Below, piece after piece: positions 1 through 64,000 of a stretch of 64,000 bases of DNA (the first letter of the stretch is position 1; each line of letters opens with the position of its first letter). A program made the position numbers and the translations under genes. This stretch comes from Burkholderia sp. WP9 (lineage in GTDB: Bacteria > Pseudomonadota > Gammaproteobacteria > Burkholderiales > Burkholderiaceae). The DNA lies in the NCBI RefSeq assembly GCF_900104795.1, contig NZ_FNTG01000001.1, positions 2,914,001 to 2,978,000 on the forward strand, read 5' to 3'. A model generated the notes under the pieces. The model did not search any database and was not told the DNA's origin. It was given only the letters and a program-made list of their open reading frames with translations.

Positions 1-1282
1 CGGCATGACCGCGGTGTTCGGCACGCCGGTCGCGGCAGTGCTGCTCGCGGTCGAGTTGCTGTTGTTCGAATGGCGGCCACGCAGTTTCTTGCCGGTCGCG
101 CTCGCCTGCGCGGTGGCAGGCTTCGCGCGCGGCGCACTGTTCGGCGCGGGGCCGCTGTTTCCGCTCGAAACGGCGCCGCCCGGCGCGTTGTCGCTGTTCA
201 CCTGCGTGATCGCCGGCTTACTGTCAGGCGCGCTGGCAACGGGCCTCTCCGCCGCGCTCTACAAGACCGAAGATCTGTTCGGCAAACTCAGTATCCATTG
301 GATGTGGTGGCCCGCGCTCGGCGGACTCGTCGTCGGAATTGGCGGCTTTATCGAGCCGCGCGCGCTGGGTGTCGGCTACGACGTCATCGGCGACCTGCTG
401 CATCTGCATCTGGCGCTTCAGGTTGCGCTCGCGCTACTGCTCGTGAAGGCCGTCATGTGGGTCGTCGCGCTCGGCTCGGGCACCTCGGGCGGCGTGCTTG
501 CGCCGCTGCTGATGCTGGGCGCCGGGCTCGGCGTAGTGTTGAGCCATCTGATGCCGGGCAACGATCCGGCGCTGTGGCCGCTCGTGTGCATGGCAGCCAC
601 GCTCGGCGCGACCTTGGGCGCTCCGCTCACCGCAATCGTGTTCGCGTTCGGCCTGACCCATGACAGCAACGCGCTATTGCCGCTACTCGCCGCCACACTG
701 GTCGCGCACGGCTTTGCCACAGTCGTGATGCGCCGCTCGATCATGACGGAAAAAATCGCGCGCCGTGGATATCACATCTACCGCGAATATGGTGTCGATC
801 CGTTGGAGCGCCACTACGTCGACGAGGTCATGACGCGTGACGTCGAAACGATCGACGCACACGCGACTATCGACGAAACGCTTGCACGACACTTCGGCCC
901 GGCGCAAAAGCATCGAGCCTATCCGGTGATTCGGGACGGCGCGGTGACTGGGGTTATTGACCGCGCGACCCTTGAGCGCATGAGTGCCGCTCGCGACATC
1001 AAGCACGCCGCGGCAACGCTGCTTGAACTGATGGGAACGCACACACCCGTGGTCGCATTGCCGGGCGAAACCTGCCGCCTCGTCGCAACACGGCTCGCCG
1101 TTCACGGTCTGGAGCGCATGCCCGTCGTGGACGACGTCGACACACGGCGACTGATCGGCATCGTGTCGCGCAGCGATCTGGTGAAACCGTCGCTTGCCCA
1201 CTTCGAAGAAGAGCATAAGAAGGAGCGCTTCCGGCGTCTGGGTACGCGTGCCGCGAAGCGACGCCTTTCGCCGCTTCGCTGA
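1..1282 (+). CDS. ClC-family chloride channel/antiporter with CBS pair, 5' truncated by window edge
   Basis: This is the C-terminal part of a voltage-gated ClC-type chloride channel or H+/Cl- antiporter of the inner membrane. The reading frame is open to the left edge, so the true start lies outside the window. Counting from the first ATG at base 5, the stretch AVFGTPVAAVLLAVEL matches a conserved ClC helix. GSGTSGGVLAP at about residues 157-167 is the conserved anion-filter loop (GxxxP type). Several hydrophobic helices follow up to about residue 240, then two CBS domains at about 274-400, a common cytoplasmic regulatory module on bacterial ClC proteins. The tail is basic and ends in RLSPLR. 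Only about 425 residues are visible and the N-terminal selectivity motif is missing, so channel versus exchanger cannot be decided. Confidence 0.9.
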   Translation, partial: GMTAVFGTPVAAVLLAVELLLFEWRPRSFLPVALACAVAGFARGALFGAGPLFPLETAPPGALSLFTCVIAGLLSGALATGLSAALYKTEDLFGKLSIHWMWWPALGGLVVGIGGFIEPRALGVGYDVIGDLLHLHLALQVALALLLVKAVMWVVALGSGTSGGVLAPLLMLGAGLGVVLSHLMPGNDPALWPLVCMAATLGATLGAPLTAIVFAFGLTHDSNALLPLLAATLVAHGFATVVMRRSIMTEKIARRGYHIYREYGVDPLERHYVDEVMTRDVETIDAHATIDETLARHFGPAQKHRAYPVIRDGAVTGVIDRATLERMSAARDIKHAAATLLELMGTHTPVVALPGETCRLVATRLAVHGLERMPVVDDVDTRRLIGIVSRSDLVKPSLAHFEEEHKKERFRRLGTRAAKRRLSPLR

Positions 1283-1594
1283 GCCGGTTAGCGTGGCTTG
1301 CGAAGCGCGTGTCGATCGAGAGAGACTGCAATGAGGCGAGGCAATGTCTAACTACGTGAGAACACGTGATCAAAGGATATTTCCGACAGCCTTTGCCGCC
1401 ATTTCGCATGACTTCACCGGCATTTTCCGTAGCCAATTTCACGGCTCAACCAGGAAACAACGGACTCCGAACCTGAACATTTATTGAGACATAAAGACGT
1501 GCAATGATCGCCGCCGGTCCAGCAAGACACGCTGTGACTCTGCGTAAGCAGACGCTTTGGCAACACCGCAGCCCCGCGCTTTCATTCCACCCAT
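1283..1594. other. Gene-free interval, nothing recognised
   Basis: This 312-base stretch separates the ClC gene from the next ORF. It is less GC-rich than its surroundings. I see no terminator with a T-run, no tRNA and no convincing promoter. A possible -10 (CATAAA near 1490) has no matching -35. Confidence 0.4.
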
Positions 1595-1969
1595 ATGACC
1601 AATTTTCTGTTCGATCTCCTCTCGAACCTGGCTCTGCTGGCTTTCGTGCTGGCCGTCTGTCATCTGTGCAACCGCCGCATAGCTGGCGCGTCGCTCGATG
1701 GTTCACACATTTTCGGCGCGTTGGCGTGTGTCGCGTTCCTGCTCGATGCCGCGCTGACCTTCCTGGTGTTCGCCGACTCGCAGAGCCGCTATGGCCACTT
1801 CAGCACATCGATAGCGTTCTTCGAGCGCGCCTGCGCATACTGGCTCGCGATCATCGTCGCGCTCGCCTGGCGCCATGTGGCACGCCGCTCGCACTTCGCG
1901 AAAGTCAGTACCGGCGCAACCCTTGTCATTCAAACGTCGCCGTATTCGAAATCGCATCTGCCGATGTAG
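1595..1969 (+). CDS. Hypothetical small membrane protein (124 aa)
   Basis: I do not recognise this ORF. It encodes 124 residues with three hydrophobic stretches that could span the membrane: about residues 3-24 (FLFDLLSNLALLAF...), 39-60 (ACVAFLLDAALTFLVFA) and 78-94 (AYWLAIIVALAW). A hydrophilic tail follows. The start is ATG but the preceding bases show no clear Shine-Dalgarno site. It lies between the ClC gene and mscS on the same strand. The coherent hydrophobic pattern argues for a real membrane protein; the weak start and overlap with another long open frame argue against. Confidence 0.4.
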   Translation: MTNFLFDLLSNLALLAFVLAVCHLCNRRIAGASLDGSHIFGALACVAFLLDAALTFLVFADSQSRYGHFSTSIAFFERACAYWLAIIVALAWRHVARRSHFAKVSTGATLVIQTSPYSKSHLPM

Positions 1970-2203
1970 CGCGCACCAATCACAATCGCTGCGAACGCGT
2001 CCGCCAAAGCGGCCGACTTCTCCCGCCAGACAAGCCCGGACGAGCCATCAGGGAACTGGAACGGTCCTTGCGGATGCGCGCGCCGTCGCCTATAACTTCC
2101 GAACACCGAGTGTTACCGTTTGCGCCCGTCGCCGGGCATTTGCCGCTGTATTGCACCACCGCTGTTCAATCAGTCGAAGGCAACTTACCCAACGAGGAAC
2201 ATC

Positions 2204-3016
2204 TTGGATCTCGAAACCGTTCGCGTCTTCATCATGACCCGGGGCATCGACCTCGGCACCAAGGTCGTCGGGGCGATCGTCCTGTGGATCGTCGGCCGTT
2301 GGCTCATCGGCCTGATCATTGGCCTGCTGCGCAAGGTGCTGGCGCGCAACGGAAGGGTCGATCCCACGCTGGCGCATTATCTCGGCTCGATTCTCGGCGC
2401 ACTGCTGAATCTGCTGCTGATCCTCGCGATCCTGCAGGTATTCGGTGTACAGACCACTTCGTTCGCCGCGCTGCTCGCCGGCCTCGGCCTTGCGATTGGC
2501 ACCGCTTGGGGCGGCCTGCTTGCCCACTTCGCCGCGGGCGTATTCATGCAGGTGCTGCGGCCGTTCAAGGTCGGCGATTTCGTCACCGCGGGCGGCGTGA
2601 CCGGCACGGTCTCGGAGTTGGGTCTGTTCGGCACCACCATCGTGACGCCGGACAACGTGACGACTATCGTCGGCAATAACAAGATCTTTTCCGACACGAT
2701 CTCGAACTACAGCCTCTTGCCCGTGCGCCGCGTCGAGCTGACAGCGAAGATCGCCAATGGCGTCGATCCGACGGATGCGATGAACCGGCTGAAGGCGGCT
2801 GTCACGCAAATTCCGAACGTGGCCGAGAGTCCCGCGCCGGACATCGAAGTGCTGGGCTTCACGCCGGAAGGCCCCCTGCTCTGCGTGCGGCCCTACACGC
2901 ACAATGAGAGCTATTGGCAGGTCTACTTCGACACCAACCGCGCGATCATCCAGACGTTCAAGGAAGCCGGCTACCCGACGCCGGAAACGCCACTGGCGCC
3001 GCGTGCAGTGAGCTGA
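2204..3016 (+). CDS. mscS: Small-conductance mechanosensitive channel (MscS family)
   Basis: Osmotic safety valve of the inner membrane that opens under membrane tension and releases solutes. The protein is 270 residues, close to the 286 of E. coli MscS. Transmembrane segments lie in the first 100 residues. The Gly/Ala-rich pore helix (SFAALLAGLGLAIGTAWGGLLAHFAAGVFM) is followed by the MscS signature RPFKVGDFV and the beta domain VTGTVSELGLFGTTIVTPDN. I chose the TTG at 2204 because an AACGAGGA site sits 5-6 bases upstream and the family normally begins here. The longer upstream frame would add 28 unlikely residues. A strong bidirectional terminator follows at 3117-3152. Confidence 0.93.
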   Translation: MDLETVRVFIMTRGIDLGTKVVGAIVLWIVGRWLIGLIIGLLRKVLARNGRVDPTLAHYLGSILGALLNLLLILAILQVFGVQTTSFAALLAGLGLAIGTAWGGLLAHFAAGVFMQVLRPFKVGDFVTAGGVTGTVSELGLFGTTIVTPDNVTTIVGNNKIFSDTISNYSLLPVRRVELTAKIANGVDPTDAMNRLKAAVTQIPNVAESPAPDIEVLGFTPEGPLLCVRPYTHNESYWQVYFDTNRAIIQTFKEAGYPTPETPLAPRAVS

Positions 3017-3116
3017 GTGTTGCCGCGCGACGAGAATCGCCACCGGCTGACACGGCGCAATTAATCGCGTTGCCAATTGTTAATTGTCAATTCCGTGCGA
3101 TTCAGAAAGACCAAAC

Positions 3117-3152
3117 AAAAACGGCGTCGCGAGATTCGCGACGCCGTTTTTT
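3117..3152. terminator. Bidirectional intrinsic terminator between mscS and dedA
   Basis: A perfect 12-bp stem (ACGGCGTCGCGA / TCGCGACGCCGT) with a 3-base GAT loop is flanked by an A-run on the left and a T-run on the right. It can therefore end transcription from both convergent genes. Confidence 0.93.
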
Positions 3153-3177
3153 ATCGGACTAACCCTGCGGCAAAACC

Positions 3178-3849
3178 TCAGCGGCTTCCCGCATTCGATG
3201 CGTTCTTGCGCATCATCTTCCACAACGCGCCGAGCACGACCGGTACAACCGCAGCACCGATACCCACCAGTACGATCACATTCAGATACTGACGGATAAA
3301 CGGAATGTTGCCGAAAAAATAACCGAGCAACGTCAACAGCAATACCCAGAAAAAAGCGCCGGCAAAATTGAACAACTGAAACCGGCTCACCGTCATTTCG
3401 GATGCACCCGCAACGAACGGCGCGAAGGTGCGCACCACCGGAATGAAACGCGCCAGCACGATAGTCTTGCCGCCATGCTTCTCGTAGAAGTTGTGCGTCT
3501 TCTGCAGCGCGCTGCGATCGAGAAAACGCTCGAGAAAGGGAATGTGCGAATTGAACACCCGCGGCCCAATGGCCCGCCCGATCATGTAGTTGACGGTATT
3601 GCCGCTGATGGCCGCCACGAGCAGCAACACGATCAGCAAGCCAATGTTCATTTCTCCGGTCGCACAGAAAGCCCCGCCGATGAACAGCAGCGAATCGCCC
3701 GGCAGAAACGGCAGAATCACGAGCCCGGTTTCGCAGAACACGATCAGAAACAGCACCGCGTAGACCCAGGCGCCGTACACGTGAATAAAGTCTCCGAGGA
3801 ACTTGTCGATGTGCAAGACAAGGTTGACGAAATGTAGCAACGTGTCCAA
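3178..3849 (-). CDS. dedA: DedA family membrane protein (SNARE-associated/VTT domain)
   Basis: Integral inner-membrane protein of the DedA/VTT family, members of which act in lipid carrier or phospholipid translocation and membrane potential homeostasis. The 223-residue product shows the family hallmarks ETGLVILPFLPGDSLLF near residues 40-56 and the GGKTIVLARFIPVVRTFAPFVAGAS block near 125-149, including the conserved Arg residues of the F/Y-x-R-x-x-P-x-x-R motif. Several hydrophobic helices follow. Start chosen as TTG at 3849 because an AAAGGA site lies 7 bases upstream. The longer frame adds 25 proline-rich residues not typical of the family. It is divergent from mutL. Confidence 0.93.
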   Translation of the reverse strand: MDTLLHFVNLVLHIDKFLGDFIHVYGAWVYAVLFLIVFCETGLVILPFLPGDSLLFIGGAFCATGEMNIGLLIVLLLVAAISGNTVNYMIGRAIGPRVFNSHIPFLERFLDRSALQKTHNFYEKHGGKTIVLARFIPVVRTFAPFVAGASEMTVSRFQLFNFAGAFFWVLLLTLLGYFFGNIPFIRQYLNVIVLVGIGAAVVPVVLGALWKMMRKNASNAGSR

Positions 3850-4002
3850 AGAGAATCCTTTATTAAGCGAATGTGACGGTGGCGGAAATGGCCGTATGAG
3901 CAGACCAGCTGGCGATGGCGGCAAACGCTCACTCGCCGCGGCAAATTGACCGCGTCATGATACAGAAAGTGCCCGGTGGCGATTAAAAATCTCCCGCGCT
4001 TC

Positions 4003-4049
4003 GGTGCGCTCGAGCGCACCGCGAGCCTGCCGCGCCGAATCGCTATAAT
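4003..4049 (+). promoter_or_regulatory. mutL promoter: perfect -10 next to an 18-bp palindrome
   Basis: A consensus -10 TATAAT lies at 4044-4049, only 6 bases before the mutL ATG at 4056. No TTGACA-like -35 is present at the right distance. A perfect 18-bp palindrome, GGTGCGCTC/GAGCGCACC, occupies 4003-4020, just upstream of the position where the -35 would be. Transcription from this -10 would begin at or next to the ATG, implying a leaderless or nearly leaderless mRNA. Confidence 0.55.
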
Positions 4050-4055
4050 TTCGCC

Positions 4056-6116
4056 ATGTCCGAATTCTCCGAAACGCCAGCCGGCCTCGACGCCGCGACC
4101 GCGGTTTCCGCCGCCGCGCCCGCACCACGCCCGTTGCGCGCGATCCAGCCCCTTCCCGATCAACTGATCAGTCAGATTGCCGCCGGCGAAGTGGTCGAGC
4201 GACCGGCGTCGGTCGTCAAGGAACTGCTGGAAAACGCGCTCGACGCGGGCGCGCAGTCGCTGCGCATTCTGCTCGACGAAGGCGGCGTGAAGCGCATCTC
4301 GATCACCGACGACGGCTGCGGCATCCCCGAGAACGAACTCGCTCTTGCGTTGATGCGCCACGCGACCAGCAAAATCCGCTCGCTTGCCGAACTGGAAGCC
4401 GTCGCGACGCTGGGGTTCCGCGGCGAGGCGCTGGCCTCGATCGCATCTGTCGCGCAGATGACCATCACGAGCCGCACGGCCGACGCGTCGCACGCGGTGC
4501 GCGTGGATGCGCAAACCGGCGTGCTGAGCCCCGCAGCGGGCACACAAGGCACCACGATCGAAGTCCGCGAGTTGTACTTCAACACGCCGGCGCGCCGCAA
4601 ATTTCTGAAGAGCGAGCAGACCGAACTCGGCCACTGCCTCGAACAGATCCGCCGCGCGGCGCTGGCACGGCCGGATGTCGCGATTTCGGTGCTGCATAAC
4701 GGCAAGGCCGTCGAACACTGGAACGCCAGCGAGCCGCCCGTGCGGGTCGCGAAGATTCTCGGCGACACGTTTGCCACGGCGCATCTGCCGCTCGACGAAT
4801 CCGCCGGCCCGCTTGCGGTCTACGGTTGTGCGGGCCTGCCGACCGCGAGCCGCGGGCGCGCCGATCAGCAGTACTTCTTCGTCAATGGCCGTTTTGTGCG
4901 CGACAAGCTACTCACGCACGCCGTTCGCGCCGCCTATGAAGACGTGCTGCACGGCGAGCGCTACCCGTCCTATGTGCTGTTTCTCGATCTGCCGCCTGAA
5001 GCGGTCGATGTGAACGTGCATCCGTCGAAAATCGAAGTACGGTTTCGCGATTCGCGCTCGATCCACCAGTTCGTGTTCCACGCCGTGCAGCGCGCATTGG
5101 CGCGGCATGCGGGCGCGTCGCCGGAAACGACAGCGGGCGGGCATGCGGCGCATCTGGCGCCCTCCGCTGGCGGGCCGGCTTCGTTCGGCGCGACGCCGCT
5201 CGGCGGTGCGGGCATCGGCGGAGGCAGCCCCGGTGCGGGTGCAGGCGGTTTCGGTAGCGGTTTCGGTGGTGGATCAAGCGGTACAGCAGGCGGCTTCGGA
5301 TCGTCGCCACAGTCCGGCAATACCTGGATGCGTCAGGCCCGCATGACGCAAGGCACGCTGCCGGTTGCCCAACCGCTCGCGTTCTACGACGCGCTCTTCG
5401 GCCGCAAAGACACGCATGCCGGCACAGCGGAAGGCGCCACGCTTTTCGAGGTCCGCGATTCGGCCGGCGAAACGCCGTCGCCGTATAACGCGTCCGCGCC
5501 GTACTCCACGCCCGCTTTCCACGCCGCCGACGAGCAACCGCTCGGCTTCGCGCTCGGCCAGATCCACGGCATCTACGTGCTGGCGCAGAACGCGCACGGT
5601 CTGGTGATCGTCGACATGCACGCCGCGCACGAGCGCATTCTGTACGAGCAGTTCAAAAACGCGTTGGCGGACCGCACGATTGCCGTGCAACCGCTACTGA
5701 TCCCGCTGTCGATGCAGGCCGACCCGATCGAAATCGGCACCGTGGAAGAAGAGCGCGACACGCTCGACGCACTCGGTTTCGACCTCGCCGTGCTGTCGCC
5801 GACCACGCTCGCGATCCGCGCCGTGCCGGCGTTGCTAAAAGACGCGGATTTGCAGGCGCTGGCGCGCGCGGTCCTCTCCGACCTGCATGCATTTGGCGGC
5901 TCGCGCGTGTTGACCGAACGTCAGCACGAACTGCTCGGCACGCTCGCGTGCCATCACGCGGTGCGTGCGAACCGGCGCCTGACGCTCGATGAAATGAACG
6001 CGCTGCTGCGTCAGATGGAGGCGACCGAGCGTGCCGATCAATGCAATCACGGACGTCCTACGTGGTATCAGTTGACGCTGTCCGATCTCGATCGGCTGTT
6101 CATGCGTGGTCAGTGA
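4056..6116 (+). CDS. mutL: DNA mismatch repair protein MutL
   Basis: GHKL ATPase that links mismatch recognition by MutS to strand incision. The ATPase motifs are clear: [12 protein letters not shown] with catalytic Glu56 and Asn60, DDGCGI at 85-90, ATSKI at 103-107 and GFRGEAL at 120-126. About residues 350-430 form a Gly-rich, low-complexity linker. The C-terminal dimerisation domain carries [12 protein letters not shown] from about residue 520, then ACHHA and CNHGRP. These correspond to the metal-binding endonuclease motifs of MutL proteins from bacteria lacking MutH, so nicking activity is likely. There are about 28 residues before the usual [16 protein letters not shown] start; a TTG at 4134 is the only shorter alternative. 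miaA follows directly. Confidence 0.97.
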
Positions 6117-6150
6117 CGTGACGCTGCCGCGACACGCGACCGCCTGGCCT

Positions 6151-7098
6151 ATGACTTCACGCACACCCACGACGGTCCCGTGCCTGCTCGGGCCGACCGC
6201 GTCCGGCAAGACCGCCGCCGCGCTGGCGCTGGCCGCGCGGCGTCCGGTGGAAATCATCAGTGTCGATTCGGCGCTGGTCTATCGCGAGATGGATATCGGC
6301 ACCGCCAAGCCAACCGCTGAAGAGCGCGCGGTGGCGCCGCATCATCTGATCGATATCGTCGATCCGACCGACGCCTACTCCGCCGCGCAATTTCGCGCCG
6401 ACACCTTGCGGCTGACCAGTGAGATCCACGCTCGCGGGCGTTTGCCGGTGCTGGTCGGCGGAACCATGCTGTACTACAAGGCGCTCACCCAGGGGCTCAA
6501 CGATCTGCCTGCCGCCGACGCCGACCTGCGTGCCACGCTCGATGCCGACGCCGCACGCGAGGGTTGGCCGGCCATGCACGCCCGGCTTGCCGCGATCGAT
6601 CCCGTGACGGCCGCGCGCCTCGCACCGAACGATTCACAGCGCATTCAGCGGGCGCTGGAAGTTTACATGCTGACCGGGCAGGCCATGTCCGCCTTGCTGG
6701 CCGCGCCGGCCCGAGTGGATGACGCCGCCGCCGCATGGCGCTTCGTGCCGATCGCGCTGGAGCCGTCGGATCGTGGTGTGCTGCATGCGCGGATCGAGAA
6801 GCGCTTCGATGCGATGCTGGCCAGCGGTTTCGTCGATGAAGTCGTGAAGTTGCGCGAGCGCGGCGACTTATTGCCCGAGATGCCGTCCATGCGTTGCGTG
6901 GGCTATCGGCAGGTCTGGGAATATCTGGATGGCGCGGTCGATTATTCGACCATGCGCGACAAGGGGGTCTTTGCAACGCGGCAATTGTGCAAGCGGCAGC
7001 TCACATGGCTGCGCAGCATGACGGAACGAGTGGTGGTGGATTGCTGCGATCCGCACGCGACAGCGCGGGTGCTTGAGGCGATTGAAGCGTTGATGTGA
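6151..7098 (+). CDS. miaA: tRNA dimethylallyltransferase MiaA
   Basis: Transfers a dimethylallyl group to N6 of A37 in tRNAs that read codons starting with U. The P-loop GPTASGKT is at residues 14-21, followed by the IPP-transferase blocks [40 protein letters not shown] and [13 protein letters not shown]. Length 315 residues matches the family. I chose the ATG at 6151. A GTG at 6106 that overlaps the last 11 bases of mutL would add 15 residues; neither start has a strong Shine-Dalgarno site. It is co-transcribed with mutL by position. Confidence 0.95.
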
Positions 7099-7103
7099 AG
7101 GGT

Positions 7104-7168
7104 GGCTGTGAAGCGGAGCTGTAAGACGGGGCTGCAAAGCGGGGCTGTGAAGCTGGGCTGTGAAGCGT
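7104..7168. repeat. Five tandem copies of a 13-bp unit downstream of miaA
   Basis: Five imperfect 13-base units of the form GGCTGTGAAGCGG run without gaps (7104-7116, 7117-7129, 7130-7142, 7143-7155, 7156-7168). They lie in the short interval between the convergent miaA and purM genes. A GC-rich inverted repeat (GCGCGGCGC / GCGCCGCGC, 7205-7213 and 7225-7233) follows, with no T-run. Confidence 0.8.
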
Positions 7169-7247
7169 TGCATCTGAGGCATTGAGCCTTGCAGCGTCGG
7201 ACCCGCGCGGCGCACTCTGAAAGCGCGCCGCGCAGACTCCGAAGCCT

Positions 7248-8315
7248 TTAGACCACTACGGTCTGAGCCTCACCGGCCGCGCTTTCGCGAATCACGCCGA
7301 TCTTCCAGACCTGCTCGCCGGCGGCGGACAGCAAACCGATTGCAGCGTCAGCATCCGCAGCCGACACGACCACGGCCATGCCGATACCGCAGTTGAACAC
7401 ACGGTGCATTTCCGCATCCGCCACGCCGCCGTGCTTTTGCAGCCACGAGAACAGCGGCGGCAGCGGCCAGGCGCGATGGTCCAGCTCAGCCGTCAAACCT
7501 TCACGCAGCACGCGCGGAATATTCTCGACCAGCCCGCCACCCGTGATGTGCGCCATACCCTTGACGGCGACTTGCTGCATCAGCGCCAGCAGCGGCTTCA
7601 CGTAGATATGCGTGGGCGCCATCAGCGCGTCGGCGAGCGAGCGGCCGTCGAAATCCGCGTTCAGATCAGGCTGCGCGCGCTCGATGATCTTGCGCACCAG
7701 CGAAAAACCGTTCGAATGGATGCCGCTCGAAGCCAGACCGAGCACCACGTCGCCCGGGGCAATCGTGCTGCCGTCGATAATCTTGCTCTTTTCCACCGCG
7801 CCGACCGCGAAACCGGCCAGATCGTATTCACCGTCAGGGTACATGCCCGGCATTTCCGCCGTCTCGCCGCCGATCAGCGCGCAACCGGACAGTTCGCAGC
7901 CGTGCGCGATACCCTTGACGACCGTTGCCGCCGTGCCGACGTCCAGCTTGCCGCAAGCGAAATAGTCGAGGAAAAACAGCGGCTCGGCGCCTTGCACGAG
8001 AATGTCGTTCACGCTCATCGCCACCAGATCCTGGCCGACGGTGTCGTGTTTGTTCAGTTGAAAGGCGAGGCGCAGCTTGGTGCCGACGCCGTCGGTGCCG
8101 GACACGAGCACCGGCTCTTTATACTTCTTCGGCACTTCGAACAGCGCGCCGAATCCGCCGATGCCGCCCAGCACGCCATCGCGCATCGTCTTTTTGGCAA
8201 AGGGCTTGATCGCGTCGACAAGGGCGTCGCCCGCGTCGATGTCCACGCCGGCGTCGCGATACGACAACCCTTGGGCCGAACCAGTTGAATTCGGGGCGGA
8301 TTTCGGTTGATTCAT
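7248..8315 (-). CDS. purM: Phosphoribosylformylglycinamidine cyclo-ligase (AIR synthetase) PurM
   Basis: Catalyses ATP-dependent ring closure of FGAM to aminoimidazole ribonucleotide, step five of de novo purine synthesis, in the cytoplasm. The 355-residue sequence matches the family throughout: [79 protein letters not shown] and [14 protein letters not shown]. The start is ATG with a 20-base gap to the shared palindromic promoter region at 8335-8353. Its divergent neighbour is a PerM-type permease with no obvious functional tie. Confidence 0.97.
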
Positions 8316-8334
8316 GGGGACGAGCTCGAAGGTC

Positions 8335-8353
8335 GGTAAAATGCGATTTTACC
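8335..8353. promoter_or_regulatory. Symmetric divergent promoter element between purM and the PerM gene
   Basis: A perfect inverted repeat, GGTAAAAT-GCG-ATTTTACC, reads TAAAAT as a -10 on both strands. The minus-strand copy would place the purM start of transcription about 25 bases before its ATG. The plus-strand copy would serve the permease gene. Neither has a good -35. The palindrome could alternatively be an operator. Confidence 0.45.
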
Positions 8354-8416
8354 CGATGCCGGCCGACTGGCTGGAATTTGAATCATCCGGTCCTGAACGA
8401 CACCTGGGAAACAACC

Positions 8417-9493
8417 TTGCAAGAGAACTCCTCGATTCCGACACCTGTCCAGCGCCGCGCCTTCACCTGGCTTGCCATTGCGCTAGGCATCGGCATACTG
8501 CTCTGGCTGCTGAGTCCGGTTCTCACGCCGTTTCTGCTCGGTGCGATTCTCGCGTACATTCTGCAGCCGGGCGTCGCGTGGATGGTGCGCCGGCGCGTGC
8601 CGCGCGGTCTTGCGGCGTTGCTCATGATGCTGCTCTTCACGCTGCTGATGACCTTGCTCGTGCTGCTGGTGCTCGCCGTCATCCAGAAAGAAGGGCCGCA
8701 GTTGCGGCAGCAGGTGCCCGTGCTGTTCGCGCACGTGAACGCCTGGCTGCAACCCAAGCTGGCCATGCTGGGCCTCGCCGATTCACTCGACTTCGCCAGT
8801 ATCCGCGATCTCGTGATGGGGCAGCTCGAAGGCAGCGCGCAGACGGTGGCGATGTATGCGTGGACCTCCATCCGCACGAGCGGCAATGTCATGATGACGG
8901 TGGTCGGCAACGTGGTGATGGTGCCGCTCGTGCTGTTCTACCTGCTGTACGACTGGAACCGCATGCTCGCCCGCATACAGATCGTGGTGCCGCGCCGCTG
9001 GCTCGACAAGACGCTGCAACTCGCGCGCGACATGGACCAGATGCTGTCGCAATATCTGCGCGGCCAGTTGCTCGTCATGGGCGTGCTCGCCGCATACTAT
9101 GCGATTGCGCTGAGCCTCGCGCGCTTCGAGATCGCGTTGCCGGTCGGGATCTTCACGGGGCTCGCGGTGTTCATCCCGTACATCGGGTTTGCCACCGGTC
9201 TCGCGCTGGCGCTGCTCGCGGCGCTGCTGCAATTCGGCGACTGGTACGGCTTCGGCGCGGTCGCGCTGATTTACGGTGTCGGCCAGATCCTGGAGAGCTT
9301 CTTTCTCACGCCGCGTCTGGTGGGCGAACGGATCGGCCTGCACCCGCTCGCGGTGATTTTCGCATTGCTCGCGTTCGGGCAGCTCTTTGGCTTTTTCGGC
9401 GTATTGCTGGCGTTGCCCGTCAGCGCGATCCTGTCGGTCGCCATGCGCGAGTTGCGCCAAAGCTATCTGGCGAGCACGCTTTATAAGAACTGA
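8417..9493 (+). CDS. AI-2E/PerM family permease
   Basis: Polytopic inner-membrane protein of the AI-2E transporter superfamily (formerly UPF0118, E. coli PerM). Members have been linked to autoinducer-2 export or Na+/H+ exchange; the substrate here is unknown. The 358 residues contain about eight hydrophobic segments, a large soluble loop near residues 95-160 and the conserved C-terminal blocks ALPVGIFTGLAVFIPYIG and LTPRLVGERIGLHPLAVIFALLAFGQLFGFFGVLLALP. I chose the TTG at 8417: GGGAA sits 6 bases upstream and PTPVQRRAFTW is the usual N-terminus. The frame is open further upstream, into the purM start. Confidence 0.9.
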   Translation: MQENSSIPTPVQRRAFTWLAIALGIGILLWLLSPVLTPFLLGAILAYILQPGVAWMVRRRVPRGLAALLMMLLFTLLMTLLVLLVLAVIQKEGPQLRQQVPVLFAHVNAWLQPKLAMLGLADSLDFASIRDLVMGQLEGSAQTVAMYAWTSIRTSGNVMMTVVGNVVMVPLVLFYLLYDWNRMLARIQIVVPRRWLDKTLQLARDMDQMLSQYLRGQLLVMGVLAAYYAIALSLARFEIALPVGIFTGLAVFIPYIGFATGLALALLAALLQFGDWYGFGAVALIYGVGQILESFFLTPRLVGERIGLHPLAVIFALLAFGQLFGFFGVLLALPVSAILSVAMRELRQSYLASTLYKN

Positions 9494-9565
9494 CTGCTTG
9501 TTGACTATTCCGGCCCGCGTGACGGGCCATTTGCGGCTTGGCCTCATTTTCGGCATTAACCTACT

Positions 9566-10336
9566 GTGCTTCGTCAACTGACGCTCGATCTCGGCACCCC
9601 GCCGCCATCGACATTCGACAATTTCTTCGCCGGCGCCAACGCCGAGCTGGTCACGCGCCTGCGCGAGCTCGAGAACGCGCTCGCCGCCGGCCCGGTCGCC
9701 GATCGCACCTTCTACATCTGGGGCGAGTCCGGCAGCGGCCGCACGCATCTGCTGCAGGCGCTGGTGCACGAAGCGTCGCCGGGGCACGCGCGCTTCGCCG
9801 GCCCGCAGAGCAGTCTCGCCGCCTTCAGCTTCGACCCGCGCGTCGCCCTGTATGCGATCGACGATTGCGACGCACTCTCCGCCGCACAGCAAATCGCCGT
9901 CTTCAACCTGTTCAACGAAGTGCGCGCGCATCCCACCAGCGCACTCGTCGCCGCGGGCAACGCGCCGCCCATCGGTATGACGGTGCGCGAGGATTTGCGC
10001 ACGCGCCTCGGCTGGGGCCTCGTGTTCCATCTCGCGCCGCTGCCCGACGAAGGCAAGGCCGCAGTCCTCAAACACGCGGCACGCGAGCGCGGCATCATGC
10101 TCGCCGACGACGTGCCGGCCTACCTGCTCACCCATTTTCGCCGCGACATGCCGAGTCTGATGGCGCTGCTCGACGCGCTCGACCGCTTTTCGCTCGAACA
10201 GAAACGCGCGGTCACGCTGCCACTGTTGCGCACCATGCTGGCCTCGCCGGACGCCGAAGAACGGCGTGCCGCGCCCAACTCGGCGACCTCATCCGCTTCA
10301 TCCGCCGCTTCAAGTAAAATAGGCCCCCATGGCTAA
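9566..10336 (+). CDS. hda: DnaA regulatory inactivator Hda
   Basis: DnaA-homologous AAA+ protein that, with the DNA-loaded sliding clamp, stimulates hydrolysis of DnaA-bound ATP and so limits re-initiation of replication. The N-terminus MLRQLTLDLG contains the QLTLDL clamp-binding motif. The P-loop is GESGSGRT at 53-60, with Arg replacing Lys as in E. coli Hda. Walker B is AIDDCDAL near 95-102. Start is GTG at 9566, which puts the clamp motif at the extreme N-terminus as the family requires. The 3' end overlaps the next gene by 8 bases, indicating an operon. Confidence 0.93.
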   Translation: MLRQLTLDLGTPPPSTFDNFFAGANAELVTRLRELENALAAGPVADRTFYIWGESGSGRTHLLQALVHEASPGHARFAGPQSSLAAFSFDPRVALYAIDDCDALSAAQQIAVFNLFNEVRAHPTSALVAAGNAPPIGMTVREDLRTRLGWGLVFHLAPLPDEGKAAVLKHAARERGIMLADDVPAYLLTHFRRDMPSLMALLDALDRFSLEQKRAVTLPLLRTMLASPDAEERRAAPNSATSSASSAASSKIGPHG

Positions 10337-11015
10337 CCTCGCACTCTTCGACCTCGACCACACGCTCATCCCCACCGACAGCGACCACGAATGGGGCCGC
10401 TTCATGGTGAAACACGGCATGGTCGACGCCGAAAATTTCGCCCGTGAAAACGACCGCTTTTTCGCCGACTACAAAGCCGGCCGGCTCGACATTCACGCCT
10501 ATCTGATCGCCATGCTCACGCCGCTGTCGAAGTACACGCGCGCGCAGCTCGCCGACTTTCACGCGCAGTACATGCACGAAGTCATCAAGCCGGCGATCTT
10601 CCCCGTGGCGCAGGAGTTGGTGAAGCAGCACCAGGAAGCCGGCGACCTGTGCTGCGTGGTCACCGCCACCAACGAATTCATCACCCGCCCGATCGCGCAG
10701 GCATTCGGCGTCGACACGCTGATCGCCTGCGAAGCGGAAACCGTCGACGGCGAGCCGCATTCGCCGTACACCGGGCGCCCCACCGGCACGCCGAGCTACA
10801 AGGAAGGCAAGATCGTGCGCACCGAAGCGTGGCTCGCCTCGCTCGGCAAGACGTGGAGCGACTTCGAGCACAGCTATTTCTATAGCGATTCGCACAACGA
10901 CATCCCGCTGCTCGAAAAAGTCACGGACCCGATCGCGACCAATCCCGACGACACATTGCGCGCCCATGCGCAGGCCAAAGGCTGGCGCATCCTCGAACTC
11001 TTCCAACCCTCGTGA
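10329..11015 (+). CDS. HAD-IB family phosphatase (SerB-like)
   Basis: Haloacid dehalogenase-type phosphohydrolase of subfamily IB, the group that includes phosphoserine phosphatase. The nucleophile motif FDLDHTL is at residues 7-13, motif II is CCVVTATNEF near 110, and the motif III/IV region includes SYKEGKIV and YFYSDSHNDIPLLEKVTDPIA, with the SDSHND acidic motif typical of IB enzymes. Length 228 residues. The substrate cannot be read from sequence; phosphoserine or histidinol phosphate are possibilities. It overlaps hda by 8 bases and pcnB by 4 bases, so it is translationally linked to replication and RNA-metabolism genes by position only. Confidence 0.9.
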   Translation: MANLALFDLDHTLIPTDSDHEWGRFMVKHGMVDAENFARENDRFFADYKAGRLDIHAYLIAMLTPLSKYTRAQLADFHAQYMHEVIKPAIFPVAQELVKQHQEAGDLCCVVTATNEFITRPIAQAFGVDTLIACEAETVDGEPHSPYTGRPTGTPSYKEGKIVRTEAWLASLGKTWSDFEHSYFYSDSHNDIPLLEKVTDPIATNPDDTLRAHAQAKGWRILELFQPS

Positions 11016-12601
11016 TCAAAAAATTTATCCGCAAGCTATTCGGCCAGGACGCGGCACCCGCTGACGACACCCTGCCCGCCGAAGCCGAAGCAGACGACAC
11101 CGGCAACGCGCCGGCGCGCACGCCGTCAGGCGCGAGCAAAGCGCGCCGCAAGCCCACCCGCGCCAGCGTGCCCGCGAAAACCGTACGCGACCCGGACGTG
11201 CCGGTCATCATTCCGCACGACGTGCACGGCATCGACCAGTCGCTCATCTCGCGGAACGCGATTCGCGTGACGGAGGGTCTGCAACAGGCCGGGCACCGCG
11301 CGTTCATCGTCGGCGGTGCGGTGCGCGACCTGCTGCTCGGCATCAAACCGAAAGACTTCGACGTCGCGACCGATGCCACGCCTGAACAGGTGCAGAAGCT
11401 GTTCCGCCGCGCGCGCATCATCGGTCGGCGGTTTCAGATCGTGCACGTGCAGTTCGGGCAGGAAATCATCGAAACCTCCACGTTCCGCGCACTGGTCGAT
11501 CCACCCGCGGCAGACGCGGCGCCGCCGCGCCGCCTGAAGCGCGACGAACTCGATCGCCGCACCCATGCAGTTGATGCAAGCGGCCGCGTGCTGCGCGACA
11601 ACGTGTGGGGCGAGCAGCACGAAGACGCCACGCGCCGCGACTTCACGATCAACGCGATGTACTATGATCCGGCCACGCAAACCGTGCTGGATTATCACAA
11701 CGGCATGGCCGACATGCGCGCGCGTCTGTTGCGCATGATCGGCGACCCGGCCACGCGTTACCGCGAAGATCCGGTGCGCATGCTGCGCGTGGTGCGTTTC
11801 GCGGCGAAGCTCGACTTCGAGATCGAGGACAGCACGCGCGAGCCGATCGCCAACATGGCCGATCTGATCAACAACGTGCCTGCGGCGCGCCTGTTCGACG
11901 AGATGCTCAAGCTGATGCTCTCCGGCCATGCGCTCGCGTGTTTGAAACGCCTCCGGCAGGAAGGCCTGCATCATGGCCTGCTGCCCCTGCTCGACGTGGT
12001 GCTCGAACAACCCATCGGCGAGAAATTCATCACGCTTGCGTTGAACAACACGGATGCCCGCGTGCGCGCCGGCAAACCGGTGTCGCCGGGCTTCCTGTTC
12101 GCCACGTTGTTATGGCACGACGTGCAGCAGCGTTGGCAAAAATTCGAAGCGAACGGCGAATATCCGGTCCCCGCACTGCATCGCGCAATGGACGAGGTGC
12201 TCGACATGCAGACCGAGAAACTCGCGATCCACAAGCGCTTCTCATCGGATATGCGCGAGATCTGGGGTCTGCAGTTACGCCTCGAGAAACGCTCGGGAAG
12301 AAGCGCGCTGAAGCTGCTGGAACACCAAAGATTTAGAGCGGGGTATGATTTCCTCCTGTTGCGCTGCGAATCGGGCGAACTCGATGAGTCGGTCGGTGCG
12401 TGGTGGACGGAGTTCATAGACGGAGACATCGCCGCACGTGAGACATTGCTCACGCAAGGCGGGAAGGACCGAAGCCCCAGAAAACGACGGCGGCGCAGCA
12501 GTGGCGCGAGAAGCCGCAAGCCGGGCGACGGATTGGAGGGCGGCACGCCAGCCGAACGCACAGCCGACGAAGCAGGCCATAATGGCTCGCACGAAGACTG
12601 A
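11012..12601 (+). CDS. pcnB: Poly(A) polymerase I PcnB
   Basis: Adds 3' poly(A) tails to RNA, marking transcripts for exonuclease decay and affecting plasmid copy number. GGAVRDLLLG is at 101-110, followed by the nucleotidyltransferase acidic pair in DFDVATDATPEQV (Asp115, Asp117), then EIIETSTFRA, RRDFTINAMYYD and the RYREDPVRMLRVVRFAAKL block. The first 60 residues form a charged, probably disordered extension. The last 60 are Arg/Ser-rich (RSPRKRRRRSSGARSRKP), a likely RNA-binding tail. GTG start overlaps the stop of the HAD gene (GTGA). These motifs distinguish PcnB from CCA-adding enzyme only partly; the basic C-terminus and operon position favour PcnB. Confidence 0.93.
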   Translation: MIKKFIRKLFGQDAAPADDTLPAEAEADDTGNAPARTPSGASKARRKPTRASVPAKTVRDPDVPVIIPHDVHGIDQSLISRNAIRVTEGLQQAGHRAFIVGGAVRDLLLGIKPKDFDVATDATPEQVQKLFRRARIIGRRFQIVHVQFGQEIIETSTFRALVDPPAADAAPPRRLKRDELDRRTHAVDASGRVLRDNVWGEQHEDATRRDFTINAMYYDPATQTVLDYHNGMADMRARLLRMIGDPATRYREDPVRMLRVVRFAAKLDFEIEDSTREPIANMADLINNVPAARLFDEMLKLMLSGHALACLKRLRQEGLHHGLLPLLDVVLEQPIGEKFITLALNNTDARVRAGKPVSPGFLFATLLWHDVQQRWQKFEANGEYPVPALHRAMDEVLDMQTEKLAIHKRFSSDMREIWGLQLRLEKRSGRSALKLLEHQRFRAGYDFLLLRCESGELDESVGAWWTEFIDGDIAARETLLTQGGKDRSPRKRRRRSSGARSRKPGDGLEGGTPAERTADEAGHNGSHED

Positions 12602-12649
12602 CACAGCGTTGGCTGTTGCCGTCGAACGATAGTTGCAGGAAGTTATGCC

Positions 12650-13198
12650 ATGACGGTTGCTTATCTCGGCCTCGGCGCGAATCTCGGGGACGCGCGCCAG
12701 ACCCTGAAAGACGCGGTGGTGTGCCTCGCACAACAGCACACCATCACCGTGCTCGCCAAGTCGAGCCTGTATCGCACTGCCCCGATCGACGCGGGCGGTG
12801 ACGACTATTTCAACTGCGTCGTGAAGGTCGATACGACGCTCCCCGTGCGGCATCTGCTTGCGCTATGCCACAAGATCGAGCATCAGTTCGGCCGTGAGCG
12901 GCCGTTTCGCAACGCACCGCGCACACTCGATCTGGACATTCTGCTGTTCGGCGATCAATCGATCGACGAAGCCGATCTGATCGTGCCGCATCCTCGCCTG
13001 ACTGAACGCGCCTTCGCGCTGGTGCCGCTCGTCGAGATCGACGCCGCACTGGTCATTCCGCAACATGGCCGCGCCGAGGCGCTGCTCAGCGGCGTGAGCG
13101 ATCAGCGCATCGAGAAGGTGAAAGGGCCTTGCCAGTGTCCTATGCTCAATGCATTGACCGCCGGTGAAGGCACTGCCGGCAAGGGCCCCTGCGAATGA
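12650..13198 (+). CDS. folK: HPPK: 2-amino-4-hydroxy-6-hydroxymethyldihydropteridine pyrophosphokinase
   Basis: Transfers pyrophosphate from ATP to the pterin precursor in folate synthesis. AYLGLGANLGD opens the protein. PFRNAPRTLDLDILLFG near 85-101 contains the conserved Arg/Asp residues (Asp94, Asp96) that bind Mg-ATP, and IVPHPRLTERAFALVPLVEI is the C-terminal family block. At 182 residues it is slightly longer than E. coli FolK. Its stop overlaps the start of the next gene by 4 bases (ATGA), so translation is probably coupled. pabB-pabC, supplying the other folate precursor, lies 1.7 kb away on the opposite strand. Confidence 0.95.
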   Translation: MTVAYLGLGANLGDARQTLKDAVVCLAQQHTITVLAKSSLYRTAPIDAGGDDYFNCVVKVDTTLPVRHLLALCHKIEHQFGRERPFRNAPRTLDLDILLFGDQSIDEADLIVPHPRLTERAFALVPLVEIDAALVIPQHGRAEALLSGVSDQRIEKVKGPCQCPMLNALTAGEGTAGKGPCE

Positions 13199-13875
13199 AT
13201 TCATCGCCGCTCACCGTCACGGCACCGCAACTGCGGCCGCCGTTCGGCTATCTCGCGATCGAAGGGCCGATCGGCGTCGGCAAGACGTCGCTCGCACGGC
13301 GCCTTGCGCAGCGCTGGTCGATGCAGGAACTGTTCGAACGGCCGCAGGACAATCCTTTTCTCGAACGTTTTTACCGCGACACCGCGCGTTACGCGTTACC
13401 CACACAACTGCACTTCGCGTTGCAACGCGCGCAGCAGGCTCAGGACGTAAGCGCGGCGCACGTGTCGGGCACGCCGCTGATCGCCGATTTCATGACGCAG
13501 AAGAACGACATCTTCGCGCGTCTGACGCTGCAGGAAGACGAGTGGCAGTTGTATCGCGCGCTTGCCGCGCGTATCGAAGCCAGCGCGCCGGCGCCGGACT
13601 TCGTCGTCTATCTGCAGGCGAGCCCTGAGGTGCTGTTCGCGCGTATCCAGAAGCGCGCCGTGCCGATGGAGCTGCAGATTTCCGACGCCTATCTGCACGC
13701 CCTGTGCGATGCGTACAACGAGTTTTTCTATCACTACGACCGCACGCCCGTGCTAACGGTCAACGCCGAACACCTGAATCCGCTCGACTCCGACGCGGAC
13801 CTTGCGCTGCTCGCAGAACGCATTGAAACCATGCGCGGCCGCAAGGAATTCTTTGTCAAAGGCACGTCGCTCTGA
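13195..13875 (+). CDS. Deoxynucleoside kinase (dGK/dAK family)
   Basis: P-loop kinase of the deoxyguanosine/deoxyadenosine kinase family, phosphorylating salvaged deoxynucleosides to the monophosphate. YLAIEGPIGVGKTSLARRLA contains the P-loop at 24-31. FERPQDNPFLERFYRD and the later VVYLQASPEVLFARIQKR (DRS-like block) are characteristic. Length 226 residues. Position between folK and panB is a recurrent betaproteobacterial arrangement as I recall it; older annotations of such genes sometimes call them folK-fused or thymidylate kinase-like. Substrate preference is not visible. ATG overlaps the folK stop. Confidence 0.88.
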   Translation: MNSSPLTVTAPQLRPPFGYLAIEGPIGVGKTSLARRLAQRWSMQELFERPQDNPFLERFYRDTARYALPTQLHFALQRAQQAQDVSAAHVSGTPLIADFMTQKNDIFARLTLQEDEWQLYRALAARIEASAPAPDFVVYLQASPEVLFARIQKRAVPMELQISDAYLHALCDAYNEFFYHYDRTPVLTVNAEHLNPLDSDADLALLAERIETMRGRKEFFVKGTSL

Positions 13876-13913
13876 GCGGCGTGGCCACCTCTTTTTTCTC
13901 AACGGATTGACCC

Positions 13914-14729
13914 ATGACCTATTTGCAGGAAGCGAGCCGGAACGCTATCACCGTGCCGAAACTGCAGGCAATGCGCGACGCCGGCGAAAGAATCGCCATG
14001 CTCACCTGTTACGACGCGAGCTTCGCCGCGCTGCTGGACCGCGCGGGCGTCGACGTGCTGCTGATCGGCGACTCGCTCGGCAACGTGCTGCAAGGCCAGA
14101 CGACCACCCTGCCCGTGTCGCTCGCCGACATCGCGTATCACACGGCTAGCGTGGCGCGCGCGCGGCCCGCGGCACTGATCGTGGCCGACTTGCCGTTCGG
14201 CACTTACGGCACGCCGGACGAGGCATTCAGAAGCTCGGTTGAATTGATGCGCGCCGGCGCGCAAATGGTGAAGCTCGAGGGCGGCGAATGGCTCGCGGAC
14301 ACGGTGCGCTTCCTCGTGGAGCGCTCGATTCCCGTGTGCGCTCACGTCGGCCTGACGCCGCAATCGGTGCATGCGTTCGGCGGCTTCAAGGTGCAAGGCA
14401 AGACCGAAGCGGGCGCGACGCAGTTGCTGCGCGACTCGCTCGCCGTGCAGGCGGCCGGCGCGCAATTGATCGTGATGGAAGCGATCCCGACGCTGCTCGC
14501 AAGCGACGTCACGAAGCAACTGCGCATTCCGACGATCGGTATCGGCGCGGGACTGGATTGTTCGGGTCAGGTGCTGGTGCTGCACGACATGCTGGGCATT
14601 TTCCCCGGCAAACGGCCGCGCTTCGTGAAGGATTTCATGCAGGGGCAGCCGAGTATTCTCGCGGCCGTGGAAGCTTATGTCGCTGCCGTGAAGGACGGCT
14701 CGTTCCCTGGGCCGGAGCACACGTTCTGA
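13914..14729 (+). CDS. panB: 3-methyl-2-oxobutanoate hydroxymethyltransferase PanB
   Basis: First committed enzyme of pantothenate synthesis. It adds a hydroxymethyl group from methylene-THF to alpha-ketoisovalerate, giving ketopantoate. The 271-residue sequence carries [96 protein letters not shown] and the C-terminal RPRFVKDFM, all typical. The dependence on a folate cofactor gives a loose tie to folK upstream. It ends convergent with the pabB-pabC gene. Confidence 0.97.
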
Positions 14730-14756
14730 GTTTCGAGCGTTAGAGGATCGAGCGGA

Positions 14757-14778
14757 ACGGGCCGTTTCGTGCCCGTTG
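14757..14778. other. Inverted repeat between convergent panB and pabB-pabC
   Basis: AACGGGC / GCCCGTT forms a 7-bp stem with an 8-base loop in the 156-base gap. There is no T-run on either side, so a Rho-independent terminator is not supported. Confidence 0.3.
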
Positions 14779-14885
14779 TCGGTCGCTTTGGCGCGTATCC
14801 GATATCGCGTTCAAACGCATACAAGGCCGGTTGTCTTTCTTCGGCGACCGGTCGACCTGTCCCAGCCCGTGGCGGCGCGCCTCTC

Positions 14886-16814
14886 TCAGTCCACGATCCG
14901 CGCCGGCAGCGCGCCTCGCAGTGCATTGCACACCATCAGCGCTTCGGCGTTTTGCAGATCGGTCCGGGTGAGCACACGTTCGGCCGCCTGCAGACCCGAC
15001 GCCTCCTCGAGCAAAACGCTGCGCATCACGCCTGGCAGCACGCCCGACGCAAGCGGCGGCGTCCACCAGCGCCCAGCCAACTTCACGAAGACATTCGACC
15101 GGCCACCTTCGGTCAATTCGCCCTGCCCGTTGAAGAACAGCGTGTCGAACGCGCCCTTCGCTTCGGCTTCGCGCCAGCCGCGATCGTATTCGGCGCGGCG
15201 AGTGGTTTTGTGACGCAGCAGCAAGTCGTAGGCGTCGGTTGCCGGGAAGGCGTGATCGGGTCCGAGCAACACGCCGACAGTGGAGTCGGCTAGCGGCGTC
15301 AGCACGGCCACGGTGATGTTCGCCGTACCGTCCTTGCTCAACGCGAGCCGCATGCGATGCGGAGTTTGTGCGGGCAGCGCCGCGCACTTCGCCGCGATCT
15401 CCGCGCGAAGGGCGTTGGCGATCGTATCGTCGAGTTTGAAGCCGAGTACCGCCGCGCTCGACGAGAGCCGCGCAAGATGGCGCGACCAATGCCGCACGCC
15501 CTCTTCGCGCGTCGCATACATTGTTTCGAAGAGTTCGAAACCCGGCTCGGCATGGGTCAGAAAGCGGGCCTTCAATTGACACTCCGCGTATTCGTCGGCG
15601 GCGACGCTGTCGAGCACGATCCCCGCGCCGATGCCCATCTTGCCTTCCAGTTGCCCCGTTTGCGCCGACCGGCTCAGCGTCAACGTGCGGATCGCGACGG
15701 ACAGGCAGAAGTCACCGCAGGCGGTTTCGTTCGCAGCCGGTGTGGATGTGCCCGCACCCGTTGCATCCGCAACCGCCGAGGGCGCATCCAGCCAGCCGAT
15801 GGCGCCGGTATAGAGCCCACGCGGCGTGCTCTCGAGTTCATCGATCAATTGCATCGTGCGATGCTTCGGCGCGCCCGTGATCGAGCCACAGGGAAACAGC
15901 GCGCGCAGTATCCCGGCGAACGACGTGCCGGGCCGCAACGCCGCATGCACAGTGGACGTCATCTGCCAGACCGTCCCATACGGCTCAACCGAAAAGAGCG
16001 CCGGCACCTTGACCGAGCCCGTCTGCGCCACCCTCGACAGATCGTTGCGCAACAGGTCGACGATCATCACGTTTTCGGCGCGGTTTTTAGGATCGTTGCC
16101 CAGGAATTCGGCAGCGCGCCGGTCCGCCGCCGGGTCGTCGGATCGCGGCGCGGTGCCTTTCATCGGCCGCGCGTGCAACGTCTCGCCCTGCTTTTCGACG
16201 AAGAGCTCCGGCGAGCACGACAACACCCAATCGCCGTCCGGCAACGCGATCAGCGCACCGTAGCGAACCGGCTGGCGCGCTCTCAGCCGCCGATATAGCG
16301 CGACGGGCGAGCCGAACACGTCGAAGCCGAGCCGGTAGGTGTAGTTGACCTGATAGGAATCGCCCGCGCGCAGGGCTGCGTGGACCCCGTCGATCGCCGC
16401 GTTGAACTGCAGCGGATCGACGCTCGCGCGCACGTTGGCCGTGCCCGCCACCGATGGCTCGACCGCGCCCTGGTCGCGTGCCGTGAGCCACGCGTCGACC
16501 TCTTCACGCGAACGCTTCTCGCAACGTTCGAACAATAAAAAACGCAGCGTGGCATCGCCACGCTGCGTTTTCAGAGACCAATGCGCCTCGGCGCCGAGGA
16601 GATCCCGCCCGAACTCATAGTCGGCGAGCACGACGGCATGCAAACCCCGCAGGGTTTCCGCAGCCACGCGCTCGCACACGGCTTCGAGTTGCGCGGCATC
16701 CGCACACACCCATTCCTGCACAAACCCCGTGTACAGACGACTCGAAGGGCGCGCCGGCAACGCGTCGCAATCGTCGAGCAATGCGAAAACCGCGCCGTGC
16801 TCATCTGCCGTCAT
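14886..16814 (-). CDS. pabB: Fused aminodeoxychorismate synthase component I / aminodeoxychorismate lyase
   Basis: Bifunctional enzyme for p-aminobenzoate, the folate ring precursor. The N-terminal two thirds is a chorismate-binding PabB domain: SYQVNYTYRLGF, CSPELFVEKQG, RPMKGTAPR (Lys of PIKGT, which marks ADC synthase rather than anthranilate synthase), NVMIVDLLRNDLSRV, FPCGSITGAPKHRTM and GIGAGIVLDS. From about residue 430 a class IV aminotransferase domain follows (FELFETMYATREEG, LLLRHKTTRRAEYDRG with the PLP lysine, LTEGGRSNVFV, LPGVMRSVLLEE), matching PabC, the lyase. No PabA domain is present. I chose ATG at 16814; a TTG 18 bases earlier is possible. It lies downstream of dnaJ, 25 bases away. 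Confidence 0.93.
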   Translation of the reverse strand: MTADEHGAVFALLDDCDALPARPSSRLYTGFVQEWVCADAAQLEAVCERVAAETLRGLHAVVLADYEFGRDLLGAEAHWSLKTQRGDATLRFLLFERCEKRSREEVDAWLTARDQGAVEPSVAGTANVRASVDPLQFNAAIDGVHAALRAGDSYQVNYTYRLGFDVFGSPVALYRRLRARQPVRYGALIALPDGDWVLSCSPELFVEKQGETLHARPMKGTAPRSDDPAADRRAAEFLGNDPKNRAENVMIVDLLRNDLSRVAQTGSVKVPALFSVEPYGTVWQMTSTVHAALRPGTSFAGILRALFPCGSITGAPKHRTMQLIDELESTPRGLYTGAIGWLDAPSAVADATGAGTSTPAANETACGDFCLSVAIRTLTLSRSAQTGQLEGKMGIGAGIVLDSVAADEYAECQLKARFLTHAEPGFELFETMYATREEGVRHWSRHLARLSSSAAVLGFKLDDTIANALRAEIAAKCAALPAQTPHRMRLALSKDGTANITVAVLTPLADSTVGVLLGPDHAFPATDAYDLLLRHKTTRRAEYDRGWREAEAKGAFDTLFFNGQGELTEGGRSNVFVKLAGRWWTPPLASGVLPGVMRSVLLEEASGLQAAERVLTRTDLQNAEALMVCNALRGALPARIVD

Positions 16815-16839
16815 GCTTACCGCCAAAATCAAACTGTCA

Positions 16840-17982
16840 TTAATCGAAGAAGCTCTTCACCCGATCGAACCAGCTCTTGCTTTGCGGGCTATGCCGCGAA
16901 CCGCCCTCGACCAGCGCCTTTTCGAACTGCTTGAGCAAATCGCGCTGCGGCTCGGTCAGCTTGACCGGCGTTTCGACTTGCACGTGCACGTACAGATCGC
17001 CGGCAATGCTCGAACGCAGCCCCTTGATGCCCTTGCCACGCAGACGGAACGTCTTGCCCGATTGCGTGCCTTCCGGCACCGTGAAGCTGGCGCGGCCCGC
17101 AAGGGTCGGCACTTCGATCTCGCCGCCGAGCGCCGCGGTAGTGAACGGAATCGGCATCTGGCAATGCAGATCGTCGCCGTCGCGCTCGAACACCGAGTGC
17201 TGCTTGATATGAATTTCGACGTACAGATCGCCCGACGGGCCACCGTTGATGCCCGGCTCGCCATTGCCGGCGGAACGGATACGCATGCCGTCGTCGATAC
17301 CTGCCGGGATCTTCACTTCCAGCGTCTTGGTTTCCTTCACCTTACCCGCGCCGTGGCAGTGGCCGCACGGGTCGGGAATGTAGGTGCCGGTGCCGTGGCA
17401 CTTCGGGCAGGTTTGCTGAATACTGAAGAAGCCCTGCGACATCCGCACCGAACCCGAACCACTACAGGTCGGGCAGGTTTCCGGCTTGGTGCCGGGCTTG
17501 GCACCCGAACCGTGACAGATTTCGCACGAGACCCAGCTCGGCACGCGGATCTGCGTGTCGTAGCCGTGTGCGGCCTGTTCGAGCGTGATTTCCATGCTGT
17601 AGCGCAGATCGGCACCGCGGTACACCTGCGGGCCCGCGCGGCCGCCACCGCCACGCGCGGCGCCACCGGCTGCCTGGCCGAAGATGTCGCCGAAAATATC
17701 GCCGAATGCGTCGGCAAAACCGCCAAAGCCTTGCGCTCCGGCACCGCCCATGTTCGGATCGACGCCCGCGTGGCCGTACTGGTCGTACGCGGCACGCTTT
17801 TGCGAGTCCGACAGCATTTCATAGGCTTCCTTCACCTCTTTGAAATGCCCTTCCGCATCCTTGTTGCCCGGATTGCGGTCGGGGTGGTGCTTCATCGCGA
17901 GCTTGCGATAAGCCTTCTTGATTTCGTCGTCGCTCGCGTTCTTTGCGACGCCCAGAACCTCGTAGTAATCCCGTTTCGCCAT
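16840..17982 (-). CDS. dnaJ: Chaperone protein DnaJ (Hsp40)
   Basis: Co-chaperone that delivers substrates to DnaK and stimulates its ATPase. The J domain has HPD at residues 33-35, followed by a Gly/Phe-rich linker ([24 protein letters not shown]). Four CxxCxGxG zinc repeats lie at about 150-215 ([32 protein letters not shown]), then the C-terminal peptide-binding domains. Length 380 residues is standard for type I DnaJ. It follows dnaK by 271 bases on the same strand, with an inverted repeat in the gap. Confidence 0.98.
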
Positions 17983-18204
17983 ATCGGTTCAACGCCACTC
18001 GCGCAATGCGACGCGGTGGCTCCTCTTGAATGCTGGAGTCTAACGACTCGTCCGGCCGCTGTTTCATGCCCTTTCAACATGGCCTGAAAACAACGCCCTC
18101 CATAAAACAAATGTGCCCGGAGAGCCCCAAAAGGCTCGCCAGGCGCGATAACCGCTTTCGCACGTTCATGTCGCCCGGTTGGACGCAATCCCTTGTGCAG
18201 CCGG

Positions 18205-18228
18205 GCCGCACACAGTGCTGTGTGCGGC
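18205..18228 (-). other. Strong inverted repeat between dnaK and dnaJ
   Basis: GCCGCACACA-GTGC-TGTGTGCGGC is a perfect 10-bp stem with a 4-base loop, 26 bases beyond the dnaK stop on the minus strand. No T-run follows on that strand. It could be an RNA-stability or processing hairpin that sets the dnaK:dnaJ ratio, or a Rho-assisted terminator. The rest of the 271-base gap shows nothing else. Confidence 0.45.
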
Positions 18229-18253
18229 TTTACGGTCGAAATGCGACCTGGCT

Positions 18254-20215
18254 TTAGTCTTTCTTGACTTCCTTGAACTCGGCGTCGACCACGTCGTCCT
18301 GCTGCTGGCTCGCGCCACCCGCCGATGCACCCGCGCCGCCCGCACCCGCCGCGCCTGCTGCCGCGGCTTCCGCGCCTTGCGCAGCCTGCATGTCGGCGTA
18401 CATCTTCTCGCCCATCTTCTGCGAGGCGGTGGCCACCACTTCGATCTTGGCTTCGATCGCGGCCTTGTCGCTCGAACCGCTCTTCAGCGTTTCTTCGAGG
18501 TCCTTGAGCGCGGCTTCGATCTTTTCCTTCTCGGAAGCTTCGAGCTTGTCGCCGTATTCGGTGAGCGCCTTCTTCGTGCTGTGGACCAGCGCGTCGCCCT
18601 GGTTGCGGGCATCGGCTAACTCACGCAGCTTGTGATCTTCTTCCGCGTTCGCTTCGGCGTCCTTCACCATCTTCTCGATTTCGGCTTCGGACAGACCCGA
18701 GTTCGCCTTGATCGTGATGCGGTTTTCCTTGCCGGTCGCCTTGTCTTTCGCGCCGACGTGCAGAATGCCGTTCGCGTCGATGTCGAAGCTCACTTCGATC
18801 TGCGGCGTGCCGCGCGGTGCCGGCGGAATGCCTTCGAGGTTGAACTCGCCCAGCAGCTTGTTGCCAGCTGCCATTTCGCGTTCGCCCTGATACACCTTGA
18901 TCGTCACGGCACCCTGATTGTCGTCGGCCGTCGAGTAGACCTGTGCGTGCTTGGTCGGGATCGTGGTGTTCTTGTTGATCATCTTCGTCATCACGCCGCC
19001 GAGCGTTTCGATGCCGAGCGACAGCGGGGTCACGTCGAGCAGCAGAACGTCCTTGCGGTCACCCGACAGAACCTGGCCTTGAATCGCGGCGCCAACGGCC
19101 ACGGCTTCGTCCGGGTTCACGTCACGGCGCGGGTCCTTGCCGAAGAATTCCTTAACCTTTTCCTGCACCTTCGGCATACGGGTCATACCGCCGACCAGAA
19201 TCACGTCGTCGATTTCGCCGACCTTCACGCCTGCGTCCTTGATGGCCACGCGGCACGGTTCAATGGTGCGTTCGATCAGCTCTTCAACCAGCGCTTCCAG
19301 CTTCGCACGCGTAATTTTCAGGTTCAAATGCTTCGGACCCGATGCGTCGGCTGTGATGTACGGCAGGTTGATTTCGGTTTGCTGGCTCGACGACAGCTCG
19401 ATCTTGGCCTTTTCAGCCGATTCCTTCAGGCGCTGCAGCGCGAGCACGTCTTTCGACAGATCGACGCCCTGTTCCTTCTTGAACTCGCCGATGATGTAGT
19501 CGATGATGCGTTGGTCGAAGTCTTCACCGCCCAGGAACGTATCGCCGTTCGTGGACAGCACTTCGAACTGCATTTCACCATCAACGTCGGCGATTTCGAT
19601 GATCGACACGTCGAACGTGCCGCCGCCCAGGTCATACACCGCGATCTTGCGGTCGCCCTTTTCGGCCTTGTCCAGACCGAATGCCAGAGCGGCTGCGGTC
19701 GGTTCGTTGATGATCCGCTTCACTTCCAGACCGGCGATGCGGCCTGCGTCTTTGGTGGCCTGACGCTGGCTGTCGTTGAAGTACGCGGGAACCGTGATCA
19801 CGGCTTCCGTGACCGGCTCGCCGAGGTAGTCTTCAGCGGTCTTCTTCATCTTGCGCAGCACTTCAGCCGAAATTTGCGGCGGAGCGAGCTTCTGATCGCG
19901 CACTTCGACCCATGCGTCGCCGTTGTCGGCTTTCATGATCTTGTACGGCATCAGGCCGATGTCTTTCTGCACTTCTTTTTCTTCGAAGCGGCGGCCGATC
20001 AGGCGCTTGACCGCGTACAGCGTGTTCTTCGGGTTCGTGACCGACTGACGCTTCGCAGGCGCGCCGACGAGAATCTCGCCGTCTTCCATGTAAGCGATGA
20101 TCGACGGCGTGGTGCGCGCGCCTTCCGAATTCTCGATCACCTTGACCGAATTGCCTTCCATGATCGCCACGCACGAGTTGGTCGTGCCGAGGTCGATGCC
20201 GATGATTTTGCCCAT
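18254..20215 (-). CDS. dnaK: Chaperone protein DnaK (Hsp70)
   Basis: ATP-dependent chaperone that folds new and stress-damaged proteins with DnaJ and Grp[22 protein letters not shown] opens the ATPase domain. Further signatures are [18 protein letters not shown] and [17 protein letters not shown]. The linker region [14 protein letters not shown] leads into the substrate domain and the Gly/Ala/Gln-rich tail ends in [13 protein letters not shown]. Length 653 residues. Start at 20215 is set by an AGGAGA site and by family identity; 26 extra residues of upstream frame are rejected. Sigma-32-like promoter elements lie at 20309-20337. Confidence 0.98.
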
Positions 20216-20308
20216 TTTTACTAATCTCCTGACTTTGATCGCTGCGGGAAGCGCCTTGTTTGCCCTGCTGGCGGTAAGGCGATCCGCTCTCAATTCCTAC
20301 CTGCACTC

Positions 20309-20337
20309 AACATAAGTGCGTCCGCATCGTTTTCAAG
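20309..20337 (-). promoter_or_regulatory. Candidate sigma-32 (heat shock) promoter of dnaK
   Basis: Reading the minus strand, CTTGAAA at 20337-20331 matches the sigma-32 -35 exactly. A degenerate -10, CTTATGT, follows after a 14-base spacer, about 95 bases before the dnaK ATG. The same bases also read as a housekeeping promoter (TTGAAA, 16 bases, TATGTT), so two sigma factors may share it. Confidence 0.6.
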
Positions 20338-20368
20338 ACCTCTTTTACGATGCGGTCTTTAATTTTTT

Positions 20369-20815
20369 TCAATCGGGCGAACTTTCGCCCGAAATTGTTC
20401 CATCGGCTTGCGGGCCGGCGGTTTTTGCAGCACCAGCCACCCGGATTTTTTCCCGTGCGGCCGCAACCGCGGCCTGGAACTGCCCGAGGCCATGCCAGCC
20501 GGTTGCCCGGCCGAGCCGCTTGCCGCGGTAAAAAAAGAACCATGTGGGCACGCCGTGCAGCGTGAAGCGCCGCCCCAGTTCGCGATGCTCGTAAACGTTG
20601 CTGTGAAACCATTTGAGACCGAGAGCGCGAATCGCGTCCGGCTGCGCCAGCATGGCCTTCTTGGCAATCTCGCAGTTAAAGCAGTCGAGACCCCAGAAAA
20701 ACACCACGGCCAGTTCATCGCCCGCTCCGGCGAGCCCGGCGTCGAATGACTCCGCGCTCAGCGCCTGCATCTCGAAGGCCGCGAACGCGGTGGCGTCGAC
20801 GGGAATATTGGCCAT
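20369..20815 (-). CDS. Thioredoxin-fold protein with CFNC active site
   Basis: Small cytoplasmic thioredoxin-like protein of 148 residues with no signal peptide. VVFFWGLDCFNCEIAKKAM contains the redox pair Cys45-x-x-Cys48 (CFNC instead of the usual CGPC). GVPTWFFFYRGKRLGRATG contains the cis-proline and the closing strand of the fold. It sits between grpE and dnaK on the same strand, which suggests a stress role, perhaps redox repair of chaperone clients; that is inference. The gene stops 153 bases before the dnaK ATG, and the dnaK promoter lies in that gap. Confidence 0.85.
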   Translation of the reverse strand: MANIPVDATAFAAFEMQALSAESFDAGLAGAGDELAVVFFWGLDCFNCEIAKKAMLAQPDAIRALGLKWFHSNVYEHRELGRRFTLHGVPTWFFFYRGKRLGRATGWHGLGQFQAAVAAAREKIRVAGAAKTAGPQADGTISGESSPD

Positions 20816-20860
20816 GGCGACGCCTGCCAGACTAAACGGCTTCTGAACGCCTCGTCGCGC

Positions 20861-21445
20861 TTACTTCGGGGCCGCGACGGTCACGAGTGCCGGTCGCAGC
20901 ACGCGATCGGCGATTACGAAGCCCTTTTGCAGCACGGCCACCACGGTGTTCGGCTCCTGGTCGGCCGGAACCATGGAAATGGCCTGATGGCGATGCGGGT
21001 CGAACTTCTCGCCAACCGGATTCAGGGCGACGACGCGACCCTTTTCCAGCGCGCCAGTGAGCTGGCGCAGCGTGAGTTCGACGCCTTCGCGCACTTTCGG
21101 CAGATCGTCGGTCGAATGGGCGACAGCTGCTTCGAGGCTGTCGATCACCGGCAGCAGATGCTCGGCAAAAGTCTCGATCGCAAACTTGTGAGCCTTGGCG
21201 ACGTCTTCCTGAGCGCGGCGGCGCACGTTTTCAGTCTCAGCCTTGGCCCGCAGGAAGCTTTCCTGCAACTCGGCGATCTTTGCCTGAGCCTCGGCCAGTG
21301 CCGCTTGCTCGGCGCTTGCCGGCGAGTCGGTCGCCGCGTTCGCAGCGGCTTCCTGCTGAGGTGCCGCGGCCTCGGCGGCCTGGCGCGCGGTTTCGTCGGC
21401 GGGCTTGGAATTCTGGCTCGTCGGGTTCTCTTGCGTGTTTTCCAT
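20861..21445 (-). CDS. grpE: Nucleotide exchange factor GrpE
   Basis: Releases ADP from DnaK. The N-terminal 55 residues are Ala/Gln/Glu-rich and disordered. A long coiled-coil follows ([56 protein letters not shown]). The C-terminal beta domain has [50 protein letters not shown], the GrpE signature. Length 194 residues. I chose ATG at 21445 because the coiled-coil protein normally starts close to it and the sigma-32 promoter at 21578-21605 would lie inside a longer reading frame. Confidence 0.97.
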
Positions 21446-21577
21446 GTCGCTGAAAGTCGTTAAAAAGTGAAAGCGAGGTAAAAGCCGAGGGCGGCGGCAG
21501 CGCATCAAGCCTGGTGCGGTTTGTGCGTTGCAAAATCGCGACAGACAACTTCGCGAGTCACCGCAAATCAACACGGC

Positions 21578-21605
21578 AGATGAGGCCGGAAAGAACCATT
21601 TCAAG
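21578..21605 (-). promoter_or_regulatory. Sigma-32 (heat shock) promoter of grpE
   Basis: On the minus strand CTTGAAA (21605-21599) matches the sigma-32 -35 exactly. After a 13-base spacer comes CCTCATCT (21585-21578), close to the CCCCATnT -10 consensus. Transcription would start about 125 bases before the grpE ATG. No CIRCE repeat (TTAGCACTC-N9-GAGTGCTAA) is visible here, so HrcA is not expected to act directly on this promoter. The rest of the 388-base gap to the next ORF holds the promoter of that ORF at 21690-21718. Confidence 0.78.
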
Positions 21606-21689
21606 CGGTTCTCCCGGATCTTTTCGCACCACGGCCGGGCAGCGGAAATGCCTGGTTACAACCATTAATGCGACGCAATCAGATTGAGA

Positions 21690-21718
21690 TTGAGTGCGGG
21701 CGGCAAGTGGCCTATGCT
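21690..21718 (+). promoter_or_regulatory. Sigma-70 promoter of the 53-aa ORF
   Basis: TTGAGT at 21690-21695 and TATGCT at 21713-21718 are separated by exactly 17 bases. The predicted 5' untranslated region is about 110 bases and contains a widely spaced inverted repeat, ATCGGAAA (21729-21736) with TTTCCGAT (21767-21774). Confidence 0.65.
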
Positions 21719-21833
21719 CCAACAAAGCATCGGAAAAGACGCGTTAACCCTAATCTGACGTAAGCCTTTCCGATATCTTGCAATTTCACCCGATTCGCCC
21801 GTCTTTATCCTGAACCTTCCCGAGGGGAGTACC

Positions 21834-21995
21834 GTGAAACTGACCTTTGCAATCTCGGTGGTCGCATTGGTTCTGATTGCGGGCACCACGACCATCTGCA
21901 TGTCCGGGGCTGTCAACGATCACACTACCGAATATGGTGGCGTGCACGCGACCATGGAACAGCTGTTCAATCCCCACCTGAAAGTTTGTCGATAG
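21834..21995 (+). CDS. Small exported or membrane peptide, hypothetical (53 aa)
   Basis: I do not recognise this family. The GTG start has an excellent GAGGGGAG Shine-Dalgarno site 5 bases upstream and the sigma-70 promoter described separately. Residues 1-20 (MKLTFAISVVALVLIAGTTT) look like a signal peptide or single membrane anchor. The remaining 33 residues contain two cysteines (one near residue 22 and one at 52). The gene is divergent from grpE and its last 29 bases overlap the 3' end of the convergent Hsp15-like gene, so opposing transcription could couple their expression. Promoter plus ribosome site make a real gene likely despite its size. Confidence 0.65.
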   Translation: MKLTFAISVVALVLIAGTTTICMSGAVNDHTTEYGGVHATMEQLFNPHLKVCR

Positions 21996-22374
21996 TGCGC
22001 CGGTCGCGCTTGGTCGGTCTGCCGTGTAATGCGGCCGCCGGCTCGCGATACGTCTTGCGCCGCTCCTGTTCGACCTGCCGCTTCACCTTGCTCTCTTCGG
22101 TTTCCGCATAAAGCGTTTGCGCGACACTCGCCGGGCCGCGCACGTCGCACATGCCCAGCACCTCCACTTGCCACACGATCCGTTCGATCTCGATCTCGAC
22201 CAGGTCACCGACCCGCACGTCTTTGGCCGGCTTGACGCTGGCGCCGTCAATGCGCACATGTCCTTTTTCGACGGCCGCCGCCGCGAGCGAACGCGTCTTG
22301 AAGAAGCGCGCCGCCCACAGCCATTTGTCGATGCGCAACTTGGCGCCCGCTTCCGTTGAAATCCTGTAATTCAT
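21967..22374 (-). CDS. hslR: S4-domain RNA-binding protein, Hsp15 (HslR) family
   Basis: Heat-shock-associated RNA-binding protein; E. coli Hsp15 binds stalled 50S subunits carrying peptidyl-tRNA and helps recycle them. The S4 domain spans about residues 12-70 (LRIDKWLWAARFFKTRSLAAAAVEKGHVRIDGASVKPAKDVRVGDLVEI). The C-terminal part is highly basic (SKVKRQVEQERRKTYREP, RPTKRDRRTIDKL), as in the family. Length 135 residues. Start at ATG 22374, 8 bases after the hemH stop; the longer frame would overlap hemH by about 90 bases. Context beside grpE, dnaK and hrcA fits a heat-shock role. Confidence 0.92.
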   Translation of the reverse strand: MNYRISTEAGAKLRIDKWLWAARFFKTRSLAAAAVEKGHVRIDGASVKPAKDVRVGDLVEIEIERIVWQVEVLGMCDVRGPASVAQTLYAETEESKVKRQVEQERRKTYREPAAALHGRPTKRDRRTIDKLSGGD

Positions 22375-22382
22375 GAGCCTGC

Positions 22383-23453
22383 TCAAGCTCCTGTCGTGTG
22401 CGGCACCGGTAGCGCCTGCACCGGCCAGCCCTGCAAATTCTGCGCGACGATTTCGCCTAGCGCGGCAATCCACGCCTGCGAGGCGTTCAGGCAGGGAATC
22501 CGATGGAATTCCTGGCCGCCCGCGTGCAGGAATTCGTCGCGCACTTCCATGCCGATTTCCTCGATGGTTTCAAGGCAGTCGGCCGTAAAGCCAGGACAAA
22601 ACAGATCGGCGCGCCGCACGCCCGCCGAGCCCAGCTCCTTGAGCGTGGGTGCGGTGTACGGCTGCAGCCACTCGGCCTTGCCGAAGCGCGACTGGAACGT
22701 GATGCGGCATTCCACCGGCGTCAGTTCGAGTGCCTGCATCAGCAGCGCGCCGGTTTGCTGGCATTGCTCGTGGTACGGGTCGCCAAGATCCAGCGTGCGC
22801 TTGGGCACGCCGTGGAAACTCAGCACCAGCTTGTCACCGGAGGCGAAATCCGGCCGGCCGTGCTGATGCCAATAGTGATGCACCTGCGCGGCGAGCGCCG
22901 CAATGTAGGCCGGATGATCGGCGTACTGGCGCACCGTGCGGATTTCCGGCTGATTGCGCATGCGCTTGAGCGCCGAAAAGGCGTCGTCGAACGCGGTGGC
23001 CGTGGTGGACGACGAATACTGCGGATACATGGGCATCAGCAGCACGCGTTCGGCGCCCGCCAGCTTGAGCTGGTTCAGCATGGCCGGAATGCCCGGCGTG
23101 CCGTAACGCATCGCGTAATCGACGAGCACCGTGTAGTCGTTCAGTTGCAGCAGATGACGCAAGGCTTCCGTCTGCTTCTCGGTGTACACGCGCAGCGGCG
23201 AGCCTTCGGGCATCCACACTGTGGCGTATTTCTTGGCGGAGGCGCGGCCGCGGAACGGCAAAATCAACAGGCGCAAGATGATCTGCCAGAGCAGCGCCGG
23301 AATTTCGACCACCCGCGGATCGGAAAGAAACTGCGCGAGATAGCGGCGAACCGCACGCGGCGTCGGCGCGTCGGGCGTGCCGAGATTGATCAGGAGCACG
23401 GCGACGCGGTGTGATGTGGCGTTCTGTGAAGGCCGCTCGAGGTCGAAGCGCAT
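22383..23453 (-). CDS. hemH: Ferrochelatase HemH
   Basis: Inserts Fe2+ into protoporphyrin IX, the last step of haem synthesis, at the cytoplasmic membrane face. [36 protein letters not shown] opens the protein. [16 protein letters not shown] and [23 protein letters not shown], with the catalytic histidine of SFHG, are the signature regions, followed by [15 protein letters not shown] and [15 protein letters not shown]. Length 356 residues. The downstream Hsp15-like gene is 8 bases away, so they are probably co-transcribed. A TATAAT -10 lies about 50 bases upstream. Confidence 0.97.
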
Positions 23454-23502
23454 AGGCAGCAGAAGTAACCGGTTAGGCGGAGTGGCGGTTCAAGTGGGAA
23501 CC

Positions 23503-23508
23503 ATTATA
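23503..23508 (-). promoter_or_regulatory. Consensus -10 upstream of hemH
   Basis: The minus strand reads TATAAT at 23508-23503, giving a predicted leader of about 43 bases before the hemH ATG. No recognisable -35 lies 16-18 bases upstream, so activator help or a weak promoter is likely. Confidence 0.5.
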
Positions 23509-23632
23509 GCGGCGTGCTTCATGCACCGGTCCGCCGGACACCCCTGGCCATTCGGCCAATTGGCAAGCCGCGCGCCGTGACGCATTATTTGCGGCAGGAA
23601 CCGGCGCGGCGAGGAGTCGAAAAGAAAGCTAT

Positions 23633-24652
23633 TTACTGTTGGCTGAGCGTGAGGGAAAGCAGGCGCGCGGTAATGTCCACAATCGGAATCACGCGGTTGT
23701 AGGCCATGCGGGTCGGTCCGATCACGCCCAGGGTGCCGACAATCTTGCCGTTCACCTCGTAAGGCGCGGTGACCACGCTCATTTCCTCGATCGGCACGAG
23801 ATTCGACTCGCCGCCAATGAAAATCTGCACGCCCGCCGCGTGACTCGACACGTCGAGCAATTGAAGGAGACTGGTCTTTTGGTCGAACACATCGAACAGC
23901 TTGCGCAAGCGCGCCATATCCGACGAGAGGTCGGCAACCTCGAGCAGGTTGCGCTCGCCGGAAATCAGCACGGTCTCGCCCGTGTCGGCTTCGTCGGTGC
24001 TGGCCGTGACGGCGGCGTGCATCAGCGTGGTCATGTCGCCGCGCAGTTCGTCGATTTCTTCGCGCAGGCGGCGGCGCACGTCGTCGAACGAGAGGCCCGC
24101 GAAGTGCGCGTTGATGTAGTTGGAGGCTTCGACCAGTTGCGACGGCGAGAAATCGCGCTGGGTCGCCATGATGCGGTTCTGCACATCGCCTTCCGGCGTG
24201 ACGATGATCAGCAGAATGCGTTTGTCGGACAAACGCATGAACTCGATCTGCTTGAACACGTGGCTGCGCCGCGGCGTGAGCACCACGCCGGCGAACTGCG
24301 ACAGGTTGGACAGCACACTCGCCGCGGCAGCAACGACTTTCTGCGGTTCGCCTGCCTTCAGCGTGGTCTTGACGGTACGCATCACGGCTTCTTCGTCCGC
24401 GGCGGACTCCACCGTCAGCATGGTGTCCACGAACAGGCGGTAGCCGCGCGGCGTGGGAATGCGGCCCGCGGAAGTGTGCGGGCTGATCACGAGCCCCAGG
24501 TCCTCGAGGTCGGACATGACGTTGCGGATGGTGGCGGGGCTCAATTCGAGGCCCGAATAGCGCGACAACGTGCGCGAGCCGACCGGCTGACCTTCGGCGA
24601 TGTAGCGCTCGATCAGCGTTTTGAGGAGGGTTTGTGCGCGAGGATCTAGCAT
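23633..24652 (-). CDS. hrcA: Heat-inducible transcription repressor HrcA
   Basis: Winged-helix repressor that binds CIRCE operators in front of chaperonin genes and is inactivated by heat. [79 protein letters not shown] is the DNA-binding half. The C-terminal GAF-like half includes [42 protein letters not shown], typical of the family. Length 339 residues. ATG at 24652 is fixed by the family N-terminus. Coexistence with sigma-32-type promoters at grpE and dnaK implies dual heat-shock control; the HrcA targets (groESL) are not in this window. Confidence 0.96.
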
Positions 24653-24985
24653 GACGGAAAATTTTAGCTCAATGGCACGACTACCGCGAGCGCTAGGGGC
24701 GCCCATCCCTGACGAACGCGCCACCGCTTGCCGCTGCGGCACGTTGCCTTCGGTCCGGCACATCATTGGCCGGCGTTCAGTCCGGCGCGTTGCGGAGCAC
24801 CTTGCGGGCCGCCTTCCGGGCGGCCCGGCTGGCGGCACCCCGCCGCACTTTAGCCGGCGCGCATGTCATCAAGGCTTCACCATTCTAACGATAATCGCGA
24901 GAGGCGCTGGCGGCCCGCGCGCGCCGGCCCGTCACCGGGTCTGTCTACGGTTCTTTTCAGGCCCTACCTATGGTGTAATGCCGGC
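24653..24985. other. Divergent hrcA/nadK intergenic region
   Basis: This 333-base gap holds a degenerate CIRCE-like repeat next to hrcA (24664-24696) and a GC-rich hairpin (CGGGCCGCC / GGCGGCCCG, 24805-24827) without a T-run. A possible nadK -10, TGTAAT, lies just before the nadK ATG. Nothing else recognised. Confidence 0.4.
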
Positions 24986-25888
24986 ATGCAAGTGACCAGC
25001 CAGTTCAAGACCGTCGCGCTCGTCGGGCGCAACAATACGCCGGGTATCGCCGAGCCGTTGACCGCGCTCGCCTTGTGCATCGCGAAGCGCGGCTTCGAGG
25101 TCGTGTTCGAAGCCGACACCGCTGCCGAGATCGGCGTCACCGACTACCCGGCGCTGCGTCCCGCCGAGATCGGCGCGCGCGCCGACGTGGCCGTGGTGCT
25201 GGGCGGCGACGGCACGATGCTCGGTATCGGCCGACAGCTCGCGCCGTATCGCACGCCCTTGATCGGCATCAACCATGGGCGGCTCGGCTTCATTACCGAC
25301 ATTCCGATCTCCGACATGCGCGAGATCGTGCCGCAAATGCTGTCCGGCAATTTCGAGCGCGAAGAACGGGTGCTGCTCGAAGCGCGCATCATGCGCGACG
25401 GCAACCCGATCTATCACGCACTGGCCTTCAACGACGTAGTGGTCAACCGCAGCGGCTTCTCGGGCATGGCGGAACTGCATGTCTCGGTGGACGGCCGCTT
25501 CATGTACAACCAGCGCTCGGACGGCCTGATCGTGGCCACGCCCACCGGCTCGACCGCTTACGCGCTGTCGTCGCAAGGGCCGATTCTGCATCCGCAGTTG
25601 CAGGGCATCGTGCTGGTGCCGATCGCGCCGCACGCGCTGTCGAACCGTCCGATCGTGCTGCCGGACGATTCCAAGGTGAGCATCCAGATCGTCTCGGGCC
25701 GCGAAGTGAACGTCAATTTCGACATGCAGTCGTTCACCTCGCTCGAACTGAGCGACACGATCGAAGTGCGCCGCTCGCGTCATACGGTGCCGATGCTGCA
25801 TCCGGTCGGCTACAGCTACTTCGCCACGCTGCGCAAGAAGCTGCACTGGAACGAATACCCGTCGCACGAAGAAGACCCCAAGCCCTGA
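24986..25888 (+). CDS. nadK: NAD kinase
   Basis: ATP- or polyphosphate-dependent kinase that makes NADP from NAD. The diacylglycerol-kinase-like fold is marked by [16 protein letters not shown] (GGDGT at 73-77), [50 protein letters not shown] and [15 protein letters not shown]. Length 300 residues, as in other betaproteobacteria. Start ATG 24986 matches the family N-terminus ([15 protein letters not shown]); the open frame continues upstream. recN follows 72 bases later on the same strand, a conserved pairing. Confidence 0.97.
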
Positions 25889-25960
25889 GCGGCAAGGACA
25901 CCCGGAACGCGAACGCCGCCGCTGCCGAACCCTGACTACCCAGCTCACCAGACGACCTCC

Positions 25961-27631
25961 ATGCTTCGCCACCTCTCGATACGCGACTTCGTCATCGTCG
26001 CCGCGCTCGATCTCGAATTCGACAGCGGCTTCACTGTTTTCTCCGGCGAAACCGGCGCCGGCAAGTCGATCCTGATCGACGCGCTGGCGCTCGCGCTCGG
26101 CGCCCGTGCCGATGCGAACGTCGTGCGCACGGGCGAAAGCCGCGCGGACATCACCGCGGAGTTCGAAACGCATGCGCAGGTCGAGCACTGGCTCGACGAG
26201 CAGGCGCTCGGCACAATCGGCGCCGACGGCCATCACGGCAGCACCGTCATGCTGCGGCGCGTGGTGGATGCCAACGGCCGCTCGCGCGCCTTCATCAACG
26301 GCACGGCGGCGACGCTCGCGCAGTTGCGCGAGGTCGGCGAAATGCTGGTGGATATTCATGGCCAGCACGCGCACCAGTTGCTGATGCGCCCCGACGCGCA
26401 ACGCGAACTGTTCGACACCCACGCCGGCCTGTCCGACACGGCGGCCATCGTCACGCGGGCATGGCGCACATGGCGCGAGAAGGTTCAGGCGGTGGAGCAT
26501 GCGCAGACGCGTGACCGTGAACTGCAACTGGAACGCGAGCGCCTCGCCTGGCAGCTCACCGAACTGGACAAGCTCGCGCCGCAGCCGGGCGAGTGGGAAG
26601 AGGTCAACGCCGAGCATCGGCGGCTGTCGCATTCGGCCAATCTGATCGACGGCGTGCAAGGCGCACTCGGCGCGCTGTCCGAATCGGACGAGGCCATGAT
26701 CACGCATCTGGCCTCGATCGTGTCGAAGGTGCGCGATCTGGCGGAGATCGATCCGGCCTTGAACGACGTGCTGGCCGCGCTGGAACCGGCCGAAATCCAG
26801 TTGCAGGAAGCGGCTTATTCGTTGAGCCATTACGCGCAAAAGCTCGAACTCGACCCGGACCGGCTGGCGCAGGTCGAAAAGCGTCTGGATGCATTGCATT
26901 CGGCCGCGCGAAAATTCCGTCTGCAGCCGGAAACGCTGCCTGAAGAACACGAGGCGCGTCGCGCGCAACTGGCCGCGCTCGACGCCGCCGCGGACCTCGA
27001 CAGCCTGCACGCCGCCGAGGCCAAAGCCAAAGAAGCCTTCCTGACCGAGGCAAAGAAACTGTCGAAGGCGCGCGCCAAGGCTGGCAAGGCGCTGGGCGCG
27101 GCGGTCACCACGGGCATGCAGGAACTGTCGATGAAAGGCGGCAGCTTCGAAGTCGCGCTGGTGCCGCTGCCCGAAGGTGGCGCGCACGGGCTCGAACAGG
27201 TCGAGTTCCGGGTCGCCGGTCATGCAGGCGTGCCGCTGCGGCCGCTCGCGAAGGTCGCCTCGGGCGGCGAGCTGGCGCGTATCAGCCTCGCGTTAGCGGT
27301 AATCGCCAGCGCCGCCAGCCCGACACCCACGCTCATTTTCGACGAAGTGGATACCGGCATCGGCGGCGGCGTCGCCGAAGTAGTCGGGCGGCTTCTGCAT
27401 CAGCTCGGCCAGCAGCGCCAGGTGCTGTGCGTCACGCATTTGCCGCAAGTCGCCGCGCGCGGCGACCACCATTTCCAGGTGGCCAAAGCGGGCAATGGCA
27501 AAGGCGGCACGGTCAGCAGCGTGACTTCGCTCGACAAGGCGAACCGCATCGAAGAAGTGGCACGGATGCTCGGCGGCCTGGAGATCACCCCGACCACCCG
27601 CAAGCACGCGAAGGAAATGCTGGCAGCCTAA
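25961..27631 (+). CDS. recN: DNA repair protein RecN
   Basis: SMC-like ATPase used in double-strand break repair. The N-terminal half-ATPase has FSGETGAGKSILIDALALALG (P-loop 29-36). The middle consists of two coiled-coil segments rich in Leu/Glu/Arg, for example ARDRELQLERERLAWQLTELDKL-like stretches. The C-terminal half-ATPase has the signature ASGGELARISLALAVI and the Walker B FDEVDTGIGG, followed by VLCVTHLPQVAARGDHHFQV. Length 556 residues. No LexA box is obvious in the 72 bases upstream, so SOS control cannot be claimed. It ends convergent with glnE. Confidence 0.97.
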   Translation: MLRHLSIRDFVIVAALDLEFDSGFTVFSGETGAGKSILIDALALALGARADANVVRTGESRADITAEFETHAQVEHWLDEQALGTIGADGHHGSTVMLRRVVDANGRSRAFINGTAATLAQLREVGEMLVDIHGQHAHQLLMRPDAQRELFDTHAGLSDTAAIVTRAWRTWREKVQAVEHAQTRDRELQLERERLAWQLTELDKLAPQPGEWEEVNAEHRRLSHSANLIDGVQGALGALSESDEAMITHLASIVSKVRDLAEIDPALNDVLAALEPAEIQLQEAAYSLSHYAQKLELDPDRLAQVEKRLDALHSAARKFRLQPETLPEEHEARRAQLAALDAAADLDSLHAAEAKAKEAFLTEAKKLSKARAKAGKALGAAVTTGMQELSMKGGSFEVALVPLPEGGAHGLEQVEFRVAGHAGVPLRPLAKVASGGELARISLALAVIASAASPTPTLIFDEVDTGIGGGVAEVVGRLLHQLGQQRQVLCVTHLPQVAARGDHHFQVAKAGNGKGGTVSSVTSLDKANRIEEVARMLGGLEITPTTRKHAKEMLAA

Positions 27632-27643
27632 TTGCTGATCAGC

Positions 27644-27660
27644 CGGGGGGCATCCCCCCG
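27644..27660. other. G/C hairpin between convergent recN and glnE
   Basis: CGGGGGG-CAT-CCCCCCG is a perfect 7-bp all-GC stem with a 3-base loop, lying 13 bases after the recN stop. There is no T-run, so it may act only as a 3'-end barrier. Confidence 0.4.
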
Positions 27661-27689
27661 TCGCCGCGAGCCGATCAATCCGCGCGCCC

Positions 27690-30482
27690 TCACCCGAACA
27701 CGCGCTTCCACAACCCGAGCACGGCTTCACGCTCGTTGGCCACCAGCGCCGGCTCGACGCGCGCCTTCTCCATGCCGTCCAGCCGCAGCTTGTGTTGCAA
27801 TTTGCGGTAAGTGCGATATGCCGCGCCGACCGTCTCCGCTTCCGCCTCGCTCATCAGGCCGAAGCGCGACACTTCCCGCAGCAGCGCAATGTTGCCGGTG
27901 TTGCGGATCAGCTCGGGGTCGCTCGCCGCGTGCAGCAACACCCAGTACTGCACGGTGAATTCGATATCCACCATCCCGCCGCGGTCGTGCTTGAGATCGA
28001 ACAGCGCCGTATGGTTCGGATGCCCCGCCCCGACGCGCTCGCGCATCTCGACGATCTCCTTGGCGAGCGGTGCCGCTTCGCGCGGCGTGGTCAGCACCTG
28101 TTCGCGGATGGCCTCGAATTTCGCGCCGATCTCTGCGTCGCCCGCGCAGTAACGGGCGCGGCTCAATGCCTGGTGTTCCCATACCCACGCCGTATTGGCC
28201 GCGTCGCCCTCGCGCAACTGGTAGCGGCGGAACGCATCCAGATCGGTCACGAGCAGGCCCGACTCGCCGTTCGGCCGCAACCGCAAGTCGACGTCGAACA
28301 GCGTGCCCGCGCCGGTCGCTGTCGTAAGCCAGGTGATGAGGCGCCGGGTGTAGGTGGAGTAGACGTCGGCTGCGGCGTCGTCGGTGTCGTCGTAGAGAAA
28401 GATCACGTCCAGGTCGGATGCGTAGCCCAGCTCCTTGCCGCCCAGCTTGCCGTACGCGATCACCGCGAAACGCGGCACTTCGCGATGGCGCTTCGGCAAC
28501 TGCTTCCAGACCGCTTCGAGCGTGACGTCGAGCACGGCGTCGGCGAGTTCGGACAGCCGGTCGCTTACATGCTCGACACTCAGCTTGCCGGCCAGATCGA
28601 TCAGCAGAATGCGGAACACCTCGGCCTGGTGCGCGTGGCGCAGCAGATCCATCTGCTGTTCCACGCCGTCGGCGGCGGCCAGACGCAGGCGCAAGGTGCG
28701 CTTGAATTCGGGCCAGTCGAACGGACTATCCATCGCTTCGTCGTCGAGCAACTCGTCGAGCAATTGCGGATGGCGGATCAGATAACCGGCCGCCCAACGC
28801 GATCCGCCGAGCACCGACAGCACGCGGTGCAGTGCCTGCGGATATTCGGTCAGCAGCGCCAGATACGCGCCGCGCCGGCTGACCGCTTCCAGCAGGTCGA
28901 AGAAGCGCGCCACCGTATCGCCGCGCCGCGCGGCAGGCTCCAGCGTGCGCGCGGCTTCGAGCGCGCGTTGCGCGACGATGTCGAAGCGTTGCCGGCTGCG
29001 CTCGGCCAGCCCCGCGTAGCGCGACGACTGCCATACCGCGCGCAGCCGCGCGAGCAGTTCGCCCGGCTCGGCCACGCCGAGTTCGATCAGGCGCGCCTGC
29101 AGGACTTCGTCGGCGCTGTCGTCGGCGAGTGCGCTGCTCCAGACCCATGCGGCAGCGCCGTCTTCGGGTGCACCGCAGCCGTCGCGACCGTTCACCTTGT
29201 CGGCGAAAATCTGATCGAACTGCTGTTCGACGAACTCGCGATGCTCATCGAGCTTCGCCATCAGCGCGGCGTAATCGTCGCAGCCCATGGCGTGGGCGAG
29301 CGCCGCGCGCTCCTCTGGCGCGACCGGCATGGCATGGGTTTGCGCGTCGTTGCGGTATTGCAGACGGTGTTCGAGTTCGCGCAAGAAACGATAAGCCTGC
29401 GAGAGCTTCACGCAGACCGACGTGTCGATCAGCCCGTGCGTCGCCGCATGGCGCAGCACGGCGAGGGTCGGCCGCACGCGAAAGCCCGCGTCCTGGCCGC
29501 CACGGATCAACTGGAATACCTGCGCGCTGAATTCGATTTCGCGGATGCCGCCGCGCCCGAGCTTGATGTCGTCGGCCTTGTCGGGCCGCATGGACGCGCG
29601 ACGCTGCGCCTCCTGGCGAATCTGCAGATGCAGCGCGCGAATCGCGCTGATCACGCCGAAATCGAGATAGCGGCGGTAGACAAACGGCGTAACGATCGCG
29701 TCGAGCTGTTTCTGTAGCCGCTGCGCCGCGTCGCTCGTGCCTTCGGACACGAGACGGCCCTTGATCCACGCGTAGCGCTCCCACTCGCGGCCCTGCACGT
29801 AGAAATACTCTTCGAGCATACCGAGGCTGCATACGAGCGGCCCCGAATCGCCGTTCGGCCGCAGCCGCATATCGACCCGGAACACGTAGCCGTCGGCGGT
29901 GACTTCGGCGAGGGCGCCGATCAGGCGTTTGCCGAGGCGTGTGAAAAAGTCCTGGGTGGCGATCGGAGAACGCTGGCCGCCCGCAGTCTCGCCGTCCTCT
30001 TCATAAATGAAGATCAAGTCGATATCCGACGACACGTTCAGTTCGCGGCCACCGAGCTTGCCCATGCCTACCACGCCGAGCGCGAGCCGCTCGCCGTGCG
30101 GTCCGCGTGGCTCGCCGTATAGCGCTTCGAGTTCGGCGGACAGGACGGCGAGAGCGCGCTGGATCGTCGTCTCGGCCAGATCGGTCATCGTGCCGGTGAC
30201 TTCGGCGACATCCGCCGCGCCGGCGAGATCGCGCTCCATCACGGCGCAAAACACCTCGGTGCGCAACTGGCGCAGCGCCCGTTTGAGTGCATCCTCACTC
30301 AATGGCGCACCGGTCGCGCCGGCTGCCTCGGCGCACAACGCGTCGAAACGGGCATCGATACGGTCTCGGGTCAGCGGCAAGGAAGCGAGCGCCGCCACCT
30401 GCGCGACGAGTTGCGGGCGGGCCGCCGCGGCGCGCGCCGCGTAGTGTGAATAGCTGGAACTCAGGAGAGTGGCGTCTGTCAT
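27690..30482 (-). CDS. glnE: Bifunctional glutamine synthetase adenylyltransferase/adenylyl-removing enzyme
   Basis: Adds AMP to and removes it from glutamine synthetase, tuning nitrogen assimilation to PII signals. Two nucleotidyltransferase domains are visible. The N-terminal adenylyl-removing half has LALGVVGMGKLGGRELNVSSDIDLIFIYE and FRVDMRLRPNGDSGPL. The C-terminal adenylyl-transferring half has FAVIAYGKLGGKELGYASDLDVIFLYDD and FDVDLRLRPNGESGLL. Both retain the paired Asp residues. Length 930 residues is normal. The start is the ATG at 30482, with a TTG just before it that I ignore. It is divergent from the YhdP gene. Confidence 0.97.
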   Translation of the reverse strand: MTDATLLSSSYSHYAARAAAARPQLVAQVAALASLPLTRDRIDARFDALCAEAAGATGAPLSEDALKRALRQLRTEVFCAVMERDLAGAADVAEVTGTMTDLAETTIQRALAVLSAELEALYGEPRGPHGERLALGVVGMGKLGGRELNVSSDIDLIFIYEEDGETAGGQRSPIATQDFFTRLGKRLIGALAEVTADGYVFRVDMRLRPNGDSGPLVCSLGMLEEYFYVQGREWERYAWIKGRLVSEGTSDAAQRLQKQLDAIVTPFVYRRYLDFGVISAIRALHLQIRQEAQRRASMRPDKADDIKLGRGGIREIEFSAQVFQLIRGGQDAGFRVRPTLAVLRHAATHGLIDTSVCVKLSQAYRFLRELEHRLQYRNDAQTHAMPVAPEERAALAHAMGCDDYAALMAKLDEHREFVEQQFDQIFADKVNGRDGCGAPEDGAAAWVWSSALADDSADEVLQARLIELGVAEPGELLARLRAVWQSSRYAGLAERSRQRFDIVAQRALEAARTLEPAARRGDTVARFFDLLEAVSRRGAYLALLTEYPQALHRVLSVLGGSRWAAGYLIRHPQLLDELLDDEAMDSPFDWPEFKRTLRLRLAAADGVEQQMDLLRHAHQAEVFRILLIDLAGKLSVEHVSDRLSELADAVLDVTLEAVWKQLPKRHREVPRFAVIAYGKLGGKELGYASDLDVIFLYDDTDDAAADVYSTYTRRLITWLTTATGAGTLFDVDLRLRPNGESGLLVTDLDAFRRYQLREGDAANTAWVWEHQALSRARYCAGDAEIGAKFEAIREQVLTTPREAAPLAKEIVEMRERVGAGHPNHTALFDLKHDRGGMVDIEFTVQYWVLLHAASDPELIRNTGNIALLREVSRFGLMSEAEAETVGAAYRTYRKLQHKLRLDGMEKARVEPALVANEREAVLGLWKRVFG

Positions 30483-30667
30483 CAAGGGTCTGGCTCGCTC
30501 GTTGCTTGATCAGCTTGGTTCAATTCGCAGCAGCACACGGCGCGACAGCCTCGCGCAGGTCGCGAGACGGCGCGCAGACAGGGTTTGCAGGAAGTCCGCC
30601 CACGCTATTCCGTGTGTTACATTTCGTCGTTAATTCGCAAAACTACCATACGCCCACCCGCCGCAGC

Positions 30668-33600
30668 ATGTCCGAGCGAAACGAATCCGCCGACCCTCAC
30701 GAAACCGGGCAGGTCCGGCCTGTGAGCGGAAGCGACCACATCGTGCTGCGTCGGACCTTTCACGTGGTCCTCGCGATCGCGCTCGTCCTCTACTTCGTTG
30801 CCACGGGTCTGTTTCTCGCATTGCGCTATGTGGTGCTGCCGCGCGCCGACTCGTTCCGCCCGCGCATCGAGGCGATCGTTTCAGAAAAGCTCCATGCGCA
30901 GTTCACCATCGGCAAGCTCGCGCCATATTGGAGCGGCTTCCAGCCGGGCCTCGACGTTACCAACCTCGTGATCCGCGATCACGAAGGCAAAACCGCGCTG
31001 ACGATTCCGCACGCCACCGCCACGCTTTCGTGGAAATCGCTCTGGCAGTTTCATCCGGCGCTCTCCAGCCTGATCGTCGATCAGCCGGACGTGCTGGTGT
31101 CGCGCAGCAGCGACGGCGTGCTCTCGGTGGCGGGCGTGCCGGTGCCGACGCGCCACAGCGGCAACGATGTCCTGTCCACCTGGCTGTTGCGTCAACAGGC
31201 GATCGTGGTGCGCGGCGGCGTGCTGCGCTGGCGCGATGCGCAGCGTGACGCACCCGAGCTCGCTCTGCGCGATATCCGGATCGCGATTCTCAACGACGGC
31301 TACGATCACCGGCTGGCGCTACAGGCGCCCGCCGAAGGGCATGTCCTGCACGGTCCGCTCGATTTCCGCACCCATTTCAGACACGCGCCGCTCTCAGCAA
31401 TCGGCAAGCCGATCAACTGGACGGGCCAGGTGTACGTCTCGACCGGCCCGGTCGATCTGCCGACGCTCGCGCGTTACGTCAATTCCCCGTTCGAGATGTA
31501 TGCCGGCCGGATCGACAACGCGATCTGGATCGACTTCGCCGAGGGCCGCATGAAGTCGGCCGGCGGACAGCTCGCCGGCGCCGACGTCGCCATGCGGGTA
31601 CGTCCGACCCAACCGAAGCTGCTAGTGCCGGTGGCCAACTTTTCGTGGCACCTCGAGGCCGAACAGGGCGACTACAGGCTGCAACTGAGCCAGCTGCACG
31701 CCGAACTCGGCCAGCCGCCGCTCGACGACGGCACGCCGCTCACGCGCATGCTCGCGTTCGACACGCTGAACGGACGCTTCCGGACCGCCTCGCAGCAGCA
31801 TGGACAACTCGTCAGCGTGAGCGGCGATCGCGTCGACCTCGGCGTCCTCGCCGAATTCAGCCGTGCGTTGCCGCTGCCGGGGCGCCTCCTGAACAATCTG
31901 GTGCGCTACAACCCACGCGGTCTGGTGGCCAACTATCTGATCGAAGTCGAGCGCGGCAAGCCGGAGTCCGGCGAAGCGGGCAGCGATCATCGCCCGAGCG
32001 GCGCCGAGCCGATCGAGCGTTATCGCTTCAAGGGCGATCTGCAAGGCATCAGCGTCGCCGCGCAGGAACCGCCGCCGGGGCTCACGCCGCTGAATCACCC
32101 GCGCGCGGGGATCCCCGGTATCGAGAATCTGTGGGGCAGCGTGGACGCCGACGAAAACCACGGCACCGCCCTGCTCGACACCTCCAACGTCGCCATTACG
32201 CTGCCGGGCGTGTTCGACGACCCGCGCTTGAAGCTCGACCGCCTGCACGGCCGCGCCGACTGGACGATTACGCCGAAAGCACCGGGCGAGAACCGCCCTG
32301 CGTTCACCGTGAAGCTGGCCGATTTCGGCGTCTCGAACGCCGACGTCGCAGCCACCGCCAGCGCCGACTACAGTAACCCGGGCCACGGGCGAGGCTCGCT
32401 CGATCTGAAAGCCGACTTCCAGCGCGCGAAGGTGACGCGCATCACCCGCTATCTGCCGACCAGCATCAGCGAAAAGCTGCGCATCTATCTGGGCCACGGT
32501 TTGCAGGCCGGCATGTCGCACGGCGCGACGATCGAGGTGCACGGCGATCTGACCAAGTTCCCCTATTCGCGCGACCCGAGCGCCGGGCAGTTCCATATCG
32601 TGGCGCCGTTCAAGGGCGGCAAGTTCGATCCGACGCCCTACCCGCCGCGCAAGATGAAGAACGGCACGCCGAACGTGTGGCCGGCGCTCGACGGCATCGA
32701 CGGCGTGTTCGAGCTCAAGCAGAACGTGATGCGCTTCGACATCGACCGGGCGCATTACAAGCAGGTCGCGCTCACCGGCGTCAACGGCCGGATCGACGAC
32801 CTCGGCACCAAGGCGTCGAGCCTCGTCATCAAAGGCGATGGCCATGGTCCGCTCGCCGACATGCTCGACTATGTAAACGCCAGTTCGCTCGGCATCATGG
32901 CGAAGCACGAGACCGAGAAGGTGCGCGCGGAAGGGCCCGCGTCGCTCGCGCTCAAACTGACGGTGCCGCGCACGCCCAAGCCGCATATCGCCGTGGAAGG
33001 CGCGGTCGGCTTCCAGAACAACCGCCTGAGCGTCGAGAACGTGCCGCCGCTGTCGCAACTGAAGGGCAAGGTGCATTTCACCGAGCACACGGCGCAAGTG
33101 GACCGGCTCTCCGGGCAATTCCTCGGCGGCGATATGCATGCCAATGGCGGTCTGAAGCAGGACGGCACGTATGCGCTCGACCTCGGCGGCCATATCGCCG
33201 TCGACGCGGCACGCGGACTCAACCTGCATGGCCCGACCGCGCAGGTACTGACGCGCATGAGCGGCAGCGCGCCGTACGCGCTCAACGTGCGCGGCGCCAA
33301 GGGACGTTTGCCCGAAGTGACGGCGAACTCCGATCTGACCGGCCTCGCGCTCGACTTCCCCGCGCCGTTCAACAAGCCCGTCGGCACGCCGATGCCGCTG
33401 CGCTTCGCCGTCGGCCCGTCCACCACGCCGGGCGAAACGGGACTGGAGCGCGCCGATCTCACCTTCGGCCCGATCGCCGCCGCCTATCTGCTGCGCTATC
33501 AGCCGAAAACGCCGCCCACGGTCGTGCGCGGCGCGGTGGGCGTGAACAGACCCGCCGACCTGCCGTCGGAAGGCGTGATCGCCGCCGTCGACCTGGACGC

Positions 33601-34864
33601 ATTCGACGCGGACGCGTGGCGCGCGCTGGCCACGCAATTACGCAGTAAAGATGCGCCCGCGCCCGCCACGGCCACCGCGACACCGCCCGCGCCGAATCCG
33701 GTCGTCGCGCAATTCCTGCCGAGCCGCTTTGCGGTGCACATCGACACGCTGACGCTGCTCAAGCGTCACTGGGACAGCGTGATCGTGGGCGCGTCGCATG
33801 CGGATCGCACATGGCAGGCGAACATCGCGTCGAATCAGGTGTCCGGCCACGTGTCCTGGCTGCCTGGCCCGACCAAAGACTCGCCCGGCACGCTGCAGGC
33901 GCGCTTTGCCCGCGTGGTGATTCCGTCGGCCACCGACAAGGATCTGCTCGGCCAGGCGATCTCGGCGCCCGCGCAGAACATGCCGTCCATCGACCTGGTG
34001 GTCAACGAATTGATCGTGCGCGACCACAACATTGGCCGTCTCGAAGTCGACGCGCACAACTTCGACGAAGACGGCGTGCCGGTCTGGCAACTCGACAAGC
34101 TCGACATCACCAACCCCGCCGCCACGCTGACCGCGACCGCCAACTGGCGGACCTCGACCGAGCTCGGCAGCAGCGCCGACGAAGCCACGCCGCGCCGCAC
34201 CGTGTTCGATTTCAAGCTGGACATCAAGGACGCCGGCGCGCTGCTGGAACGCTTCGGCCAGCCGCGCACGCTCAAGGCGGGCAGCGGCTCGCTCTCAGGC
34301 AAGATGATGTGGCAAGGCGGCCCGACCAGGATCGACTATCCGACCTTCAACGGCAATCTGGCTGTCGATCTGCGCCACGGCCAGATCCTCAAGGTCGATC
34401 CGGGCGTCGCCAAGCTGCTGGGCGTGCTCAGCCTGCAAAGTCTCGCGCGCTTCGCCACCCTGAACTTTCGCGACGTGATCGGCGAAGGCCTGCCGTTCGA
34501 GCACGTCACCGGCACGGCGCAGATTCACAACGGCATTGGCCGTACCGAAAACTTCGAGATGGTCACCGCCCCGGCGCGCGTCGAGATGAAGGGTTCGGTC
34601 GATCTCGCCCAGGAGACCCAGGATCTGCACGTTCAGGTCGTGCCGACGGTCAGCGCCGGCGCCGCCGTGATCGCCGCGACGGTCATCAATCCGCTGCTCG
34701 GGCTGGGCGCGCTGGTGGCCGATCTGGCGTTCACCCAGTCGGTCTCGCACGCCTTCGCCCGCGAGTATGCGATCACCGGTTCGTGGTCGAAACCGCACGT
34801 CGAGCGGGTAAAGAGCGATCGCGGTAAGATGGACGCTCCGGCTTCGACCGTGGAAGCGCACTGA
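30668..34864 (+). CDS. yhdP: YhdP family protein (AsmA-like, TIGR02099)
   Basis: Very large inner-membrane-anchored periplasmic protein, 1398 residues. One membrane segment lies near residues 32-54 (HVVLAIALVLYFVATGLFLAL); the rest is predicted to be repetitive beta-rich AsmA-like structure. YhdP, TamB and YdbH are now understood as bridge-like carriers moving phospholipid to the outer membrane, so that role is inferred from family. Family blocks include LKAGSGSLSGKMMWQGGP, NGNLAVDLRHGQILKVDPGVAKLLGVLSLQSL and the C-terminal PLLGLGALVADLAFTQSVSHAFAREYAITGSWSKP. ATG 30668 is chosen because the preceding frame would be shared with the divergent glnE. It is followed by a Nit amidase gene and tldD. 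Confidence 0.93.
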   Translation: MSERNESADPHETGQVRPVSGSDHIVLRRTFHVVLAIALVLYFVATGLFLALRYVVLPRADSFRPRIEAIVSEKLHAQFTIGKLAPYWSGFQPGLDVTNLVIRDHEGKTALTIPHATATLSWKSLWQFHPALSSLIVDQPDVLVSRSSDGVLSVAGVPVPTRHSGNDVLSTWLLRQQAIVVRGGVLRWRDAQRDAPELALRDIRIAILNDGYDHRLALQAPAEGHVLHGPLDFRTHFRHAPLSAIGKPINWTGQVYVSTGPVDLPTLARYVNSPFEMYAGRIDNAIWIDFAEGRMKSAGGQLAGADVAMRVRPTQPKLLVPVANFSWHLEAEQGDYRLQLSQLHAELGQPPLDDGTPLTRMLAFDTLNGRFRTASQQHGQLVSVSGDRVDLGVLAEFSRALPLPGRLLNNLVRYNPRGLVANYLIEVERGKPESGEAGSDHRPSGAEPIERYRFKGDLQGISVAAQEPPPGLTPLNHPRAGIPGIENLWGSVDADENHGTALLDTSNVAITLPGVFDDPRLKLDRLHGRADWTITPKAPGENRPAFTVKLADFGVSNADVAATASADYSNPGHGRGSLDLKADFQRAKVTRITRYLPTSISEKLRIYLGHGLQAGMSHGATIEVHGDLTKFPYSRDPSAGQFHIVAPFKGGKFDPTPYPPRKMKNGTPNVWPALDGIDGVFELKQNVMRFDIDRAHYKQVALTGVNGRIDDLGTKASSLVIKGDGHGPLADMLDYVNASSLGIMAKHETEKVRAEGPASLALKLTVPRTPKPHIAVEGAVGFQNNRLSVENVPPLSQLKGKVHFTEHTAQVDRLSGQFLGGDMHANGGLKQDGTYALDLGGHIAVDAARGLNLHGPTAQVLTRMSGSAPYALNVRGAKGRLPEVTANSDLTGLALDFPAPFNKPVGTPMPLRFAVGPSTTPGETGLERADLTFGPIAAAYLLRYQPKTPPTVVRGAVGVNRPADLPSEGVIAAVDLDAFDADAWRALATQLRSKDAPAPATATATPPAPNPVVAQFLPSRFAVHIDTLTLLKRHWDSVIVGASHADRTWQANIASNQVSGHVSWLPGPTKDSPGTLQARFARVVIPSATDKDLLGQAISAPAQNMPSIDLVVNELIVRDHNIGRLEVDAHNFDEDGVPVWQLDKLDITNPAATLTATANWRTSTELGSSADEATPRRTVFDFKLDIKDAGALLERFGQPRTLKAGSGSLSGKMMWQGGPTRIDYPTFNGNLAVDLRHGQILKVDPGVAKLLGVLSLQSLARFATLNFRDVIGEGLPFEHVTGTAQIHNGIGRTENFEMVTAPARVEMKGSVDLAQETQDLHVQVVPTVSAGAAVIAATVINPLLGLGALVADLAFTQSVSHAFAREYAITGSWSKPHVERVKSDRGKMDAPASTVEAH

Positions 34865-34993
34865 GCCTGTCTCCGACCCTTTGCCCGGTCAGACAGGCGC
34901 CGTACGGCACGATCGGTCCCAGCCAGCCTTGAACGACGTATGCGGCGCAAGCGGTTCGCGCCGCCGCCTTGCCGGGAGTTTTCCGAAACGCTC

Positions 34994-35845
34994 ATGAGCG
35001 AAACACACGTCTCTTCAACCGTCTCCAGCGGTTCCCTGGAAAGCGTCTTCCGGGTCGCCGCGCTGCAAATGGTGAGCACCCCGGATCGCGATCGTAATCT
35101 CGCCGAAGCCGGGCGCCTGATCGCCGAGGCTGCCGCCGGCGGCGCGCAACTCGTCCTGCTGCCTGAGTACTTCTGCTTCATGGGCTTCAAGGACACGGAC
35201 AAGCTCGCCGTGCGCGAACCCTATCAGGACGGCCCGATCCAGCGCTTTCTCGCCGACGCCGCGCGCCGCCACCAGGTTTGGGTGATCGGCGGCACGCTGC
35301 CGTTGATGTCACCAGAAGCGTCGCGCGTGCTGAACACCACGCTGGTGTTCGATCCGCAAGGCAACGAGGCCGCGCGCTACGACAAGATCCACCTGTTCAA
35401 CTTCGAAAAGGGCGAGGAATCGTTCGACGAAGCGCGCACCATCTGCCCCGGCGGCGAAGTCCGCAGCTTCGAAGCGCCGTTCGGCCGTGTCGGCCTGTCG
35501 GTCTGCTACGATTTGCGCTTTCCGGAGTTGTACCGGCGCATGGGCGACTGCGCGCTGATCGTCGTGCCGTCGGCGTTCACATACACGACCGGCCGCGCGC
35601 ATTGGGAAATGCTGCTGCGCGCCCGGGCGGTCGAAAACCAGTGCTATGTGCTGGCCGCGGCGCAAGGCGGCAAACATGAAAATGGCCGCCGTACCTGGGG
35701 CCACAGCATGCTGATCGACCCGTGGGGCGAAATCGTCGCGGTGCGCGACGAAGGCGCAGGCGTGGTCGCCGGCAATCTCGAGCGTGCGCGTATCGACGAA
35801 GTGCGACAGAGTCTGCCCGCCTGGCGTCATCGCGTACTCAGTTGA
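34994..35845 (+). CDS. Carbon-nitrogen hydrolase, Nit1-like (probable deaminated glutathione amidase)
   Basis: Nitrilase-superfamily amidase. The catalytic triad is intact: Glu58 (LLPEYF), Lys131 (YDKIHLFN) and Cys171 (LSVCYDLRFPELYR). The block KIHLFNFEKGEESFDEA and the LRFPELYR context match the Nit1 branch, which hydrolyses deaminated glutathione as metabolite repair; this assignment is by similarity. Length 283 residues. The start is uncertain: ATG 34994 places the core as in the family, while an ATG at 34940 would add 18 residues. It lies between yhdP and tldD, all on the plus strand. Confidence 0.9.
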   Translation: MSETHVSSTVSSGSLESVFRVAALQMVSTPDRDRNLAEAGRLIAEAAAGGAQLVLLPEYFCFMGFKDTDKLAVREPYQDGPIQRFLADAARRHQVWVIGGTLPLMSPEASRVLNTTLVFDPQGNEAARYDKIHLFNFEKGEESFDEARTICPGGEVRSFEAPFGRVGLSVCYDLRFPELYRRMGDCALIVVPSAFTYTTGRAHWEMLLRARAVENQCYVLAAAQGGKHENGRRTWGHSMLIDPWGEIVAVRDEGAGVVAGNLERARIDEVRQSLPAWRHRVLS

Positions 35846-35974
35846 TTGAGTTGACTCCCCTGACCACATTGATCAACCCACTCGTGTGACATTGAAAGTG
35901 CGGCGCCCTGGACTCATCTGGTGAGTGACAGACGCGCTAACCGAATCCTTCGTATCGAGCAGAACATACTTCGC

Positions 35975-37441
35975 ATGAACATCATCGAACCCGGTATCCG
36001 TAATCTCGCCACCGCCAAGGACATTCTCCTGACGCCCTACGGTCTCGACGAAGCCCTGCTCACCCGCACGCTCGCCGAAATCTTCACGCACAAAATCGAC
36101 TACGCCGACCTGTATTTCCAGTACACGCGCAGCGAAGCGTGGAGTCTTGAAGAAGGCATCGTGAAGTCCGGCAGCTTCAGCATCGACCAGGGCGTCGGCG
36201 TGCGCGCCGTGTCGGGCGACCGCACGGCTTTCGCCTATTCGGACGACCTGTCGCCCGAAGCGATCCGCCAGGCGGCGCTCGCCACTCGCTCGATCGCCAA
36301 GGCAGGCGGCGGCAAGCAGAAGATCAAGGTGGCCTCGTCGCTGACCGGCATTGCCGGGCGCGATCTGTATCTGCCGGCCGATCCGCTGCATTCGCTCGAC
36401 GCCACCGCCAAGGTCAAGCTGCTCGAGCGCATCGAAAAGATGGCGCGCGGCCGGGATCCGCGCATCCAGCAGGTCATGGCCGGCCTCGCCGGTGAATACG
36501 ACGTGGTGCTGGTCGCACGCAGCGACGGCGGCTTCGCGGCCGACATCCGGCCGCTCGTGCGCGTGTCGGTCACGGTGATCGCCGAGCAGAACGGCCGCCG
36601 CGAAATCGGCAGCGGCGGCGGCGGCGGCCGCTTCGACTACGGCTATTTCACCGACGACGTGCTGTCGGGCTACGTCGACGACGCTGTGCATGCGGCGCTG
36701 GTCAACCTCGACGCGCGTCCGGCGCCGGCCGGCGCGATGACTGTCGTACTCGGACCGGGCTGGCCCGGCGTGCTGCTGCACGAAGCGATCGGCCACGGTC
36801 TCGAAGGCGACTTCAACCGCAAAGGTTCGTCGGCATTCGCGGGGCGCATCGGCGAGCAGGTCGCCGCCAAGGGCGTGACCGTGGTGGACGACGGCACGCT
36901 GCCGAACCGCCGCGGCTCGCTCAATATCGACGACGAAGGCAATCCGACCCAGTGCACCACGCTGATCGAAGACGGCATTCTGAAGGGCTATATCCAGGAC
37001 ACGCTGAACGCGCGTCTGATGAAAATGCCGGTTACGGGCAACGCGCGCCGTGAGTCGTACGCGGCGCTGCCCATGCCGCGCATGACCAACACGTACATGC
37101 TCAACGGCGACAAGGATCCGCAGGAAATCCTCGCTTCCGTGAAGAACGGGCTGTATGCGGTGAACTTCGGCGGCGGCCAGGTCGACATCACGAACGGCAA
37201 GTTCGTGTTCTCGGCGTCCGAGGCGTACATGATCGAAAACGGCAAGGTCACGTACCCGGTGAAGGGCGCGACGCTGATCGGCAGCGGCCCGGAATCGCTC
37301 AAATACGTGACCATGATCGGCAACGACATGAAGCTCGATTCGGGCGTCGGCGTGTGCGGCAAGGAAGGCCAAAGCGTTCCGGTGGGCGTCGGCCAGCCCA
37401 CGCTGCGCATCGAGAAGATGACGGTCGGCGGTACTGCCTGA
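35975..37441 (+). CDS. tldD: Metalloprotease TldD
   Basis: One subunit of the TldD/TldE (PmbA) zinc protease that trims peptides such as microcin B17 precursor and the CcdA antitoxin. The zinc motif [12 protein letters not shown] begins at about residue 269 (HExxxH). [14 protein letters not shown] and [20 protein letters not shown] precede and follow it. The C-terminal block [42 protein letters not shown] completes the family pattern. Length 488 residues. ATG 35975 is the usual N-terminus; the frame extends 18 codons upstream. No tldE is present in this window. Confidence 0.96.
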
Positions 37442-37454
37442 TTTCGCAGCAAAC

Positions 37455-37487
37455 GCATACTTCGTGCATACATTGCGCGAAGTATGC
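37455..37487 (+). other. Inverted repeat after tldD
   Basis: GCATACTTCG (37455-37464) and CGAAGTATGC (37478-37487) form a 10-bp stem with a 13-base loop, 13 bases past the tldD stop. No T-run follows, so termination is unproven. Confidence 0.4.
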
Positions 37488-37516
37488 GGATTTCCCGCAT
37501 TTTTACGCCTCGCGGC

Positions 37517-37545
37517 TTGCAAGCGCAGCCTGCCCGGGTTATAAA
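37517..37545 (+). promoter_or_regulatory. Sigma-70 promoter of the aroG leader
   Basis: TTGCAA at 37517-37522 and TATAAA at 37540-37545 are separated by exactly 17 bases. Transcription should start near 37552, about 30 bases before the leader ORF. Confidence 0.8.
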
Positions 37546-37581
37546 GTCACTCACCCTTTTTGACCTTTGACCTCATTCGTC

Positions 37582-37650
37582 ATGTCCGCCAAGTTTTATT
37601 TTTACTTTTTTTGGCATCTCAGACCGCTGGCGGATCGAGAGGGGTGTTAG
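37582..37650 (+). CDS. Aromatic-rich leader peptide of aroG (22 aa)
   Basis: Short ORF, ATG at 37582 and TAG at 37648-37650. Residues 5-11 are FYFYFFW: four Phe, two Tyr and one Trp in seven consecutive codons. All Phe codons are TTT, unusual in a genome this GC-rich. It lies between a strong promoter and an intrinsic terminator in front of the DAHP synthase gene, so it has the design of an attenuator leader peptide whose translation senses charged aromatic tRNAs. The Shine-Dalgarno site is weak. The peptide itself is not expected to have a function. Confidence 0.88.
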   Translation: MSAKFYFYFFWHLRPLADREGC

Positions 37651-37708
37651 TGCACGCAGAACACCGAGAATTCCCGAAAAACCGCCAGCCAGCCTGGCGG
37701 TTTTTTTT
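37585..37708 (+). promoter_or_regulatory. Ribosome-mediated transcription attenuator controlling aroG
   Basis: Four mutually exclusive pairing segments can be read. Segment 1 is TCCGCCA (37585-37591), segment 2 is GCTGGCGGA (37626-37634), segment 3 is ACCGCCAGC (37681-37689) and segment 4 is CTGGCGGT (37694-37701). 1 pairs with 2 over 7 bp, 2 with 3 over 8 bp as antiterminator, and 3 with 4 as terminator. Segment 1 lies immediately before the aromatic codons at 37594-37614, so a ribosome stalled there would cover it and free segment 2 to pair with 3. A ribosome reaching the stop at 37648 would mask segment 2 and allow termination. Confidence 0.88.
37677..37708 (+). terminator. Attenuator terminator upstream of aroG
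   Basis: ACCGCCAG / CTGGCGGT is an 8-bp stem with a 5-base loop, extended by A:U pairs and followed by eight T residues (37701-37708). It is a canonical Rho-independent terminator, 111 bases before the aroG ATG. Confidence 0.95.
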
Positions 37709-37819
37709 CGCCTCATGTCTTTAAAACTTTATTTTTGATGATTGTCCGCTCTGGCATCGCTGCTTCATCGCAATCCTGACTGCCCGCGCGAACACGCTAC
37801 GAACCGACTGGAGAACACC

Positions 37820-38893
37820 ATGCCCCCGCACAATACCGACGATGTCCGCATCCGCGAGTTGAAAGAACTCACGCCGCCCGCTCACCTGATCCGCGAATTC
37901 GCCTGCGACGAAACGGTGTCCGACGTGATCTACAACTCGCGCACCGCGATGCATCGCATTCTGCACGGCATGGAAGATCGCCTGATCGTCATCATCGGAC
38001 CGTGTTCGATTCACGATACGAAGGCCGCGATGGAGTACGCGGGGCGGCTGGTCGAGCAGCGCAAGCGCTTTGCCGGGGAACTTGAAATCGTGATGCGCGT
38101 GTACTTCGAGAAGCCGCGCACGACGGTGGGCTGGAAGGGTCTCATCAACGACCCGCACATGGACAACAGCTTCAAGATCAACGACGGCCTGCGCGCCGCG
38201 CGCGAGTTGCTGTTGCGCATCAACGAACTCGGCCTGCCGGCCGGCACCGAATACCTCGACATGATCAGTCCGCAGTACATCGCCGACCTGATCTCGTGGG
38301 GTGCGATCGGCGCGCGCACCACGGAATCGCAGGTGCACCGCGAACTGGCTTCGGGCCTGTCGTGCCCGGTCGGCTTCAAGAACGGCACGGACGGCAACGT
38401 CAAGATCGCCGTCGACGCGATCAAGGCCGCTTCGCAGCCGCACCATTTCCTGTCGGTCACCAAGGGCGGCCATTCGGCGATCGTTTCGACCGCGGGCAAT
38501 GAGGACTGCCACATCATCCTGCGTGGCGGCAAGACGCCGAACTACGACGCGGACAGCGTGAACGCCGCGTGCGCGGACATCGGCAAGGCGGGTCTCGCCG
38601 CGCGTCTGATGATCGACGCGAGCCACGCGAACAGCTCGAAGAAACACGAGAACCAGATTCCGGTGTGCGCGGATATCGGCCGCCAGATTGCTTCGGGTGA
38701 CGAACGGATTGTCGGCGTGATGGTGGAATCGCATCTGGTGGCGGGCCGCCAGGATCTGCAGGAAGGCTGCGCGCTGACGTACGGCCAGAGCATTACCGAC
38801 GCGTGCATCGGTTGGGACGAAAGCGTCGCCGTGCTGGAGGGCCTCGCCGACGCAGTGAAGCAACGTCGTGTGGCGCGTGGCAGCGGCAACTGA
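37820..38893 (+). CDS. aroG: 3-deoxy-7-phosphoheptulonate (DAHP) synthase, class I
   Basis: Condenses phosphoenolpyruvate and erythrose-4-phosphate, the first step of the shikimate pathway to Phe, Tyr, Trp and folate precursors. The type I-alpha sequence is unmistakable: RLIVIIGPCSIHDTKAAMEYA, MRVYFEKPRTTVGWKGLINDPH, GLPAGTEYLDMISPQYIADLISWGAIGARTTESQ, PVGFKNGTDGN, IILRGGKTPNYD and MIDASHANSSKKHENQ. Length 357 residues matches AroG/AroF/AroH. The ATG at 37820 follows GGAG by 7 bases. Which end product inhibits this isoform cannot be read safely. Transcription is controlled by the upstream attenuator and ends at the terminator 38925-38957. Confidence 0.97.
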   Translation: MPPHNTDDVRIRELKELTPPAHLIREFACDETVSDVIYNSRTAMHRILHGMEDRLIVIIGPCSIHDTKAAMEYAGRLVEQRKRFAGELEIVMRVYFEKPRTTVGWKGLINDPHMDNSFKINDGLRAARELLLRINELGLPAGTEYLDMISPQYIADLISWGAIGARTTESQVHRELASGLSCPVGFKNGTDGNVKIAVDAIKAASQPHHFLSVTKGGHSAIVSTAGNEDCHIILRGGKTPNYDADSVNAACADIGKAGLAARLMIDASHANSSKKHENQIPVCADIGRQIASGDERIVGVMVESHLVAGRQDLQEGCALTYGQSITDACIGWDESVAVLEGLADAVKQRRVARGSGN

Positions 38894-38924
38894 ACCCACA
38901 CTGATTGGAGCAGCGGATGCACGG

Positions 38925-38957
38925 AAAAACCCGGCTCGATGGTGAGCCGGGTTTTTT
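38925..38957 (+). terminator. Intrinsic terminator of aroG
   Basis: AAACCCGGCTC / GAGCCGGGTTT form an 11-bp stem with a 6-base loop, followed by a T-run (38952-38957). It lies 31 bases after the aroG stop. Confidence 0.93.
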
Positions 38958-39032
38958 GTTAGCCGAACGGACGAATGGTGCTCCCTTAACCGCCTCTGTA
39001 CCTTAACAACCTATGGCCGGGTCGAATGCGAC

Positions 39033-39059
39033 TTGACCGGGATGAAGGTTGCGTATAAG
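39033..39059 (+). promoter_or_regulatory. Promoter of the toxin-antitoxin pair
   Basis: TTGACC at 39033-39038 and TATAAG at 39054-39059 have a short 15-base spacer. The palindrome TGTACA lies just downstream, a plausible place for autorepression by the antitoxin. The ATG of the first gene is at 39082. Confidence 0.5.
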
Positions 39060-39081
39060 ATTTTGTACATGAAAGGCGGCT

Positions 39082-39432
39082 ATGGAGCAGGAAAAAGAAA
39101 TTCGCTGGCTAGGCTCCAGCTATAGCGATTTACTCGCTTTTCCCGAGGAAATGCGTCGTCGAGCGGGGTTTCAACTCGGCAAAATTCAGGCAGGCCTCGA
39201 CCCTGACGACTGGAAGCCGTTTGACTCGATCGGCCCCGGAACGCGCGAGATTCGTATCAGGGAGGCAGACGGCATTTATCGCGTCATGTACGTGACCAAG
39301 TTCGTGGAGGCACTGTACGTGCTGCATTGCTTCCAGAAGAAAAGTCAGAAGCTGGGTCCGCATGACAGGAAGATTGCCGAAACGCGGTATCGCGCAATCA
39401 GGTCACACCACCTCTGCTCACACCACCATTAA
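39082..39432 (+). CDS. higB: Type II toxin of the HigB/RelE (Gp49-like) family
   Basis: Putative mRNA interferase toxin of 116 residues. The fold markers are IRWLGSSYSDLLAFPEEMRRRAGFQLGKIQAG at the N-terminus, TREIRIREADGIYRVMYVTKFVEALYVLHCFQKKSQKLGPHD in the middle and the conserved basic KIAETRYRAI helix. This Phage_derived_Gp49 pattern is typical of HigB-like toxins encoded before their antitoxin. It is followed after 17 bases by an HTH antitoxin on the same strand. The C-terminus ends in an odd His-rich stretch (RSHHLCSHHH). No inactivating change is visible. Confidence 0.88.
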   Translation: MEQEKEIRWLGSSYSDLLAFPEEMRRRAGFQLGKIQAGLDPDDWKPFDSIGPGTREIRIREADGIYRVMYVTKFVEALYVLHCFQKKSQKLGPHDRKIAETRYRAIRSHHLCSHHH

Positions 39433-39449
39433 CGATAGGAAAACTAACA

Positions 39450-39782
39450 ATGACGATCGACACCAAAATTCGTCACGTAACCCGGCCCGGCGCCAATCTG
39501 TTCCTCGAGCTCGGCTTTTCCGCTGAAGAGGCGAAGCGGCTGCACGCGGCGTCGCAGAAACAGATCAACGACACGCGGCTGCTCAAGGAGCAACTCATGA
39601 CAGAACTGTCCACGTGGATCGAACAGCATCATCTGAAACAGGCCGAGGCGGCCGAGATCCTGATGGTGTCGCGCCCGCGCGTGTCCGACGTGGTCAACAA
39701 GAAGACCACCAAGTTCACTATCGATACGCTGGTGGAAATGATGAGCCGGATCGGCAAGCCGGTCACGCTGGCGGTCGGCTAA
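39450..39782 (+). CDS. higA: HTH (XRE) antitoxin of the HigA family
   Basis: DNA-binding antitoxin, 110 residues, expected to neutralise the upstream toxin and repress the pair. The helix-turn-helix is HHLKQAEAAEILMVSRPRVSDVVNKKTTKFTIDTLVEMMSRIG at about residues 60-102. The N-terminal 45 residues should bind the toxin. The start has only a modest AGGAAAACTAACA site 10 bases upstream, which may set a toxin:antitoxin ratio. The toxin-first order is the HigBA arrangement. Confidence 0.88.
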   Translation: MTIDTKIRHVTRPGANLFLELGFSAEEAKRLHAASQKQINDTRLLKEQLMTELSTWIEQHHLKQAEAAEILMVSRPRVSDVVNKKTTKFTIDTLVEMMSRIGKPVTLAVG

Positions 39783-39857
39783 CGTGTATGGATCGCCAAT
39801 GCGTATGGTGTTGCATGCAACATCGCGCTGTCATACACGTATCGCCACGGCTCGACT

Positions 39858-40412
39858 CTAGCCTGCGCCGCGCTCGTGTTGCCACAGCACGTCAGTGCCG
39901 CCGTCCGCACGGTTGAGCACGCGCGCAAGCACGAACAATAGATCCGACAGCCGGTTCACATACTGGCGCGGCGCGGCGTTGATGGCCTCGTATTCCCCCA
40001 ACGCAACAATTGCCCGTTCGGCGCGCCGGCATACCGTGCGGCACACATGTGCGAGCGAAGCCGCGCGCGAGCCGCCGGGCAGAATGAACTCCTTAAGCGG
40101 CGGCAAGTCGGCGTTGTAGTCCGCAAGCCAGTCGTCGAGTTGGGCGAGATGCCCGTCGGTAATCATCGTATAGCCGGGAATGCATAGCTCGCCGCCAAGG
40201 TCGAACAGGTCATGCTGAATCGCGACCAGCGCCGCACGAACCTTGTCCGGTAAGGTTTCGCACAGCAGTACGCCGAGGTTGGAGTTGAGTTCGTCCACGT
40301 CGCCGATCGCGGCGATCCGTGCGCTGTCTTTGCGCACACGGGTGCCGTCGCCGAGACCCGTAGTGCCGTCGTCGCCCGTTCGGGTAGCGATCTTGCTCAA
40401 GCGGTTGCCCAT
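39858..40412 (-). CDS. Cob(I)alamin adenosyltransferase, PduO type
   Basis: Makes adenosylcobalamin from ATP and cob(I)alamin. The N-terminal MGNRLSKIATRTGDDGTTGLGDGTRVRKDSARIAAIGDVDELNSNLG is the PduO ATP-binding signature (TRTGDxGTT). The later SRAASLAHVCRTVCRRAERAIVAL and INAAPRQYVNRLSDLLFVLARVLNR complete the active-site helices. Length 184 residues. I chose the ATG at 40412 because GGGAG lies 5 bases upstream. No cobalamin riboswitch is visible in the 207-base divergent interval; a TATAAT -10 at 40522-40517 on the minus strand could drive it. Confidence 0.94.
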   Translation of the reverse strand: MGNRLSKIATRTGDDGTTGLGDGTRVRKDSARIAAIGDVDELNSNLGVLLCETLPDKVRAALVAIQHDLFDLGGELCIPGYTMITDGHLAQLDDWLADYNADLPPLKEFILPGGSRAASLAHVCRTVCRRAERAIVALGEYEAINAAPRQYVNRLSDLLFVLARVLNRADGGTDVLWQHERGAG

Positions 40413-40619
40413 CATATCTCCCATGCATTCAGTGACGATGCGCGGCCCCATGTATCCCAACGCGGCTCATCGGGCACCGCGTTTATCCATATTGCGCGCA
40501 TCGTGAAGTCGCCGCCATTATAGAAGCGCCCGCCTGCTCCAACGCCGGCCCGTGGACGATCGGCGTAAAATGAAACAGATGCTGCAAACCAGCATTGCCC
40601 CACCTATCAGGAGACATGC

Positions 40620-42035
40620 GTGAATCATCCCGTGCCGCCGGCCCCGCTGCGCCGGCCGTTTCCCGCCGAGTTGCTGAGCGCGCTCAAAGCCGCGTTCTCC
40701 GACCGCGTGTCCGTATCCGAAGCCGTGCGCGTGCATCACGGCCGCGACGAGTCGCCGTTCGATCCCCAACTGCCTGACGCCGTCGTGTTCGCCCGCACCA
40801 CCGAAGACGTGCAAAACATCGTCAAACTGTGCGGCCAGTACAACGTCCCGATCATCCCTTACGGTAACGGCTCTTCGCTGGAAGGGCATTTGCTCGCGGT
40901 ACAGGGCGGCGTATCGATCGATCTGTCTGAAATGAACCGGGTGTTGTCAATCAACGCCGAAGACCTGACGGTCACCGTCGAGCCCGGCATCTCGCGCAAG
41001 CAGTTGAACGAGGCATTGCGCGATACGGGCCTGTTCTTCCCGATCGACCCGGGCGCGGACGCGAGCATTGGCGGTATGTCGGCCACGCGCGCGTCCGGCA
41101 CTAACGCCGTACGCTACGGCACGATGCGCGAGAACGTGCTCGGGCTGACCGTGGTTCTGGCCGATGGCCGCGTGATCAAAACCGGCACCCGCGCCCGCAA
41201 GTCGTCCGCGGGTTACGACCTCACGCGTCTGTTCGTCGGCTCGGAAGGCACGCTCGGCGTGATTACGGAAATTACAGTCCGCCTGTATCCGCAACCGGAA
41301 GCGGTGTCCGCCGCGGTGTGCGCGTTCCCGTCAATGGGCGACGCGGTCCGCGCGGTCATCGAAACGATCCAGATCGGCGTGCCGATCGCGCGCGTCGAAT
41401 TCGTCGACTCGCTCGCTATCCGCTCGATCAACCGCCACTCGAATCTCACGCTGCGTGAAGCGCCCACATTATTCTTCGAATTCCATGGCACCGAGGCCGG
41501 CGTGAAAGAGCAGGCCGAACTGGTCCAGGACATCGCCGCGCAAAATGCCGGCGAAGGTTTCGAATGGGCCACGCGGCCGGAAGATCGCAGCCGTCTGTGG
41601 AACGCGCGCCACAACGCCTATTTCGCCATGCTGCAACTGAAGCCCGGTTGCCGTGCGGTCACGACCGACGTCTGCGTGCCGATCTCGCGCCTCGCGGAAT
41701 GCGTGGAGGAAACGGAACAGGACCTGAAGGACTCGCCGCTGCCCTGCCCGATCGTCGGCCATGTCGGCGACGGCAACTTCCACGTCGCGATCCTGATCGA
41801 TCCGAACAAGCCGGAAGAACTGGTCGAAGCCGAGCGCCTGAACCATCGCATCGTGCAACGCGCGCTGCGCATGGACGGCACCTGCACGGGCGAGCATGGC
41901 GTCGGCTTGCACAAGATGGGCTTCCTGCTCGAAGAACACGGTGAAGTCGCGGTCGACACCATGCGCTCCATCAAGCATGCGCTCGATCCGCACAATCTGA
42001 TGAACCCGGGAAAGATCTTCACCTGGGCAGCTTGA
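40620..42035 (+). CDS. FAD-linked oxidase, D-lactate dehydrogenase (cytochrome)-like
   Basis: Flavoprotein of the FAD_binding_4 / FAD-oxidase-C family, 471 residues. The PCMH-type FAD domain contains PIIPYGNGSSLEGHLLAVQGGVSIDLSEMNRVL and DPGADASIGGMSATRASGTNAVRYGTMRENVLGL, then SSAGYDLTRLFVGSEGTLGVITEITVRLYP. The C-terminal domain has VGHVGDGNFHVAILID and GTCTGEHGVGLHKMGFL, conserved in D-lactate and D-2-hydroxyglutarate dehydrogenases. It immediately precedes glcD but is only a distant paralogue; D-lactate is the likeliest substrate by similarity. The GTG start has AGGAG 6 bases upstream. Confidence 0.88.
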   Translation: MNHPVPPAPLRRPFPAELLSALKAAFSDRVSVSEAVRVHHGRDESPFDPQLPDAVVFARTTEDVQNIVKLCGQYNVPIIPYGNGSSLEGHLLAVQGGVSIDLSEMNRVLSINAEDLTVTVEPGISRKQLNEALRDTGLFFPIDPGADASIGGMSATRASGTNAVRYGTMRENVLGLTVVLADGRVIKTGTRARKSSAGYDLTRLFVGSEGTLGVITEITVRLYPQPEAVSAAVCAFPSMGDAVRAVIETIQIGVPIARVEFVDSLAIRSINRHSNLTLREAPTLFFEFHGTEAGVKEQAELVQDIAAQNAGEGFEWATRPEDRSRLWNARHNAYFAMLQLKPGCRAVTTDVCVPISRLAECVEETEQDLKDSPLPCPIVGHVGDGNFHVAILIDPNKPEELVEAERLNHRIVQRALRMDGTCTGEHGVGLHKMGFLLEEHGEVAVDTMRSIKHALDPHNLMNPGKIFTWAA

Positions 42036-42106
42036 GGCGTCTGCAGGCGCGGCTGCATAAGACAAGCAGCCGCGTGGGACTTGAAAGGCACGAGGAGACA
42101 AGTCAC

Positions 42107-43600
42107 ATGAACGCACCCGCTGAACTGACGGCCGAAGTACTCGCCCAGCGCCAGCGCGAAGTCGTGCAGGCGCTGATGGCCGTATTGCCGACCCATTGTT
42201 TGCTGTATCGGGAAGAAGACACCGTCGCCTACGAGTGCGACGGTCTCGCGGCCTACAGGCGTCTACCACTCGCGGTCGCGTTGCCGGAAACGGAATCGCA
42301 GGTGCAGCGCATCGTGCAGATCTGCCACCGTCTCGACGTGCCGATCGTGCCGCGCGGTGCCGGCACCGGCCTGTCCGGCGGCGCCATGCCGATCCGTCAC
42401 GGCGTGGTGGTCTCACTCGCGCGCTTCCGTAAGATCGTGGAAGTCGATTCGTACGCGCGAACCGCCACGGTCCAGCCCGGCGTGCGCAATCTGTCCATCT
42501 CCGAGGCCGCCGCGCCTTACGGCTTGTATTACGCGCCGGACCCGTCGTCGCAGATTGCCTGCACGATCGGTGGCAACGTCTCGGAGAATTCCGGCGGCGT
42601 TCACTGCCTCAAATACGGCCTGACGGTACACAACGTGCTGCGCGTGCGCGCCGTCACCATGGAGGGCGAAATCGTCGAATTCGGCTCGCTCGCGCCCGAT
42701 GCGCCCGGCCTGGATTTGCTGGCCGTGCTGATCGGCAGCGAAGGCATGTTTGCGATCGTCACCGAAGTCACCGTCAAGCTGATCCCGAAGCCGCAAACCG
42801 CACAGGTCATCATGGCGAGTTTCGACGACGTGGTGAAAGGCGGCGACGCGGTGGCCGGCATCATCGCGGCGGGCATCATCCCGGCGGGTCTGGAAATGAT
42901 GGACAAGCCGGCCACCCGCGCCGTCGAGGAATTCGTCAACGCGGGCTACGATCTCGACGCGGCGGCGATCCTGCTGTGCGAATCGGACGGCACACCCGAA
43001 GAAGTCGCCGACGAAATCGTGCGCATGACCGCGGTCCTGCGCGAACACGGCGCGACGCGCATCCAGATTTCCCGCTCGGAGAACGAACGTCTGCGCTTCT
43101 GGTCGGGGCGCAAAAACGCGTTCCCGGCAGCCGGGCGCATTTCGCCCGACTACTACTGCATGGACGGCACCGTGCCGCGCCGCAGTATCGGTCCGCTGCT
43201 GACGCGCATCGAGGCCATGGAGAAGACTTACAACCTGCGCTGCATCAACGTCTTCCATGCGGGCGACGGCAACATGCATCCGCTGATCCTGTTCAACGGC
43301 AACGATCAGGACGAGTGGCACCGGGCCGAAGCATTCGGTTGCGACATCCTCGAAGCGTGCGTGGAACTGGGCGGCACGGTGACCGGCGAGCACGGCGTGG
43401 GCATCGAGAAGATCAATTCCATGTGCGTGCAGTTCTCGCCCGAGGAGCGCGACGCGTTCCACGCGGTAAAACGCGCTTTCGACGCACCCGGCCTCCTCAA
43501 CCCCGACAAAGGCATTCCCACCCGAGCGCGCTGCGCTGAGTACGGCAAGATGCACGTGCGCGGTGGCTTGCTGCCGCATCCGGACTTGCCGCGTTTCTAG
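42107..43600 (+). CDS. glcD: Glycolate oxidase FAD-linked subunit GlcD
   Basis: Catalytic flavoprotein of glycolate dehydrogenase, which oxidises glycolate to glyoxylate and passes electrons to the respiratory chain with GlcE and GlcF. FAD-binding blocks are VPIVPRGAGTGLSGGAMPIRHGVVVSLARFRKIVEVD and DPSSQIACTIGGNVSENSGGVHCLKYGLTVHNVL, then DLLAVLIGSEGMFAIVTEVTVKLIP. The C-terminal half has NVFHAGDGNMHPLILF and GGTVTGEHGVGIEKI. Length 497 residues fits GlcD. The ATG at 42107 follows AGGAGA by 9 bases. Confidence 0.95.
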   Translation: MNAPAELTAEVLAQRQREVVQALMAVLPTHCLLYREEDTVAYECDGLAAYRRLPLAVALPETESQVQRIVQICHRLDVPIVPRGAGTGLSGGAMPIRHGVVVSLARFRKIVEVDSYARTATVQPGVRNLSISEAAAPYGLYYAPDPSSQIACTIGGNVSENSGGVHCLKYGLTVHNVLRVRAVTMEGEIVEFGSLAPDAPGLDLLAVLIGSEGMFAIVTEVTVKLIPKPQTAQVIMASFDDVVKGGDAVAGIIAAGIIPAGLEMMDKPATRAVEEFVNAGYDLDAAAILLCESDGTPEEVADEIVRMTAVLREHGATRIQISRSENERLRFWSGRKNAFPAAGRISPDYYCMDGTVPRRSIGPLLTRIEAMEKTYNLRCINVFHAGDGNMHPLILFNGNDQDEWHRAEAFGCDILEACVELGGTVTGEHGVGIEKINSMCVQFSPEERDAFHAVKRAFDAPGLLNPDKGIPTRARCAEYGKMHVRGGLLPHPDLPRF

Positions 43601-43693
43601 CATTACCCCGCCCGCCGACGCATCGCGCATAGCCCGCGCGCGCGCCGCTTTGCCTGCTTTCACCCTGATTACCCGATGCGGGTCCGCTCCTGG

Positions 43694-43721
43694 TTGCCAG
43701 AGCGCCCCCGCCCGGTACAAT
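43694..43721 (+). promoter_or_regulatory. Internal promoter before glcE
   Basis: TTGCCA (43694-43699) and TACAAT (43716-43721) are separated by 16 bases, and AGCAGGA precedes the glcE ATG. The glcD-glcE gap is 149 bases, so glcE-glcF may be transcribed independently of glcD. Confidence 0.6.
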
Positions 43722-43749
43722 CAACCGAAACACAACGAAGCAGGACACC

Positions 43750-44838
43750 ATGGAAGAGGACGACATCGTCGCCGGGTGGTCGGAACGTGTGCGTTCGGCC
43801 AGCGCCGAAGGGCACGCGTTGCGCATCCGTGGCGGCGGCACCAAAGACTGGTACGGTCAGACGCTGGAAGGTGACATCCTCGACACGCGCGCTTATCGCG
43901 GCATCATCGCGTACGACCCGGCAGAGCTGGTCATCACCGCGCGCGCGGGCACGCCCCTGCTGGAGATCGAGGCCACGCTCGCCGAGCACCATCAGATGCT
44001 CGCTTTCGAACCGCCGCACTTCGGGTCACAGGCCACCTTCGGCGGCTGCATCGCGGCAGGAATCGCGGGTCCGCGTCGGCCCGCGGCCGGCGCCGCGCGC
44101 GACTTCGTGCTCGGCGCCGTGATCATGAACGGCCAGGGTCAAAAGCTGCATTTTGGCGGCCAGGTGGTGAAGAATGTCGCCGGCTACGACGTCTCGCGCC
44201 TGATGGCAGGCTCGCTCGGCACCCTCGGGCTGATTCTCGAACTGTCGATCAAGGTGCTGCCGTTGCCGCAGGCCGAAGCCACGCTCAAATTCGACATGAA
44301 CGGCACCGACGCGGTCCGCAAGCTCAACGAATGGGGCGGCCGGCCGCTGCCGATTACCGCGAGTGCCTGGCGTCATGGCACGCTGGCCGTGCGCCTCGCG
44401 GGCGCCGAGGCGGCGGTCAAGTCGGCGCGCACATCGCTGGGCGGCGAAGTCGTCGACGCGGTCGAAGCCGAACGCTTCTGGGCAGGACTGCGCGAACAGA
44501 CCGACTCGTTCTTCGCCGCCATTCCGCCGAAAGCCGCGCTCTGGCGCCTCGCGTTGCCGTCCATTACGGAGCCGCTGCAACTGCCCGGCGCGCAGCTCAT
44601 GGAATGGGGCGGCGCCCAGCGCTGGTGGATTACGGATACGGACGCGCAAACCGTGCGCATCAGCGCCAAGCAGGCCGGCGGCCACGCCACGATCTTCCGC
44701 ACCGGCCACGGCTACGACCGCGGCGCGGGCGTATTCACTCCTCTTCCCGCGCCGATGATGAAAATCCATCGCGGCCTGAAAACCGCTTTCGACCCGGCCC
44801 GCATCTTCAATCGCGGCCGTCTCTACCCCGACTTCTGA
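43750..44838 (+). CDS. glcE: Glycolate oxidase FAD-binding subunit GlcE
   Basis: Second flavin subunit of glycolate dehydrogenase, 362 residues. ALRIRGGGTKDWYG is the FAD-binding start. FEPPHFGSQATFGGCIAAGIAGPRRPAAGAARDFVLGAVIMNGQGQKLHFGGQVVKNVAGYDVSRLMAGSLGTLGLILE is diagnostic for GlcE. The short C-terminal region ends FDPARIFNRGRLYPDF. It lacks the long substrate domain of GlcD, as expected. glcF starts 8 bases after its stop, so the two are co-transcribed. Confidence 0.95.
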   Translation: MEEDDIVAGWSERVRSASAEGHALRIRGGGTKDWYGQTLEGDILDTRAYRGIIAYDPAELVITARAGTPLLEIEATLAEHHQMLAFEPPHFGSQATFGGCIAAGIAGPRRPAAGAARDFVLGAVIMNGQGQKLHFGGQVVKNVAGYDVSRLMAGSLGTLGLILELSIKVLPLPQAEATLKFDMNGTDAVRKLNEWGGRPLPITASAWRHGTLAVRLAGAEAAVKSARTSLGGEVVDAVEAERFWAGLREQTDSFFAAIPPKAALWRLALPSITEPLQLPGAQLMEWGGAQRWWITDTDAQTVRISAKQAGGHATIFRTGHGYDRGAGVFTPLPAPMMKIHRGLKTAFDPARIFNRGRLYPDF

Positions 44839-44846
44839 GCGACGCG

Positions 44847-46073
44847 ATGCAAACCAACCTCGCGGACTTCATTCGCAACACGCCGGACGGCGACGAAGCC
44901 GAAGGCATTCTGCGCAATTGCGTGCACTGCGGATTCTGCACGGCCACCTGTCCGACGTATCAGATACTGGGCGACGAACTCGACGGTCCACGTGGACGGA
45001 TCTACCTGATCAAGCAAATGGTGGAAGGCGCGCCCGTCACGCGCAGCACTCAGGTTCACCTGGACCGTTGCCTGACCTGCCGCAACTGCGAAACGACCTG
45101 CCCATCCGGCGTGAAATATGGCCGGCTGGTGGAAATCGGCCGCAAGCTCACCGAAGAAAAAGTCACGCGGCCGCTCGGTCAGCGCCTGACGCGCCGGCTG
45201 CTCGCGAGCTTCGTGCCGAACAGCGCGCTGTTCACGCCGACCATGCGCATCGGTCAGCATTTTCGGGCGCTGCTGCCCAAGAAGCTGCGCGACAAGGTGC
45301 CGGCGCGCCAGCGTCCGCTCGAATGGCCGACCGCGAAACATCCACGCAAGATGCTGCTGCTGGCGGGCTGCGTGCAACCGTCGATGATGCCGAACGTCAA
45401 CATCGCCACCGCGCGCGTGCTCGACGCACTCGGCGTCGAAACGCTGATCGCGCCGGACGCCGGCTGCTGCGGCGCGATCCGTCTGCATCTGGGCTACAAC
45501 GACGACGCGCTCGATGACCTGCGCGCGAACATCGACGCATGGTGGCCGTACGTCGAACAGGGCGTGGAGGCGATCGTGATGAATGCGTCCGGGTGCGGCG
45601 CGACGGTCAAGGAATACGCGCACCTGTTGCGCCACGATCCGGCGTATGCGGAAAAAGCGCGCCGCGTGGTGGAATTGACGCGCGACATCGCGGAGATCCT
45701 GCCTGAGTTCGAAGAACCGCTGGTCTCGGTCACGCGGCGCCGCTCGGTTCATACGGTCGCGTTTCATCCGCCCTGCACGTTGCAGCATGGTCAGCAGATA
45801 CGCGGCAAGGTCGAGCATCTGCTAACCGCGCTGGGTGTCGAAGTGCGCCTGCCCGCTGACAGCCATCTGTGCTGCGGCTCGGCCGGCACCTATTCGCTGA
45901 CCCAGCCCAAGCTCTCGTATGCGTTGCGGGATCAGAAGCTCGAGCGGCTGCAAGCACAGGAGCCGCAGGTGATCGTGTCGGCGAATGTGGGCTGCATTGC
46001 GCATCTGCAAAGCGGCACCTCCACGCCGGTCGCGCACTGGATCGAACTGGTCGAGCACATGCTGTCCGTATAA
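44847..46073 (+). CDS. glcF: Glycolate oxidase iron-sulfur subunit GlcF
   Basis: Electron-transfer subunit of glycolate dehydrogenase, 408 residues, peripheral on the inner membrane. Two 4Fe-4S ferredoxin motifs are present: CVHCGFCTATCP near residues 25-36 and CLTCRNCETTCP near 75-86. Two CCG domains follow, with CVQPSMMPNVN, DAGCCGAIRLH, FHPPCTLQHGQQIRGKVE and SHLCCGSAGTYSL. ATG 44847 is set by family N-terminus and tight spacing to glcE. No glcG, glcB or glcC lies nearby. Confidence 0.96.
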   Translation: MQTNLADFIRNTPDGDEAEGILRNCVHCGFCTATCPTYQILGDELDGPRGRIYLIKQMVEGAPVTRSTQVHLDRCLTCRNCETTCPSGVKYGRLVEIGRKLTEEKVTRPLGQRLTRRLLASFVPNSALFTPTMRIGQHFRALLPKKLRDKVPARQRPLEWPTAKHPRKMLLLAGCVQPSMMPNVNIATARVLDALGVETLIAPDAGCCGAIRLHLGYNDDALDDLRANIDAWWPYVEQGVEAIVMNASGCGATVKEYAHLLRHDPAYAEKARRVVELTRDIAEILPEFEEPLVSVTRRRSVHTVAFHPPCTLQHGQQIRGKVEHLLTALGVEVRLPADSHLCCGSAGTYSLTQPKLSYALRDQKLERLQAQEPQVIVSANVGCIAHLQSGTSTPVAHWIELVEHMLSV

Positions 46074-46110
46074 TCGGGTAATCGACTTTCGCTGGACTTC
46101 CGGATCCGTC

Positions 46111-46809
46111 ATGCCCGATCTGATTCACAACCTCGAAGCGGTGCGGCAGCGCATCGCCATGGCCGCGCACGTGGCCGGACGCGATACGCGCTCGATCCAT
46201 CTGCTCGCGGTCTCGAAGACTTTCCCCGCCGAAGACGTGCGCGCCGCCTACGCAGCCGGCCAACGCGCGTTCGGCGAGAACTACGTGCAGGAAGCCATCA
46301 CCAAGATCGAGGCGCTCGCCGATCTGCGCGCCACGATCGAATGGCATTTCATCGGACCCTTGCAATCGAACAAGACACGGCCCGTCGCCGAGCACTTCGA
46401 CTGGGTACACTCGGTCGATCGGCTGAAGATCGCGCAGCGGCTCTCCGAGCAACGCCCGGACAACCTGCCGCCGCTGAACGTGTGTCTGCAGGTCAACATC
46501 AGCGGCGAGGCGTCGAAGAGCGGCGTGAGCATTCCCGAGGCGGTGGAAGTCGCGCACGCGATCGCCGCCCTGCCGAAGCTGAATTTGCGCGGCCTGATGG
46601 CGATTCCCGAACCGGCCGGCGGCATCGACGAGCAACGCGTGCCGCATCGGCAGTTGCGTGAGTTGTTCGAGCGTCTGCGCGACGACGGACTCGAACTCGA
46701 CACACTGTCCATGGGCATGTCGAGCGATCTCGAGGCCGCCGTGCTGGAAGGCGCGACGATCGTGCGCGTGGGTACCGCGATCTTCGGCGCGCGAGATTAC
46801 TCTAACTGA
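46111..46809 (+). CDS. yggS: PLP homeostasis protein (YggS/PLPBP family)
   Basis: Cytoplasmic pyridoxal phosphate-binding protein that buffers PLP and affects amino acid metabolism; no enzymatic activity is known. The PLP lysine is Lys36 in LLAVSKTFPAEDVRAAY. FGENYVQEA, WHFIGPLQSNKTRPVAEHFDWVHSVDR, LMAIPEP and TLSMGMSSDLEAAVLEGATIVRVGTAIFGAR are the family blocks. Length 232 residues. It is followed 78 bases later by proC, a common pairing. Its stop codon lies inside a triplicated 11-base repeat. Confidence 0.96.
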   Translation: MPDLIHNLEAVRQRIAMAAHVAGRDTRSIHLLAVSKTFPAEDVRAAYAAGQRAFGENYVQEAITKIEALADLRATIEWHFIGPLQSNKTRPVAEHFDWVHSVDRLKIAQRLSEQRPDNLPPLNVCLQVNISGEASKSGVSIPEAVEVAHAIAALPKLNLRGLMAIPEPAGGIDEQRVPHRQLRELFERLRDDGLELDTLSMGMSSDLEAAVLEGATIVRVGTAIFGARDYSN

Positions 46810-46832
46810 GCTCTAACTGCGCTCTAACTGAG
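46800..46832 (+). repeat. Three tandem 11-bp repeats across the yggS stop codon
   Basis: CTCTAACTGAG (46800-46810), CTCTAACTGCG (46811-46821) and CTCTAACTGAG (46822-46832) are contiguous. The first copy contains the final yggS codons and its TGA. The unit length is not a multiple of three, so further copies would be out of frame but harmless. Confidence 0.85.
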
Positions 46833-46887
46833 CCTCACGAGCCTTTTCCGGCTGCTGGGCTCTTCACTGCACTTCCTTCGGAACATC

Positions 46888-47703
46888 ATGAAAATTGCTT
46901 TTATCGGCGGGGGCAACATGGCTGCCGCGTTGATCGGCGGCCTCATCAAGCGTGGCGTCGCGCCCGCTGACCTCTACGCAATCGATCCCAACGAAGACGC
47001 ACGCAAGCGCAATGAGCAGCAATTTGGCATCAAGACCGGCGCCGCGGCGGATGCCGCGCTCGCCGCCTACGACGCCGTCGTGCTGGCAGTGAAGCCGCAA
47101 ATCCTGAAGAGCGTCGCGGAGTCTTTGGCGCCGCATCTGAACGCGTCGCAACTGGCTGTGAGCATCGTCGCGGGTATTCGCATGGGCGACATGTCGCGCT
47201 GGCTGAACGGCCACAACCGTATCGTGCGCGTCATGCCGAATACGCCGGCGCTGATCGGCATGGGCGTAACGGGTCTCGTGGCGACCGCAGGTGTGGACGA
47301 AGCGGGCCGCGCGCTCGCGTCGCAAGTGCTCGGCGCGGTCGGCGAAACGGTCTGGTTCGACGACGAAGCGAAGATCGACGCCGTTACCGCAATCTCGGGC
47401 AGCGGGCCGGCCTACGTGTTTTATTTCATCGAGGCGTTGCAGGAAGCCGCGCGCCAACTCGGCATGGATGAAGCGCAAGGCCGCGCGCTGGCCGTGGCGA
47501 CCTTCACCGGCGCGGCGCAACTGGCGGCGAATTCCGATGAGCCGCCGAGCCTGCTGCGCGAACGCGTGACATCCAAAGGCGGGACCACGGCGGCGGCGCT
47601 GGCGTCGTTCGAGGCGAGCGGAATCAAGGATGCGATCGTGCGCGGCGCACTCGCCGCCAACGCCCGTGCGAGAGAAATGGGCGACGAACTCGGCCAGCAG
47701 TAA
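46888..47703 (+). CDS. proC: Pyrroline-5-carboxylate reductase ProC
   Basis: Reduces 1-pyrroline-5-carboxylate to proline with NAD(P)H. The dinucleotide site is KIAFIGGGNMAAALIGGLI at the N-terminus. AVKPQILKSV, IVRVMPNTPALIGMGVTGL, TAISGSGPAYVFYFIEAL and the C-terminal RERVTSKGGTTAAALASFEASGIKDAIVRGALAANARAREMG are the ProC signature. Length 271 residues. It ends convergent with ubiA across a 95-base gap with no clear terminator. Confidence 0.97.
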   Translation: MKIAFIGGGNMAAALIGGLIKRGVAPADLYAIDPNEDARKRNEQQFGIKTGAAADAALAAYDAVVLAVKPQILKSVAESLAPHLNASQLAVSIVAGIRMGDMSRWLNGHNRIVRVMPNTPALIGMGVTGLVATAGVDEAGRALASQVLGAVGETVWFDDEAKIDAVTAISGSGPAYVFYFIEALQEAARQLGMDEAQGRALAVATFTGAAQLAANSDEPPSLLRERVTSKGGTTAAALASFEASGIKDAIVRGALAANARAREMGDELGQQ

Positions 47704-47798
47704 GCGCGTAAGCAGCGCATTGGAACTGAACGCCGCAGCGGTTCGATTCAAGCCGCCGCGGCGCTAGCGACGAAGAAACCCAAAGCCCTTGGGGAAAA

Positions 47799-48662
47799 TC
47801 AAACCCACGCCGCCGCGTAATGCGCGGCGATACCGGCGAACAGCGCGCCGCCCAGCCAGTTGTTATGCCGGAACGCCGCGAAGCACGCCATCCGTTCGCG
47901 ATGGCGAATCAGCGTGTAGTGATAGATCGCGCAGCCCGCGGCCGCCGCCCAACCCAGCCAATACAGCACGCCGAAACCGAGCATCAGGCCGATACCCACG
48001 TAGATCCCCAGCGTCACCGCGTAGCAGAGCATGATCGCGGCCACGTCGAAGCGGCCGAACGTCAGCGCCGACGTGCGGATGCCGATCTTGATGTCGTCGT
48101 CGCGGTCGACCATCGCATATTCGGTGTCATACGCCACCGACCAGAATACATTGGCCAGCAGCATCACCCAAGCGAGCATCGGCACGTGGTTCTGAATCGC
48201 GGCGAACGCCATGGGAATGCCGAAGCCGAACGCGATGCCCAGATAAGCCTGCGGAATCGCGAAGAACCGCTTGGTGAACGGATACGAACCGGCGACGAAA
48301 AGCGCCGCCACCGAGAGTTCCTTGGTCAGCGTATTCAGCGGCAGGATCAGCAGAAATGCCAGCAACGACAAAGCGGCGGCGAGCGCCACCGCTTCCCACG
48401 CCTTGATCTTGCCCGACGTGATCGGACGATTCTCGGTGCGCTTCACATAACGGTCGAAATCGCGGTCGGCGTAGTCGTTGATTGCGCAACCCGCCGAGCG
48501 CATCAGCACCGTGCCCACCGTGAAGATCACCAGCAGCGGCAACGACGGACGACCGTCCGACGCGATCCACAGCGCGTTGAGCGTCGGCCACAGCAGCAGC
48601 AGGCTGCCGATCGGCTTGTCCATGCGCACGAGGCGCAGATACAGGGGAAGTCGGGCGAACAT
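47799..48662 (-). CDS. ubiA: 4-hydroxybenzoate octaprenyltransferase UbiA
   Basis: Integral membrane prenyltransferase joining the polyprenyl chain to 4-hydroxybenzoate in ubiquinone synthesis. The first Asp-rich motif is NDYADRDFD at 62-70 and the second is [16 protein letters not shown] near 185-200. [19 protein letters not shown] start ([20 protein letters not shown]) and several hydrophobic helices fit the family. Length 287 residues. ATG 48662 is used because the longer frame crosses the dps terminator. It is separated from dps by that terminator, so it likely has its own promoter. Confidence 0.95.
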
Positions 48663-48758
48663 GGGCGGAATCGGTGAAGTGCGAGACAGTGCGGCTATTT
48701 TACGGGATGCGGACGGCGGGTCGCCGCCGCGTGAGCAAGTCCGACAAGTCGGCGGCGC

Positions 48759-48794
48759 AAAAAACAAAGCCTCCCGCGCTGGGAGGCTTTGTTT
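48759..48794 (-). terminator. Intrinsic terminator of dps
   Basis: AAACAAAGCCTCCC / GGGAGGCTTTGTTT form a 14-bp perfect stem with a 5-base loop. On the minus strand a run of six T residues ends the element (48764-48759). It lies about 87 bases past the dps stop. Confidence 0.92.
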
Positions 48795-48880
48795 GCCTTG
48801 CTTTGCATCACGTTTCAACGCCGGCGCCGAACCGAAGCACCGCGCTGAAACCCGGGCGAAACGCCCGCTGCGCGCACCGC

Positions 48881-49378
48881 TTACGCCAGCATCGAGCGCA
48901 GCATCCACGCGGTCTTTTCGTGCGTTTGCATGCGTTGCGTCAGCAGGTCGGCGGTCGGCTCGTCGTTGGCGGCTTCCGTCGACGGGAAAATCGCGCGTGC
49001 GGTGCGCACCACGGCTTCCTGACCTTCCACCAGCTGGCGGATCATTTCTTCCGCAGCCGGTACGCCATCCGCTTCCGGAATGGACGACAGCTTGGCGAAT
49101 TCCTTGTAGCTGCCCGGCGCATGCACGCCCAGCGCGCGAATCCGTTCAGCGATCGAATCGACCGCCAGCGCCAGCTCGTTGTATTGCGTTTCGAACATCA
49201 GGTGCAGCGTATTGAACATCGGACCCGTCACGTTCCAGTGGAAGTTGTGGGTCTTCAGATACAGCGTGTAGGTGTCGGCGAGCAGGCGCGACAGCCCTTC
49301 TGCAATCTTCTTGCGATCCTTGTCGCTGATCCCGATATTGACGTGCTGTACGGCTGCTGCGGCTTCTTTTTTGGCCAT
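48881..49378 (-). CDS. dps: Dps-type ferritin-like DNA-protecting protein
   Basis: Dodecameric ferritin-like protein that oxidises Fe2+ with H2O2 and stores it, limiting Fenton damage and compacting DNA. The Dps ferroxidase ligands are in [40 protein letters not shown] (His, Asp, Glu of the H-x(10-12)-D-x3-E arrangement). Length 165 residues. The ATG has an excellent GAAGGAG site. Its clustering with katA and oxyR strongly suggests peroxide induction. A 6-bp inverted repeat (GTTTGC-5-GCAAAC, 49423-49439) lies 45-60 bases upstream as a possible operator. Confidence 0.95.
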
Positions 49379-49530
49379 GATGACTCCTTCGAAGAGTGAT
49401 ACGAACCGGTCGGCAAGTGACGGTTTGCGGATAGCAAACTCGACATAACGAACGCCCGACAGTTTAGCTTAGAAAGCTGCTGCGCCCGTATGACGCGTGG
49501 CCACTTGCCGCAACCACGGCACGCCTTCTA

Positions 49531-49692
49531 TCAGCCGCCCAGCGCGTGTTGCAGCGCCTGCGCGGCGATCACCGCGAACCCGCTCGTGACGATCGCAAAA
49601 CCCACGGCCTTACGCGCCATCAACGCGTACTGCTGTTGCGCGCCGCGCGCGGCTCGCGTGCCGCCCAATGTGGCCATCATCATCTGCATCAT
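49531..49692 (-). CDS. Small hypothetical membrane protein downstream of katA (53 aa)
   Basis: Unrecognised. The ATG at 49692 has AGGAG 7 bases upstream. The N-terminus is a Met run (MMQMMMATLGGTRAARGAQQQ). The C-terminal half (KAVGFAIVTSGFAVIAAQALQHALGG) is hydrophobic with a final Gly-Gly and could be a single membrane helix. It starts 86 bases after the katA stop and is followed by dps on the same strand, so it probably belongs to the peroxide-defence transcription unit. Its hydrophobic half recalls that of the 45-aa ORF on the other side of katA. Nothing else can be said about function. Confidence 0.6.
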   Translation of the reverse strand: MMQMMMATLGGTRAARGAQQQYALMARKAVGFAIVTSGFAVIAAQALQHALGG

Positions 49693-49778
49693 GATCGTGC
49701 TCCTTCGGTTCGTATCGATACCGGCGGGACGCAGATGCGTCCCGCTTTGCTGCATCACTTGAACTGCTGCGTGGCGGC

Positions 49779-51233
49779 TTACTTGTTGTTGCCTTCCGCC
49801 AGGTCGGCCAGCGCCGCGATCACGCCTTGTGCATAAGCCGGGTCGATGCGGCGGAAATGTTCGATCTGCCGCGCGACGATCTCCTGCGGCACGCCGTTGA
49901 TATGGCGTGCGATGTTGCCGAACAGACGCTCGCGCTGAGCCGTATCGAAGAGCGCGAACAGCATGGCGGGCTGCGTGTAGTAATCGTCGTCGAGACGATG
50001 ATCGTAGCGATCCACCGCGCCCGCCGCGAGCGGCGGTTCGGACGCGTTGGCGTCCTGCGCGAAGTCGCCGAACCGGTTCGGCTCGTAATTCACATTGCCG
50101 CCGAGATTGCCGTCCGCGCGCATCGCGCCGTCGCGATGGAACGAATGCGGGCTCGGCACGCGCGATGCGTTCACCGGAATCTGATGGTGGTTCACACCGA
50201 GCCGATAGCGCTGCGTGTCGCCATACGAGAACAGACGACCCTGCAACAGACGATCCGGCGAGAAGCCGATCCCAGGCACCACGTTGGCCGGCGTGAACGC
50301 CGCCTGCTCCACGTCCGCGAAATAGTTGGCCGCGTTGCGATTCAACTCGATCGTGCCCACGTCGATCAGCGGATAGTCCTTCTGCGACCACACTTTCGTG
50401 ATGTCGAACGGATTGAAGCGATACGTTGCGGCTTCGGCTTCCGGCATCACCTGAATGGCGAAGCGCCATTTCGGGAAGTTGCCCTGCTCGATGTTCGTCA
50501 GCAGATCGCTTTGAGCGCTTTCGCGGTCTTGCGCGACCACTTGTGCGGCCTCGGCGTCGGTAAAGTTCTCGATGCCTTGCATCGACTTGAAATGGAACTT
50601 CACCCAGAAACGCTCGTTGGCCGCGTTGATGAACGAGTACGTGTGCGAGCCGAAGCCGTGCATCTGACGGTAGTTTTGTGGAATGCCGCGATCGCTCATG
50701 AGGATCGTCACCTGATGCAGCGACTCCGGATGACGCGACCAGAAATCCCACGCGGCCACATTGCTGCGCATGTTCGTGTACGGGTCGCGCTTTTGCGTGT
50801 GGATGAAGTCAGGAAACTTCAACGGATCGCGGATAAAAAACACGGGCGTGTTGTTGCCGACCACGTCCCAATTGCCTTCTTCCGTGTAGAACTTGATCGA
50901 GAAACCGCGCACGTCGCGTTCGGCGTCGGCCGCGCCGCGCTCGCCGGCAACCGTCGAAAAGCGCATGAAAAGCGGCGTTTCCTTGCCGACCTGCGCGAAC
51001 ACCTTCGCCTTCGTGAAACGCGAGATATCGTGCGTGACCTTCAGCGTGCCGAAAGCGCCCGAACCTTTGGCGTGGACACGGCGCTCCGGAATCACTTCGC
51101 GATCGAAGTGGGCGAGTTTTTCCAGCAGCCAGACGTCTTGCAGAACAACCGGGCCGCGCGCGCCGGCGGTCATCGAATTCTGGTTGTCGGCGACGGGTGC
51201 CCCGGCGGCATTGGTGAGCTTACGTTCGGACAT
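49779..51233 (-). CDS. katA: Monofunctional haem catalase KatA
   Basis: Converts H2O2 to water and oxygen. The 484-residue, small-subunit clade 3 catalase shows the distal His region [82 protein letters not shown] and the proximal haem-ligand block [24 protein letters not shown] (Tyr ligand). No flavodoxin-like extension is present. The ATG has AGGAG 6 bases upstream. It is flanked by two small ORFs and lies directly downstream of oxyR, which probably activates it. Confidence 0.97.
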
Positions 51234-51325
51234 GCGTGACTCCTGAATGGCTTTTATCGAAACAGAATGGGGGGAGAGGCGCGCGGCGCACTGATGTCAG
51301 AGGCTCATGCGTTGTGCGTGATGCG

Positions 51326-51463
51326 TCATGCGGACAAGGCCCGATCGACCAGCAGGGACAACGCGACGGTGCGCATGCTGAGCATCGACACGGCAAAGCC
51401 ACCGGACGCGACGACCGGTTGTGCGGCGAGGGCTTGAGCGGGCTGCGGGTTCAGTTGCGTCAT
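51326..51463 (-). CDS. Small hypothetical protein between oxyR and katA (45 aa)
   Basis: Unrecognised. ATG at 51463 is preceded by TGGAGGAAATC, a near-perfect Shine-Dalgarno site at 6 bases. The N-terminus is Gln/Ala/Pro-rich (MTQLNPQPAQALAAQP) and the rest is mostly hydrophobic (VVASGGFAVSMLSMRTVALSLLVDRALSA). It is the first ORF after the predicted promoter at 51507-51560 and ends 93 bases before katA. It may be a translated leader of the katA mRNA or a small membrane-active peptide; neither can be proved here. Confidence 0.62.
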   Translation of the reverse strand: MTQLNPQPAQALAAQPVVASGGFAVSMLSMRTVALSLLVDRALSA

Positions 51464-51506
51464 GATTTCCTCCAGGTCTTGTGGGATCGGGCGATCCATG
51501 GAGGAA

Positions 51507-51560
51507 ACTATATCAACACTATCGAATAATCGTGTTTGATTAATTTTATCTATTCGATAG
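51507..51560 (-). promoter_or_regulatory. Predicted katA-operon promoter with long inverted repeat
   Basis: Minus-strand TATAGT (51512-51507) is a good -10 but lacks a -35, as expected for an activator-dependent promoter. Immediately upstream, CTATCGAATA (51519-51528) and TATTCGATAG (51551-51560) are perfect 10-bp inverted arms whose centres are 32 bp apart, three helical turns. A further CTAT lies at 51570. OxyR is the obvious candidate ligand, but the spacing does not match the classic four-element ATAG-N7-CTAT pattern. Confidence 0.55.
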
Positions 51561-51645
51561 GCGCTGCAGCTATCGACACCCATGACGGGCGCCGGGCCGG
51601 CTGCCGCAGATGCGCGGCGAACCGGCCTGGAAGCGGGTGTGACCG

Positions 51646-52605
51646 TTAGTTGACGGCGACCGGCAAGTCGAGCTTTTTGACGCCCGGCAGATCGCAGGCG
51701 CTGATAGCATCGCAAATCGCGTCGATGGCGGGCATGCGCGTGAAGCTTTTGCGCCAGGCCAGCACGACGCGGCGATCCGGTACGGGTTCGTCGAAGGCGA
51801 CGTAGCTGAGCAGGCCGGCGTCGATGCCGCCGGCGTGCGGCTTGACTTCGTGCACCGACATGCGCGGCAGCACGGTAATGCCGACGCCGCTCGCCACCAT
51901 ATGGCGAATGGTTTCCAGCGACGACCCTTCGAAGGTCTTCTGAATACCGTCCGCGTTTTGCGAAAAGCGCATCAGTTCCGGGCAGACGCCCAGTACGTGG
52001 TCACGGAAGCAGTGGCCGCTGCCGAGCAGCAGCATGGTTTCCTGCTTCAGATCGTCGGCGTCGATTTTCGGGCGATTTTCCCAGGCGTGACCGGACGGCA
52101 GCGCGACCACGAAGGGTTCGTCGTACAGCGGGCGCAGCATCAGGCCGGTTTCTGGAAAAGGCAGGGCCATGATGGCGACGTCGATTTCGCCTTGTTTGAG
52201 CAGTTCGATCAGCTTGAGCGTGTAATTTTCCTGCAGCATCAAGGGCATTTGCGGGACGCGCTTGATCATCTGCTTGACGAGCGTGGGCAAGAGGTACGGC
52301 CCGATCGTGTAGATGACGCCGAGGCGCAGCGGCCCGATCAGCGGATCTTTGCCCTGTTTGGCGATTTCCTTGATGGCGAGCGTCTGCTCGAGGACACGTT
52401 GAGCTTGCGTGACGATCTGTTCGCCGATCGGCGTGACGCTCACTTCGCTGGTGCCGCGCTCGAAGATCTGGACGTTGAGCTCGTCTTCGAGCTTTTTGAT
52501 GGCGACCGACAGGGTCGGCTGGCTGACGAAACACGCTTCGGCGGCCCGGCCGAAGTGCCGCTCGCGGGCAACCGCGACGATGTATTTCAATTCGGTGAGC
52601 GTCAT
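51646..52605 (-). CDS. oxyR: Hydrogen peroxide-sensing LysR regulator OxyR
   Basis: Redox-switch transcription factor. The N-terminal LysR HTH is MTLTELKYIVAVARERHFGRAAEACFVSQPTLSVAIKKLEDELNVQIFERG. The two redox cysteines are present at exactly the E. coli positions, Cys199 and Cys208 in GSGHCFRDHVLGVCPE, so disulfide sensing should be intact. Length 319 residues. Downstream on the same strand lie the small ORF, katA and dps, which are probably its targets. Unlike the usual divergent LysR layout, the regulator is tandem with its presumed targets. Upstream is the repeat-filled 809-base interval. Confidence 0.97.
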   Translation of the reverse strand: MTLTELKYIVAVARERHFGRAAEACFVSQPTLSVAIKKLEDELNVQIFERGTSEVSVTPIGEQIVTQAQRVLEQTLAIKEIAKQGKDPLIGPLRLGVIYTIGPYLLPTLVKQMIKRVPQMPLMLQENYTLKLIELLKQGEIDVAIMALPFPETGLMLRPLYDEPFVVALPSGHAWENRPKIDADDLKQETMLLLGSGHCFRDHVLGVCPELMRFSQNADGIQKTFEGSSLETIRHMVASGVGITVLPRMSVHEVKPHAGGIDAGLLSYVAFDEPVPDRRVVLAWRKSFTRMPAIDAICDAISACDLPGVKKLDLPVAVN

Positions 52606-52783
52606 TGGGGGACCAATCAGTGCGATGAGTTTGATAGGTTCTAGTTATACACCTATAGGGTCGGTTCGCCAACCTCCTGGGGTTGTGTGGGGGGCTTTTG
52701 GGGTTTGGGTTATGGGTCTTTGGTCTTTGGCCTTTCCTTGCTTTCTTAGTGGTCCATTAGCGTTGCCCCTGTGCGGGGCGGCA

Positions 52784-52815
52784 CCTACTTTCTTTGCCGC
52801 GGCAAAGAAAGTAGG
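52784..52815. repeat. Perfect 32-bp palindrome, left arm
   Basis: Half-site CCTACTTTCTTTGCCG is followed directly by its exact reverse complement with no loop. The identical 32 bases recur at 53273-53304. Confidence 0.95.
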
Positions 52816-53272
52816 CAAAGAAAGCCGCTTTGAACCGCCAACTCTTAAGCGGGTCCCCCGCGCAGCCACGGTAGTGGCCCATCTGGAATCCGTGCCCTCG
52901 CACATTCGGCGTTCGTGACAAGGCCGTCATACATCCTGCCTCGCGCTGCGCGCTCGCCAGAACGGTGCGCCATAAAACAAGTGGTTTGATCGTGTTTGCG
53001 GGTCCTCCGCTTCGCGTCGACGAAGTGCCGACAAGCGTGGCGAGTGGGGCGAGGTGCGGCGGTATGCCACGACAGCGCCTAACGGGCAAACGCCCGCGAA
53101 CAAACGCATCACCGCCAGATGAACGACCACCACGGCGCGCGCAGCGCCGCCGGAAGAATGACGGCCGTGTCACGAGCGCCGAATGTGCGAGGGCACCGAT
53201 TCCAGATGCACCACTACCGTAGCTGTGCGGGGGACCCGCTTATGGGCTAGCGGTTCAAAGCGGCTTTCTTTG

Positions 53273-53304
53273 CCTACTTTCTTTGCCGCGGCAAAGAAAG
53301 TAGG
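53273..53304. repeat. Perfect 32-bp palindrome, right arm
   Basis: Second exact copy of the palindrome at 52784-52815, placed in the mirror-image arm. It is preceded by a further CTTTCTTTG half-repeat that is also mirrored in the left arm. Confidence 0.95.
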
Positions 53305-53414
53305 TGCCGCCCCGCACAGGGGCAACGCCAATAGACCACTAAGAAAGCAAGGAAAGACCAACAAACCCCAAACCGGCCACAAACGCGCCGCGCAGGCAAA
53401 AAAAGCCACCAACA

Positions 53415-55829
53415 TCACGCCTTCAAATACTGCTCCCGAGCCCCAAGCCACCTGGCCAGATGCTGCATCACCACCTCGGGATACTTCTCCAGCAACTCAG
53501 CCGCCGCCTCCCGCGCAGGCTCAATGAGCCACTGATCATTCTCAAGATCCGCAAACCGGAGCATCGCCGCACCCGACTGCCGCGCCCCCAAAAACTCCCC
53601 CGGTCCGCGAATCTCCAGATCCCGTCTGGCGATCTCAAACCCATCGGTCGTCTCGCGCATAGTCTGAAGCCGCGCGCGCGCAGTCATCGACAAAGGCCCC
53701 GTATAAAGCAGCACACAAACCGAAGCCGCACTCCCACGCCCCACCCGCCCACGCAACTGATGCAACTGCGCAAGCCCAAACCGCTCGGCATGCTCGATCA
53801 CCATCAACGACGCATTCGGCACATCCACGCCCACTTCGATCACCGTCGTGGCCACCAGCAACTGCACCTCGTTGCGAGTAAACGCATCCATCACCGCCGC
53901 TTTCTCAGCCGGCGCAAGTCGCCCGTGCACAAGGCCAACCTTCAGCTCGGGCAACGCGGCCACCAGCGTTTCATAAGTCTCGACCGCGGTCTGCAACTGC
54001 AAGGTCTCGCTTTCCTCGATCAGCGGACACACCCAATACACCTGACGCCCCGTCAACGCAGCCTCGCGCACGCGCCCGATCACCTCCTCGCGCCGCGCGT
54101 CGGACACGAGCTTGGTCAGGATCGGCGTGCGCCCGGGCGGTAATTCGTCGATGGTCGACACGTCGAGGTCGGCGTAATACGTCATGGCGAGCGTGCGCGG
54201 AATCGGCGTCGCCGACATCATCAGTTGATGCGGCTGGAAGTCACGCGCGCCGTCGGCGGCGTTCTGCGCCTTGGCGCGCAACGCAAGCCGCTGCGCCACG
54301 CCGAAACGGTGCTGTTCGTCGACGATCACGAGCCCAAGCCGCGCGAATTCGACCGCGTCCTGAATGATCGCGTGCGTGCCGATCACGAGTTGCGCCGTGC
54401 CGAGCGCGGCGGCTTCGATCGCGGCGCGCTTTTCTTTGGTCTTCAGACTGCCGGCCAGCCACGCGACGCTCACGCCAAGCGGCTCCAGCCAGCCTCGCAA
54501 TTTGCGCGCATGCTGTTCGGCAAGAATTTCGGTCGGCGCCATGAGCGCGGCCTGATAGCCGGCGTCGATGGCCTGCGCCGCGGCCAGCGCGGCGACGATT
54601 GTCTTGCCGCTGCCGACGTCGCCCTGCAATAGCCGCTGCATCGGATGCGGCTGAGTCAGGTCGAGCGCGATCTCGCCGCCCACACGCTCCTGCGCCGCCG
54701 TCAGCGAAAACGGCAACGCCTTCAGCAAGCGCGCGACCAGCGCGGATTCGTCACCCAGCTTGCGACGCGGCATGGCCGGCGCCGCGCGCGTGCGGCGCTC
54801 TTCGTGTGCGCGCTTGAGCGACATCTGCTGCGCGAGCAGTTCTTCGAACTTGATACGCACCCAGGCCGGATGCGTGCCATCGATCAACGCCGTCTCATCG
54901 GACTGCACACCCGGATGATGCAGCGTGCGCACGGCCTCCATCAGCGACGGCACGCCGAGCGGCTGCAACCACGTACGCGCAACGGCCTCAGGCAACAACT
55001 CCGGCAATGACGTACGCGAAAGCGCGTTATCGATCGATTTGCGCAGATAGGCCTGCGTCACGCCCGCCGTGCTCGGATACACCGGCGTCAGCGCCTGCGG
55101 CAGCGGCGTGTCTTCGTCGACCACGCGCACCGCCGGATGCACCATCTCCATGCCGAAGAAACCGCCGCGCACGTCGCCGCGCACCCGCAGCCGCGCGCCG
55201 ATCGCCATCTGCTTGACCTGCGAACCGTAGAAGTTCAGGAAGCGCAGCACGAGTTCGTCGCCGGCGTCGTCATGCAGCTTCACCAGCAACTGACGGCGCG
55301 GACGATAGGCAATCTCGTTGTCGAAGACCACACCTTCGGTCTGCGCAATGCCGCCCGGCAGCAGATGCCCGATCGGCGTCAGCGAGGTCTCGTCCTCGTA
55401 ACGCATGGGCAGATGCAGCACCAGGTCGATGTCGCGCGTGAGGCCGAGCTTGGCAAGCTTGTCGGCGGTTTTTTCGGCGGGCTTGGCGGAGGACTTGGTG
55501 GAAGATTTCGCAGCGGCCTTGGGTCCGGACTTGCCAGCAGGTTTGTCGCCGAATATGCCGGTGGGCAGCTCGGCAAGGCTGTCGGCGTGCGCGCCGCCAG
55601 ATGTGTCAGCGAGCTTGCCTACGCGTTGCCCGCCAATTTCGTCAATGATCTTGCGATCCGATTCATCGCGTTGCCGCGCGGCTTTTTCAGCGCTCAACTC
55701 GACATCCGCGCCAACACCCTGGCCCGCGTCGCTCCCCGCCGCCACCGCCTTGCCCCGCGAGACGCGGCGCCTGGGTTCGGCGCTCACTTCATCGGCAACG
55801 GAGGGCAATCGGCGGTCGGACAAAGGCAT
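53415..55829 (-). CDS. recG: ATP-dependent DNA helicase RecG
   Basis: Branch-migration helicase that remodels stalled forks and Holliday junctions. The wedge domain begins [24 protein letters not shown] near residue 122. Helicase motifs are [21 protein letters not shown] (Walker A), [23 protein letters not shown] (DExH), [63 protein letters not shown]. The C-terminus is normal. With start 55829 the protein is 804 residues, about 100 more than E. coli RecG. The extra N-terminus is low-complexity ([23 protein letters not shown]) and replaces the usual N-terminal helices. The exact start is uncertain; ATG at 55877 is an alternative. queA is divergent. Confidence 0.93.
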
Positions 55830-55977
55830 GGGCTGCTTCGCAAGTACAATATCGGCTGTCAAAGGGTTCGCCGCCATACGGCGCGCGCTCTCGCGGGCCG
55901 CTCCGGCGTCCCGCAATCATAGCCGCCCGGCTCCGGCTTCGGCTCAATTCAGTCTCAATTCGCTTCCAGTCGTTCGC

Positions 55978-57036
55978 ATGTTGACGCTTTCCGATTTCGA
56001 TTTCGATCTGCCCCCCGAGTTGATCGCCCAAGTCGCGCTGCCCGAGCGCAGCGCCAGCCGTCTGCTCGAGGTGAACAATCCGGCCGACGCCACCGGCGCG
56101 GCGCGCCTGATCGACCGCCGCTTTGCCGAGTTGCCCGAGTGCATCGCGCCCGGCGATTTGCTTGTCTTTAACGATACCAAAGTCCTGAAGGCGCGGTTCC
56201 TCGGCCAGAAGGCCAGTGGCGGCAAGATCGAAGTGCTGGTGGAGCGCCTCACCGGCGAGCGCACAGCGCTCGCGCAGATTCGCGCGAGCAAGAGCCCGCA
56301 GCCCGGCACCACGATCCGGCTGGCGGATGCCTTCGACGTCACGATCGGCGAACGCGTCGAGCCGTTCTACACGCTGCATTTTCCGGACGACTGCCTGACG
56401 CTGATCGAACAGTTCGGCCGTCTGCCGCTGCCGCCGTACATCGAGCACGATCCCGACTCGACCGACGAAACCCGCTACCAGACAGTGTTCGCGCAAAATC
56501 CCGGCGCGGTCGCCGCGCCCACAGCGGGCCTGCATTTCGACGAGGCGCTGCTCGCACGCCTCGACGAAAAAGGCGTGCAGCGCGCGACGCTGACGCTGCA
56601 CGTCGGCGCGGGCACGTTCCAGCCGGTGCGGGTGGAAAACCTCGCCGAGCACAAGATGCACAGCGAGTGGTATCACCTGCCGCAAGCGCTCGCCGACCAG
56701 ATCGCGGCGACGCGCGCACGCGGCAACCGCGTGATCGCGGTGGGCACGACCTCGATGCGCGCGCTCGAAGCCGCCGCGCGCGACGCCGAAGCCGCGGGCC
56801 GGCCGCTCGCCGCCGCCAGCACGGAAACCGACATCTTCATCACGCCGGGCTATAAATTCCGCGTGGTTGACCGGCTAGTGACCAATTTCCACTTGCCCAA
56901 GTCGACGCTGCTGATGCTGGTGTCGGCTTTCGCGGGCGTTGAAACCATTCGCGAGGCTTACCGCCATGCGATCGAGCAGCGTTACCGCTTCTTCAGCTAT
57001 GGCGACGCGATGCTGCTCACCCGGCGCGACGTTTGA
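55978..57036 (+). CDS. queA: S-adenosylmethionine:tRNA ribosyltransferase-isomerase QueA
   Basis: Transfers and isomerises the ribose of SAM onto preQ1-tRNA to give epoxyqueuosine. [32 protein letters not shown] opens the protein. [83 protein letters not shown] and [37 protein letters not shown] are the QueA blocks. Length 352 residues. tgt, the preceding step in queuosine formation, follows after 109 bases. Confidence 0.97.
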
Positions 57037-57130
57037 GCCCAAGACCAGCCGTTTAAAATTCGCAGTTCCAGGAGCCGCCGAGAACCCTTCCGGCGGCATT
57101 CATTATTTGCGCCGGACTGTTTTCCGGTAG

Positions 57131-58360
<1,230 letters not shown>

Positions 58361-58570
58361 CGGCGCGGGGACCGCGGATTCAGCGGAAGAATCCGTCGGC
58401 CTCGCCGGGAAAACCTTACAATCGACTTTCGCGAACGGCGCTAAAAACGGCAAACCAGCCTTTAAACGGTTGATCCCAAAGCCGATTCGCCGCGCCGACG
58501 CGCGTCAGGCCGGTGGTAGAATAACCGGCTGATTTTTTTGATCGTTTTGACTTATAACGGAGAGACCAAC

Positions 58571-58900
58571 GTGTCGTTCATTTCCAATGCCTTCGCCCAA
58601 GGCACCGCAGCAGGTGGCGTTGAGTCGAACCTGATGAGCTTCCTGCCGCTGATCCTGATGTTCGGCGTGCTGTACTTCATCATGATTCGCCCGCAAATGA
58701 AGCGCCAGAAGGAACATCGCAACATGCTCGCCGCCATGGCCAAGGGCGATGAAGTGGTGACGAATGGCGGCATCGTCGGCAAGGTGACCAAGGTGGGTGA
58801 AGCTTACGTCGGCGTCGAGATCTCGGAAGGCACGGAAATCACCGTGCAAAAAGCGTCGGTCACGACGATTCTCCCGAAGGGCACGATCAAGTCGCTGTAA
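58571..58900 (+). CDS. yajC: Sec translocon accessory subunit YajC
   Basis: Small inner-membrane partner of SecDF in the holotranslocon, 109 residues. One membrane helix spans about residues 22-38 (MSFLPLILMFGVLYFIM), followed by the conserved IRPQMKRQKEHRNMLAAMAKGDEVVTNGGIVGKVTKV. The GTG start at 58571 follows GGAGA by about 6 bases; 11 upstream in-frame codons are ignored. It precedes secD by 118 bases. Confidence 0.95.
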   Translation: MSFISNAFAQGTAAGGVESNLMSFLPLILMFGVLYFIMIRPQMKRQKEHRNMLAAMAKGDEVVTNGGIVGKVTKVGEAYVGVEISEGTEITVQKASVTTILPKGTIKSL

Positions 58901-59018
58901 GGCCTGCTCTCTCGCGTCCGGCGCGGCCTCGCCCGCGATTCATGCAATCCAGCGCTGAATCGCCCGCGCTCATCGCCGGACGCATCGCTTCCAAGCCAAC
59001 CTTCCCGTTGGACCACTC

Positions 59019-61091
59019 ATGAATCGTTACCCCCTCTGGAAATACGCCGTGATGCTGGTGGCTCTGGTCATCGGCCTCGTGTACACGCTGCCCAACCTGT
59101 TCGGCGAAGCGCCGGCGGTGCAGGTGTCGAGCGGCAAGGCAACGGTCAAGCTCGACTCGACCACGCTGTCGGCTGTCGAAGCCGCGCTCGCCGCGAATCA
59201 GATCAAGCCGGACGACGTCACGTTCGACAACGCGTCGACCAACGCGAACATCCGCGTGCGTCTGCCGGACACCGACACGCAACTGCGCGTGAAGGACCTG
59301 CTGCAGAAGTCGCTGAACAGCGACCCGACCGACCCGCAGTTCATCGTGGCGCTGAATCTGCAAAGCGCGTCGCCGCGCTGGCTGACCGCCCTGCACGCGC
59401 TGCCGATGTACCTCGGTCTCGATCTGCGCGGCGGCGTCCACTTCCTGCTGCAGGTCGACATGGCCGGCGCGCTCAACAAGAAGCTCGACTCGGACGCTTC
59501 GGACGCGCGCACGCTGCTGCGTGACAACAATATCCGCGACGGCGGCGTGAACCGCGTCAACCAGACGGTGGTGATCAATTTCGCCGACCAGGCGACCGCA
59601 GACAACGCATCGAAGCAACTGAGCCGCAGCATCAGCGAACTCCAGTGGGCCTCGCAAGCGAGCCCGGACGGCAGCGTGCAACTCGTCGGCACGTTCACGC
59701 CGACGGTGCAGAAAGCCGTGCAGGACGCCGCGCTCAAGCAGAACATCACCACGCTGCATAACCGCGTGAACGAACTCGGCGTGGCCGAGCCGGTGATCCA
59801 GCAGCAAGGCTCCGACCGCATCGTGGTCGAACTGCCGGGCGTGCAGGACACGGCGAAGGCGAAGGACATCATCGGCCGTACGGCAACGCTCGAAGCGCGC
59901 CTCGCCGATCCGGTCAACACGCATCCGAATCCGTCCGATCCGGTGCCGCCGGGCGACGAGCTGTTCACGCAAGGCAACCAGACGCCGGTGCTGCTGAAGA
60001 AGCAGATCATCTTCACGGGCGACCGGATTATCGACGCGTCAGCGGGCTTCGACGAACACCAGCGCCCCTCGGTCAATATCCGCCTGGATTCGGCCGGTGG
60101 CCGCGCGGTGCGCAGCGTGTCGCGCGACAACATCGGCAAGCCGATGGCCATGGTGCTGTTCGAAAAGGGCAAGGGCGAAGTGCTGACGGTGGCGACCATC
60201 CAGTCGGAACTGGGCGACCGCTTCCAGATCACCGGCCAGGCCACGCCGCAAGGCGCCGCCGACCTCGCGCTGCTGCTGCGCGCCGGTTCGCTGGCCGCGC
60301 CGATGGACATCATCGAAGAACGCACGATCGGCCCGAGCCTCGGCGCGGACAACATCAAGAAGGGCTTCCACTCGGTGGTGTGGGGCTTCGCGGCGATCGC
60401 CGTCTTCATGATCGCGTACTACATGCTGTTCGGCGTGATCTCCATGATCGGCCTGTCGGTCAACCTGCTGCTGCTGATCGCCGTGCTGTCCATGCTGCAG
60501 GCCACGCTCACATTGCCGGGTATCGCCGCTATCGCGCTCGCGCTCGGTATGGCGATCGACGCGAACGTGCTGATCAACGAACGGGTGCGTGAAGAACTGC
60601 GCAACGGCGCGCCGCCGCAACTGGCGATCCAGAACGGCTACGCGCACGCCTGGGCAACGATTCTCGACTCGAACGTCACCACGCTGATTGCCGGTATCGC
60701 GCTGCTCGCGTTCGGCTCGGGCCCGGTGCGCGGGTTTGCGATCGTGCACTGTATCGGCATTCTCACGTCGATGTTCTCGGCCGTGTTCTTCTCGCGCGGC
60801 ATCGTCAACCTCTGGTACGGCGGCAAGAAGAAGCTGAAGTCGCTGGCCATCGGTCAGGTGTGGCGTCCGGATACGGCGCCCGCGGGCTCGGCGGCTTACC
60901 TCGGTAGCGAAGACGCCGCGACCGACACGGCGCAAGCCGTCGCCGCGGTCGCCGCCAAGCCGTCGAAGGCGAGAGCTGCGGTCGCGCAGGCTCGCGCCGG
61001 CAAGCCGACCGTACGCCGCCGCAACGCGCCGGGTTCGTCGACTACGTCGAATACGTCGAATACGCCGCAGAAACCGGGTTCATCCCGCTGA
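59019..61091 (+). CDS. secD: Protein translocase subunit SecD
   Basis: RND-type subunit using the proton gradient to pull exported proteins through the Sec channel. The first helix is YAVMLVALVIGLVYTLPNLFGEAP, then the large periplasmic domain containing LGLDLRGGVHFLLQVD and RVNELGVAEPVIQQQGSDRIVVELPGVQD. The C-terminal helices include GMAIDANVLINERVREELRNG and SNVTTLIAGIALLAFGSGPVRGFAIVHCIGILTSMFSAVFFSRGIV. At 690 residues it has about 70 extra Ala/Ser/Thr- and basic-rich residues after the last helix, probably cytoplasmic and disordered. secF follows by 18 bases. Confidence 0.97.
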   Translation: MNRYPLWKYAVMLVALVIGLVYTLPNLFGEAPAVQVSSGKATVKLDSTTLSAVEAALAANQIKPDDVTFDNASTNANIRVRLPDTDTQLRVKDLLQKSLNSDPTDPQFIVALNLQSASPRWLTALHALPMYLGLDLRGGVHFLLQVDMAGALNKKLDSDASDARTLLRDNNIRDGGVNRVNQTVVINFADQATADNASKQLSRSISELQWASQASPDGSVQLVGTFTPTVQKAVQDAALKQNITTLHNRVNELGVAEPVIQQQGSDRIVVELPGVQDTAKAKDIIGRTATLEARLADPVNTHPNPSDPVPPGDELFTQGNQTPVLLKKQIIFTGDRIIDASAGFDEHQRPSVNIRLDSAGGRAVRSVSRDNIGKPMAMVLFEKGKGEVLTVATIQSELGDRFQITGQATPQGAADLALLLRAGSLAAPMDIIEERTIGPSLGADNIKKGFHSVVWGFAAIAVFMIAYYMLFGVISMIGLSVNLLLLIAVLSMLQATLTLPGIAAIALALGMAIDANVLINERVREELRNGAPPQLAIQNGYAHAWATILDSNVTTLIAGIALLAFGSGPVRGFAIVHCIGILTSMFSAVFFSRGIVNLWYGGKKKLKSLAIGQVWRPDTAPAGSAAYLGSEDAATDTAQAVAAVAAKPSKARAAVAQARAGKPTVRRRNAPGSSTTSNTSNTPQKPGSSR

Positions 61092-61109
61092 GTCCCGGAG
61101 AACAAGACC

Positions 61110-62060
61110 ATGGAATTTTTCCGATTTCGCAAAGACATTCCGTTCATGCAGCGTGCGTTGATCTTCAACGCGATCTCGCTGCTGACGTTCCTTGCTGCTG
61201 TGTTCTTCCTGCTGCATCGCGGGCTGCATCTGTCGGTGGAGTTCACCGGCGGTACGGTGATCGAAGTGCAGTATCCGGGCGCCGCGCCGCTCGAACCGGT
61301 GCGCGGCACGCTAGGCAAGCTCGGTTATGCCGACGCTCAGGTGCAGAACTTCGGCACCTCGCGCGACGTGCTGATCCGTCTGCCGCTCAAGCAGGGCTAT
61401 ACGTCCGCGCAACAGAGCGATCAGGTGATGACCGCACTGAAGGCCGAAACGCCGCAGGTGCAACTGCAGCGTGTCGAGTTCGTCGGCCCGCAGGTCGGCA
61501 AGGAACTCGCCACCGACGGCCTGCTCGCGCTGGCCTGCGTGGTGGTCGGCATCGTGATCTACCTGTCGTTCCGCTTCGAATGGAAGTACGCGGTGGCCGG
61601 CGTGATCGCGAACTTGCACGACGTGGTGATCATTCTCGGCTTCTTCGCGTTCTTCCAGTGGGAGTTCTCACTCTCCGTGCTGGCTGCGGTGCTCGCGGTG
61701 CTCGGTTACTCGGTGAACGAATCGGTTGTTATCTTCGACCGGATTCGTGAGACCTTCCGCCGCGAACGCAAGCTGAGCGTGATCGAAGTGATCAACCACG
61801 CGATCACGAGCACGATGTCGCGGACCATCATCACCCACGGCTGTACGCAGATGATGGTGCTCTCGATGTTCCTGTTCGGCGGCCCGACGCTGCACTACTT
61901 CGCTCTCGCGCTGACGGTCGGTATTCTGTTCGGTATCTACTCGTCGGTGTTCGTCGCCGCCGCGCTCGCCATGTGGTTTGGCGTGAAGCGCGAAGATCTG
62001 ATCAAGGACAAGAAGGAACGCAGCGACGCGGACGATCCGAACGCGGGCGCGCAAGTCTGA
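61110..62060 (+). CDS. secF: Protein translocase subunit SecF
   Basis: Partner of SecD, 316 residues with six membrane helices. ALIFNAISLLTFLAAVFFLLHRGLHLSVEFTGGTVIEVQYPG is the first helix and SecF signature. VGPQVGKELATDGLLALACVVVGIVIYLSFRFEWKYAVAGVIANLHDVVIILGFFAFF and AVLGYSVNESVVIFDRIRETFRRERK carry the conserved charged residues of the RND core. SRTIITHGCTQMMVLSMFLFGGPTLHYFALALTVGI completes the domain. It is the last gene of the queA-tgt-yajC-secDF run; the terminator at 62087 follows. Confidence 0.97.
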   Translation: MEFFRFRKDIPFMQRALIFNAISLLTFLAAVFFLLHRGLHLSVEFTGGTVIEVQYPGAAPLEPVRGTLGKLGYADAQVQNFGTSRDVLIRLPLKQGYTSAQQSDQVMTALKAETPQVQLQRVEFVGPQVGKELATDGLLALACVVVGIVIYLSFRFEWKYAVAGVIANLHDVVIILGFFAFFQWEFSLSVLAAVLAVLGYSVNESVVIFDRIRETFRRERKLSVIEVINHAITSTMSRTIITHGCTQMMVLSMFLFGGPTLHYFALALTVGILFGIYSSVFVAAALAMWFGVKREDLIKDKKERSDADDPNAGAQV

Positions 62061-62086
62061 TCCTGTTTTAGGTCAGACCTCGGAAT

Positions 62087-62121
62087 GCAAAAGGCCGGTT
62101 CATGATGAACCGGCCTTTTGC
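62087..62121. terminator. Intrinsic terminator between secF and the MFS gene
   Basis: A 16-bp perfect stem (GCAAAAGGCCGGTTCA with its reverse complement) encloses a 3-base loop. The T residues lie in the stem's 3' side. It is positioned to stop secDF transcripts and, from the other side, the convergent transporter gene. Confidence 0.78.
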
Positions 62122-62203
62122 GTTTACCGCCGCCCTGCCTTACCGTCGCCCTGCTTCACCACCGCGCCGCGCCCATCCGCTGCGGCAACGGCAAGCATAC
62201 GCC

Positions 62204-63481
62204 TCAGCGGAACCCGAGCTTGCGCCGCGCCGCCATCAGCGCGACGAGGCTCACCACCGCGGCGAAAATCAGGTAGTAACTCGGCGCGGTCTTCGAACCC
62301 GTCGCGCTGATCAGCCACGCAATGATGAACGGCCCGAAGCCGCCGAAAATCGTCACGGCAATGTTATAAGCCAGCGACATGCCGGTCGTACGCGTTTGCA
62401 CCGGAAACATCTCCGAGAGCAGACCCGGCAGCGCCGCGAAATAACCCGTCATCAGAAATCCGAACACGATCTGCATGGCGATCAAGGTGCCGAAAGTCGG
62501 ATGCGCGACCAGGTACGCGAAGGCCGGGTTGATCAGCACGAGCAGCAGCAACGCCGAGATCAGCATGATCGTGGTGCGCCCGTGCCGGTCGGACAAATGG
62601 CCGACCAGCGGCGAGAACACCATCTGGATCACGCCGGTCAGTGCGATCGCCGCGAACGCGACTGAAGGCGCCAGTCCCAATTGCTTCACGCCGAAGGTTG
62701 GCATGAACAGCACCAGATACGTCGATACCGTGCCGAGCACCACCACGCCGATCGCGATCAGAAGGCGCAATTTCTGGCTGGTGAAGGTATCGCGCAGCGG
62801 CGTCGTGGTCGTTTCGGCGGCGAGGAATTCGGGCGTCTCATCGAGCCTGGTGCGGATGTACCAGGCGACCGGCCCGATCAGGAGGCCAAAGAAGAACGGC
62901 ACACGCCAACCCCACGAGGCCATCTGCTCAGGCGAAAGCTTGCCGGTGAGCAGTACACCGAAGCCGGCGGCAAGCAGCGTGGTGAGCCCCTGACTCGCCA
63001 CCTGCCAGCTCGCGAAAAAGCCGCGCCGCCCCGGCACGTGTTCCGCGAGAAAGGCGGTGGCGCTGCCGAACTCGCCGCCGGCCGAAAAGCCTTGCATCAG
63101 ACGGGCCAATACAAGAATCACCGGTGCGGCGAGGCCGATGCTCTGATAGGTCGGCAGGACCGCGATGATTAACGTGCCGGCCATCATCAGCAGGATCGAG
63201 AGTGTGAGCGCCGCCTTGCGGCCGGCGCGGTCGGCGTAGGCGCCGATCACGATCGCGCCGAGCGGCCGCATGAAGAACGACACGCCGAAGGTGCCGAGGG
63301 TGAGGAGGAGCGACACCGTGTCGTTACCGGCCGGAAAAAACAGCTTCGCGATGACCACCGCGAAAAATCCGTACACCACCAGATCGAACCATTCCAGCGC
63401 GTTGCCGATCGAGGCCGCGACCACCGCGCGCCACGAACTTTGCCGGCTCTCCGTGAGGCTTGCTGCTGTCGTTGCGTTCAT
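62204..63481 (-). CDS. MFS transporter, metabolite:H+ symporter (MHS) family
   Basis: Twelve-helix inner-membrane transporter of 425 residues. VVAASIGNALEWFDLVVYGFFAVVIAKLFFP is the MHS-family opening. MRPLGAIVIGAYADRAGRKAALTLSILLM is the loop 2-3 motif (GxxaDrxGRk). RLMQGFSAGGEFGSATAFLAEHVPGRRGFFASWQVASQG is the third signature. Related members carry citrate, alpha-ketoglutarate, shikimate or proline/betaine; the substrate here is not readable. ATG 63481 is used because GGAG lies 7 bases upstream and the longer frame runs through the yceI terminator. No neighbouring catabolic genes help. Confidence 0.92.
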   Translation of the reverse strand: MNATTAASLTESRQSSWRAVVAASIGNALEWFDLVVYGFFAVVIAKLFFPAGNDTVSLLLTLGTFGVSFFMRPLGAIVIGAYADRAGRKAALTLSILLMMAGTLIIAVLPTYQSIGLAAPVILVLARLMQGFSAGGEFGSATAFLAEHVPGRRGFFASWQVASQGLTTLLAAGFGVLLTGKLSPEQMASWGWRVPFFFGLLIGPVAWYIRTRLDETPEFLAAETTTTPLRDTFTSQKLRLLIAIGVVVLGTVSTYLVLFMPTFGVKQLGLAPSVAFAAIALTGVIQMVFSPLVGHLSDRHGRTTIMLISALLLLVLINPAFAYLVAHPTFGTLIAMQIVFGFLMTGYFAALPGLLSEMFPVQTRTTGMSLAYNIAVTIFGGFGPFIIAWLISATGSKTAPSYYLIFAAVVSLVALMAARRKLGFR

Positions 63482-63660
63482 GCAGATCTCCAATTCGCGC
63501 GGAATATTATTCATGTGGGCGTGACGCCCTGAATGCCCGACTGGATGCGCGCACAACCAGTGCGGTGCCTGCGCTCTATGTACCCGAAAAATTAATACGG
63601 CGCGAGTGCGAAATTGCGCTATGCCGCTGCATAAGGCTTTCGGCGTCTCAGGCGGCCAAT

Positions 63661-63702
63661 AAAAAACCGCTTCGTCGCCAAAGCGAACGAAGCGGTTTTT
63701 TT
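63661..63702. terminator. Bidirectional intrinsic terminator (yceI side)
   Basis: AAAACCGCTTCGT / ACGAAGCGGTTTT form a 13-bp stem with an 11-base loop, flanked by A- and T-runs. It sits between the yceI-family stop and the transporter gene, both on the minus strand, so its main role is to end yceI transcripts. Confidence 0.92.
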
Positions 63703-63759
63703 GTTGCGACGCAACGGTCGTGCGATTCAATACCCGCACGCGGCAGACGGGTTAAGCAT

Positions 63760-64000
63760 TTATTGCTTGATGCCTTCGGCCTGAATATGCAGCTTGGTAT
63801 CCATATTGAAGCCGTATTTGGCGCCGAAATCCATGCCGTAGTCAGCGCGGTTGAAATGGGCGCTCGCTTCCACCCCGCACACCTCGCGCTTGAGCACCGG
63901 ATGCGGCATGCACTTGAACGACTCGATCTTCAGATTCAGCGGCTTGGTGACACCGTGCATCGTCAGATTGCCGATCACTTCGACCGGCTTGTCGCCGTCG
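63760..64000 (-). CDS. YceI-family lipocalin-like periplasmic protein, 5' part beyond window
   Basis: C-terminal 79 residues of a YceI-family protein, a periplasmic beta-barrel that binds polyisoprenoid-like lipids. [27 protein letters not shown] and [37 protein letters not shown] are family-typical (the [10 protein letters not shown] and FGMxYG-type motifs). Two cysteines (FKC, REVC) could form a disulfide, as seen in proteobacterial members. The frame is open to the right edge, so start and signal peptide are outside the window. Confidence 0.88.

Follow-up and report, generated by a model that had tools for sequence, protein, structure and literature searches.

We report that aroG, a DAHP synthase gene of Burkholderia sp. 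WP9, is preceded by a leader that we take, with a probability of roughly 0.88, to be a ribosome-mediated transcription attenuator. It lies in the window, the 64,000-nucleotide stretch of contig NZ_FNTG01000001.1 analyzed here, which belongs to a genome of 9.02 Mb in 7 contigs; the nearest named relatives of the window's AroG protein are from Paraburkholderia. We computed the anatomy of the leader, its recurrence, co-variation in the pairings 2:3 and 3:4, and the geometry of codons and ribosome. From these we infer where transcription would start, that it would actually terminate, how it would respond to aromatic starvation and which amino acid would dominate.

In the proposed mechanism, RNA polymerase would begin some 30 nt upstream of the leader AUG, followed by a ribosome translating the leader. 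With charged aromatic tRNAs in good supply, this ribosome would pass the Phe, Tyr and Trp codons and move onto segment 2; with segment 2 covered, 3:4 would form and transcription would stop at 37708. Under a shortage of aromatic tRNAs, it would stall within codons 5-11, covering segment 1 and stopping just before segment 2, and segment 2 with its purine flank would pair with segment 3 and its pyrimidine flank. Once this antiterminator has formed, no terminator would arise and aroG would be transcribed. Within the window's family, pairing with segment 1 may sequester segment 2 while no ribosome is present.

Anatomy of the aroG leader

Features of the aroG leader and its surroundings, in window coordinates
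Feature	Position	Strand	Evidence
Hairpin after tldD, 14-bp stem, probably the tldD terminator	37455..37487	+	fold z -6.93 for 37455-37505
Sigma-70-like promoter TTGCAA-N17-TATAAA (-35 at 37517-37522, -10 at 37540-37545)	37517..37545	+	direct reading
Leader ORF MSAKFYFYFFWHLRPLADREGC, ATG 37582, TAG 37648-37650, without Shine-Dalgarno sequence	37582..37650	+	direct reading
Segment 1 GUCCGCCA, partner of segment 2, support only in the window's family	37584..37591	+	fold, alignment, shuffles
Control codons Phe-Tyr-Phe-Tyr-Phe-Phe-Trp (codons 5-11)	37594..37614	+	direct reading
Segment 2 GCUGGCGGAU	37626..37635	+	antiterminator 5' strand 37626-37633; partner of segment 1 37628-37635
Purine flank of segment 2 GAGAGGGG, predicted to pair with the pyrimidine run ahead of segment 3	37637..37644	+	flank swap test
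Small GGUGUU/AACACC hairpin lying between leader and terminator, predicted in both states	37643..37665	+	folds
Pyrimidine run UUCCC, predicted to pair with the purine flank	37671..37675	+	flank swap test
Intrinsic terminator, 13-bp stem, 5-nt loop, T8	37676..37708	+	fold -18.3 kcal/mol, z -4.99
Segment 3 CCGCCAGC, antiterminator 3' strand and terminator 5' arm	37682..37689	+	doubly changed cells versus shuffles
aroG Shine-Dalgarno sequence GGAGA	37810..37814	+	direct reading
aroG, 3-deoxy-7-phosphoheptulonate (DAHP) synthase, controlled gene in the proposed model	37820..38893	+	NCBIfam NF006723 equivalog, E 4e-179

The upstream gene, tldD, ends at 37441 and is followed by a strong hairpin, so aroG probably has a promoter of its own. 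The initial annotation had placed TTGCAA-17-TATAAA ahead of the leader, and direct reading finds it there; a generic promoter scan called none at the leader because TATAAA breaks its rule of a T at position 6. Downstream, the frame that opens with the ATG at 37820 scores 594.9 bits against the NCBIfam AroG model (cut-off 568).

The 22-codon ORF with FYFYFFW at codons 5-11, also part of that annotation, held base for base, and aromatic codons make up 7 of its 22. The 9.02 Mb genome has an unbroken run of six Phe/Tyr codons (TWY x6) at 2 places and the reversed control pattern at none; the other TWY x6 place, inspected by eye only, has no leader.

The three proposed pairings are likewise all present, namely 1:2 (37585-37591 with 37628-37634), 2:3 (37626-37633 with 37682-37689) and 3:4, the terminator core (37681-37688 with 37694-37701), and segment 2 does end 14 nt before the stop codon. 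The T8 intrinsic terminator claimed before aroG was confirmed by direct reading and by its fold, with a CCGCCAG...CTGGCGG stem and the T8 at 37701-37708; a generic terminator scan lists only a shorter alternative stem here. The minimum free energy fold of 37553-37710 consists of 1:2, the GGUGUU/AACACC hairpin and 3:4 (z -2.33, 4 of 200 shuffles as good), and 37612-37691 alone, with the part before the Trp codon withheld, folds into 2:3 with a z of only -1.36 (20 of 200 shuffles as good). At equilibrium and without a ribosome, 1:2 forms if the RNA ends at 37660, 2:3 rather than 1:2 if it ends at segment 3 (probability 1.00), and 1:2 together with 3:4 if it is complete; formation of 1:2 in the window (probability up to 0.89-0.91) is confined to the shorter transcript and to the transcript that includes segment 4. 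Because equilibrium without a ribosome favors 2:3 at segment 3, the order and speed of folding must decide the outcome.

Recurrence of the leader and support for its pairings

Three samples of aroG upstream regions were searched: the best 80 of 587 named aroG loci, mostly from the window's family; 80 upstreams among the matches listed for 120 genomes across the order, including some second aroG copies; and 40 upstreams among the matches listed for 184 genomes of the class. The detector called an ATG ORF of 15-60 codons with at least 4 aromatic residues in 8 and a nearby stem with a T-run; its thresholds were set after a first look at the data, and since it requires a terminator, one is present in all accepted loci. 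It accepted 110 of 201 regions. One of these, L068 from the reduced symbiont Candidatus Vallotia, was then dropped and is left out of all counts of 109: the match was an unrelated ORF and the locus's own leader is broken, the only broken ORF among the 80 nearest loci. The alignment across Burkholderiales that the initial annotation had proposed thus shows the aromatic ORF and terminator recurring, the 109 leaders comprising the window, 79 of the 80 nearest named loci, 27 of the 80 upstreams from the order (13 families) and 2 of the 40 from the class (both in family f60). The detector found no leader in the remaining 53 upstreams of the order sample and 38 of the class sample, nor at the second aroG copy of the window's own genome (57% identical, on C2; L162).

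This distribution bears on whether the region is simply a constitutive terminator with a chance ORF, that is, the tldD terminator or a plain 5' UTR. Intrinsic terminators are frequent in intergenic regions and the leader is absent from most sampled aroG upstreams outside the window's family, but tldD has its own hairpin 200 nt upstream, aromatic leaders with a similar spacing to GGCGG occur in 13 families of the order, and among the 40 class upstreams only the 2 accepted ones have the top aromatic ORF followed by a terminator. We give this explanation almost no credence next to attenuation.

Several parts of the leader recur along with the ORF. A TTGN3-N16-18-TATAAW element lies 5' of the leader in 67 of the 80 loci of the window's family. 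Among 68 loci selected for FYFYFF, the aromatic codons vary between T and C at the third base while the residues are constant. The leader start has no Shine-Dalgarno sequence: its median anti-SD energy is 0.3 kcal/mol against 0.4 for shuffled sequence, and pairing of -4 kcal/mol or better occurs in 2 of 109 loci at the leader start compared with 78 of 79 orthologues at the aroG start. For translation of the leader, the codon pattern speaks in favor and the missing Shine-Dalgarno sequence speaks against an ordinary start. The sequence GGAGAGGGG was considered as a Shine-Dalgarno sequence and dropped, as no start codon lies at a steady distance downstream of it (judged by eye, unscored).

The end of the leader, PLADREG, is read in another frame at equal length in L013 and L014, and in another frame with a later stop in L034; the first two retain the aromatic run and the RNA segments despite the frame change at the last codons. 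Judging from these alignments, the last codons are conserved as RNA rather than as peptide, and we set aside a role for the conserved peptide end since all three loci retain the RNA in another reading frame. The same loci count against the idea that the terminated leader RNA or the leader peptide is also a small trans regulator acting beyond attenuation, which we consider improbable even though TCTC...GAGAGGG around segment 2 appears by eye, within the window's family, to be more constant than the named pairings require. At L054 (Candidatus Burkholderia humilis), a locus retained in the counts, the leader frame continues through the terminator.

The pairings behave differently across lineages. 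In 98 of the 109 loci (79 of 80 in the window's family, 19 of 29 elsewhere), pairing 2:3 is stronger than in at least 96 of 100 dinucleotide shuffles, with 11 missing this mark; for 1:2 the figures are 34 of 80 in the window's family and 0 of 29 elsewhere. We then aligned 58 sequences. There, 93.3% of the 2:3 cells are paired and 12 are doubly changed, against 4.5 in shuffles (0 of 500 shuffles), these 12 being confined to 2 pairs (shuffled 1.9; 402 of 500 shuffles reach 2). Pairing 3:4, the only one that RNAalifold predicts unaided, is 98.6% paired with 21 doubly changed cells (shuffled 5.2) in 3 pairs (shuffled 1.4), and 1:2 has 72.0% of cells paired and 8 doubly changed (shuffled 4.1). The expectation that all pairing segments would be conserved is therefore borne out for 2:3 and 3:4, where doubly changed cells exceed those of shuffles; 1:2 has support in the window's family only and appears to lie outside the conserved core. 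The near-invariant GGCGG core fits a sequence bound to match more than one partner.

We also exchanged segment 3 among 33 hand-picked representatives, 8 from the window's family and 25 others, which are mutually non-independent and from which the near-duplicates L089, L090 and L130 were left out. Native 2:3 pairings sum to -711.8 kcal/mol compared with -634 (sd 15.9) when swapped, and 0 of 20000 permutations were as good. The flanks outside the GGCGG core also pair better with their native counterpart (47 of 20000 permutations did as well), which suggests an extended antiterminator in which GGCGG and the purine run pair with the pyrimidine run and CCGCC; the pyrimidine run is UUCCC, UCUC or UUUC, depending on lineage. 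The base before GGCGG co-varies with the base after CCGCC (U-A in 15, C-G in 8 and U-G in 3 of 33; 39 of 2000 permutations), as does the third base out (9 of 2000 permutations as good), and the second base out shows no co-variation among these representatives (1143 of 2000 permutations). These figures are to be read with the facts that cut-offs were chosen after the data were seen and that the representatives share families, 8 coming from one and several from others.

Ribosome position and the amino acids likely to be sensed

The position of a stalled ribosome was modeled with an assumed footprint that masks the RNA from 14 nt before to 16 nt after the first base of the P-site. For the window, the probability of 2:3 under masked stalls, P(2:3), is 1.00 at codons 5-9, 0.65 at codon 10, 0.38 at codon 11 and 0 at codons 12-22, so that a stall at the one Trp codon (0.38) already disturbs segment 2. 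Over the 109 loci, the distance from the last aromatic codon to the first blocked codon after it averages 1.6 codons (sd 0.8), the codons ahead of the ribosome border include 772 aromatic ones among 1284 and those from the border onward 35 among 1175, and P(2:3) under mask folding drops to a lower value somewhere after the aromatic run in 109 of 109. Only 71 of the 109 loci have a higher mean P(2:3) at aromatic stalls than at the stop codon; at the other 38 the stop-codon value is equal or higher, and that of the window is 0.46. The spacing to GGCGG is 12.3 nt (sd 2.8) in the 33 representatives. The geometry of a ribosome-stalling attenuator, which the initial annotation had recognized in the window, was upheld by this modeling: the aromatic codons end 1-2 codons short of the point at which a stalled ribosome would cover segment 2. 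With the footprint assumed here, the arrangement of codons and ribosome is the geometry that an attenuator would need.

Which amino acids the leader answers to is a separate question. It may sense Phe only or mainly, with the Tyr and Trp codons as filler, as reported for the aroR leader of Corynebacterium glutamicum, which answers to Phe and shows no effect of Tyr (PMC11802643). Phe is the commonest aromatic codon, with means per leader over the 109 loci of 4.2 Phe, 2.1 Tyr and 0.8 Trp, and the window's Trp codon sits at the edge of the permissive zone. Against this, 104 of the 109 leaders contain both Phe and Tyr codons, 82 have Trp and 80 combine all three, and 53 of 69 Tyr codons and 15 of 24 Trp codons in the 33 representatives sit where P(2:3) exceeds 0.5. 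We regard sensing of Phe alone or mainly as a serious possibility, though the less favored one. Codon content points instead to an attenuator that would sense the whole aromatic pool; by codon number, Phe and Tyr would count most, and Trp would probably count weakly in the window.

Distribution, descent and regulatory setting

A covariance model built from the aroG leaders has one full-length match in the window's genome (E 2e-27), the next best being partial at 0.04 (150 of 3111 first-look candidates scored). Across the order, 144 of 300 genomes match at E 0.01, many of these matches being bare terminators; terminator-only matches (model positions 95-130) were excluded from the leader counts. 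Full-length matches at E 1e-5 are found in 81 of 300 genomes, the window's included, and in 2 of the 81 (f27: L242, L243) the aromatic leader precedes a gene without a Pfam match (the L243 protein was scanned). At the level of the phylum, 35 of 249 genomes match at E 1e-5, with 15 outside the class in three families; all 12 inspected among these 15 are aromatic leaders directly before a DAHP synthase frame, and the 4 proteins scanned score 511-526 bits against NCBIfam aroFGH (cut-off 173). Among 20 weaker or odd matches at order level inspected by eye, L251 and L257-L260 are aromatic leaders before aroG (AroG confirmed for L251, L257, L258 and L260), L256 has an aromatic leader, L244 is a Leu-rich leader before leuA, and L245-L250, L252-L255 and L261 show no apparent aromatic leader. 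The model, built from aroG leaders only, also recovered L267, a pheL-like leader that precedes a gene for chorismate mutase/prephenate dehydratase.

An AroG tree of 64 chosen proteins, 38 with a leader and 26 without, requires 8 changes of the leader label compared with 20.4 when shuffled (0 of 500 as low), a result that near-copies help. The 5 out-of-class AroG proteins cluster together (99/89) and are placed with a leader-bearing f4 protein (88/86), and the link of this group to the leader-bearing f60 is weak (57/80). The leader thus appears largely to track the aroG gene tree. In a tree that lacks a resolved root or direction, this pattern fits a leader inherited with aroG, transferred between classes and lost several times.

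The window's genome has no match at E 0.001 to Pfam Trp_repressor or NCBIfam HTH_TypR, both of which match in E. coli. According to a comparative study, TyrR and TrpR are a conserved feature of gammaproteobacteria that other classes lack (PMC5343134), and the E. coli DAHP synthase genes are described as controlled by TyrR and TrpR, with repression by the aromatic amino acids (PMC5343134, PMC11802643). The enzymatic step is the same in both cases; the E. coli regulators bind DNA, and neither model matches the window's genome.

An Rfam scan of the whole window gave no family at gathering score; Phe_leader (RF01859) matches weakly, at 16.8 bits against a gathering score of 55, and Trp_leader (RF00513) is absent both from the gathering-score scan and from the weak matches in the region. 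We therefore see very little prospect for a riboswitch that binds an aromatic metabolite directly: nothing was found in its favor, conservation tracks codons and pairing, and such binding would be conceivable mainly as a second layer of control. The leader resembles several known attenuators. It shares a Phe-rich leader and terminator with pheL-pheA (RF01859), which in contrast controls the Phe branch; Phe is the sole aromatic residue in the pheL-like leader L267. The classic case of four-segment attenuation is trpL-trpE, where segment 2 comes after the ORF, whereas segment 2 of the window's leader lies within it.

The aroR-aroF leader of Corynebacterium glutamicum was reportedly described as an attenuator by Neshat et al. 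in 2014. There, a Phe-Tyr-Phe leader precedes a DAHP synthase gene and ribosome stalling raises transcription (PMC11802643, PMC4046766). Both leaders thus place Phe and Tyr codons before a DAHP synthase gene; compared by description, the window differs from this actinobacterial Phe-Tyr-Phe leader in its 7 aromatic codons including Trp and in its GGCGG/CCGCC core. It was the only DAHP synthase leader-peptide attenuator found in text searches of open-licence PMC papers. A 2005 survey lists predicted attenuators, taken from a database, before Vibrio DAHP synthase-tyrA operons (PMC1173090), and aroG and aroF go unmentioned in the main text of a genome-wide attenuator survey (PMC2965389). The terms aroG and phospho-2-dehydro are absent from the main text of four Burkholderia RNA papers (PMC5688073, PMC4603805, PMC10175445, PMC4035088); Table S3 of the first, a supplement to that main text, holds 82 short 5' UTRs of B. 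cenocepacia and may include aroG.

Panina 2001, Vitreschak 2004 and Merino and Yanofsky 2005, which are said to treat proteobacterial attenuators, may contain a prediction. By its anatomy the leader is akin to pheL, trpL and C. glutamicum aroR, and it is new in its lineage, its codon mix, its core sequence and its start without a Shine-Dalgarno sequence. Also new here are last codons conserved as RNA, a genome with no TyrR or TrpR match, the extended antiterminator and a leader that follows the aroG tree. Whether all of this adds up to an ancient pooled Phe/Tyr/Trp attenuator at the entry to the shikimate pathway, replacing TyrR and TrpR in bacteria without these repressors, moved between proteobacterial classes with aroG, started without a Shine-Dalgarno sequence and working through an extended antiterminator, is in our judgment an even bet.

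Judged by its anatomy, the leader is a real, conserved, widespread and apparently undescribed variant of classic attenuation. Since TyrR and TrpR are reported to be absent outside gammaproteobacteria (PMC5343134), it would offer a direct, testable answer to how relatives of the window control the first committed aromatic step. A widespread cis-regulatory RNA without a matching Rfam family is thereby added, and the leader's natural series of Phe, Tyr and Trp mixes bears on how one leader weighs several amino acids and on translation without a Shine-Dalgarno sequence.

Leaders in symbionts and before other genes

The aroG leader is broken in the symbiont Candidatus Vallotia cooleyia (L068), and in a second symbiont, Candidatus Burkholderia humilis (L054), its reading frame continues through the terminator; a 1.2 Mb relative (L260) has kept the leader.

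Aromatic leaders also occur upstream of other genes. In family f27, reading by eye identified two of them (L242 and L243; e.g., MVTFSVVYNVYFYWYRSSGGAKGC), each with a GCCGCC/GGCGGC terminator, ahead of a gene other than aroG whose product had no match in Pfam (L243 protein scanned). None of the three aroG upstream regions sampled from this family (L119, L120, and L131) carried a leader according to our detector, which searches for an ATG-initiated frame of 15-60 codons with at least four aromatic residues in eight and a nearby stem with a T-run. The aroG leader model, a covariance model built from aroG leaders only, also retrieved a pheL-like leader (MKLFPFFFAFFFTFP) upstream of a bifunctional chorismate mutase/prephenate dehydratase gene (L267, family f200). 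Separately, leuA in family f21 (L244) is preceded by a Leu-rich leader (MELFIAALLSLLLLSRLKDR...) and a terminator.

Neighbors of aroG in the window

The hairpin that follows tldD is succeeded by GCGGATTTCCCGCATTTTT and is probably the tldD terminator. The gene pair downstream of aroG looks like a HigB/HigA-type toxin-antitoxin module.

Features flanking the aroG leader and aroG
Feature	Position	Location	Evidence
Hairpin, very strong, 14-bp stem	37455-37487	after tldD	fold z -6.93
Gene pair, Gp49-like (PF05973) and helix-turn-helix (PF13744)	39082-39782	downstream of aroG	Pfam

Phenylalanine codon choice in the leader

All four Phe codons in the aromatic run of the window leader (37594-37611) are TTT, while five neighboring genes use TTC 58 times and TTT six times (window G+C, 64%). 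Among 68 loci selected for FYFYFF, 67 have TTT at codons 1 and 3 of the run. Use of the rarer Phe codon may make decoding slower or help the region stay unpaired.
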